Below are positions 1 through 38,623 of a DNA stretch of 38,623 bases, one piece after another. The position numbers were made by a program, and so were the translations under genes. The DNA is taken from IMG/VR virus record IMGVR_UViG_3300043568_000267, positions 1 through 38,623 of that record; one strand, written 5' to 3'. The DNA is from a virus. The number at the start of each line of letters is the position of its first letter. The first letter of the stretch is position 1. The notes under the pieces were generated by a model. That model had not been told where the DNA came from. It saw nothing but the letters and a program-made list of their open reading frames with translations, and did no database searches.

Positions 1-3
1 GTT

Positions 4-2151
4 TCATTCATTAATGTATTTAATTGTACCTCCGTTAGCTACGATATCATTAATAGCATCTTCATCTAAATCATAGTATTGACCTTCTTCAAAGTTACCA
101 GTCATACCTCCAGCTTCATATGTATTACCTCCATACTTACTAAAATATGGTCCTTCATAATAACCTTGTGCAAATCTATCTCCTTCATTTAATGGTTTTA
201 GGTGCGGTGTCAGTTCAATAGGAAAAGCTCCTTTTGTTGTATGAGATCCTCTACTTCCTGAAGAATTATACATTGTAGGAACCTGAGCATCAGCAGTTAG
301 CATTGCTTCATTTTCTGGTGGCATTTCTAACATAGATGAACCCATATCCATTAGACTAGTAATAAAAGGAGCAAAGTGATGACCAGTAACATTATATCCT
401 CCAGGTTTAATAACCATTTTACCTGCACGAGCTTTAGGCATACCACCATATTCAAATCCTGGCATTATAGGAAGTTGACTTTCAGATATAGGCATAAAAG
501 GAGTTTGACCTTCCTCATTCTGATAAAAATTAGGATTGTTAACATCTGAATAATTACCCGTTATTCCTTGATTTGCTATATTAGATATTGATTGTGCTCC
601 TTGAGTTGAAGTTGCAGGATTAGCGTATATAGGTGTAGATGGTTGCATAGATGCAGCAGAAGGTGTAGCATTAGGAACAGGTGTGTCAATTTCTACTGGA
701 ATATCTCCTCCTGTACTAGGTGTACGCATACTTTGTATTCTAGCACGTGTTCTATCTATGATGTTATTACCACCTATAGTTGGGAATCTAGATGATGATT
801 GATTATCTTCATCTGTACCTGCTACTTGACGTGGTTTACCATCAGGACCATATTCCCACTTAAGAACTGCTTTAGCACCAAAAGGACCCATCTTAGCTTT
901 TGCTTTAGATAGATATACATCATCTGGTTGCATTCCTTTAAACGTATTTGCTAATCTACTTATTCCTTGTTGAGTAAAGATGTTAGCCATTTGATTAGCA
1001 GGAACAAAATGTTTACCTTGTGTAAATAGACTATTATAATCAAACCCATTACCGCCACCTGCTACACCTAAATCTGCTAGAGTAGTAACAGCTCTACCAT
1101 CTTGCCAAAATACATTTCCATGCCATCCATTAAGATTACCATTAGATGTAGTTGTATTATTAGTATTTGTAGATGTAGTGTTATTAGCACTTTTATTATT
1201 TGGATATGATTCTATTCTATTTATAGTACTTAATTGTTCAGATGTTGCATTACCTGCTGTTTGTGCTTTTTTAGCATTTGCATAATCTTCTTCACGAATA
1301 TTTAAATCAATAAATGCATTATCATATTTAGGTTCCACATAGGTATGATTAGTAGTACCTGTTTTATTAGTAGTACCAGCATCTTGATATGATGGGATAT
1401 ACCCACCATTCTTTAATCCAAACATAGGACCTTTAGTTTTAACTTTAACTCCTTTTGAAAAGTTAGGTGTTATATTACTATACCAGTCATTAGCGTTATC
1501 AAGAAATTCATTTACATCGCTTAGCATTCCTTGTCTTCTGTTCTGATAGTCTTCATTGTATGCATTACCCATACCACCACCATACCATTGACCTGTAATC
1601 CCTCCTATGTCATAAGTAGGATACTGTTGCTGCATCTGTTGCAATTCCTGCATCTGTTGATTTGCAACTTCATCATTGATATTTCTCATCATGTAATCTC
1701 CAATTGCATTTTCAACAATTGCTTTTCTACTTCCAATTACATTATCTTTTGTAGCATTAGGACTAATACCACCAATCTTTTTATTAAGTAGTTTTTTAGT
1801 TTGTTTGATATAACCACCTCTTTCAAGCATTGGGTTAGCATCCATTCCTTGAGTAAGCTCTGCTTGTATTTTTGCTAATACTTGAGCTTGTTCTTCTGGT
1901 TGCATATTCAATACAGTTTGGAATAGCTGTTGTGCTTCTTCTTCAGCTAATCCTTTTGATTGCGCATACATCATCAAAACATTTTGTAGATCTTGTGATT
2001 GATCTTGTCCTTGTTGCATAGGTGCTTGTTGCATACCTTGATCTACAGGACCTCCTGTTTCAAAAAAGTAATTTGAAAAGTGATCTGTATCTACAAAAGG
2101 AGCTACATTACCCCCTGGTTTATATACGCGAACTCGTTTTTTCTGTGACAT
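4..2151 (-). CDS. Putative internal (cargo) virion protein, 715 aa
   Basis: Complete ORF ending in TGA at 4-6. I do not recognise an enzyme in it. It is low-complexity, with a Gln/Met-rich N-terminal third (about residues 35-100 and 155-180), Asn/Thr-rich linkers (about 265-350) and many short GG-containing segments. An early stretch (about 110-150) reads as a Lys-rich helix pair around KKLLNKKIGG. The C-terminus carries a divergent copy of the module that recurs in the upstream 2400-aa protein: EEGQYYDLDEDAINDIVANG, followed by a short tail. It lies 65 nt downstream of that gene, and the gap shows no convincing promoter or terminator. In crAss-like phages the genes after the large tail protein encode proteins carried in the capsid and ejected, so an internal virion role is inferred from position and shared motif. 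It could also be an assembly or tail-fibre accessory protein. Confidence 0.6.
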   Translation of the reverse strand: MSQKKRVRVYKPGGNVAPFVDTDHFSNYFFETGGPVDQGMQQAPMQQGQDQSQDLQNVLMMYAQSKGLAEEEAQQLFQTVLNMQPEEQAQVLAKIQAELTQGMDANPMLERGGYIKQTKKLLNKKIGGISPNATKDNVIGSRKAIVENAIGDYMMRNINDEVANQQMQELQQMQQQYPTYDIGGITGQWYGGGMGNAYNEDYQNRRQGMLSDVNEFLDNANDWYSNITPNFSKGVKVKTKGPMFGLKNGGYIPSYQDAGTTNKTGTTNHTYVEPKYDNAFIDLNIREEDYANAKKAQTAGNATSEQLSTINRIESYPNNKSANNTTSTNTNNTTTSNGNLNGWHGNVFWQDGRAVTTLADLGVAGGGNGFDYNSLFTQGKHFVPANQMANIFTQQGISRLANTFKGMQPDDVYLSKAKAKMGPFGAKAVLKWEYGPDGKPRQVAGTDEDNQSSSRFPTIGGNNIIDRTRARIQSMRTPSTGGDIPVEIDTPVPNATPSAASMQPSTPIYANPATSTQGAQSISNIANQGITGNYSDVNNPNFYQNEEGQTPFMPISESQLPIMPGFEYGGMPKARAGKMVIKPGGYNVTGHHFAPFITSLMDMGSSMLEMPPENEAMLTADAQVPTMYNSSGSRGSHTTKGAFPIELTPHLKPLNEGDRFAQGYYEGPYFSKYGGNTYEAGGMTGNFEEGQYYDLDEDAINDIVANGGTIKYINE

Positions 2152-2216
2152 AACTTACAGTGTATAATGTATAATATAGTAAAAATAATATTTATTACCT
2201 AAACATAGCAGATTTA

Positions 2217-5200
2217 TTACTCTTCTACTATACGGTAGCCTTTCGCTCTAAGGACATCTATCTCTTGTTGTGTAAGATATTTTACATCACCACCTTCCTT
2301 TTTATTAACCATATTGAGCATGTCATAGTATTCCATAAAACGTTTAACATTTATATTATCTCCTTGTGCTTCTCCCTGGTATACCGTTCTAGGTGAATTC
2401 CACATGTAATAACCTTTAGCTGGGTCAGAAAGTTTTTCATTATTTCCTTTAACTTCTTTAAATTTTATATCAGCTAATTTTTTATTTTCTTGGAGTAATC
2501 CCATTGTAACAATTGCTTGATGATTAGGATTCCATGGGTCATAGTTAAATTCAGAAATACCTAATTCGTCTAATTTTTTTACAAGACCAGGATTTCTATA
2601 TTCCCAATCAGTACCTGAATCCTTTGTATGTCCCCATATTGCAGCTTCTGGATTTATTTGAGTAATTCCTTGAGACTCGCCAATTCCCATTTTATCTGTA
2701 AGATATGAAGGTACTATACCATAACGAAATGTTCCCCAATCCATACCTCCTTTAGTTTCTGTTAAAGCAGTTGCAACAGCTCGTTTTGCATATTCATCAT
2801 ATTCATCATTTGTCAATCCAAATGTATTCATCATTTGTGTTTTGTTTTTTTCAAGTTGAGACATGAATGGTTTCATTTCATCTATATCAGATATCAATTT
2901 ACCTGTGCCAGGAAGATTTAAAGATAGCTTGTCAATTTTTTGATTCCAGGTCTTTCCTTTTTTTATTTTGTCATACGTATAACCAATATTTTCTTTAGGT
3001 GTTATGACATTCGTTATACCCATAATATTAACTAATGCCTTTGGATCTGCAATAGAATGTATTTTACCTTCATCAAAAATGTAAGGAGTACCGTATCTAT
3101 CATATCCTACAACTATAGTTGTATGGTTACTTGCAGATAAACCTTGTTCAGTGTTATACCCTTTACCAGTATCACCAGCCATTGTTCTAAAAGAATCATC
3201 ATCATCAGCTCCTCCTCCATTTATAATAGTTCCAATAGGAAGTTTTAGATCTCTATAATATTGTTCTATTTGAGTCTGATTCATATCTTTAAACTTATCA
3301 TTGAGAGGTCTGTTATTATTATCTTTTGCTGTAAAAAATAATTTACCTTGTTTTCTTTTAAATCCACCAGCTAAATCCCAGCTATCCCATGATTCACCTG
3401 CTTCATTATATGAAGGGTTAGCTCCTTCTTTACCACTAGACATTCCTGCAGCTTCTTTAAGTTGCCATGATGATTTACCACCAGGTAATTTTGGAGCTAC
3501 GTATTTATCATAATAACTAAATGCTGATTGAGCACAATTATACCCACTTTCTGAAAAACAATCTGATGCTCTTTTAGATATTTGATCAGATTCTGCTTCT
3601 GCTTTACTATACATAAAGTCATTATATGTTGAGCTTAATTGTTCTTCACTAGGTTTAAGTGTTACTTCACGTCCTTCAGTTACTCTTTGATATTCTGGAT
3701 TTAAAAATTGAGATAATTGCTGATTAGTTGGGTATGTAGGTTCTTGATTAAAAACTTTTTTAATTCTATTTTTAAAATTCATACCAAATTGTGCTGTTGG
3801 TAATTCTTCTACTACATAGCCGCCTTTTCTATACTCCTCTATTTCTGTATCTGTTAAATTTAAATATTGACCACCATCTTGTTTATAAACATCTTTATCA
3901 TAGAACATATGTAGTTCTAGAGCATTGTTACCTGGATCAGTATTACCACCATTTTGTTTACCTTTAAGGTATTTGTAAATGTTATCAGCAGCATTATACA
4001 TTTCTGGAGTAGACCCTTGTCTTTCCATTTTATAATCTTTAGCACCAAAACTATGTCTACCCATTCCTTTTTTAGCTAAGTGCGCTCTTACTAAACCATC
4101 TATATAATTATTATCCCAAGCCTCTCTACCATCTGTATAATTATAATTTTCTACATCATAATTATACCAATGATCCATTGAATTACTTCTAGATTTTTTA
4201 GACTCAGTTTTAAATTCATCTAATAACTTCATGTATTCTGGATCATTACGCATACCATGCATCATATCTAAGAACACATCATGTTTATTAGCTCCTCTAG
4301 GATTATAAACTGCTGTATATTTATCAGGAGTAGGACTTTGATATATAACATCGTTAGCAGGATCCTCTGCTAAATAAGTTACCTTACCTGTGCCAGGATG
4401 TATAAATTCAATATCTCCATAAGGAACTCCTGAATCACTTGGTGAAAAATTAGGATCCTTTATAATATTTAAGTTTTCACCTTGTTCCCCGTATACATTC
4501 TGCATACCTGGATATCTTTTTAGTATCCGTTTATTTAAACTACCACCAGGTTGAAAATGTACCATCTGATTATCTACATAAGATCCACCTGTGCCAAATT
4601 CTTCATTAAAGTTTAATGGAGTTCTTATAGTTTTATCAGCTTTTGCTTTAAATCTTTCAGATGCAGTATTAGGAGCGCGCATTGCATCTTTATATACTTT
4701 ACGCAATTCACTTTCCCAGTTGTTTGCATTATTTACTATATCTAGAAAATAATTATCATCATATGGAGTTGTGTTGACATCAATAATAGAAAACTGATCT
4801 GTTGCATCATCATACATTGTATTTTGTGGATTTACATAGTCAAGATGTATATTTCTCTTTTCTAATTCCTTTATCATATCAATGTATTCTTCAACAGCTT
4901 GTTGAGAAGGATTAAATGGTATACCTGGTCTACCAGGTACTCTAGGCATTATTTGTGCATATAATCTAGATGGTTTAAAAAACTCTGATTGTGTATCTGT
5001 ATTCCATGCTCTGTATGGTTCACCAAAATTTACAGCTTTATAAGGAAGTCCAAGACGCGGGTTATTTAATTCTTTTCCTACATTAACAATATGTTGCATT
5101 GTTTCAGGAGTTTCAAATACTGGAACATTACCTATTTTAACAAGTGTGTTCTTATCAAATGTAGTTGGGTAAACTTCTGTAAAGGCTCCTTCACCAACTT

Positions 5201-8200
5201 TATTTGTAGATTTTAAATTTATAGGTAATCTTAATCTATCTGCAACTCGTTGTTTCCAAAACTGATCTACTTCATAATTTGTTTTAACTTTATTAGATGT
5301 AGCATTTAATAATTCATTTGCAAGTGCTTTATCTTTATTAATACGTTTACCCATAAAGGATGTACCTGATTTGTCATAAAGTTTTTGTAACCTTTCTACT
5401 TCATCATTTACTGCTTTAACAAGTTTTTGAGAACGTCTAAAATCTACATTTTCACCTATACCTCTTAAGCCTAATTCTTTTGCATCTTTACTAAATGCAA
5501 AGGCAGGATCTCTACTAATTAGTTCAGTACGCCTATCTAATGCATTATATAATTCAGGGTTACTTAAGTTAGCCATTGCTTCTTCTCTAGTAAGAGTAGC
5601 AGGTTTAAATCCTTTACCTATAGACATTAATCCACGTTCTGTTCCAATAAGATTTTTTCCAGTATTATACCCTGTACGTGCTCCTAAGAAATCTAATGCA
5701 TTCAATCCTGTTTTACCTAAAGCTTCTCTTAAGCTAACATCTCCTTTTCCATAGTCATACCATGATTTAGCTGTACCAGGTAATTCTGTTGTTCCATAAC
5801 CAATAGCACCTAGATTAGCTAATTCACCTACTGATGCTCCTAAATAAGGAATATCAATTGCACCTATAGTACCAAGAGCTCTAAGTCCTAGTGGTAATTG
5901 CCATACTTCATCTACTGGTTGTGCTGCACCTGATGATCTTCTTTCCCAGTCTGCTTTAGCCAGCATTTGATTATTTGCATATTCATTAAACTTAGCTTTG
6001 TCTTGTGCACGTTTTGCTGACTTAATAGCTTTAGCTCCTTGTACTGTAGGACCTTTACCTTTTGCTAATGCAATATTTTGTTGTACTTGTGGTATATTAA
6101 GTAAAGCATTAGCTAATATTGGATCTAAATTAGTAGGTCCTTTATATCCAGCAGGTGTTACGGTAACTTCAGGTAATGTTTTAATACCACCATCTTGAAA
6201 CTTATATTCTCCTTTTGCAATAGTTTCAAGAATATTATCGTAAATATTAGGATTATTTAAATCATAAAAGCCTACATTACCTACTAAGCTTTTTGCATAA
6301 TTCCCTAGTTGTTGATTTAAAATAGTAACATAGTCAGATTGTACGCCATCAAAAAGATCTTTAATTTTTGCATAGTTTAGTTTATTCTTTTCAAGATGAC
6401 TAGCTAAATCGTCAGTACTTACATATTGTCCTTTTGTCATTTTTCCAGTAACTGGATCTTTATAAAAACCTGATCTAAATGCTCCAGGCTTCCCTTCCCA
6501 TGTATTTTGAATACCTAAGTTAGGATCTACTCCAATTTCTCTCCAACTATTAGCATCTTCAAATTCCAATGAATTTGTGCTTTTAGGATGTATTACTGTA
6601 TGTAATCGTTCTGGATTGTTACTTGCATAATGCATTCCAATATTACGGTCTCCTCCAAATACACTTCTTCCTTCTGGATGTTGTTTTGCTAATTCTTCAA
6701 AATTATTATAAGAATATCCTCTATGCATTGTTTCAAATCCTTCAGGATAAGATTCTTTAAAACGTTTACTCTGAGTCATAATAAATTCATGCTCAGCGAG
6801 TCCTTTATCTAAAGCTTCTTTAGAAGCTATATATTCAGATCCATCTGGATTTTTCATCCATGTTCCATTAGCTTTACTAGCTTCTTCTATAGCATTGTAT
6901 TCATTAATAAGTTCAGGATGCTTTAAAGTTTGCGGATTCCAGTTAGACCAATCTATAGCAGATTCAAAATTACTAGTTGCTGCAGGTAAGCTTTCCCTAA
7001 CTGCTTGAGAAGCATTTTGAACATTCCCTGCAGTTACTGCTTGATTATATAAAGTTCTTGATAAAGGATTATAAGTTGCAGCGCTAGGGTTTATTTGTGG
7101 AAACAATCTAGTTATAGGCAGGTTGTCTGCACTTCTTACAACTTGAGAACTTATATTAGGAAATACTCTTGTGCTTAAATAATTATTTACACCAGAATTT
7201 AATCCTAATCTGTTGCTAGTATTCATAGCATTTAGAGTAGCTCGTTCTCCTGTATTTAATAACCTGCCACTATTTCCTATGTATCTTGATCCTATTAAAT
7301 CTAAAGCAGTATTAAGTCCTGAGTATCCAGCTTGTTTCCAATCTTCTGCTTTTCCTGATTCTAAAGCTTTCTCTATATCATCTCTTGTATATATTGCATT
7401 ATCCATAAGACTTGCTGCTAATCCAACAGGAGTAAAATATCTTGCAAAGTTTGCAGCTTGTCCTACTGCATTTCTATTCCATAGCGGATCATCATATTCA
7501 GGACTTCTTTCAAACTCACTATAGTTCATAGGCATATTGAAGTCACCTGGTTGCATCGCATAAGTAGCAGCTACTAATGGGTTCCTTACTATATTCTCTA
7601 TCTTATCCATAGTAGAATATTCTTTTGCTGCTTTTAATGTTTCAGGTTCTTTCTGATAAGCAAGATAAATGTTTTCATCTAGCTTTTGTGGACTCATAAG
7701 TATTTCAGCCTTTTGCTCTTTTGTAAGCATAGGACTATTTTTTATTTCTTTTGCTACTATTTTTCTTTCTGCAGCTTTTTGAGCAATTGCTTTTTCTGTA
7801 ATATTTTTATCTACAGGAGCAATATTTGGTTTAGTTGATTCAGCTACTGTTGGTTTTACATCATTCAATGCATCATATGTTCTTCCTGTTCTTTTTACTG
7901 TTGGTTTGTTAGGTGATACTTGCATTGGATGTTTAACGTCTGCAGGTAACTTAAAAGGAGATGTTATTAAACCAAGCTGAGCTTTTGGTAATACATCTAC
8001 CACAAATCCTGCATCTTGATATTTTTTGATTTCTTCAGGAGTAAGATCCATTATAGAACCACCTTCTTCAAAAGAGCTAATACCATACTCATTTTGCAAA
8101 TCAAGCTGTTTAAACTGTTTTGCTTTTTCTTCTGGATTAATTCTACCTGTAGCACTCCATACACCTGTTCTATAGTTAGGTAAATATAACTTAGGATATT

Positions 8201-9419
8201 TCTTAGTTGGTTCTATATCATTCCATGGATCAGGATTAGTTGATTGTGCTTCAACTGGTGGTTCAAATTCTAAATCATCATTGATAGGTGGTGGAGTAAA
8301 GCTTAATGATTTATCTATATTTTCTGGAAAGTCATAATACACTTTTTCTGTAACTGGTTTTCCATTTTCATCAATCCTGTTTATTTCAGAAGAATTACTT
8401 GTTGGGTAATTAACTTGAACCATCTTAGCTTTTTGATTTTGCGATGACTGGCTAGATTGTGGTTTAGTAGAACTAACAGGTTTACCTGAAGTTGTAGGTT
8501 TAGTACTATCTGGTTTTTTAAGATATACAGGTTGTTTTGGAAAAGGAAATAATTCATCTGGATAGTCAGAAAGACCGCTAAACAATCTTCCTTTATAAGG
8601 TATTGCATGTGCATCATCAAGTCTTAAATCATCTTCTACAGTAGTAAAATCATACCATGGTTTTGCGTATCTACTTGATATATCTTTTCCTTTCCAATCA
8701 GGATGTCTTTTAAAAGCTCCTTCAGCTTTCTCACCAAATTTATATTTTTTTTGATCTTGTAGAAGTTTTTGTGCTACTTTTCTTTTTTGATCTTGCGTTT
8801 TTGCTGCAATTAAGTCGTCAGCATATTTCATCATAAAATGACTCAATTGTGCTCTAATTGTACTATCTTGACTAGCTAAAAGTCTTGGATCTTTAGGATT
8901 AGTTACATATATAGGTTTAACTCCACCTTTCTGCATAGATCTAGGATCATTTACTGCAAATGAGTTAGCTGGATTATGTTTAGGTGGATAAGGTATGTCT
9001 TGAGAATATACACCACCATTATCTTGTTGGGATAAGTCATCTACTATATACCCACCTGCTCTATACTGTTCAATCTCTTCATCTGTAAGATCCATGTATT
9101 CACCACCGTCTTGATACTCCTCCTCATCCATGTAAGGTTCATTGTATTTACGTAGAGTTGTATCAAAAGGATTAAGTATATCCTTTGATCCATTAGGTCC
9201 TTCTACAGCAATAGCATAAGGTGTAGGATTATAAAGTGTTGTACTTTCGTCTTCACCCATAATTCTATATTTACTATCTGCAGGTGGAGGACCTTGTTTA
9301 AAACCTTCTTGAGAAACAATAGGTTTTACATAAGGTACATCTTTACCAAATGGATTAGGCATAGCTACTTGCTTCCTTGCATTCTTTTTGTCTCTAGACA
9401 GTTGGGACTTATTATACAT
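2217..9419 (-). CDS. Giant modular ejected polyprotein, 2400 aa (ART-like, kinase-like, cysteine peptidase, lytic transglycosylase)
   Basis: The start overlaps the previous stop as TAATG. Visible architecture: LTxxEIxxY modules at about residues 107-130, 456-479, 1852-1880 and 2379-2400. Gly/Ala-rich duplicated segments lie at about 640-737 and 1177-1267. An ADP-ribosyltransferase-like region (about 890-1010) contains MHRGYSYNN (H899, R900), a YASNNPE motif and a late STDD. A kinase-like region (about 1400-1560) has GEGAFTEV (G1409, G1411, V1416), K1428, HLDYVNPQN (H1525, D1527, N1533) and IIDVN (D1547). A CHAP/NlpC-like cysteine peptidase has YNCAQ (C1962) and NHTTIVVGYD (H2099). A lytic-transglycosylase-like domain has ALTETKGG (E2221) and GESQGITQINP. 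The C-terminal pair would open peptidoglycan during entry, and the other domains could act in the host cytoplasm. The position after the large tail protein fits a packaged cargo protein. No DxDxD polymerase signature is seen, so it is not the crAss virion RNA polymerase. Domain calls are by eye; the ART call is the weakest. Confidence 0.75.
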   Translation of the reverse strand: MYNKSQLSRDKKNARKQVAMPNPFGKDVPYVKPIVSQEGFKQGPPPADSKYRIMGEDESTTLYNPTPYAIAVEGPNGSKDILNPFDTTLRKYNEPYMDEEEYQDGGEYMDLTDEEIEQYRAGGYIVDDLSQQDNGGVYSQDIPYPPKHNPANSFAVNDPRSMQKGGVKPIYVTNPKDPRLLASQDSTIRAQLSHFMMKYADDLIAAKTQDQKRKVAQKLLQDQKKYKFGEKAEGAFKRHPDWKGKDISSRYAKPWYDFTTVEDDLRLDDAHAIPYKGRLFSGLSDYPDELFPFPKQPVYLKKPDSTKPTTSGKPVSSTKPQSSQSSQNQKAKMVQVNYPTSNSSEINRIDENGKPVTEKVYYDFPENIDKSLSFTPPPINDDLEFEPPVEAQSTNPDPWNDIEPTKKYPKLYLPNYRTGVWSATGRINPEEKAKQFKQLDLQNEYGISSFEEGGSIMDLTPEEIKKYQDAGFVVDVLPKAQLGLITSPFKLPADVKHPMQVSPNKPTVKRTGRTYDALNDVKPTVAESTKPNIAPVDKNITEKAIAQKAAERKIVAKEIKNSPMLTKEQKAEILMSPQKLDENIYLAYQKEPETLKAAKEYSTMDKIENIVRNPLVAATYAMQPGDFNMPMNYSEFERSPEYDDPLWNRNAVGQAANFARYFTPVGLAASLMDNAIYTRDDIEKALESGKAEDWKQAGYSGLNTALDLIGSRYIGNSGRLLNTGERATLNAMNTSNRLGLNSGVNNYLSTRVFPNISSQVVRSADNLPITRLFPQINPSAATYNPLSRTLYNQAVTAGNVQNASQAVRESLPAATSNFESAIDWSNWNPQTLKHPELINEYNAIEEASKANGTWMKNPDGSEYIASKEALDKGLAEHEFIMTQSKRFKESYPEGFETMHRGYSYNNFEELAKQHPEGRSVFGGDRNIGMHYASNNPERLHTVIHPKSTNSLEFEDANSWREIGVDPNLGIQNTWEGKPGAFRSGFYKDPVTGKMTKGQYVSTDDLASHLEKNKLNYAKIKDLFDGVQSDYVTILNQQLGNYAKSLVGNVGFYDLNNPNIYDNILETIAKGEYKFQDGGIKTLPEVTVTPAGYKGPTNLDPILANALLNIPQVQQNIALAKGKGPTVQGAKAIKSAKRAQDKAKFNEYANNQMLAKADWERRSSGAAQPVDEVWQLPLGLRALGTIGAIDIPYLGASVGELANLGAIGYGTTELPGTAKSWYDYGKGDVSLREALGKTGLNALDFLGARTGYNTGKNLIGTERGLMSIGKGFKPATLTREEAMANLSNPELYNALDRRTELISRDPAFAFSKDAKELGLRGIGENVDFRRSQKLVKAVNDEVERLQKLYDKSGTSFMGKRINKDKALANELLNATSNKVKTNYEVDQFWKQRVADRLRLPINLKSTNKVGEGAFTEVYPTTFDKNTLVKIGNVPVFETPETMQHIVNVGKELNNPRLGLPYKAVNFGEPYRAWNTDTQSEFFKPSRLYAQIMPRVPGRPGIPFNPSQQAVEEYIDMIKELEKRNIHLDYVNPQNTMYDDATDQFSIIDVNTTPYDDNYFLDIVNNANNWESELRKVYKDAMRAPNTASERFKAKADKTIRTPLNFNEEFGTGGSYVDNQMVHFQPGGSLNKRILKRYPGMQNVYGEQGENLNIIKDPNFSPSDSGVPYGDIEFIHPGTGKVTYLAEDPANDVIYQSPTPDKYTAVYNPRGANKHDVFLDMMHGMRNDPEYMKLLDEFKTESKKSRSNSMDHWYNYDVENYNYTDGREAWDNNYIDGLVRAHLAKKGMGRHSFGAKDYKMERQGSTPEMYNAADNIYKYLKGKQNGGNTDPGNNALELHMFYDKDVYKQDGGQYLNLTDTEIEEYRKGGYVVEELPTAQFGMNFKNRIKKVFNQEPTYPTNQQLSQFLNPEYQRVTEGREVTLKPSEEQLSSTYNDFMYSKAEAESDQISKRASDCFSESGYNCAQSAFSYYDKYVAPKLPGGKSSWQLKEAAGMSSGKEGANPSYNEAGESWDSWDLAGGFKRKQGKLFFTAKDNNNRPLNDKFKDMNQTQIEQYYRDLKLPIGTIINGGGADDDDSFRTMAGDTGKGYNTEQGLSASNHTTIVVGYDRYGTPYIFDEGKIHSIADPKALVNIMGITNVITPKENIGYTYDKIKKGKTWNQKIDKLSLNLPGTGKLISDIDEMKPFMSQLEKNKTQMMNTFGLTNDEYDEYAKRAVATALTETKGGMDWGTFRYGIVPSYLTDKMGIGESQGITQINPEAAIWGHTKDSGTDWEYRNPGLVKKLDELGISEFNYDPWNPNHQAIVTMGLLQENKKLADIKFKEVKGNNEKLSDPAKGYYMWNSPRTVYQGEAQGDNINVKRFMEYYDMLNMVNKKEGGDVKYLTQQEIDVLRAKGYRIVEE

Positions 9420-12400
9420 TACCTAGGTGAATTAAGGTTTTTAACGTTAGCAATGTTAAATAACATTTTTACATTGCCAGATACTAATCTACGCAAAAGA
9501 ACTACATTTCTATAATGTCTGAACTTTTTTCTTTCAGTTGGGTACTTACTATAGTTCAGGTTAGCTGGATTAAGATTCTTGATGTAACCATTAGGTTCAG
9601 TTAAGAATATTGTTTCTGTAGCAAGTATAGACTGACCACGATTATTAGTTATATCCCAGAATTGGTTAAATCTATACTTGTTCTCTACTTTAGAGTAAAG
9701 GATATCTATTGAGTTAGGATTAATAATAGGATATGTTACTACATGTACAGTATCATTACTTGGCATAAGATTTAGCTTTAGCAAACCTGAGCACTGTTCA
9801 GAATTGTAGATTATACATTCATCAAAGTTAAAATAAAGATTATGATATCTATCATGACAGTTATCAGCATACTCATAACATTCTAATTGATATTCTAGGC
9901 TACGCATAGTTGTCATCTGCTGTACAGTATCTGATTGGAACTCTATCTCAAATGGATAATCAGTACCGTAATAATTACAGTAAGAGTCACACAAATAGTT
10001 ATGTAACCATACAGAATTATTCATTACAGACATGAATGTATTCTTACCTGGTATTAGATATGTAGGATGCCAGTCATGGTATGAAATCCATTGACCCATT
10101 TTAGGATCATAGCTTATAGTCCATGATGCATCTTGGAAATATGCAGGATCACCTAATTCTACAATTAAACCTGTTTCTTCTACTCTAAATATATTACGTC
10201 TTAAATACGTTAAAGTAAATGGAGAGTCAGGACGTAGTATGTAATCCTTCTTACAGAAATACATAAGCATGTTTTCATTGTCATATATTGATTGACAACC
10301 TATACCTATTAGTGGATTATCTATAAGTTCAAAGTCAGGGAAGTAATTAGTCAATTGATATGGTAGGTATTGTGCAAACCACCATTTTAGTTGACCAGGT
10401 AAAGATATCTCTTGAATACCTTTTCCACCTATAGCAAATATCTTACCTTGATTTTGTGATATATAGAATATACCTGTAGGAGTAGATACAACAGACATTC
10501 TATTCTGACAAGAACCATAACCATATGGTCTATCAGAGTTATCCATATATTGTAGAGCTTGTGAAAATAAACCACCATCTCCTATTGTTACTCTTGTACC
10601 TGCACCTAATGTTAGATTTTCAGATCCAAGGAACTGTACTGGTGATTCATCTTCAAATAGAATCAAAGCACCATTAAGATTTATATTCTTAATTGTAGTT
10701 ACTTTACTTCTAAAGTCTTTATAGTTAAGAGGCAAGAATACTCTCCAATAATCTTTTCTACTTTCTAATGATTGAGGTAGAGAATAGATTACTCTATTAG
10801 GTCTGTATACATAGCATGCTTCTGAAATACGCGGGTTATAATCTTGACGGTGTGTACTACCCCATGGTATCAGACTATTAAAAAGCTTATCTATGCTAAG
10901 ACTGAAATCATACTTAAAGTAGTTACCTGATTTAATTATGTCAGTGCTAAAGAGCTGCCCTAGATCTGTAAATTCATATGGGTCATAGAATCTTTCAAAT
11001 AGTGGTTCTCCCCAATCACGTAGATCAACATTAATACTTGACTCTACATAGAAGTCACGTACTCCAGAATTAAACAAGTACATGAATGCTCTTCTTACTA
11101 TAAATACACCATTAGGCGATTCTAAATAATTTGCAAGTCCAGGTTGTCTATCAAGGCAGCTTTTATCAGATGGAGTTACAAATGTTGATAAAAAGGATCC
11201 TGGATCACTAATTAGATTACCAAAAGCTGTAGCAAAACTTTGAATAAATTCTGAATAGTCATACTCTTCTGTATCCATCCAGTAAGTAGTATGCGGTATC
11301 ATTTTATTTATTCTGTAGTTGTATTCAGAACCATCAGGTTGGCTATACATCCAGTTATAGAAAAAGAACATTGTATTCTTTTCTGTATATCTACCTACAT
11401 ATGTATCTCCATTAAATAGTACACCTGTCTGATTAATAGTTTTATCTACACTACATGTTGAAACAGGAACTTGTATAACTGATTCAATTCTGCCATATTG
11501 ATTTCTATTACGCAGTTTTAATCCTACATAGTGGGAGGATGCTGTTGAATTAAAAGGAGTCTGTGGTCTTTTAAACTTATCTGCATCAGATAACGCGTTA
11601 CCTTGAGAATCTCTCATGTCAGCATACCCTACTGTAACACGTGTATTGTCTTCAGTAAGAGGATCTAGCATTTTACGATAAGTCTGAACTATAACAGATC
11701 TAGATCTAAATAAATTATTTACTCTATAATTTGCTCTAAAGTCTTGTATATATGGTTCAAGATATCTTGCATCATTTATACTTGTCCTCTTGTTAATGGA
11801 TTGAGGTAATACAAATGAAGTATACTGACAATGTGAATTATACTGTAATGCATATTGCTCAAATTTGCTAGCTGCTTTTAATAATCTTAATGTTGAATCA
11901 ATTCCATCTACTAAGTAGTTATAGAACATAATTGGTTTACTAAGAAGACCCAAATTTAATGCTGCAACAGGCGTATTAGAAAATGTGGTGGTAGAATATC
12001 CACTTAACATTCCAGGTGTTTGATATTGTCCTGATAATATTAAATTTAATTGTGCAGTTTTAGCTGCTATTGCTGCTTGTATTGCCAAGTTTGCAGGAAA
12101 AGGTGTTATTGCAGCAATTGCAGTTAATGCATCTATTTCAGCTTGTAGTTCTTCAATTTCATCTGCACCAGGTACTAATCCTGGAACACCTTGAAAATAT
12201 GTTTGAGCTAATAATCCCTGACCAGGTACAGCAACAGGGCTAGGTTGAAATCCTGCAGCAGGCGTCCATGTACCACCTAAGTTAATTGCTTGAGGTGTAA
12301 CTTGAACTTGATCTCTTTTTTCTGTTATTGCTAATAAAGCAATACCAGTACCTATTAATGCAGATGATATGAATGCTACATCTGTTACTAATTTATTTTT

Positions 12401-14638
12401 AGGATGTTTATCAGGAAATCCAAAGGCACCTTCTGCTAATCCATTTAGTTCACCATATATCTTAAATTCAGTAGCACCAAGAAAAGGATCTGTAAATTGT
12501 GTATCAGGTGAATGAAATGTAAAGTTATCTTGACTATATGTATCTAAAGGTTCGTATCCTCTATAGTTATCATCATTGTATGTTGGGCCACTATTACCTG
12601 ATACAGGTTCAAAACTTACTGGTGTTTTAGAAATAAATGGATCAGGTCTTAAATCATTATATGGATAGTTAGGAATTAACCCTGTTCTTTTAGTAATTAA
12701 GTTTGTGCTAGCATCGTTATCACCATCATCAATTTTATACTCAAACATATTGTTAACCATACCTTTAGCTACAATAGTTTCTTGACCATTACGTGAGCCA
12801 CGTAGAATTTCATATCCTACAATATTGGTAATAGCATTACCGTCATTGTCTACAGGTACTCTTACGTTTTCAAACTTAACACCCATTATTCTAACAGTCC
12901 CTCCTCCTTCAGCAAAGTGATTAGTTAATCTTGCAGGAGAAGTATCAGTTGCATTATCAGGAAACTTATGATGTCTAATTGGTTTACCACATAAATCATA
13001 GTCTACATAATCTGTATTAGAATAAGGTATTGGTGGTGTAGGAGTACCTGGACAAGGTACTGTCCAAGGAGTAAGTGTTGACCAGCAATTTGAGGATGCA
13101 TTCCATACATCAGGACTGTTATCATCATATATTTCTAGTGACTCCCAGTAACCCATGTATCCTTCAGCTACTTGTATACCACCATCAGGTAGTGCTACTT
13201 GTGCTGTAGATGTAACAATGGCAGTATTATGTACTTGCCAGTTTAATATACTACCAACAGGATCACCTGCAACTATTTCAGGTTCAGCATTTGTAATATC
13301 ATTTATTCCTGCTATAGAATTTTTTTCTAATGCAGGTCCAGGAAGGTCAGGGTTATTCCATGTAGGACTTCCAGCTAATGTACTAAATGCAGGTCTTCCA
13401 GGTATATGATAAGAAACAGACTTGTCCCCTGTATTATATACCCAACGTATAAAGAACGTATATACTTCATCACGTAAGTAACCTACGTTATTACCTCCTG
13501 TACGGTAATAGTTTTCAGGGTATTCAACATTAACCCACTTAGTAACTATCTGGTTAGCTAAAGGCTGGTAGTTAAAATCAAACTTATCTGTAGGACCTAC
13601 ACGTAACATATAAGGACCTGCTTCAAATATACCATCTGATTTATCAGCTATAGGTGTTCTTATAGTTAATGAATTAAGAGATATTTGTGGCCATGTAGTA
13701 TCTATGAAGTCTATAGTAATCTTTGATTGTCTAGTACTATAGTTACCTACTTTAGAAGCAACAGTTTGATTATTAAAGAACTGTACAAGTACTAATTCAA
13801 ATTGATCAAATTGATCAGTATCTAGTCTATCAAAGTAAATATCTAATGATGAAGATACATTCCTATGAATAAACAGCGGTTGTATATTAGATGGTATGTA
13901 GTAATCTGTAACGCGTTGCTCTTGTACAGAGTAAGCAACTACTACGTAATAAGAACCATTAGGTATAGTTCCACCTGTTGTACCTTTTTCTACTCTTAGA
14001 CAAGGCTGTACTGTAAGAGGTTCTAATCGTAATTTATCACAATCTAGGTTAGGAGTATTCTCAAGTGTACTACAAGGTCCTGAAGGAGTAGTATCAATCT
14101 GTATCCATGGTATAGGAGAATCAATATTAGTATAGGCGTTGTTAGCAGGATTGTCTACATCTATTGTAATGATTCTATCAGGGTTAACACCATCAGACCA
14201 ATAAACATTCCATCTACACTGAAAGTCTTGTTTAGATACACCAGTAATAAGATTAGCTCTACTGAAGTTTAAGCACTGAGCACCAACAAGCTTGAAGTAT
14301 TCACAAGAGTCTTCCTTAAATATCCCTATTTCATGGTTACTATCATCAGTACTGTATATCACAAACGCATCTGCCTTAATGTGTATAGCACCAATTATAG
14401 ACAAAGGTGAGCCAGTAGGTGTACCATCTGATGTTATTGCAATACAGAATTTATTAGATGCTTCATTACCTAGTGATCCTATATCCCCTGTCTTAGAGTT
14501 ATTGATAGCATTTCTAGCTTGAGTCCATGAGTTATCATCTACTAGATAGTTATCTACGTCTTCTACTAGATTCTTTGTAAACCCCTGAGCTTTTATATCA
14601 TCAGTATCCTGATTAGCTCCTCTTCTTGTTTTAGCCAT
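9419..14638 (-). CDS. Large tail protein, crAss 'stabilization'/muzzle-type, 1739 aa
   Basis: Very long protein, predominantly beta-like, with many aromatic/Asn-rich strands. It directly follows the ring-protein genes, where crAss-like phages encode the large tail protein annotated as 'stabilization protein' and described structurally as the muzzle. The N-terminus (MAKTRRGANQDTDD, then NNSKTGDIGSLGNEASN) fits the family as I recall it. An atypical segment sits inside: a hydrophobic helix at about residues 748-775 (VAFISSALIGTGIALLAI), then an Ala/Glu-rich helical stretch at about 824-873. The start lies 12 nt after the 322-aa gene, and the stop overlaps the next start (TAATG), suggesting coupled translation. 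It probably forms the distal tail nozzle and gates ejection. The call rests on size, position and recalled N-terminal pattern, not on a catalytic motif. Confidence 0.75.
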   Translation of the reverse strand: MAKTRRGANQDTDDIKAQGFTKNLVEDVDNYLVDDNSWTQARNAINNSKTGDIGSLGNEASNKFCIAITSDGTPTGSPLSIIGAIHIKADAFVIYSTDDSNHEIGIFKEDSCEYFKLVGAQCLNFSRANLITGVSKQDFQCRWNVYWSDGVNPDRIITIDVDNPANNAYTNIDSPIPWIQIDTTPSGPCSTLENTPNLDCDKLRLEPLTVQPCLRVEKGTTGGTIPNGSYYVVVAYSVQEQRVTDYYIPSNIQPLFIHRNVSSSLDIYFDRLDTDQFDQFELVLVQFFNNQTVASKVGNYSTRQSKITIDFIDTTWPQISLNSLTIRTPIADKSDGIFEAGPYMLRVGPTDKFDFNYQPLANQIVTKWVNVEYPENYYRTGGNNVGYLRDEVYTFFIRWVYNTGDKSVSYHIPGRPAFSTLAGSPTWNNPDLPGPALEKNSIAGINDITNAEPEIVAGDPVGSILNWQVHNTAIVTSTAQVALPDGGIQVAEGYMGYWESLEIYDDNSPDVWNASSNCWSTLTPWTVPCPGTPTPPIPYSNTDYVDYDLCGKPIRHHKFPDNATDTSPARLTNHFAEGGGTVRIMGVKFENVRVPVDNDGNAITNIVGYEILRGSRNGQETIVAKGMVNNMFEYKIDDGDNDASTNLITKRTGLIPNYPYNDLRPDPFISKTPVSFEPVSGNSGPTYNDDNYRGYEPLDTYSQDNFTFHSPDTQFTDPFLGATEFKIYGELNGLAEGAFGFPDKHPKNKLVTDVAFISSALIGTGIALLAITEKRDQVQVTPQAINLGGTWTPAAGFQPSPVAVPGQGLLAQTYFQGVPGLVPGADEIEELQAEIDALTAIAAITPFPANLAIQAAIAAKTAQLNLILSGQYQTPGMLSGYSTTTFSNTPVAALNLGLLSKPIMFYNYLVDGIDSTLRLLKAASKFEQYALQYNSHCQYTSFVLPQSINKRTSINDARYLEPYIQDFRANYRVNNLFRSRSVIVQTYRKMLDPLTEDNTRVTVGYADMRDSQGNALSDADKFKRPQTPFNSTASSHYVGLKLRNRNQYGRIESVIQVPVSTCSVDKTINQTGVLFNGDTYVGRYTEKNTMFFFYNWMYSQPDGSEYNYRINKMIPHTTYWMDTEEYDYSEFIQSFATAFGNLISDPGSFLSTFVTPSDKSCLDRQPGLANYLESPNGVFIVRRAFMYLFNSGVRDFYVESSINVDLRDWGEPLFERFYDPYEFTDLGQLFSTDIIKSGNYFKYDFSLSIDKLFNSLIPWGSTHRQDYNPRISEACYVYRPNRVIYSLPQSLESRKDYWRVFLPLNYKDFRSKVTTIKNINLNGALILFEDESPVQFLGSENLTLGAGTRVTIGDGGLFSQALQYMDNSDRPYGYGSCQNRMSVVSTPTGIFYISQNQGKIFAIGGKGIQEISLPGQLKWWFAQYLPYQLTNYFPDFELIDNPLIGIGCQSIYDNENMLMYFCKKDYILRPDSPFTLTYLRRNIFRVEETGLIVELGDPAYFQDASWTISYDPKMGQWISYHDWHPTYLIPGKNTFMSVMNNSVWLHNYLCDSYCNYYGTDYPFEIEFQSDTVQQMTTMRSLEYQLECYEYADNCHDRYHNLYFNFDECIIYNSEQCSGLLKLNLMPSNDTVHVVTYPIINPNSIDILYSKVENKYRFNQFWDITNNRGQSILATETIFLTEPNGYIKNLNPANLNYSKYPTERKKFRHYRNVVLLRRLVSGNVKMLFNIANVKNLNSPR

Positions 14639-14650
14639 TGTGCAGTATTA

Positions 14651-15619
14651 TTAAATCCCTCTAAAAGATCCATAAGGACCAGGAGTACTTCTAAACATGT
14701 CGTAGTACTTGAAGTACTGTGCTTTTCTATTAGATTCAAATAGCTTCTTAAGTTCAGCAAAGTTTGGTGTGTTCACTATTGTCTTAGCATCAACACGTGC
14801 TCTTCTATAGCCATCTTCTACTAACTGTACTTGCATTTGAGTAACAGTTTCACCATTCATAACTAAGTTCTCAAGTATTCTTTTCTTAAGAGCATACTCG
14901 TAGTATTCATTTAGCTTTTCGTGATCAGGTACAAGTAAGTTACCATTATCATCTTCAAGCATACCTTGATAGTTAAGATACAACTTTCCATGAGGAAAAT
15001 TAGTATATACATAACCATCTTGAATCCAACCAGTAAAAGGGCTACCCCAGTAAAGATTAGGGCAATCACAATCGATAGACATTGGATTAGCCAACATTGT
15101 AATCTGTCTAAGAAATTTGTAGGTTCTTGTAGCATAAGATAATGTTTGTACTAATGCATATTCATTACCCTTACAGTCTAACTGTACACATGGTGTAGGT
15201 ACTTTACAATTACATGGATCAGTACTAGCATTACATGTTTGACATTTAGGAGTTGCTACTTGAAGAGAACATGTATCAATAGTAGATGGTTGCCATTTGT
15301 AATCAGGTGCAAGATATCTTTCCTCTACGTGAGTACCTTGAGGAAGAAGAACTTTCTCCTCATGTTCACCACATAGTAAAGCAAAATTCAAAACATTAAA
15401 GTTATCAGGAAGCTTAGCTCTACCCTTTTCTATATCTAAGATAACTTCTTTTGTCTGATAGATTCTTAAACCTAAATCATAATTTACCTTCTTAGCAATC
15501 TTAATTAACTGCTGAGGTAGAATCATGTTCTCTATATCAAACTTTTGAAAGTCCATAGCTACATCAGCTATGAGATCATCAAAGGTTCTATATCTAAGTG
15601 TATAATTAAAGCCGCTCAT
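14651..15619 (-). CDS. Neck/tail ring protein adjacent to the large tail protein, 322 aa
   Basis: The helical N-terminus (RTFDDLIADVAMDFQKFD, then QQLIKIAKKVNYDLGL), a strand-rich middle and a helical C-terminus (about 215-310) fit the crAss-like ring/tail-tubular proteins between portal and tail. In crAss-like phages one ring protein is encoded immediately upstream of the large tail protein, as here. An unusual Cys-rich loop lies at about residues 117-149, with cysteines at 117, 126, 129, 136, 138, 144 and 149, just before the strand starting NEYALVQTL. It could bind zinc or form disulfides. The start codon shares one base with the stop of the 223-aa gene (TAATG). Family membership is inferred mainly from context, length and helix pattern. 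Confidence 0.65.
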   Translation of the reverse strand: MSGFNYTLRYRTFDDLIADVAMDFQKFDIENMILPQQLIKIAKKVNYDLGLRIYQTKEVILDIEKGRAKLPDNFNVLNFALLCGEHEEKVLLPQGTHVEERYLAPDYKWQPSTIDTCSLQVATPKCQTCNASTDPCNCKVPTPCVQLDCKGNEYALVQTLSYATRTYKFLRQITMLANPMSIDCDCPNLYWGSPFTGWIQDGYVYTNFPHGKLYLNYQGMLEDDNGNLLVPDHEKLNEYYEYALKKRILENLVMNGETVTQMQVQLVEDGYRRARVDAKTIVNTPNFAELKKLFESNRKAQYFKYYDMFRSTPGPYGSFRGI

Positions 15620-16290
15620 TATCTAAATGTATTTTGTGAATCATCAGAAGTATCTGCAGGAATTTGTCCAGCAGTTAATAATTCTTTTAAAGCATACTGT
15701 TCAATCTCTGCAAATAAATAATCAGGTATTGGCATCTGTCTATCTTGAGCTAAAGAACAATCATCTTTAGCATCACATGTATACAAGGTTGTATCATCTT
15801 CATATAGTGCTGTTACACTGATTGCATCCCATGCAACATTAGGAACATATAGATAACCGTTAAGATACCAATAGTATTTACTCTTGTTATTCTTAAATCC
15901 TGATGAATGTGTCAACCTGGTATATGCAGTAGGATATGTTTTATATACTATGTTAGATCCATCTATTGATGTTACAGTTCTAATAATAGGCCCATAAGCT
16001 CCATCAAGTAAACCAGGTAGTGGATCTTTAGTTCTTTTAATTGTACATCCAGATTTGATACCTTCACAGCAGGCTTCTACTCTATCTATGTCAATAAGCT
16101 CTACACATGGTAAAGTTTTAAATAAACTTTGTACCATGAAGATCTTACTTTCATTGTCTTGTCTACGGATAAGGAGCTTTGCATATTTTATAATAACAGA
16201 ATAGATATATCTATCTGTCATGAATACATCTTCCTTTACTGCCTTAACAGTGTTTCTTACCCTAGATACTGCATCGTTAATAGTTGTCAT
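15619..16290 (-). CDS. Putative neck/tail ring protein, 223 aa
   Basis: The N-terminal helices (residues 1-55, starting MTTINDAVSRVRNTVKAVKE) are followed by a mixed beta region with several cysteines (CVELIDIDRVEACC, later TCDAKDDC) and a C-terminal helix (YLFAEIEQYALKELL). This helix-beta-helix layout, the roughly 220-residue length and the place between the 195-aa gene and the second ring gene match crAss-like ring proteins of the P22 gp4/T7 gp11 tail-tubular type. It would sit below the portal and connect it to the tail. The gap to the preceding gene is 2 nt, and the stop overlaps the next start by one base, so these genes are clearly co-translated. Which ring of the stack it forms cannot be told from sequence alone. 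Confidence 0.6.
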   Translation of the reverse strand: MTTINDAVSRVRNTVKAVKEDVFMTDRYIYSVIIKYAKLLIRRQDNESKIFMVQSLFKTLPCVELIDIDRVEACCEGIKSGCTIKRTKDPLPGLLDGAYGPIIRTVTSIDGSNIVYKTYPTAYTRLTHSSGFKNNKSKYYWYLNGYLYVPNVAWDAISVTALYEDDTTLYTCDAKDDCSLAQDRQMPIPDYLFAEIEQYALKELLTAGQIPADTSDDSQNTFR

Positions 16291-16292
16291 AT

Positions 16293-16880
16293 CTATAAAT
16301 CAAATTCATTATATCCTTCTGAAGCAATCTTTAACTCCTTCATGCTTTCTTTACGCTTTTGGATGCTTTCCTTAAACATCATTGATATCTTTTTATTATT
16401 GTTAACCATAATGTACTTATTATAGTCTTCAATATAGTTCTTAGATGCCTTACGTTTAAATTCTCTATTAGGTAAGAACACCCAGATTTGCTTATTCTGT
16501 ATCTTGTATTTTACCTCATTGTTTGTAAAAAATATCTTCATTACTTTATTATCACTATCCCAGTTCTTGTGTGTAGTAACTACACCATACTGAGCAGACT
16601 TTTTGTAATCAACATTTAAACGTTTTGTTAAAGTAGGACAGCTACCTATAAAGATATAACCTAAGCTTTCAGGTAACTCAACACCATCTCTGTACTCTAT
16701 AATACCTTCTGATAACTTTGTATTATAGGTATGAATGACTTTTTTAAAATCTGCATATGATATATCATATTCAGGAAACTTTTCTTTAAACCTTTTATAC
16801 AAGGCAATGTTTAATACGTGGACACTCTTCTCTCTGAATCTTGGTCCTTTAACATCAGGTTTCTTAAATTCTCTAGCCAT
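16293..16880 (-). CDS. Conserved hypothetical protein in the ring-gene cluster, 195 aa
   Basis: I chose the start at 16880 (MAREFKKPDVKG). An upstream in-frame ATG at 16973 would add a Tyr/Phe/Cys-rich stretch that reads through the terminator and promoter-like region. The protein is basic. The first 60 residues look helical (FREKSVHVLNIALYKRFKEK), the middle is beta-like (ESLGYIFIGSCPTL, then KIFFTN) and the C-terminus is a Lys-rich helix (about 160-190). No catalytic motif is visible. It is the first gene after a terminator, so it opens the transcription unit for the ring and tail genes. From memory a protein of this kind is conserved at this place in crAss-like phages; its function is unknown. 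A structural or assembly role is plausible. Confidence 0.6.
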   Translation of the reverse strand: MAREFKKPDVKGPRFREKSVHVLNIALYKRFKEKFPEYDISYADFKKVIHTYNTKLSEGIIEYRDGVELPESLGYIFIGSCPTLTKRLNVDYKKSAQYGVVTTHKNWDSDNKVMKIFFTNNEVKYKIQNKQIWVFLPNREFKRKASKNYIEDYNKYIMVNNNKKISMMFKESIQKRKESMKELKIASEGYNEFDL

Positions 16881-16917
16881 ACTATAATAGTAATATACGA
16901 AAAATAATCTATAATAG

Positions 16918-16925
16918 CAAATATA
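16918..16925 (-). promoter_or_regulatory. Putative Bacteroidota -7 promoter element (TATATTTG)
   Basis: On the minus strand this reads TATATTTG, matching the Bacteroidota -7 consensus TAnnTTTG. It lies just after a terminator and about 38 nt upstream of the chosen start of the 195-aa gene. No clear -33 TTG box is visible, so it may be a phage-specific variant. The surrounding TTATATTTGCT resembles TTAAATTTGCT upstream of the scaffold gene at 30995-31002. Confidence 0.45.
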
Positions 16926-16934
16926 ACAAATATG

Positions 16935-16963
16935 AAAAACCCTGAGAAATAAATCCCAGGGTT
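16935..16963 (-). terminator. Rho-independent terminator after the 187-aa gene
   Basis: On the minus strand a perfect 7-bp stem AACCCTG/CAGGGTT, with a loop of about 12 nt, is followed directly by TTT. It sits 43 nt past the stop of the 187-aa gene and before the promoter-like element of the next gene, so it separates the fibre genes from the ring/tail genes. Confidence 0.75.
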
Positions 16964-17005
16964 CCTTTGTCAATCACAGATTAAACCAACAAACTGCGAT
17001 ATATC

Positions 17006-17569
17006 TTAAACAAAAGCTATATAAACTGCATTGTAATAAGCCGTAGCTATTTGCCCTGCTGAATCAGTAACTTTTACTTTAACTAATACTTGATATATTA
17101 AACCACTAGTAGCAGGTGCATCAATATAATTATTAGGAACAGGTTCAAGTGTAACATTTGCTGATGTAGTTGAGCCAGTAAAAGCTAATCCTGGAAACTC
17201 ATTTTGTTCTACAGTCCACTCATAAGTAAAAGGTCCTGTACCATTTGTAAGAGTTGAATCTAATCTATAGATTTCAATATTTGCTTTATTAATGTCTACA
17301 GCAAATGTTGGACAACATGCAGTAGATTGACCACAGAAATAATCAACAACTTGATTTAAAGCATCTGCTACAGTATCACCTGTATCTACTACAGTATCTT
17401 GATCACAAATAATTGGATCTCCAGAATATAAAACACATTGTGCATCTATTACTTCACTACATGGATATGGATCAGGACACCCTATAGGGTTACATGGAGC
17501 TGGAGTAGTAAGTGGACCATCTTCACATCCACATGGTTTATTTTTGCATCCGCAATTTGTACATGCCAT
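17006..17569 (-). CDS. Cys-rich virion fibre/decoration protein with N-terminal anchor motif, 187 aa
   Basis: The N-terminus is a cysteine cluster (CTNCGCKNKPCGC, residues 3-15), followed by a Pro/Cys-rich linker. Next comes a segment with C45, Y48, G50 and C55, then GDTVADALNQVVDYFC (64-79). This segment matches the start of the 552-aa protein encoded just upstream and probably serves as a common attachment domain. The remaining 100 residues look like one beta-sandwich of Ig type (YRLDSTLTNGTGPFTYEWTV), as in phage surface-binding domains. It lies 11 nt after the 552-aa gene and is closed by a terminator. The likely role is a short fibre or surface decoration; the partner is unknown. Confidence 0.6.
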   Translation of the reverse strand: MACTNCGCKNKPCGCEDGPLTTPAPCNPIGCPDPYPCSEVIDAQCVLYSGDPIICDQDTVVDTGDTVADALNQVVDYFCGQSTACCPTFAVDINKANIEIYRLDSTLTNGTGPFTYEWTVEQNEFPGLAFTGSTTSANVTLEPVPNNYIDAPATSGLIYQVLVKVKVTDSAGQIATAYYNAVYIAFV

Positions 17570-17580
17570 TGTCTATAATA

Positions 17581-19239
17581 TTAAGGCGCTATAAAAGCAG
17601 TTAATGTATCTAATCTAAAAGTAAATCCTCCTAATTGAGTTTCCTCTCCTGAATCACAGCTAAAAGGCCATGTTAATGATGCTACTGGTGTTCCACCTTG
17701 ATTTGTAAACTGACTACTTGCAACAAGTGGAGAAATACCTGCTGCTGGTAAATTATGTATATCAGTATCAATATCAATGAAGTTAGGTATAACTTCTCCT
17801 GATCTGATGTTTGTGTTTATCAATCTTAATTGAGAAGTACCTCTCATACCACTACTTCTTGCTTGACTAAGTTCAATATCTTTAACTACTACAGCTCTTA
17901 GTAAACCACCAGCATCAATAGAGATATTTAAAGTTGCAGATAAAGCTGCACCATAAGATACATTAACATTTATTTGTCTTGTAGCAACAACCCATCCTAA
18001 ACTATATAGATTGTCTAAAGCTCCATTCCACACAGATGTAGGAATACAGTTAGCGTTATTATTAAATATAACAGCACCATTTGCATCAAGTAAAGTTCCA
18101 TTAGGAAGTGTACCTGTTAGATCTCCATACGTATATGGTACAGCTTGACCATTATAAAGTGTAGTAGTTGTTAAAGGAACTAATGTTGCACCATCAGCTG
18201 TAGAGCTTAAAGGAATAGTAACAATACCTCTAAAGTAAATTACATTACCAATTCTTCTACATTGTGGTCTTGATGTTGATTGAGATCCTTGGTAATATCC
18301 AAAACCATTAAGGTATTCCCACCCTGTATCTACCACTGCAGCAGATAAAGTATATGCAGGTCCTGCAGATAATGTAAGATCTACGCTTTGTGTATCTGTA
18401 ACTGCCAAGCTTACTACAGGTGCATCTCTTAAATCACATACTGTCAACCATAGGTTAGTAATAGATTCAGCTACATTTAGTACAGGAGCAGAAAACCATC
18501 CTGGAAGTGTACTCATTGTACCACCACCATCTTTACGAAGGTCACCATCAGTAACACACTGTGATAGGTAAGCATTAATCAATTCTGCAGTAGTACCAGT
18601 AGCACCAACTAATTGACAGAATGCTGTGCTTAATGCACTTAGTACTACACTTACAGGTGTATCAACAGCTGGTATTCCTATACATGAAGCAGGAACTATC
18701 TCTACTTCTGTAGGTGCAGGTAAAGGAAAGTATGATTCTAATTGAGTAATTCTATCTCCGTAATCTACAAGTGTAGCTTCAATTACCCCTACTTGTAATA
18801 CAAGTGTGCATATCTTAGATGCAATAGCTTGTACATAATCAATAAGTTGAGCTGTTTGCCCTAGTTGATCTACAAATATATAATTTCCATCACCATCCTT
18901 ACAATCTGCTACAGTAACTAAACAATCAGGACATCCTTTATTTCCTGGATCAGGAGAAGGAGTAATATTTTCTAATTCACATATCTTATCAATGATAAAT
19001 TGAATTAATTGTTCAAAGTTAGAAGGCCCACATGCAGTAAGATTAAAACAACTTATATCGTAGTTCTCAACATTAAGTATATCAAGTACAGTACATAATT
19101 CTGTTGCTAGTTTAGCTACAACATCAGATACACTATCTCCTTTGCATAAATTAATGCATGCAATGTCAGGACCTTGCCATACAACGCAATTAGAAGAAAT
19201 TGGATTGCATGTTTCTTTATTTAAATTTGTAGGCTTCAT
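17581..19239 (-). CDS. Putative fibre / receptor-binding protein, 552 aa
   Basis: Residues 1-56 carry an attachment motif shared with the downstream 187-aa protein: C18, W21, G23, C28 and C32, then GDSVSDVVAKLATELC (34-49). A second helical region with regular cysteines (about 60-240) follows and could form a trimeric shaft (QLIDYVQAIASKICTLVLQV). From about 290 the protein becomes beta-rich, with Gly/Ser/Thr/Asn strands ending in GGFTFRLDTLTAFIAP, typical of a fibre head domain. A helix between shaft and head (ESITNLWLTVCDL) looks like another coiled segment. It is probably a tail or head fibre contacting the host surface. The gap to the upstream gene is 33 nt and AT-only in character. No enzymatic residues were recognised. 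Confidence 0.6.
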   Translation of the reverse strand: MKPTNLNKETCNPISSNCVVWQGPDIACINLCKGDSVSDVVAKLATELCTVLDILNVENYDISCFNLTACGPSNFEQLIQFIIDKICELENITPSPDPGNKGCPDCLVTVADCKDGDGNYIFVDQLGQTAQLIDYVQAIASKICTLVLQVGVIEATLVDYGDRITQLESYFPLPAPTEVEIVPASCIGIPAVDTPVSVVLSALSTAFCQLVGATGTTAELINAYLSQCVTDGDLRKDGGGTMSTLPGWFSAPVLNVAESITNLWLTVCDLRDAPVVSLAVTDTQSVDLTLSAGPAYTLSAAVVDTGWEYLNGFGYYQGSQSTSRPQCRRIGNVIYFRGIVTIPLSSTADGATLVPLTTTTLYNGQAVPYTYGDLTGTLPNGTLLDANGAVIFNNNANCIPTSVWNGALDNLYSLGWVVATRQINVNVSYGAALSATLNISIDAGGLLRAVVVKDIELSQARSSGMRGTSQLRLINTNIRSGEVIPNFIDIDTDIHNLPAAGISPLVASSQFTNQGGTPVASLTWPFSCDSGEETQLGGFTFRLDTLTAFIAP

Positions 19240-19272
19240 ATAATATAATATACTAAAATTTCTTTACTTATC

Positions 19273-20967
19273 CTAATTAGGTGCTTGACAATTTTGTTGT
19301 GTTAAAGCAGAGTTAGATGTAGTGCACTCACAATTGATAGCTTGTGTACAGTTGTAATCAGGATCTTTAATTGCTTTAAGCTTAACAATTTCATTTCTTA
19401 TTTCCCATCTAATATCATCTTCTCCACAACATGGTGTAATACCATATCTTTCAACCATTATCTGTCTATACACACCTTCAGAGAAATTACATACAATACG
19501 CTCATACTGTGCAGGTGTACATGCTGGAGTATTATATCCAGGTCTAATGCTTTTATATACAGGTAGATCAGGAACTACAGGTGTTGGAGGTACAATACAA
19601 TCTTCACATGATAAGTGATTATCAATAACATGAACTGTTTGCGCTCCTACAGTAAGATCTGTTTCACTAACTATCCAACATTTATCAGGGCAGTTATTTA
19701 AAGTAACTACTTGTCCTGGTGGAGTTATGTATGCTGATAAATCTGTAAGTGTAATAATGTTTGGTTCTGGATTATCAATATCACAATCTTCAAGTAAATA
19801 ATATTGACTATTACAAACTTGACATGATGGAAATTGATCAGTAAATGTTACAGTAATATCACTAGGTATTTGTGAAGTAAGCGCTCTTACAAACCAACAA
19901 TCATCAGGATACTCTTGTACAGATATAATTGTTCCTACGTATTCAAATAAATCAGTGCTTGTATAAACAACTATGTCTCCTGTATTGCAGTTAATCAATT
20001 CATAATTAACAGCATTCTTACTTAAACATTCAATACAAGTAGGATGATATTCTGAATATAGTACAGATGCTGGAACTGTACAATCTGTTGATACTTCTAT
20101 TCTCCAGCATTTACCTGGTTTATCAGGTAGTTCTAAAACATAATTTTGAGATAGTTCATATGCTAAATCATTAGACACACAAAATCTATCTGTATTATCT
20201 TGACAGTTAACTAGATCATAAACAATAGGGCAATCAGATACTAAACCATCTTCTATAGATACTGTACACTCACCTAAAGTAACAGCTTCTTGTCTAGGTC
20301 CTAACTTATAAGATCTAGTACATATTGAGTCAGACCATGAACCATCCCATGGAATTTCATATTCATATTCATTTAGATCGCAATCAGTAAGTGTTACTGT
20401 AACTACTGTAGGTACTAGCTTAGGCTCAGTTAATCTAAATTTAGTACATAAACATGGAAGACATAATGTTTCACATGGAGTGTCATTGCAATCAGCATCA
20501 GTACTAAATTGACCTTCTGTTAAAAAAGGATATGATGGATCATAAGTAGCAAGCTGGTTAACAGTAAAACATTGAAAAGTTTCTACTACTGTACCTTCAC
20601 TAAATATAACAACATAATATGTGTCACCTGATACAAGTGCATTAGGTGTTAATACGTTTACAAAAATACTTGACCCACCACAACAAGGTACTAACTCATA
20701 ACTTTTTGCTCCTTCACAAGCATCACATTTAGTAGAAACTGTATAATCAGCTGATATCCAATTTATATTGTATAAAGGTGAAGGAGGAGGAGGCGCAGGT
20801 ATAGTGTTTATATTTACTAATGATACTTTATAACATATTCCTATATATTCAGCAGGTACACCTGATGTAAATTTAACAGCATTACTTGCTATACTAGTAG
20901 GTGCTACATTAGAATAAAACTCTATTGGTCCACTAGGACAAGGAGAATATGCGTAGTATTGTGCCAT
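19273..20967 (-). CDS. Cys-rich tandem-repeat virion protein, 564 aa
   Basis: Contains 39 cysteines in 564 residues (about 7%). From residue 81 to 457 it reads as tandem units of about 70 aa. A unit begins with CxxC (81-84, 311-314, 382-385, 454-457), continues with a Y-E-L-x-x-C type strand (such as YELINC, 322-327), and has a CW or CF near its end (133, 287, 357, 430). A Pro run lies at about 58-64. The C-terminus changes character (VCNFSEGVYRQIMVERYGI, then helical WEIRNEIVKLKAI) and looks like an attachment or oligomerisation domain. The start overlaps the stop of the 75-aa gene by one base (TAATG). I infer an elongated, disulfide- or metal-stabilised surface or tail structure; the repeat family is not one I can name. 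Confidence 0.6.
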   Translation of the reverse strand: MAQYYAYSPCPSGPIEFYSNVAPTSIASNAVKFTSGVPAEYIGICYKVSLVNINTIPAPPPPSPLYNINWISADYTVSTKCDACEGAKSYELVPCCGGSSIFVNVLTPNALVSGDTYYVVIFSEGTVVETFQCFTVNQLATYDPSYPFLTEGQFSTDADCNDTPCETLCLPCLCTKFRLTEPKLVPTVVTVTLTDCDLNEYEYEIPWDGSWSDSICTRSYKLGPRQEAVTLGECTVSIEDGLVSDCPIVYDLVNCQDNTDRFCVSNDLAYELSQNYVLELPDKPGKCWRIEVSTDCTVPASVLYSEYHPTCIECLSKNAVNYELINCNTGDIVVYTSTDLFEYVGTIISVQEYPDDCWFVRALTSQIPSDITVTFTDQFPSCQVCNSQYYLLEDCDIDNPEPNIITLTDLSAYITPPGQVVTLNNCPDKCWIVSETDLTVGAQTVHVIDNHLSCEDCIVPPTPVVPDLPVYKSIRPGYNTPACTPAQYERIVCNFSEGVYRQIMVERYGITPCCGEDDIRWEIRNEIVKLKAIKDPDYNCTQAINCECTTSNSALTQQNCQAPN

Positions 20968-21194
20968 TATTTTTTAGTATCAAAATTCTTTAACCAGTTA
21001 TCCCATGATGCAGGTTGTTTAGAAGCAGGCTTGTCTTGACTAGGAGCTGAAGGTTTTGGTATAGCAGTAAAAACTGTTTTTACCTTTCTTTCATAAGCTC
21101 CTATACAGTTAGTACATACTTCTCTACCATCAGAAGCTTTTCTCTTCTGACACCCGCAGGATAAACTTTTTTTACAATTAGAACACGTTGCCAT
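20967..21194 (-). CDS. Small Cys-cluster protein, 75 aa
   Basis: The N-terminal half has a C4-C7-C13-C15 cluster (MATCSNCKKSLSCGC) and a further CTNC pair, a layout expected of a zinc-binding mini-domain. The C-terminal half is a Pro/Ser/Lys linker ending in WDNWLKNF. The first residues resemble the N-terminus of the 187-aa protein (CTNCGCKNKPCGC), suggesting a shared metal-binding knob. The gene is coupled to the 564-aa gene by TAATG and has the TGTTGG leader element 3 nt upstream of its start. It may be a chaperone or minor virion component; function is unknown. Confidence 0.55.
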   Translation of the reverse strand: MATCSNCKKSLSCGCQKRKASDGREVCTNCIGAYERKVKTVFTAIPKPSAPSQDKPASKQPASWDNWLKNFDTKK

Positions 21195-21197
21195 ATT

Positions 21198-21207
21198 TGT
21201 TGGTTTT
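21198..21207 (-). promoter_or_regulatory. Conserved leader element AAAACCAACA before the 75-aa gene
   Basis: On the minus strand AAAACCAACA ends 3 nt before the ATG. The identical decamer precedes two other starts at 3-4 nt (27973-27982 and 30958-30967). No Shine-Dalgarno sequence is present, so it may replace one or form a phage-specific translation enhancer. Confidence 0.45.
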
Positions 21208-21213
21208 ATATGA

Positions 21214-21759
21214 TTAACAGTTTGTACAATTCATTTTATTAAGAAGCTTCAAAGCATAGTTATAGATACGCATACCTTTATCAGGTTCATGACAATATTC
21301 TACTTTAGCTTTAGCTGCATCTAGGAATGTTTTAATTCTACGCAGTGCGTTTAATTTTTCTTCTACATGAGCAGGTGGATCACAATCTGCTACATCTAGC
21401 TCACAAAGAATATTATAATACTTATTAAGTGCTTGTGTAACGCGTAGATGATTATACTCTACGAAAACAAATTCATTAGGAGAAACACTATACTTAATAA
21501 TATATACGCCATCTGGTAGATTAGCATATTCAGATGTATCACATCCATTTGATTGTAATCCTAAATCACAAGCTGTAAGTGTAAGATTAAATCCTGGAGT
21601 TACAGAAATTTCTGATGCGTAATTAAATCCTGGTACAGTAATATCTAATGTAGGACATACTACAGGCATACCTGTTGCATATACGCTTGTATCAAATAAC
21701 TTTATGATACATGTATTTAATACATCAGGAACTTCTAAACTTAATACGTGATTTGCCAT
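21214..21759 (-). CDS. Putative structural protein, 181 aa
   Basis: The N-terminal 115 residues look like a beta domain (SLEVPDVLNTCIIKLFDTS, then LPDGVYIIKYSVSP). The C-terminal 65 residues are helical and basic, with cysteines near the end (LRRIKTFLDAAKAKVEYC, then YNYALKLLNKMNCTNC). A beta head with a helical tail fits a small connector or decoration protein. It is encoded just after the terminator that follows the 558-aa gene and 19 nt before the 75-aa gene. I do not recognise a family. A role in attaching the Cys-rich fibres is possible. Confidence 0.5.
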   Translation of the reverse strand: MANHVLSLEVPDVLNTCIIKLFDTSVYATGMPVVCPTLDITVPGFNYASEISVTPGFNLTLTACDLGLQSNGCDTSEYANLPDGVYIIKYSVSPNEFVFVEYNHLRVTQALNKYYNILCELDVADCDPPAHVEEKLNALRRIKTFLDAAKAKVEYCHEPDKGMRIYNYALKLLNKMNCTNC

Positions 21760-21770
21760 ATGCTAATTTA

Positions 21771-21814
21771 ATAAGAAAAGGGAGAGGAGTATGAAACCCT
21801 TCTCCCCTTTTCTC
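21771..21814 (-). terminator. Rho-independent terminator after the 558-aa gene
   Basis: On the minus strand AGAAAAGGGGAGAAGG pairs almost perfectly with CTCTCCCTTTTCT across a short loop and is followed by an AT-rich TTATTAAATT. It begins about 25 nt after the stop of the 558-aa gene. Its strength suggests the upstream gene is made in large amounts. Confidence 0.7.
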
Positions 21815-21839
21815 TAGATTGATAATTATTAATTAAATC

Positions 21840-23516
21840 CTATCCTCTTTTTGGTGGAATTGGAGGGAATGTAATTGAAGAACATTCTGTTAAACATGTA
21901 AACTCTTCAAAAGCACAATCATTGTTACATCCTTCTAACCAGTCAATTACATTATTTTGGAATAAATTCAACGGATCTAATGAAACAACTTCTAACAAAT
22001 AACGATCATTGTCAAATGTTCCTGTAGGGTTATTAAAACGTGGAACGCTATGCAACAAGTAGTATTTAGTATACAATGCATTACGATTGATTGCAGATAC
22101 TAATTGGTTACCTTGAGTAATTTCACGAATACGTAGGTCATTACTTGCAAAGAAGTTTTGACGGTAAGATTCAGAAAGAATAACATCACGTAGAACTTGC
22201 TCACCAAGACCTTGTGCTTGTGTACCTTCACACTCAATAACTGCACAAATACCATCAAAAGTACAAGGATCACCAGTGTAATCAACTTCAGATGGGAAAA
22301 TTTTAACTGGTTGCTTCTCAAAGAAGTCAGTTACTTGGAAAGTACAATCTCCAAATTTAGTATCTACATAAGCACCATTAAAGATCATACCTGCACATGC
22401 ACCTAGTGTATGTCCTGGAGATACATAGTTATCCCAAGTATTACCACCTAAAATAGCTAAGTCAGCAGCAGAAGTTCCTGGTTGGTACCATAAAACACCA
22501 GCTTCATCTTGGATAATAATTTGCAAGAATGGTCTTGTAAGTTCATAACGAAGAAGTGCATTAGCCCAAAGAATCATAACTTCAGTAGAATCTACTGCAG
22601 TTGGAGCAATAGCTCCTGCAGGACAACATCCTGTGTAAGCTTCAGCAGTATAGTATGCATTGTGATTTAAGAAACGAAGTGCAGGAGATCCTTTAATATC
22701 TACACGTAGGTAGTAAGTTTCACCACACAAGAATTCTTTACAACAATCACCAGGAGCAACTACATAGTTTGAACCTGCAGCATTTACTGAAGTAATTTCA
22801 AGAACTAAAAGGGTACCTGGTGTAGCACCATCCCAATCTAAAACTTCTACAAGATCACCTACTTCATATCCTTTACCAAGGCTAGCAATAGATTGAACAG
22901 TAGGTACACCTGCAGCAACAGTAATAAACAAAGTAAGTCCTGTTCCTGTTCCTGTTGAAGCTACAGTTTGTGCAACTACACTAGTTGCAGTGTTAGTATA
23001 TCCTACTCCAGCAGTATCAACAGTATATCCATCAACACCACCACCTGCAGTCCAGAATGTAGAACCTACGTGTACTACTTCATTTTGTGGTTCACATGGA
23101 TCTACACGGTAGAATTTTTGTACATACTTAGGGTTAATCATTTTAGACTTGTTAGTCTCTGTATAACCACCATGAAAAGGACCAATTTTGTCATTAGTAT
23201 AAATTGCAGAACCTGCAAGATAAATGTTACAACATCCTTCTGGACCATTGTATGACAAGTTAGTTTTAGGATCAAAGAATCCTACATACCCACTTGTCCA
23301 TGTAGATAAGCTAGTTGGACTTGAATAAGGTGTTTGCTCTTGAGCCTGAGACAATACATTCAACATGTAAGTTGGTACACCTGAAGTTGTCAAGTATCCA
23401 TTGTCAGTAGAGATAGTATAAGTACCTCCTGTTACAGGATCAGAAAAAGTTTCACTAGTGTAATCATTTCCAGTAGCTAAAAACGTTTTCTTAAACGCGT
23501 GATTAAAATAAGCCAT
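21840..23516 (-). CDS. Probable abundant structural protein with inserted GxGY beta domain, 558 aa
   Basis: Has an A/C-rich leader without Shine-Dalgarno, no close upstream neighbour and its own terminator, which suggests high expression. The core has conserved-looking Cys and aromatic segments (CCNIYLAG, QKFYRVDPCEPQNEVVHVG, CGETYYLRVDIKGSPALRFL) and a helical/beta C-terminus (SESYRQNFFASNDLRIRE). A foreign-looking Gly/Thr/Val-rich domain interrupts it at about residues 161-247, with AGVGY (169-173) and GKGYEVGD (214-221), typical of beta-solenoid or fibre modules in phage structural proteins. The core looks familiar from phage structural proteins but I cannot assign it a function. Major surface/head fibre, auxiliary capsid or tail component are all open. 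Confidence 0.55.
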   Translation of the reverse strand: MAYFNHAFKKTFLATGNDYTSETFSDPVTGGTYTISTDNGYLTTSGVPTYMLNVLSQAQEQTPYSSPTSLSTWTSGYVGFFDPKTNLSYNGPEGCCNIYLAGSAIYTNDKIGPFHGGYTETNKSKMINPKYVQKFYRVDPCEPQNEVVHVGSTFWTAGGGVDGYTVDTAGVGYTNTATSVVAQTVASTGTGTGLTLFITVAAGVPTVQSIASLGKGYEVGDLVEVLDWDGATPGTLLVLEITSVNAAGSNYVVAPGDCCKEFLCGETYYLRVDIKGSPALRFLNHNAYYTAEAYTGCCPAGAIAPTAVDSTEVMILWANALLRYELTRPFLQIIIQDEAGVLWYQPGTSAADLAILGGNTWDNYVSPGHTLGACAGMIFNGAYVDTKFGDCTFQVTDFFEKQPVKIFPSEVDYTGDPCTFDGICAVIECEGTQAQGLGEQVLRDVILSESYRQNFFASNDLRIREITQGNQLVSAINRNALYTKYYLLHSVPRFNNPTGTFDNDRYLLEVVSLDPLNLFQNNVIDWLEGCNNDCAFEEFTCLTECSSITFPPIPPKRG

Positions 23517-23560
23517 TGTTTTTTGTTTTTGTTAATAAATAAAAATATACATATATAATA

Positions 23561-23577
23561 TAAGAATTAGATTCTTA
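23561..23577 (-). terminator. Possible weak terminator after the 166-aa gene
   Basis: A perfect 7-bp stem TAAGAAT/ATTCTTA with a 3-nt loop sits 11 nt past the stop of the 166-aa gene, followed on the minus strand by an AT-rich tract with several Ts. The stem is AT-rich, so termination would be weak. Confidence 0.35.
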
Positions 23578-23587
23578 ATATCCAAAT

Positions 23588-24088
23588 TTATTTTAAGAAA
23601 AGTAACTTATATTTAGTAGAGTTGATGCTGTCCTTTACTAAATCTAGATTGTTTACTATTTCTGAATAAGGTAACATACCTTGTAGTTTGTTTATCATAG
23701 CATAGATGTCTCTTAGATAAGCTACACCATCTGCTACTGTATCAAGTGTTCTACATGCAACATCTTTACATACAAGAATTTTTTCAGATACTCCTTGATA
23801 TCCCTCTACAAGAGTATCAGCATGTCCTGGTAAACCATCATAGAAATCTCCTATTGCTATATGTGCAGCATAAGATCCTTCTCCAGTAACTTTTAAATGT
23901 AATTTATGAAAACTGTTTCTAGCATTCATTAGCTCCATAGCACAAGCAGCTACCATGTTATCTAAAGAACTACCGCCTACTCCTGCATCTGACGTAGGTT
24001 GTGGTTTAGGTTGTTCAACAGGAGCCTGTGGTCTGCTTATTGTTTTTGCAGGCTCAGGGTTTCTTTTTAATATGCGTGATTGTTCCAT
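23588..24088 (-). CDS. Dps/ferritin-like (DUF5856-type) protein, 166 aa
   Basis: Residues 1-45 are a Pro/Gln-rich linker; the rest looks all-helical. HKLHLKVTGEGSYAAH is followed by a GDFYDGLPGHADTLVEGYQG stretch, giving H64, H76, D91 and E95. Their spacing (12, 15, 4) is exactly that of the Dps ferroxidase ligands (E. coli Dps H51, H63, D78, E82), and the flanking HxxHxxxxG and DxLxE patterns also match. I recall this type as DUF5856, found in phage genomes. Possible roles are iron/oxidant handling, a helical-bundle structural protein, or DNA protection in the virion. The helical part (about 120 aa) is shorter than typical Dps, so iron oxidation is unproven. It lies 4 nt after a ring-protein gene. 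Confidence 0.65.
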   Translation of the reverse strand: MEQSRILKRNPEPAKTISRPQAPVEQPKPQPTSDAGVGGSSLDNMVAACAMELMNARNSFHKLHLKVTGEGSYAAHIAIGDFYDGLPGHADTLVEGYQGVSEKILVCKDVACRTLDTVADGVAYLRDIYAMINKLQGMLPYSEIVNNLDLVKDSINSTKYKLLFLK

Positions 24089-24092
24089 ATAA

Positions 24093-24794
24093 TTAGTTAT
24101 TATTTTCTACAGAGTTATCCTGTATACTTATTTGATTAATAGATTCTATATCTCCTGCTATTATTTTAGCTGCTTCGTCTATTAATACTTCTACTATATC
24201 ATCTTTAAATTCAGACTCTACATCTACTGCTGATACAATATTGGTGTAAGGATTTACTACACCAGCAATTTGAATATATCTAGGTTGTCTATAATAAGTC
24301 AATTTAGCACTTGCTATTTCAAACTCATTGTTAGTATAGATTCTTACCTTACCTCCATTAAGTGTACAAAATGTTTCACCCCACTCATAGCTAGGTTTCT
24401 TATACTGATCTCTTAATAAAGTATCAACGTTTGCTTCTTCTGCTAAATAGATAACCATTCTTCTATTATCACAACAATCTGTTTTAGATCTTGCGCTAAT
24501 TCTTTTCCATTCAAAGTAATCTGCAGGTAAAGCAGGAGATTCAAAATAAAGATCTTTCTTAGCAAGATTAATATTGACTTCAGATAATAGTATCTGCATG
24601 TCATCTATTCTTCTTTTAGATCCTTCATCACCTGTTTTATACAAGTTATTACCATGAAGGTTTCTACGACACCAATCTACTTGACCTTTATTAAAGGCTT
24701 CAATAATTTGCCATGCCTGAAGATTATCAAAATCTTGGCTATCAAGCTTATTAAGGCGTTCCTTTACTTTAAGTTGTATAGTGATGTTGTTCAT
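24093..24794 (-). CDS. Neck/tail ring (tail-tubular-like) protein, 233 aa
   Basis: The helical N-terminus (VKERLNKLDSQDFDNLQAWQ, then IIEAFNKGQVDWCRRNL) is followed by a helix-rich segment (about 60-90), a beta region (NGGKVRIYTNNEFEIASAKL, then TYYRQPRYIQIAG) and a C-terminal helix (VEVLIDEAAKIIAGD). This helix/beta/helix order matches the portal-adjacent tail-tubular/ring proteins of crAss-like phages. It would connect portal to tail. The gap to the 53-aa gene is 2 nt and to the 166-aa gene 4 nt, so it is translated in a chain with the small basic proteins. Which ring it forms is not decidable here. Confidence 0.6.
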   Translation of the reverse strand: MNNITIQLKVKERLNKLDSQDFDNLQAWQIIEAFNKGQVDWCRRNLHGNNLYKTGDEGSKRRIDDMQILLSEVNINLAKKDLYFESPALPADYFEWKRISARSKTDCCDNRRMVIYLAEEANVDTLLRDQYKKPSYEWGETFCTLNGGKVRIYTNNEFEIASAKLTYYRQPRYIQIAGVVNPYTNIVSAVDVESEFKDDIVEVLIDEAAKIIAGDIESINQISIQDNSVENNN

Positions 24795-24796
24795 TA

Positions 24797-24958
24797 TTAT
24801 TTAGATTTCTTTTTAACAGAGCCACCTTTTTTCAAAGGTTTGCCTATTGCCAATTTCATTCCTGTACCAACTTTATCTAAAAAAGTTCCATGCTTCATGG
24901 TCCACTCAAGTTTTTGTTTTTGAGTAGCAGGTTTAAGGTTTTTTTTAGGTTTGTTCAT
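24797..24958 (-). CDS. Tiny lysine-rich protein, 53 aa
   Basis: Short ORF in a 182-nt space between larger genes, starting MNKPKKNLKPATQKQK and ending KPLKKGGSVKKKSK. The stop is 2 nt before the start of the ring protein, with 18 nt to the previous stop. It is very basic and contains the KKGG signature shared with its neighbours (247-, 120- and 90-aa proteins), which supports it as a real gene. It may bind DNA or interact with capsid or portal. No known family was recognised. Confidence 0.6.
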   Translation of the reverse strand: MNKPKKNLKPATQKQKLEWTMKHGTFLDKVGTGMKLAIGKPLKKGGSVKKKSK

Positions 24959-24976
24959 AATTATAAAATTTAAGTA

Positions 24977-25720
24977 TTATCCTTTCTTACGACCTGCAGC
25001 AGCCATTTTTTGAAACTTACTGTTACCATATTTCTTACGTCCTATAGCAGCAGCAATAGCTTTAGCAGCATCTTCTGATTTACCAGCTTTTTGAATCTTA
25101 GATGAAAGAGCTTTAAATCTTTCTCCTGAACCTAGTTTAGGTTTTTTAATACTACCACCTTTTTTTTGTTCAGATAATGAATTTGACATATCATCCATAT
25201 ACATTCTTCCCATACCTGAACCTCTTCCAGTTTGTGGTTTTTTAGGCGCAATAGGTTTTTTAAAAACCTGCGGTGAAGATGTATCATAACTAAAGTTTGG
25301 ATTCGTATTATATATTTGAAGTGAATCACTACCAACAGAAGTACCATTTTGAGCTTTACGTAAAGGTTTTTTAGCTGTAGCTTTTATAGCTCCACCTTTC
25401 TTTTGTTTTTCTAAAGGATCTACCCGTGATACTGATTTACCTTTTCCAAAACCTTTTGTTTTAGTAGTTCTTACTGTTGTATTTGCAGGAGAAGTTATTG
25501 GATAACTATCTTTTTCATCATAAACATAATTTGTTGTTTCAGGATTGTTTGTTACAGTAGTTGTACTTCGGCCAGGTTTACTCATATTCATGACTTTATT
25601 AAAATACTTTTCCCTACTTATTTCTTTAGAGTTACCTCTTCTATTAGTTTTATAGAATTTAGCGGTATCTCCACCATCTTTCATTTTTGTAGCAGCTTTT
25701 TTAACAACCTTTTTCATCAT
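24977..25720 (-). CDS. Basic low-complexity virion-type protein, 247 aa
   Basis: Lys/Gly/Ser/Thr-rich and probably largely disordered. It contains the recurring KMKDGG, KKGGAIKAT and KKGGSIKKPK elements. The C-terminal 50 residues form a compact basic domain (GSGERFKALSSKIQKAGKSE, then IGRKKYGNSKFQKMAAAGRK), a motif I recall from small basic proteins of many phages. The start could be the first or second of two adjacent Met codons. It is likely a DNA-associated internal or assembly protein. It lies in the capsid-to-ring interval with other basic proteins; exact function unknown. Confidence 0.6.
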   Translation of the reverse strand: MMKKVVKKAATKMKDGGDTAKFYKTNRRGNSKEISREKYFNKVMNMSKPGRSTTTVTNNPETTNYVYDEKDSYPITSPANTTVRTTKTKGFGKGKSVSRVDPLEKQKKGGAIKATAKKPLRKAQNGTSVGSDSLQIYNTNPNFSYDTSSPQVFKKPIAPKKPQTGRGSGMGRMYMDDMSNSLSEQKKGGSIKKPKLGSGERFKALSSKIQKAGKSEDAAKAIAAAIGRKKYGNSKFQKMAAAGRKKG

Positions 25721-25733
25721 TATATAAATTAAA

Positions 25734-26006
25734 TTAACAATTCCATTTTCTTAAAGAAAGAGCTTTTCTTGTTGGTCTTCCTTTTTCATCTTTCATAGGG
25801 CCTTTAACCCCTGACATTCTAGCACAGAAACTCTTACGTCTCTTAGCATCTTTACTTCCAGCTTTAAGCTTAGAAGGTTTTGTAGTAACAGCAGTCTGTA
25901 ACTTACTACCTGGATTCTCCCTACGGTATGAAGCTACTCCTTTAGCATTTAATCCTCCTTTGGGATCTTTGCCTTCTTTGCGAGTCCATGCTGGTGTCTT
26001 TGCCAT
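25734..26006 (-). CDS. DUF6321-like small basic protein, 90 aa
   Basis: Nearly the whole protein matches a pattern I recall as DUF6321: WTRKEGKDPKGGLNAKG, YRRENPGSKL, KRRKSFCARMSGVKG and a C-terminal RKALSLRKWNC. Such proteins occur widely in tailed phages of aquatic and gut bacteria; function is unknown. It is strongly basic, with two conserved cysteines, one in SFCARM and one at the C-terminus, which might pair or bind a metal. It is 2 nt from the preceding stop. In this context a nucleic-acid-binding virion or assembly role is likely, as for its neighbours. Confidence 0.7.
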   Translation of the reverse strand: MAKTPAWTRKEGKDPKGGLNAKGVASYRRENPGSKLQTAVTTKPSKLKAGSKDAKRRKSFCARMSGVKGPMKDEKGRPTRKALSLRKWNC

Positions 26007-26008
26007 TA

Positions 26009-26161
26009 CTATTTCTTTTTAGTAGAAGCTTTAATCTTCTTCTCTTGTTTCAACATAGCTTTAGTAGGTTTCTTTCCAGAACCTTTAGCAGCACGGATGT
26101 TATCCCAAAGTCCTCTTTGAGATGTACTACCGTCTTTTCTTTTTAGCATTTCCTTTGCCAT
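26009..26161 (-). CDS. Small basic protein, 50 aa
   Basis: I chose the start at 26161 (MAKEMLKRKDGSTSQRGLWD), because the longer in-frame start (26212) gives an atypical N-terminus and overlaps the previous gene further. Even so it overlaps that gene's end by 35 nt. The motif GLWDNIRAAKGSGKKP resembles a short basic domain frequently seen in small phage proteins. It is Lys-rich to the end (KKIKASTKKK). Function unknown; it is part of the basic-protein string. Confidence 0.6.
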   Translation of the reverse strand: MAKEMLKRKDGSTSQRGLWDNIRAAKGSGKKPTKAMLKQEKKIKASTKKK

Positions 26162-26489
26162 TGTACTTATAATCAGGGTTGTCTTTATGCCATTTTTTAG
26201 TTGCAGCAACACCTTGCTTAACAGTTTTTGCTCTTCCTTTTGCAGTAAGATCTATTGTATCCCACTGACCTTTATCTTTAGTAGGATGGTTAACCATAAT
26301 GTTACCAATCTTTCCTTCACCTCTTTTTGTAGTCTTCTTATAGACTATATGTTTTTCACCTCCAGCTACTACAGTTGTTCCACCTTTTTTAAATGGTTTG
26401 ACAAATTGATTAGCAGCTTTCTTAGAAGCAGAGTAAGCCCTAGGTGTTCTAGGGCTAGCTACTGCTGCTTTATTTTTAATAGATTTCAC
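26127..26489 (-). CDS. Basic protein with KKGG motif and WHKDNP domain, 120 aa
   Basis: The N-terminal 40 residues are Ala/Lys-rich (PRTPRAYSASKKAANQFVK), followed by KKGGTTVVAGGEKHIVYKK and a folded-looking C-terminal domain (NHPTKDKGQWDTIDLT, then VAATKKWHKDNPDYKYNGKG). The latter pattern is one I recall from small phage proteins of unknown role. The start overlaps the stop of the 90-aa gene by 4 nt (ATGA), and the end overlaps the next gene by 35 nt, so the genes are tightly coupled. The predicted charge is strongly positive, consistent with contact with packaged DNA. Confidence 0.6.
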   Translation of the reverse strand: MKSIKNKAAVASPRTPRAYSASKKAANQFVKPFKKGGTTVVAGGEKHIVYKKTTKRGEGKIGNIMVNHPTKDKGQWDTIDLTAKGRAKTVKQGVAATKKWHKDNPDYKYNGKGNAKKKRR

Positions 26490-26758
26490 CGTTTAACCTT
26501 ACGTTTAGTGGTTCCACCTTTTTTTTTCTTTTCAAAAAGTTCTTTACCTAACGCTAGCGTACCAAGGAGTGATGACCCAATGCCAGACCATGTGATAGCG
26601 TTTTGAGCTCTACTGTCTTTTTTAGCAGCTAAGCTTGGATAACCTTGAGCAACAGCTTTATCATTACGTCTTTCCTGAAATGACTTTTTAGGTTTTTCTC
26701 CACCATTTTTCATCTTAGTAGCACCACCACAAGATTTACATGCTAATTTTTTTTTCAT
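26486..26758 (-). CDS. Small basic protein with CxxCGG knuckle and hydrophobic helix, 90 aa
   Basis: The start is taken at 26758 (MKKKLACKSCGGATKMKNGG); the longer in-frame ATG at 26806 overlaps the upstream 50-aa gene. Features in order: a CKSC pair that could be half of a zinc knuckle, KMKNGG, the segment KSFQERRNDK, a hydrophobic Gly/Ser helix (AITWSGIGSSLLGTLALGK) that could be membrane-associated or a packed capsid helix, and a KKKKGGTTKRK tail. It overlaps the next gene by 4 nt. Function unknown. Confidence 0.6.
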   Translation of the reverse strand: MKKKLACKSCGGATKMKNGGEKPKKSFQERRNDKAVAQGYPSLAAKKDSRAQNAITWSGIGSSLLGTLALGKELFEKKKKGGTTKRKVKR

Positions 26759-26768
26759 AACTAAAAAA

Positions 26769-26921
26769 TTATCTACCTTGACCTTTTTTAGGAATAGCTC
26801 CAGCATTTTTTCCTCCTGTATAACGAGTAGGATTTTTTTCAGCGTATACAGGTGCGTTAGTACCTCCTACACGCCCTGTAGCTTTTTTAGATGCTACTAC
26901 CTTTTCATTATTTGCTTTCAT
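26769..26921 (-). CDS. Tiny basic Gly/Lys-rich protein, 50 aa
   Basis: Short ORF reading MKANNEKVVASKKATGRVGG at the start and AGAIPKKGQGR at the end, filling the space between the 337-aa gene (33 nt upstream) and the 90-aa gene (10 nt downstream). Composition matches the neighbouring basic proteins, with RVGG and TGGK elements, and it keeps the tight spacing of the string, so I regard it as a real gene. No known domain. Confidence 0.55.
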   Translation of the reverse strand: MKANNEKVVASKKATGRVGGTNAPVYAEKNPTRYTGGKNAGAIPKKGQGR

Positions 26922-26954
26922 AATTTTATATATACGTTTATACTATAATATACA

Positions 26955-27968
26955 TTATTCATTCCACATAGGCTCTATAGTATTCAAAATTTCTACTAAA
27001 ATATTTTCATTTAGTGGATTTTTTAAATACTCAACAACTTCAGATGCATTACGTCCTAACATTGTTGTAGTAGGTATGTGGTAAATCATTCCATCTGCTC
27101 TAGGTGCTAGTACTTTATAGAAGCTAGCATCTTTTACAAGTGCTTTTAATTTCAATGACTCCATGTCAAGCTCTGTAGCTTTCATGAAAGTTTCTGCTGC
27201 GCGCAGTTCATTTCTTTCAATTCCTTCACCATTAATATATGCATCCATGTTTTCATACATGATATCAATAGGTGTTGACTTCTTGTACTGTGCACTATGT
27301 GCATCAACAATCTTACATACATACATAAGTTTATTGATGTTTTTATTATATAGTTTATCAAGTTCACTAAGAGCTTTATTACGCAGCTTTTTAGTTTGTG
27401 TTCTTGATGCTACTGAGTCAATTGTTTTATCTAGATAGAATTTAGGGGGACGTGACATACTTTGTGCATCTTCCCAGCTTTTTGCTACTATAGAGAATGC
27501 TCCTGCTTCTATAGCTTTAAGTTTAATAAGATCAAAAGGATCATTTTTTGGATTTAAGAAGAGAGGTTCATTACCACATCTTACTGTTATCTTAGTCCAA
27601 AAATCATCATTATCTGGTCTTAACAATTTTACTTTAGCCCAAAAATCTTCATCTGTAGGGTCTATGTAGTTAGCTGCTAATTCTTTTTCTAATTGTGATA
27701 CTGTTTCACGAATATCTTTTATAACTGCTGCTCTATGCTCAGGATCTTTAATGTTCTTTACTTCAGGAGCAAATTCATTAAGACCTGTAATCCATCGCTT
27801 AACTCCATTTTTTTCAAGACAAGCTAACTGCTCTTCTTGAAATGTTCCTGGAAATAAACTTAAGTTGTAGTTCTGCAATCCCATGTTATCTGCATCAGGA
27901 TTAACTACTGGTTTAATTGAAACAGGTCCTGTTGCTGAAGGCCCATTTGATACTATTGTAATACTCAT
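26955..27968 (-). CDS. Conserved protein directly downstream of the major capsid gene, 337 aa
   Basis: Mostly helical from residue 60 onward (KDIRETVSQLEKELAANYID, later LRNKALSELDKLYNKNINKL). The N-terminal 50 residues look extended (MSITIVSNGPSATGPVSIKP). The C-terminus has a short beta-like segment (DGMIYHIPTTTMLGRNASEV) and an acidic helix. It is preceded by a terminator and an AAAACCAACA leader element, so it begins a new transcript or is translated strongly after partial readthrough. Position beside the capsid gene suggests an auxiliary capsid, portal-vertex or core protein. No catalytic motif was seen. Confidence 0.55.
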   Translation of the reverse strand: MSITIVSNGPSATGPVSIKPVVNPDADNMGLQNYNLSLFPGTFQEEQLACLEKNGVKRWITGLNEFAPEVKNIKDPEHRAAVIKDIRETVSQLEKELAANYIDPTDEDFWAKVKLLRPDNDDFWTKITVRCGNEPLFLNPKNDPFDLIKLKAIEAGAFSIVAKSWEDAQSMSRPPKFYLDKTIDSVASRTQTKKLRNKALSELDKLYNKNINKLMYVCKIVDAHSAQYKKSTPIDIMYENMDAYINGEGIERNELRAAETFMKATELDMESLKLKALVKDASFYKVLAPRADGMIYHIPTTTMLGRNASEVVEYLKNPLNENILVEILNTIEPMWNE

Positions 27969-27972
27969 TTTC

Positions 27973-27982
27973 TGTTGGTTTT
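27973..27982 (-). promoter_or_regulatory. Conserved leader element AAAACCAACA before the 337-aa gene
   Basis: Reads AAAACCAACA on the minus strand, ending 4 nt before the ATG. It is identical to the elements at 21198-21207 and 30958-30967. It lies after the terminator of the capsid gene. Confidence 0.45.
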
Positions 27983-27992
27983 TTGTTTGTAA

Positions 27993-28023
27993 AATAAAAA
28001 GGGAGGAGCGTTAACCCCTCCCT
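27993..28023 (-). terminator. Rho-independent terminator after the major capsid gene
   Basis: On the minus strand AGGGAGGGG and CTCCTCCCT form a GC-rich stem (one bulge) around TTAACG, followed by TTTTTATTTT. It starts 13 nt after the capsid stop codon, a classic arrangement for a highly transcribed major capsid gene. Confidence 0.8.
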
Positions 28024-28035
28024 AGTTTTGACATA

Positions 28036-29655
28036 TTAGAATGATCCTCCTGTGATAGGGTTTCTCATAACAATTTTAAGAACTTTAGTTGGATCTTTAA
28101 CCCAGATAGCTGGCATAGTTTGAGTCATATAAACTCTATAACCATTAAACTGACCTGAAGATTGGAATCCTTGGCTACGTCCCATATAGTCCATAGTACC
28201 ATTTTGATACCACCATTTCAATTGATTATCCCAAGATAACTTCAACAAATAGATATTGTCGTTAGTGTTATCAGTGATATCAAAGATAATGAATGAATAA
28301 GAAGATAATGGGTTACCATCAATGATTGGGTTCTCAATATCATTAGTGTGGATGTTATCAAATGCTGGGTTAAGAACAAACTTAACGTTAGCAAGGAATG
28401 GGATGATATAGCTAGTATATGCAAATCCAAATCCTAGATCCATACCTTTGTTAGTGATTGCACCAATATCAGCAGCAAGAATAGAAAGGTTAGAAGATGC
28501 AGCTTCACGTTTGATAGCTTCATTAACCATTCTCATTCCACCAATACCTGTTTGTACTATAAGTTGACGCTTAGGGTCTGGACCTTGGAATTCTACACGA
28601 CCTGCATAGAAGTTATAAAGCTCAGAACGGAATAACTCTAAAGAGAAGCTAGACTTGTTGTATACTCTTTTGAAAGAGCTATCTAACTGTCTCCAAAGAC
28701 CTACAGATAATCTAAGATCATCTGGACCATCTTGACGTAATCTACCTCCATGACCCCACATTAAGTAAGTTTCAATATCTGTAGCAATCTTAGTCAAGTG
28801 AGCTGCTTCCATAGAAGTTAAGAAAGTACGTGACAAGTCACCATTTCCAATAGCACGCTTAACATAGTCTTTACCCATCTTAGCAACCATATCCTCAATG
28901 TTGGAGATTGCTGGATCCATAGATTTGTCAAAGTTTCTCCAGATTTCAGTTACAGGAACTGTACCATCTGCATTCATTCCTCCTTTAATCATCATGTCAG
29001 CACGTGATGAAATAGAGTAATGTACGTGAGCTTCTGCACCACCTACGTAGTTGTAGAATTCACGGAATCCAGATTTAGTCTGAATATCAGAGAATCTTTC
29101 ACCATATTCTCCACGTGCAGAACCTTTACGGAAGAATTTAGTACCATTAGCCAAGTACTTATTATCCAAGAACTTGTAGTTGTCGTTGTTTACAAGTTGT
29201 ACTGTGTAGATGAATCCATCTCCAATAGGAAGGATATCTTCTTCAGGTACAATGTACATCTCAACACCGTTGTACTTGTCATAAGTAATGATGTCACCAT
29301 GTCCAAACTCACGCTTATTAAGCTTAAGTTTAAATGTAGTACCATCAACACCTTTTGCAAGGTTAAGAGGTTCGATATCTTCAATGATATAAGCAAGGTC
29401 TTGAGCTACAGGTGTTTGCCACTTGTACTCTCCTCTTACATTATCAACGTTGATAACATTTTTACCACCAAAGGATGACATTTGATAAAGGGGCATTTCA
29501 ACTTTTTGAGTCATAGCCCAAATGTCTACAGGACCTAAATCCATAGGTTCTGCATCCTTCAGCATGTTTACAAGGTGGTATGAATCTACGTGAGATGACG
29601 CATTGTATTGCGTGTCACGTAGGAATATACCATTGTTTAAAACTGGAGTTGCCAT
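28036..29655 (-). CDS. Major capsid protein (HK97-fold, crAss-like), 539 aa
   Basis: Third after TerL and portal, followed by a strong terminator and preceded by an A/C-rich leader, all typical of the major capsid gene. Length (539 aa) is slightly above the roughly 490-500 aa of gut crAss capsid proteins. Segments such as GLWRQLDSSFKRVYNKSSF, the long helical stretch with MEAAHLTKIATDIETYLMWG, and the C-terminal KVLKIVMRNPITGGSF fit a capsid subunit. No N-terminal protease-cleaved scaffold region is obvious; the N-terminus is short and ordered-looking. It would form the icosahedral shell. HK97 fold is inferred from family knowledge, not visible directly. Confidence 0.8.
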   Translation of the reverse strand: MATPVLNNGIFLRDTQYNASSHVDSYHLVNMLKDAEPMDLGPVDIWAMTQKVEMPLYQMSSFGGKNVINVDNVRGEYKWQTPVAQDLAYIIEDIEPLNLAKGVDGTTFKLKLNKREFGHGDIITYDKYNGVEMYIVPEEDILPIGDGFIYTVQLVNNDNYKFLDNKYLANGTKFFRKGSARGEYGERFSDIQTKSGFREFYNYVGGAEAHVHYSISSRADMMIKGGMNADGTVPVTEIWRNFDKSMDPAISNIEDMVAKMGKDYVKRAIGNGDLSRTFLTSMEAAHLTKIATDIETYLMWGHGGRLRQDGPDDLRLSVGLWRQLDSSFKRVYNKSSFSLELFRSELYNFYAGRVEFQGPDPKRQLIVQTGIGGMRMVNEAIKREAASSNLSILAADIGAITNKGMDLGFGFAYTSYIIPFLANVKFVLNPAFDNIHTNDIENPIIDGNPLSSYSFIIFDITDNTNDNIYLLKLSWDNQLKWWYQNGTMDYMGRSQGFQSSGQFNGYRVYMTQTMPAIWVKDPTKVLKIVMRNPITGGSF

Positions 29656-29694
29656 TTGTGATTTGTTTTTGTTTGTTAATTATTAATTTATTAT

Positions 29695-30954
29695 TTATCT
29701 TCCAAAGAAGCTTTTTTTAGGTCTTTGTAATGTTCTACTTGCAGTTTGTCTTGATGATCTATCATCTTGCTCATCAGGAGTAGAAGAACTTATCTTAGTT
29801 GCCTCTTCTGTTTTTAGTTGCCTAACAGTTTTTTCTACAGCTGCTCTTTCACCACTCTCCTTTAGTTTACTTTTATATCCATCTGGATCAGCAAGTAACC
29901 AAAGTGCTTCAGCAATTAAGTCATGACGTGGTTCTACCCATTGATATTTCTCTAGCAAGTGACCCAACATATTTGTTTGTCTACCATTGATAGATGGATA
30001 ATTAGGTTGAACTAGCCCTGAAAATAGCATATTCTGTACTTTATTATCTAATTTCATTCCATTAAGCTCACCTCTTTCTAATGCTTTATAAACATTATCT
30101 TGGTAAAGTTGAGCTTGATGTTCTTGTTTACGTTTAGTTTCTTCTTGCTGTTGAATGCGTTGTTGAATAACTTGTTCTTGCATCTGATCTAAACGTGGTT
30201 TAAATCTTCCTGCTTTAAGCTCTAAATCACCTCTGTCTTTAAGAGCAATGATTTCTTCTTCAATTTCTTCAGGAGTACCATACTTTGTTACTTGTAAATA
30301 AGCTCTTACAATGTCTTCTTGTCCTCCTTCAGAATTAACATCAAGTTGTTTTACTTCTTCAGCAGCTGCTAGTGCACGGAACATATTCTTTAAATCTGTA
30401 CCACCATTAGCTACATACTCATAAGCCTTTTGTAATTCTTGTGGAAGACTCTGATAAAAAGAAGCTGGAACTTCTTCCAATAAGCGCTCTTCTCTTTCAT
30501 TGAAGTTTGCTTCAAGTAGTTCTTCCCAATCAGCTTGTGAATAGTCTTCTAGCTTTTTTCCATCATCAAAAGGAAACATCAAACCTTTTTCAATTAGTTT
30601 GTTTGCTGTTTCAATCATTACATCCTTAGTAAGTGATGGTCTACCACCAGGATTTTTTTGTGGATCATCAACAAAGCTTTCTTCTATTAACTGATTTAAA
30701 TCTTCTAAAGAAGGTGTTTCAGTTGTAGCAGCAGGTTCACCAGTAACTGCTTCTGTTGCTGCAGTAGCATCATTAGCAATTGGTTTGTCAAGGAACGTTG
30801 TGTCAGTTGTAGTTGAAGAAAAGATACCTGGTTTTTTAGCATCATCTACCGTTGTAGATGAATTAGGAACCATAATGCTTTCACTCCCTACTCCTAACAA
30901 ATCTTCCAGGTTATCAAATTCTATCTCCTGGACATTTGTGTTTTCATCAGCCAT
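29695..30954 (-). CDS. Putative scaffolding / capsid-assembly protein, 419 aa
   Basis: Acidic Thr/Ser-rich, probably disordered N-terminus (residues 1-110, EIEFDNLEDLLGV, DATAATEAVTGEPAATTET). A helical middle (EELLEANFNEREERLLEEV) is followed by a Gln-rich coiled coil at about 252-292 (QMQEQVIQQRIQQQEETKRK) and a basic C-terminus (LQRPKKSFFGR). Acidic extended start, coiled coil and basic tail are what phage scaffold proteins commonly show, and the position between portal and capsid gene supports this. An internal head protein is the alternative. A promoter-like element and the TGTTGG leader element lie just upstream, after a 118-nt gap from the portal gene. Confidence 0.55.
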   Translation of the reverse strand: MADENTNVQEIEFDNLEDLLGVGSESIMVPNSSTTVDDAKKPGIFSSTTTDTTFLDKPIANDATAATEAVTGEPAATTETPSLEDLNQLIEESFVDDPQKNPGGRPSLTKDVMIETANKLIEKGLMFPFDDGKKLEDYSQADWEELLEANFNEREERLLEEVPASFYQSLPQELQKAYEYVANGGTDLKNMFRALAAAEEVKQLDVNSEGGQEDIVRAYLQVTKYGTPEEIEEEIIALKDRGDLELKAGRFKPRLDQMQEQVIQQRIQQQEETKRKQEHQAQLYQDNVYKALERGELNGMKLDNKVQNMLFSGLVQPNYPSINGRQTNMLGHLLEKYQWVEPRHDLIAEALWLLADPDGYKSKLKESGERAAVEKTVRQLKTEEATKISSSTPDEQDDRSSRQTASRTLQRPKKSFFGR

Positions 30955-30957
30955 AAT

Positions 30958-30967
30958 TGTTGGTTTT
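30958..30967 (-). promoter_or_regulatory. Conserved leader element AAAACCAACA before the scaffold gene
   Basis: Reads AAAACCAACA on the minus strand, ending 3 nt before the ATG. Same decamer and nearly the same distance as at 21198-21207 and 27973-27982. Confidence 0.45.
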
Positions 30968-30994
30968 GTGTAATTGACTTACTATTAATATAAG

Positions 30995-31002
30995 CAAATT
31001 TA
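30995..31002 (-). promoter_or_regulatory. Putative -7 promoter element (TAAATTTG)
   Basis: In the 118-nt gap between portal and scaffold genes the minus strand reads TAAATTTG, matching TAnnTTTG, within TTAAATTTGCT. A start site about 7 nt downstream would give a short leader of about 30 nt containing the AAAACCAACA element. No good -33 box was found. The rest of this AT-rich gap shows only weak AT-only inverted repeats. Confidence 0.45.
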
Positions 31003-31072
31003 ATAAGTTAAACATCATATATTTAATAATATAGAACTATATATTTAAAAGTTTTTTACTATATAGCTATAA

Positions 31073-33835
31073 CTATTTCTTTTTGTTTTGAGAAGGTTTT
31101 TTAGGTGCAACATCAAATCTGTTTTTGTTTTCTTGAGCTATGTCCATGTCCATCTGCTTTATGTTAGTTTGATGATCCATCTTCTCTCTTTCTAAGTTCA
31201 TCTTTTGAGAAAACTGATTGTTTTTGTTTACTTCTTTTTCTCTATCAAATCCTATAGTTTCCTGATACTCATTGGTTTTTCTCATTGTTTCCATTTGATC
31301 AGCAAAGTCAGATTGTTGATTTTGATTTAAATCTTGCATAGCTCCATATCCAGAAGATTTAATTTCAGCAACAAGAAGATCTTTTCTTCTATTCTTCTCT
31401 GCTTCTGTTGTTTCAAATTCTCTTTCAGCAGCTTTTTCTTGTGCTATAGCATCAAGTTCCATCTGTTTCATCTTCTCAGCTTGAGCATACTCTTCTTGTT
31501 TTTGTTGAGTTTGTTTGTTCTCAATCTCTTTTAAGATGTTATTAAGATGACCCATAGAGTCAGTCTGTAAGATATGTCCTAGATCATAAATAGAAGCACC
31601 TGATGTATTGTTAGATATAGCAAGTTGTTTCATCTGTTCAATGATTGTTCTATGATTAGCTTTAGTAGAACAGAATACATTTATATCTCGCATTAATAAA
31701 TCAGTACCATTGATTTCAAAATTAATACGTTCATCATTAGAAGTACTTGCCTTCATACGTATAGAAGGATTGCTAGATGCATAATACTGTGCTAGATCTG
31801 TGCGCATCTGATGTACACGTGGCATTAGATGATCAGAGTGCTGTGTAAAGTAATTTTCTGTTTGTGCATATGAACCTGCAATAGCTTGCTCTATACCTGT
31901 AGCAGTATTAGTCTGACCTAGTTGCTGTCCTAAACGTTGTGGTGTAATACCTATTACTTCAAATGCTTGCTGCTTAAAATATGTAGCTAACTGAATACGT
32001 GATAACATCCTTTGTGTTTGCTCTAGGTTTAATACCTGGAAGTGCTGGAAGTTAAGAGCGTTTTCTGTATTAGTGATTGAAGTATCTAATGGTAACATCC
32101 CAAAGTCCTTCATTGCAACATATGCTTTAGCTAAGTTACCTTTACCCCAGTCTTCTCCTAATGAGTGCTGTGGTAGAGTATTCTGATCTAGCATTATTAC
32201 TGAACCTATTTCATCTACTAGGATATCTGCTATCTGATTGTTTACTATGTTGTAAGCTATCTGGAATGGCTTCATTAAATCTACCAATGCTACAGACTTT
32301 GTATTTCTATCAGAGAATACTCTTCCCTCTACAGGAAGCTTACATCCGTATAGTGTACTATCTCCTTTAAATTGGAACTTCATTGGTTTAATTCTGTTCT
32401 GCATAATACCTAGGTACATTGGATTTATACCTCCAGGATTCTGCATACCCCACCATGATGGCATGTTAGGACCAATCTTAACACCACCATATGTATGGTT
32501 AATCCATATCCAATCTATATGTTCACCAAATACTAGATTGTCTTTTGTTTTATTCTTAAAGAATGTAGTATCATACATTGGCTTATCAACTACTTGATAG
32601 TGCTCATCTATAATTTGATTTACTACAGATCCATCTTCATCTATCTTAGTAAGGTGACCTACTTTACGTTGTGACTTCCAATATGCAGTTGTTACACGTA
32701 ACATATGCGCAGTACCCATATCATAGTAGTCTTCTGACTCACCCATGATCCAGTTAATGATATCACCTCCATTATACACGAAGTTATCATACATAGATGT
32801 AAACTGTCTGTACTCTAGAGAAGGTCTATTAACGTTCCAGTCATGAGATCTAGTAGCATCATAGTATGTACCATCATTTTGATATCCTTGTATAGGGTAA
32901 CCAGCAGATCTTACAGGATAAATAGCCTCAACAGATTCTAATTGCTCTTGAGACATAATCCAACCATACTTATCAATGATATCTGATGCAGTAAGCATTT
33001 CTATCTTTCCTACCCAGTTACCTTGAGATATATAACGTACATCAGGAGACTTATGGTAAAATGTAAGAACTGGATTCCATAATTCAATATCATAATCATC
33101 TTCTAACATTCTAAAGTGCCAGAATTCTCTATCAGTAATTAGTGCGTCTTCAAATGCTCTTTCTTCAAGCTCATCCATTTTAAAACGCTCTTCATCTATT
33201 AGGTGTTGTTTAGATGCCCACTCTTCACAAAGACTGATATAATCTTTAGCATAGAACTTTTGAATTTCAGGAAGTGACTTAATAGCTTGAGGAGACATCT
33301 TTTGTTTAATCTCAGGATCATTAGGATCAGCTCCCATCTCAATCATTTTAGCAGCTAATTTTTGCTCAGCTTGCTGCATTAATGATTTTTCAATGTCAGA
33401 TTGTTTAGCTGCCATGATCTCGTTGTAGGTATACTCATCTACAGCTCTAAAGTTTACTCTCGTGTTTCTTTTAGAAAATTCAGCTGTAAGTACTTTAACT
33501 ACATTAGGAATGATTGGATAAAACTTAAGCTCAAGAGCGTTAGGGTAATCTCTACCTAGAGTATCAACAATGTCTCTGTACTCATTATCATCTTCCATTA
33601 GATAATCAGTCTTATCTATGATGCCTTTAGCAAGTTTGTAGTTTTTCATTAACCTACGCGCATTTCTGCGTATCTGCTTAAGACCTTGCCATTCTAACCA
33701 GTCCATATTCCATGCTGCCCAATCATCATCTTTATCCTTTACAGGTAAGAATTGAAGGGGCTGAGTAATATTACCTAAGCGGTTATATTCAGCTTTTTTA
33801 CCTTTCTTGAGTTGGAGTGCGTTTAATATTTCCAT
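31073..33835 (-). CDS. Portal protein (crAss-like), 920 aa
   Basis: Directly follows TerL with overlapping TAATG. The N-terminal region (about 35-75) has WNMDWLEWQGLKQIRRNARR, then NYKLAKGIIDKTDYLMEDD, followed by a helical/beta segment (KFYPIIPNVVKVLTAEFSKR), characteristic of crAss-like and related portals as I know them. A long helical domain follows (about 600-680, NLEQTQRMLSRIQLATYFKQ, then GITPQRLGQQLGQTNTATG), with TGIEQAI typical of the portal clip/stem region. The C-terminal 155 residues (about 765-920) are a charged Gln/Lys/Glu-rich coiled coil reaching into the capsid interior. It forms the dodecameric vertex through which DNA is packaged and ejected. Confidence 0.85.
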   Translation of the reverse strand: MEILNALQLKKGKKAEYNRLGNITQPLQFLPVKDKDDDWAAWNMDWLEWQGLKQIRRNARRLMKNYKLAKGIIDKTDYLMEDDNEYRDIVDTLGRDYPNALELKFYPIIPNVVKVLTAEFSKRNTRVNFRAVDEYTYNEIMAAKQSDIEKSLMQQAEQKLAAKMIEMGADPNDPEIKQKMSPQAIKSLPEIQKFYAKDYISLCEEWASKQHLIDEERFKMDELEERAFEDALITDREFWHFRMLEDDYDIELWNPVLTFYHKSPDVRYISQGNWVGKIEMLTASDIIDKYGWIMSQEQLESVEAIYPVRSAGYPIQGYQNDGTYYDATRSHDWNVNRPSLEYRQFTSMYDNFVYNGGDIINWIMGESEDYYDMGTAHMLRVTTAYWKSQRKVGHLTKIDEDGSVVNQIIDEHYQVVDKPMYDTTFFKNKTKDNLVFGEHIDWIWINHTYGGVKIGPNMPSWWGMQNPGGINPMYLGIMQNRIKPMKFQFKGDSTLYGCKLPVEGRVFSDRNTKSVALVDLMKPFQIAYNIVNNQIADILVDEIGSVIMLDQNTLPQHSLGEDWGKGNLAKAYVAMKDFGMLPLDTSITNTENALNFQHFQVLNLEQTQRMLSRIQLATYFKQQAFEVIGITPQRLGQQLGQTNTATGIEQAIAGSYAQTENYFTQHSDHLMPRVHQMRTDLAQYYASSNPSIRMKASTSNDERINFEINGTDLLMRDINVFCSTKANHRTIIEQMKQLAISNNTSGASIYDLGHILQTDSMGHLNNILKEIENKQTQQKQEEYAQAEKMKQMELDAIAQEKAAEREFETTEAEKNRRKDLLVAEIKSSGYGAMQDLNQNQQSDFADQMETMRKTNEYQETIGFDREKEVNKNNQFSQKMNLEREKMDHQTNIKQMDMDIAQENKNRFDVAPKKPSQNKKK

Positions 33836-36045
33836 TATTTTAATTTTCTATATGGTATTCTAGGTAATCTGTTTCCAGATATGCCACCTTTTTTGTTGCC
33901 CATGTGCCTAAAAGGGGTACTATTTAATTTATATAAATTATCTGACATATGCAAGTTTTTAGTCCTTGTATCATCAACACGTTTTGAGTATCCTCTATTT
34001 GACTGCTGAACTTTAGCAAATGCAATGAGTGCTGCTAGTGAAACTAATCTATCCACGTTGACTCCAGGTCTATATTGTTCCATCTCTACTAAAGCCATAT
34101 AATCAGGTAATCTTTCTATACCATATGTTACTTTAGTTACTGTACCATCGCTATCTGTTTCTTGACTAACTTCTTCAGTTAACCAGCCAATAAGATAACT
34201 TAATAGATGCGATTTAAATATTGTACCTGTGTTTTTCCATCCATAATCAGAGTATACAGTTTTGTTAGCTCCAATGTCTTTAAGAAAAACAATTTGATTT
34301 TTAGGAACAAGATACTTTTGCTTTCTTCTTTCAATCATGTATTGAATAAATAAAGAAACGTTGTTCTCTACAACAGTCCAAGCATTGTACCACTCTATAA
34401 TAAGCTCTAGTTGTTCATGTGTTTTACCTAAGTCATCATATCTACCACACCATGATGCTACTATATAATCTCCTTCTGCATGATTCTCTACTCCTTTATC
34501 AGTAATTCTGGTTACCTCTACTGGATTTTTGTATACATATATAGAACAAAGTGATTCAGATGTAGTAGTCTTACCTTCACCTACAGGGTCAATAGATGCA
34601 TAATATGTACCCCATTTAGAGTCAGGAACAGGTCTTTCATAAACAACAAGTACTCCTTTTTTATCTTCCCGCTTCTTATCTACAGGAAATTCCATTATAG
34701 GTTGTCTACGTGAAGGTTTAGGATTTATACCTCCACCTAGCATTCTTTCAAGTTCAATAAATTCATAAGGATACTCCTTGTCTTCTACCTTTCTTTTTTG
34801 TGCCCCTACAAGTAGCAATGGGAATATTGATTCATCGCGGAATGCAAATGCTTCCTTAATGTTCATAGGATGCTGAGATATACGTAACTGATATAGTTCA
34901 GGAGATAAATCTCTTTTCCATTCTTCTCTAATACGTAACATACCTGCTACAGCTGACTCTACAAGTGAATTACCATATTGATCTATATATGGTTTCATTG
35001 ACCATTGTTCTGGAATAAACAATCCTGTTCTACCTACTAGACCTGTTTCATCTATAAGATTAGATTCAACAGCATACATGCCATTAGCATCAGGTTTTCT
35101 AGTAAATTCTTCTAGTGGTTTACATTGAGATAAATCACCTACAGATCCTGCACAAATAAAAAGACCTGTAGTTATTTCTCCTGACTGCATTGCTGGTCTT
35201 AAGTATTCAAATGTTTTATCCATTGTAGGAGCAATACCTGCCTCTTCATAGAAGAAGTAAGAACAAGGACCCCCTACACCTTTTGTATCAGATTGCTCAA
35301 AAGACATACCTTGTAACATTCCTTTTAAACCCTTCTCTTGCTTACGTCCATTTTCTGTTACTTCAATCTTCTGCTGCCATGTTAATACTTTTCCTGGATT
35401 CATTGGTCTATACCATGCTGTCTTAGAGTTAAGGAATGCACGATACTCATCTAAGAACTTCCATGATCCTTCTAGACCTATATAGTCTTTAAGTGATGCT
35501 CCTAGCTTTAAGATAACCCCAGGTTCAAACCATATCTGATTTATAAACTTACCCATATGAAAATATGAAGAAGCTATCTGACGTTTCTTTAATATAGATG
35601 CGTGTTTGTAGTTTAACTCTGCTAAGCACTCATATAGTGCCATGTGATATTGTGCATCACGGATACCTGCGAAGTCAAAGTTCTTTTTCTCCTTATCAAA
35701 TATTGGAAGGAAATTGAGCCACATATAGTAGTCACGTGGTAAGTACCAAGTTTTTTCTCCATTTTTAAATATTGCTCCTTTACGGCATTTATCTTTTTGA
35801 TCATTCCAATAGTTAATAAAGTCTTTACTCATATAAGGAGCAAGACAGTACACTTCACCATTTTCTTTGAATTTACGCGCTTGTTCATTAAACATTAAAG
35901 CACCTTCATCAAATTCATATTTACCTGGTTCTTTAAATAAAGGAAGTAGGAATTCTATAAAATCTGATCTAGTATCAAAGGACATTGTTGTCCATTCACC
36001 ATTATCCCATGTAGGGATTACATATTCTGGATCATAACTGGTCAT
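33835..36045 (-). CDS. terL: Terminase large subunit, 736 aa
   Basis: DNA-packaging motor ATPase and nuclease. Walker B with catalytic Glu is clear: SYFFYEEAG (E267, E268), followed by a coupling-type segment GLFICAGSVGD (295-304). The C-terminal RNase-H-like nuclease shows D486 in YYASIDPVGEG, E560 in WTVVENN and D665 in GVNVDRLVSLAALIAFAK. The expected Walker A position has RQIASSYF (155-162) instead of the RQxGKT type, so the Gly-Lys is absent; a nearby HMGKF might supply a lysine. It overlaps the 173-aa gene by 14 nt and the portal start by one base. TerL identity is firm from the nuclease triad, Walker B and position. Confidence 0.88.
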   Translation of the reverse strand: MTSYDPEYVIPTWDNGEWTTMSFDTRSDFIEFLLPLFKEPGKYEFDEGALMFNEQARKFKENGEVYCLAPYMSKDFINYWNDQKDKCRKGAIFKNGEKTWYLPRDYYMWLNFLPIFDKEKKNFDFAGIRDAQYHMALYECLAELNYKHASILKKRQIASSYFHMGKFINQIWFEPGVILKLGASLKDYIGLEGSWKFLDEYRAFLNSKTAWYRPMNPGKVLTWQQKIEVTENGRKQEKGLKGMLQGMSFEQSDTKGVGGPCSYFFYEEAGIAPTMDKTFEYLRPAMQSGEITTGLFICAGSVGDLSQCKPLEEFTRKPDANGMYAVESNLIDETGLVGRTGLFIPEQWSMKPYIDQYGNSLVESAVAGMLRIREEWKRDLSPELYQLRISQHPMNIKEAFAFRDESIFPLLLVGAQKRKVEDKEYPYEFIELERMLGGGINPKPSRRQPIMEFPVDKKREDKKGVLVVYERPVPDSKWGTYYASIDPVGEGKTTTSESLCSIYVYKNPVEVTRITDKGVENHAEGDYIVASWCGRYDDLGKTHEQLELIIEWYNAWTVVENNVSLFIQYMIERRKQKYLVPKNQIVFLKDIGANKTVYSDYGWKNTGTIFKSHLLSYLIGWLTEEVSQETDSDGTVTKVTYGIERLPDYMALVEMEQYRPGVNVDRLVSLAALIAFAKVQQSNRGYSKRVDDTRTKNLHMSDNLYKLNSTPFRHMGNKKGGISGNRLPRIPYRKLK

Positions 36046-36553
36046 AACCTAAATTTTGGCCTCCTCTTACCGATGTTTTGCTTTGCTCTGCTTCTAGATC
36101 CTTGAGTACTCCTTTAAAGGATTCTCTAATAGCCTGAAAGTTTTTAGCTGCAGTTATGAGAGAATTGATGTTTCCATCTCTACCTGCAGTAATGTTTGCA
36201 GTTTCCATATAGTAACTTAAGTTATCTAACATTTTTGCAATACCATTATAAGCTCTTAATGTTGGAGTAGTGTACAAGATAGTACATTTTTTTATAGCGT
36301 GTGTAATTAAATCATCATCTGTTGATACATCTAATCCAATGGATTCTACAATAAGATCTTCTTTATCATCTTCAGGAGCGTTAAAAAATGGATTTAATTC
36401 TGGATTAGGACATGTCATATAGAAGATATACGCATATACCTTAAGATGATTATCAGGATAGTTAACCATGATATCATGTAGCCAGTTAATAGTATAACAG
36501 TGTTCTGTTGCTTTTACTACTCCATTTTCAACTTCAAAAAGTTTGATTGTCAT
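36032..36553 (-). CDS. Conserved TerL-adjacent protein, candidate small terminase, 173 aa
   Basis: Helical, acidic protein with VYAYIFYMTCPNPELNPFFN (about 39-58) and an acidic segment APEDDKEDLI. The C-terminal half has two helices (LRAYNGIAKMLDNLSYYMET, then LITAAKNFQAIRESFKGVLK). The C-terminus is basic/Gly-rich (SVRGGQNLGYDQL). It overlaps TerL by 14 nt and the nuclease gene by 4 nt. Small terminase subunits are typically encoded just before TerL and carry an N-terminal HTH plus helical oligomerisation domain; a clear HTH is not visible here, so the role is only suggested by position. Confidence 0.5.
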   Translation of the reverse strand: MTIKLFEVENGVVKATEHCYTINWLHDIMVNYPDNHLKVYAYIFYMTCPNPELNPFFNAPEDDKEDLIVESIGLDVSTDDDLITHAIKKCTILYTTPTLRAYNGIAKMLDNLSYYMETANITAGRDGNINSLITAAKNFQAIRESFKGVLKDLEAEQSKTSVRGGQNLGYDQL

Positions 36554-37386
36554 TTCTTTTTATTTTTAAATTCTGGATTAGCTTGAAGATACTTAATAAT
36601 GTTAGTTACTTCTTTTTTAAGATAAGGCAATTCATAAGGAACTACTTTATCAACTATGGGATTTCCATCAGAATCTTTTTCATAAACAGGATTGCCGTAT
36701 TTATCTACTCCTGACTTTTTGAATATTATATGCTCTAGTATAATCTTACCTGGTTTTAGATTAGGATTATGTTTGATCATAATGTAAAGGTATATAGATA
36801 ACTGTATTGCATAGTGAATAAAGTTACAGTCATCAAGATGATCAATAGGATGTAACATCTTTTCACTTACACCTTCCCAGTTTGTAAATGACTGCGTTTT
36901 TATCTCCTTATTAGTTTTGTAGTCATAGATATCTATTACATCCTGTACTACTTCTACTCTATCAGCCTGTCCACATATACCTGCAGACTTTAAAAACACC
37001 ATGTGCTCAGGGTATATTCCAGGTGTAAGATTTTGATCAGGAGCTACTTTAATGCCATTATCTTCTATAGGTTTAACTATATTAAGATCAATACCTAATC
37101 TTCTAATAGTATTACATGACAATAGATCTTCTTCTCTTTGATTATGATACCAAGATCCTAATTCAATTGCTACTGAATTACTTTTATCCCATATCTCCAT
37201 TATTTCTTTAGGAGTAAGACCATACCATTTAGAACGTTTATTTTTAGATGATTTAAGTGCTTGTGCTTCTTTATCAAATTCTTTCTTAAATAAACTGATA
37301 ACACTTGTTACACTTATCCAATTTATGTTTTCGTCTTGATTTATGCTTTGGTATTTGTGATCTGCTGCTGTGAATTGTATTGCCAT
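36550..37386 (-). CDS. PD-(D/E)XK nuclease (RecB/Cas4-like), 278 aa
   Basis: All core residues of the RecB/Cas4-type fold can be read: H81 in GSWYHNQREED, D142 in AGICGQADRVEVV, D155 and K157 in IDIYDYKTNKE, and Q195/Y199 in HYAIQLSIYLYIM. The N-terminus (INWISVTSVISLF) also fits the family. No helicase domain is attached and no four-Cys iron-sulfur cluster is seen, so it resembles stand-alone phage exonucleases. It lies among packaging genes and overlaps the 173-aa gene, which suggests a role in processing replicated DNA or packaging substrates. Recombination is an alternative. Confidence 0.85.
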   Translation of the reverse strand: MAIQFTAADHKYQSINQDENINWISVTSVISLFKKEFDKEAQALKSSKNKRSKWYGLTPKEIMEIWDKSNSVAIELGSWYHNQREEDLLSCNTIRRLGIDLNIVKPIEDNGIKVAPDQNLTPGIYPEHMVFLKSAGICGQADRVEVVQDVIDIYDYKTNKEIKTQSFTNWEGVSEKMLHPIDHLDDCNFIHYAIQLSIYLYIMIKHNPNLKPGKIILEHIIFKKSGVDKYGNPVYEKDSDGNPIVDKVVPYELPYLKKEVTNIIKYLQANPEFKNKKK

Positions 37387-37388
37387 AA

Positions 37389-37610
37389 TTAATCTTCTGG
37401 AGGGGTTAATAATTGCATTGCTAATTCATATCCTTCACGTCCATCAAAGGAGTTATGAATTATTAAAGTTGACATATCATCAACTGCTTTTGCTCTAGGT
37501 CTACAAGAACATGTTCTTTTAAGTTCATGCATCTCATCGTCATCTATAGGAACAATGTGGTATGCATAAGTTTCATCATCATCATTTATATCGTAAGTTG
37601 CCCAAGTCAT
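37389..37610 (-). CDS. Small acidic hypothetical protein, 73 aa
   Basis: Acidic N-terminus (YDINDDDETYAYHIVPIDDD), a CSCRPRAK segment with two cysteines, and a C-terminal stretch IIHNSFDGREGYELAMQLL. It is packed between neighbours (2 nt and 10 nt gaps). I recall similar small proteins in crAss-like and other Bacteroidota phages but no function. There are too few Cys for a zinc finger in a monomer. Confidence 0.55.
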   Translation of the reverse strand: MTWATYDINDDDETYAYHIVPIDDDEMHELKRTCSCRPRAKAVDDMSTLIIHNSFDGREGYELAMQLLTPPED

Positions 37611-37620
37611 AGTTTATAGT

Positions 37621-37908
37621 TTAATCGTTTTCTTCTTCATCTTCTTCTAATGCTCTCCAATATAGATAAGGACAAGCAGAAGATAGAGATCTTGTTTTAT
37701 ATGCTAAAGAACATCCACATTCTGAACAACATGGTTGTGTACCTGTAAAAGCACATTCAGTTCCTTCTTCATCTAGTTCTTCACATTCATTGCATATAGC
37801 CATTCTTTCTGCTGCTATGCGTTCAACATATCTTTTTCTAAAGATTGTATTCCATACTCCTTCAAATATCAAATGCCTATTAGTCCAGATATCTTTTAGT
37901 CTACCCAT
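37621..37908 (-). CDS. Cys-rich putative zinc-ribbon protein, 95 aa
   Basis: Start chosen at 37908 (MGRLKDIWTNRHLIFEGVWN), which overlaps the upstream stop by 8 nt (ATGGGTAG); an alternative ATG at 37929 gives seven more residues. Residues 39-79 hold eight cysteines: C39xxC42, C52, C60C61xxC64xC66 and C79, enough for one or two zinc sites, with KTRSLSSACPYLYW after them. The C-terminus is acidic. Zn-ribbon proteins near the packaging genes occur in crAss-like phages. A role in nucleic-acid binding or transcription of late genes is possible but not shown. Confidence 0.6.
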   Translation of the reverse strand: MGRLKDIWTNRHLIFEGVWNTIFRKRYVERIAAERMAICNECEELDEEGTECAFTGTQPCCSECGCSLAYKTRSLSSACPYLYWRALEEDEEEND

Positions 37909-38266
37909 TTTTTTTAGCTTTATGTTCAAGTTTACGATAATACTGTTCTGTAAAAAAGCCAGATGCTTTCATTACTCTTTCTAATTTTTCTTCTACATCT
38001 TTTTTAATACGCATCTGATTAAATGTTTCAGGTGATTCTAATGCATTTAAATGACCTTTTAAACGAAGCTCTAGTTTGTGTAACTCTTTTTTCTTTATCC
38101 TAAATGTACCAAGTTTATCAATCTTTACATTGATTGATTGAATATCATTTAATGATTTACGTAGCTCACTATAGAAAAAACCTACAGCGTCAGATACAAG
38201 CATCTCATCAATACCAGTTTCATCTGCTGTAGGTTTAATAAAGTGTTTATGATTCTTTGGTATCAA
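37901..38266 (-). CDS. IHF/HU-like DNA-binding protein, 121 aa
   Basis: Residues about 22-62 (SDAVGFFYSELRKSLNDIQS, then VKIDKLGTFRIKKKEL) fit the HU/IHF pattern of a helical base followed by the strand with conserved GTF at the root of the DNA-embracing arm. Typical IHF subunits are about 95 aa; here a helical Lys/Glu-rich extension of about 45 residues follows, with the arm region shortened or replaced. An IHF-subunit gene near the terminase is a known feature of crAss-like phages. It likely bends or compacts phage DNA in replication or packaging. It overlaps the preceding gene by 20 nt. Confidence 0.65.
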   Translation of the reverse strand: MIPKNHKHFIKPTADETGIDEMLVSDAVGFFYSELRKSLNDIQSINVKIDKLGTFRIKKKELHKLELRLKGHLNALESPETFNQMRIKKDVEEKLERVMKASGFFTEQYYRKLEHKAKKNG

Positions 38267-38618
38267 TGTGAACGATTTTATAATCTAAAACAATATTACC
38301 AGCTGTTTGAATTTGTAATTCATCACGTAGTTTTATCTTCTTTCTACTTGTTCCATTTTTTTGGATAAGATCCATTTTTTCAGCTTTAGTAAGAAAGTTA
38401 CGCGCAGTTTGGGATACCTTAAAGATATTTTCATCAACTGTATAGTTACAGAATTCAGACAAATCAGTTTCACCACATACACCAAGTAGAGTTAAACAAT
38501 CTAATTCAGCCTCGCTGTATGATATAGAATTAATAAATGAATGAGATATAAGCTGATACTTAATGATATCTCTTTTGCTCATTCTAATTCTCTTTTCAAC
38601 TAAATTAGCTTTAGGCAT
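38247..38618 (-). CDS. Possible winged-helix protein, 123 aa (start near window edge)
   Basis: The segment SEAELDCLTLLGVCGETDLS, then FKVSQTARNFLTKAEKMDLI, followed by KIKLRDELQIQTAGNIVLDY reads like helix-helix-recognition helix then wing, but no hallmark residue proves it. The N-terminus is basic (KANLVEKRIRMSKRD). The ATG lies 5 nt from the window end, so a longer start cannot be excluded. It overlaps the IHF-like gene by 20 nt, suggesting they act together, for example in late-gene or packaging control. Alternative: a small conserved packaging-associated protein. Confidence 0.5.
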   Translation of the reverse strand: MPKANLVEKRIRMSKRDIIKYQLISHSFINSISYSEAELDCLTLLGVCGETDLSEFCNYTVDENIFKVSQTARNFLTKAEKMDLIQKNGTSRKKIKLRDELQIQTAGNIVLDYKIVHIDTKES

Positions 38619-38623
38619 GGTTA

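What the first reader, a model, noticed from the sequence alone, without database searches (positions are those of the whole stretch)
2217..9419. A 2400-aa ejected polyprotein carrying several host-acting enzyme-like domains
One virion-associated protein appears to combine ADP-ribosyltransferase-like, protein-kinase-like, cysteine-peptidase-like and lytic-transglycosylase-like segments. If it is ejected, the phage would deliver both cell-wall-opening and cytoplasmic effector activities from one chain, before any gene expression. In crAss-like phages this slot encodes ejected cargo proteins, but this combination is not one I know as described.
Basis: partly seen in the sequence, partly recalled or inferred. 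Interest (0 to 1): 0.85.

Follow-up and report, generated by a model that had tools for sequence, protein, structure and literature searches.

The report
Modular virion effector polyprotein of crAss-like phage
A crAss-like phage encodes, right after its tail-tip gene, one 2,400-residue protein that probably rides in the virus particle and combines a host-modifying ADP-ribosyltransferase, a mini protein kinase and likely wall-cutting domains, separated by short repeated tags that dozens of related phages share while swapping the parts between them.

Summary
The ORF is real: minus strand, 2217-9419, 2400 aa, directly after the muzzle gene in a crAss-like late operon. ART-like: supported (13/25 relatives of the module hit PF18760 ART-PolyVal; the window model's best viral fold match is a PolyVal ADP-ribosyltransferase, E=6e-4). 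Kinase-like: supported (invariant G/K/D/N/D; profile, fold and NCBIfam hits all point to NleH/OspG mini-kinases). Transglycosylase-like: suggestive. Cysteine-peptidase-like: only a conserved Cys/His/Asp. The protein is a mosaic. The same slot in about 80 related phages holds genes of 253-2383 aa with exchanged modules (SLT, lysozyme, VanY, YkuD, SET, ART, kinase). A 26-aa tag ends or punctuates these proteins: 0 of 755 ORFs upstream of the muzzle carry it, 57 of 285 downstream do, and all 71 placed hits in 34 whole records lie within about 12 kb downstream of the muzzle. Virion association is inferred: phi4:1 gp40, with a homologous N-terminal domain, was found in virions by MS/MS. Best reading: a crAss-like version of the known 'polyvalent proteins', with a tag-delimited architecture I found no description of. 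Ejection, activity and cleavage are untested.

The parts
2217..9419 (-). whole ORF, 2400 aa, slot directly after the muzzle gene
   Evidence: relatives
9126..9419 (-). N-terminal domain (aa 1-98), divergent copy of the slot's N-domain; homologous domain in phi4:1 gp40, seen in virions by MS/MS
   Evidence: the window copy was inside the iterated model, so its E-value is optimistic
9030..9107 (-). tag A copy 1 (aa 105-130) GGEYMDLTDEEIEQYRAGGYIVDDLS
8070..8942 (-). segment aa 160-450, no recurrent module found
7986..8063 (-). tag A copy 2 (aa 453-478), followed by leader-like LPKAQLG
6915..7652 (-). segment before the ART module (aa 590-835), shared in part with other slot proteins
6219..6902 (-). 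ADP-ribosyltransferase-like module (aa 840-1067), ends with the conserved KS..GN.G.(F/Y)D..NPNIY motif
5595..6032 (-). segment before the kinase (aa 1130-1275), shared with about 12 other phage proteins
4755..5249 (-). mini protein-kinase-like module (aa 1391-1555): G1409, K1428, D1527, N1533, D1547
3951..4586 (-). module X (aa 1612-1823), unknown function, shared with L002, L040, L120
3888..3950 (-). tag B GGNTDPGNNALELHMFYDKDV (aa 1824-1844)
3798..3875 (-). tag A copy 3 (aa 1849-1874), followed by leader-like LPTAQFG
2934..3695 (-). cysteine-peptidase-like module (aa 1909-2162): C1962, H2099, D2116; kept next to the lysozyme-like module in 3 of 3 phages
2301..2882 (-). lytic-transglycosylase/lysozyme-like module (aa 2180-2373): E2221, SQGITQ 2249-2254
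2220..2294 (-). tag A copy 4 at the very C-terminus (aa 2376-2400)
   Evidence: E=1.2e-4
9419..14638 (-). upstream neighbour: muzzle (tail tip) protein, PF25731
4..2151 (-). downstream neighbour P0002, GG-motif-rich 715 aa protein

Best explanation
The gene encodes a virion cargo protein that works like a polyvalent protein. It is a fusion of several cargo units, each a module closed by a short C-terminal-type tag (tag A) and often followed by a leader-like LPKAQxG. The N-terminal domain probably seats the chain in the tail/capsid cargo zone. During entry the C-terminal peptidase-like plus transglycosylase-like pair would open peptidoglycan locally, while the ART and the mini-kinase would reach the cytoplasm and modify host proteins before phage genes are expressed. 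Related phages exchange modules, with exchange boundaries concentrated at the tags. Shown: architecture, tag distribution, module exchange, ART and kinase relationship. Inferred: packaging, ejection, catalytic activity, targets, and whether the chain is cut at the tags.
For: Virion link: slot next to the muzzle, and homologous N-domain (E=1.4e-17) in phi4:1 gp40, annotated from MS/MS of virions; its neighbour gp41 was found by MS/MS too, and the phi17:2 counterpart reads as a lysozyme/zincin-like protein (my reading). ART: 13/25 module relatives hit PF18760; fold match E=5.9e-4, probability 1.00. Kinase: invariant G/K/D/N/D over 5 divergent members; profile hits NleH2, a T3 effector kinase and NleH1, E 9e-4 to 2e-3; top Foldseek ranks NleH2/OspG/NleH1; NCBIfam NleH E=0.003 for the window sequence alone. 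Mosaic: L002 matches 1-487 and 1612-2400 but lacks the ART/kinase block; in L124 SLT, PEP+LYS and ART are three consecutive genes. Tag: 89 copies in 59 proteins, 39 at the C-terminus, behind 22 unrelated bodies; 0/755 ORFs upstream vs 57/285 downstream of the muzzle; 71 of 71 placed hits in 34 records are 0.3-12 kb downstream of the muzzle. Similarity ends within 30 aa of internal tags 215 times vs 63 expected. One tag block is 84% identical in DNA over 147 bp between otherwise dissimilar flanks. Slot proteins carry SLT, LysM, lysozyme, VanY, YkuD, amidase, SET and ART domains.
Against: No proteomics for this phage. Both structure models are low overall (mean pLDDT 45 and 53); the model covering PEP and LYS matches nothing. 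The kinase fold ranking is itself at E 0.1-0.7. PEP hits neither CHAP nor NlpC/P60. The kinase does not match PF18762 Kinase-PolyVal. ART catalytic residues of the window copy could not be fixed; its subtype has no Pfam hit on its own. No strongly hydrophobic, transmembrane-like segment, so passage into the cytoplasm would rely on other proteins. Statistics use related, non-independent genomes.
Confidence: 0.7

Rival explanations
1. Structural or tail-assembly protein whose enzyme-like modules are decayed or act as binding folds; the tags are assembly joints and nothing is ejected.
For: The homologous phi4:1 protein is annotated simply as a virion structural protein; ART catalytic residues of the window copy are unclear, and much of the chain is predicted with low confidence.
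Against: Kinase catalytic residues are invariant over members only 23-28% identical to the window copy; slots of other phages carry recognisable SLT, VanY, amidase and YkuD domains; modules differ between close relatives, unlike a structural core.
Confidence: 0.15
2. Purely wall-directed entry protein: the C-terminal pair digests peptidoglycan and the ART/kinase-like parts have another role, for example modifying virion proteins during assembly.
For: Wall enzymes are the commonest recognised enzymes in the slot (SLT in 9 of 70 scanned); PEP and LYS stay together in the window, L002 and L124.
Against: Relatives of the ART and kinase modules are injected host modifiers (ART-PolyVal, and PMC5512222; NleH/OspG-like); SET domains in 4 of 70 slot proteins also point to protein modification.
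Confidence: 0.12
3. The tags are maturation-protease sites: the chain is cut into separate cargo proteins in the head, as happens with T4 internal proteins. Compatible with the main explanation.
For: Internal tags copy the C-termini of separate genes, and some are followed by the LPKAQxG motif that also occurs near the N-termini of cargo genes.
Against: Many proteins keep the tag at the very C-terminus, where a cut would release only a tail; no protease or cleavage product was identified. Only 14 of 46 internal tags are followed within 15 aa by the strict KAQxG pattern.
Confidence: 0.3

Closest known systems
Phage/plasmid polyvalent proteins (Iyer et al. 2017, PMC5512222)
   Same: Large multi-domain chain, disparate enzymes including ART, kinase and peptidase, thought to be injected with DNA; ART module is related to ART-PolyVal
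   Different: Kinase does not match PF18762; no Pfam domain recognised in this chain itself; modules punctuated by shared short tags; not found described for crAss-like phages in the library searched
Crassvirus cargo proteins C1/C2 (gp45/gp46 of crAss001, PMC10172136)
   Same: Gene slot after the muzzle, presumed virion cargo, GG-rich sequence
   Different: No detectable homology to gp45 or gp46; enzymatic modules
Polymorphic toxin systems
   Same: Conserved N-terminus, swapped effector modules
   Different: Modules all along the chain, not only at the C-terminus; immunity genes not looked for; phage late-operon context
NleH/OspG mini-kinases (type III effectors)
   Same: Closest profile and fold match of the kinase module; short kinase
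   Different: Phage-borne, low similarity, fused in a cargo chain
T4 Alt and internal proteins (own knowledge; Alt also in PMC5512222)
   Same: Head-packaged ART or protein acting on the host at entry; short signals on packaged proteins
   Different: No homology shown; tag is C-terminal and internal rather than an N-terminal propeptide

Membership tests
Polyvalent proteins | two or more domains of disparate biochemical activity in one chain | tested here: met
   ART and kinase modules in one ORF
Polyvalent proteins | encoded by phage or mobile element with virion/transfer context | tested here: met
   crAss-like late operon after the muzzle gene
Polyvalent proteins | injected with the genome | not testable with these tools
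   only indirect: phi4:1 gp40 with homologous N-domain in virions by MS/MS
ART-PolyVal (PF18760) | profile match | tested here: inconclusive
   13/25 module relatives match, window copy does not; window model's fold match E=5.9e-4
Kinase-PolyVal (PF18762) | profile match | tested here: not met
   0 of 18 records including the window
Protein kinase-like fold | Gly loop, Lys, catalytic Asp, Asn, metal-binding Asp | tested here: met
   G1409, K1428, D1527, N1533, D1547 invariant in 5
Lytic transglycosylase (SLT, PF01464) | profile match and catalytic Glu with GxxQ-type motif | tested here: inconclusive
   E and SxGxTQ conserved; a relative hits SLT at E=0.06; hhalign probability 43%, 10% with fewer sequences
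CHAP or NlpC/P60 peptidase | profile match | tested here: not met
   no match in the window record; Cys/His/Asp conserved in 3 of 3
Crassvirus cargo C1 (gp45) | sequence homology | tested here: not met

The most novel reading that the evidence does not exclude
Tag A is a portable virion-loading (or processing) signal: modules placed before it are packaged and delivered, so this phage group runs a cassette system that shuffles injected effectors by recombination at the tags, and internal copies are relics of formerly separate cargo genes.
Probability: 0.35. Interest if true: 0.85.

Novelty: new variant of a known kind. Interest (0 to 1): 0.68.

Why it matters
Crassviruses are abundant, yet what their cargo does at entry is largely unknown. 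This points to a hypervariable gene next to the tail tip that would deliver host-modifying enzymes together with wall enzymes, and to a short tag that could be a general packaging or processing signal. Both are testable in cultured relatives such as Cellulophaga phages phi4:1 and phi17:2 (N-domain) or Leptolyngbya phage Lbo-JY46 (N-domain and tag).

Tried and rejected
Whole-chain searches of Pfam, PHROGs, phages, IMG/VR and PDB found nothing significant. A gp45 (C1) homology of the slot protein, or of the 872-aa gene two places downstream in L002, was suspected by eye and not supported by profile search. Pretoxin-like or membrane helices before ART and kinase: no segment is hydrophobic enough, and the shared GLN..LD motif was found only in the window's two copies. 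PEP against a Cys-containing segment of L003: no match. ART module in bacterial genomes: none confirmed. Kinase alignment too diverse to scan IMG/VR. Mixed alignments for structure prediction misplaced kinase rows; A16 was used. Structure of X-PEP-LYS too poor to use. Tag and N-domain have no clear PDB relative.

Full report
WHERE IT IS. The window is an IMG/VR virus fragment of 38,623 bases. Its minus strand carries a crAss-like late operon: terminase, portal, major head protein, a Dps-like protein (PHROG 'starvation-inducible transcriptional regulator'), small virion proteins and a muzzle protein. The ORF in question lies at 2217-9419 on the minus strand, 2400 aa, and begins on the last base of the muzzle ORF.

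RELATIVES BY POSITION. The whole chain finds nothing by itself. Relatives were reached through the neighbouring muzzle gene. Immediately after the muzzle, related phages carry a gene of very variable size, 253 to 2383 aa where it is not cut by the locus end. 62 of 82 first genes share an N-terminal domain. The same domain starts phi4:1 gp40 (E=1.4e-17), which its record describes as a virion structural protein on the basis of experimental MS/MS proteomics. The window's own copy of the domain is divergent and is linked to the family mainly through L002 and L008.

MOSAIC. Against L002 the window protein matches at 1-487 and at 1612-2400 (44% identity), and the ART/kinase block between them has no counterpart there. 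Module profiles show the ART module in 34 proteins, the kinase in 5, module X in 4, PEP in 4 and LYS in 6, in different orders and companies; some entries are near-identical contigs. In L124 SLT, PEP+LYS and ART sit in three successive genes.

ART. The module has fixed ends (EYNAIE..., KS..GN.G.FD..NPNIY) and a variable core. 13 of 25 members match ART-PolyVal, best 6.9e-17; the window's HRG/YRG subtype does not match by itself. The model of window residues 835-1605 (ART part pLDDT mostly 70-89) has as its only viral fold match below 0.001 a PolyVal ADP-ribosyltransferase (E=5.9e-4, probability 1.00).

KINASE. Five members, the others 23-28% identical to the window copy, keep G, K, D, N and D at kinase positions. 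The profile's best PDB matches are NleH2, a type III effector kinase and NleH1 (E 9e-4 to 2e-3), with HCK and B-Raf N-lobes behind. Foldseek of the low-confidence model ranks NleH2, OspG and NleH1 first, but only at E 0.1-0.7, probability up to 0.77. NCBIfam NleH is hit at E=0.003 by the window sequence alone. PF18762 Kinase-PolyVal is not matched.

WALL-ACTING PAIR. LYS keeps E and S.G.TQ; one relative hits SLT at E=0.06; profile comparison with the slot's true SLT domains gives probability 43%, falling to 10% with fewer sequences. PEP keeps Cys, His and Asp in three sequences and matches no peptidase family, PDB chain or fold. PEP and LYS stay adjacent in the window, L002 and L124, which suggests, but does not show, a joint wall function.

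TAGS. Tag A, consensus GGIILELTDEEIEEYRKGGYIVEELD, occurs 89 times in 59 proteins by profile; 39 copies end within 6 aa of the protein's C-terminus, behind 22 unrelated sequence bodies. None of 755 ORFs upstream of the muzzle carries it, against 57 of 285 downstream (Fisher p=1e-34, genomes not independent). A search of 47 whole records (3.9 Mb) found it in 36; all 71 hits in the 34 records where I placed the muzzle lie 285-12,044 bases downstream of it. Ends of similarity between slot proteins fall within 30 aa of an internal tag 215 times, 63 expected under circular shifts; alignments that run into the shared tag and stop there contribute to this. A tag block in the window is 84% identical in DNA over 147 bp to one in L003, with dissimilar flanks. 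Some internal tags are followed by LPKAQxG, a motif also found near the start of several cargo genes; KAQxG-type motifs number 200 in downstream ORFs against 79-100 in shuffles and 44 upstream, and 14 of 46 internal tags have one within 15 aa.

WHAT THE SLOT CARRIES. Among 70 slot proteins Pfam recognises DUF5872 (10), SLT (9), LysM (7), SET (4), lysozymes, VanY, YkuD, an amidase, metallopeptidase-like DUF6782 (2) and ART-PolyVal (1).

READING. This is best described as working like a polyvalent protein (PMC5512222), in the crassvirus cargo position (PMC10172136), with a tag-delimited architecture I found no description of; a library search for 'crAss-like' with 'polyvalent protein' gave one paper, on an N4-like Pectobacterium phage. 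Delivery into the host, activity, targets and cleavage remain inference. How one chain could serve both periplasm and cytoplasm is open: cleavage at the tags or sequential threading are the obvious options, neither tested.

Noticed in passing
window 24977-26806, minus strand: Several small basic proteins rich in KxGG motifs (24977-25720, 26127-26489, 26486-26806); the GG motif also abounds in P0002 (4-2151).
   Followed up: partly
slot proteins of related loci, probably L062 and L081 among them: SET-domain (protein methyltransferase family) hits in 4 of 70 slot proteins and DUF5872 in 10; which proteins carry them was not tabulated.
   Followed up: no
L011 (Leptolyngbya phage Lbo-JY46, record 70883-99421): A muzzle homolog, N-domain protein and C-terminal tag A in a phage recorded from a cyanobacterium; the host may deserve checking.
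   Followed up: no
window 23588-24088, minus strand: Dps/starvation-inducible-like protein encoded in the structural operon (PHROG 858, E=2.9e-17).
   Followed up: no
L005:4786-13201: Slot gene appears split into two overlapping frames (2103 and 720 aa), possibly a frameshift or assembly error.
   Followed up: no
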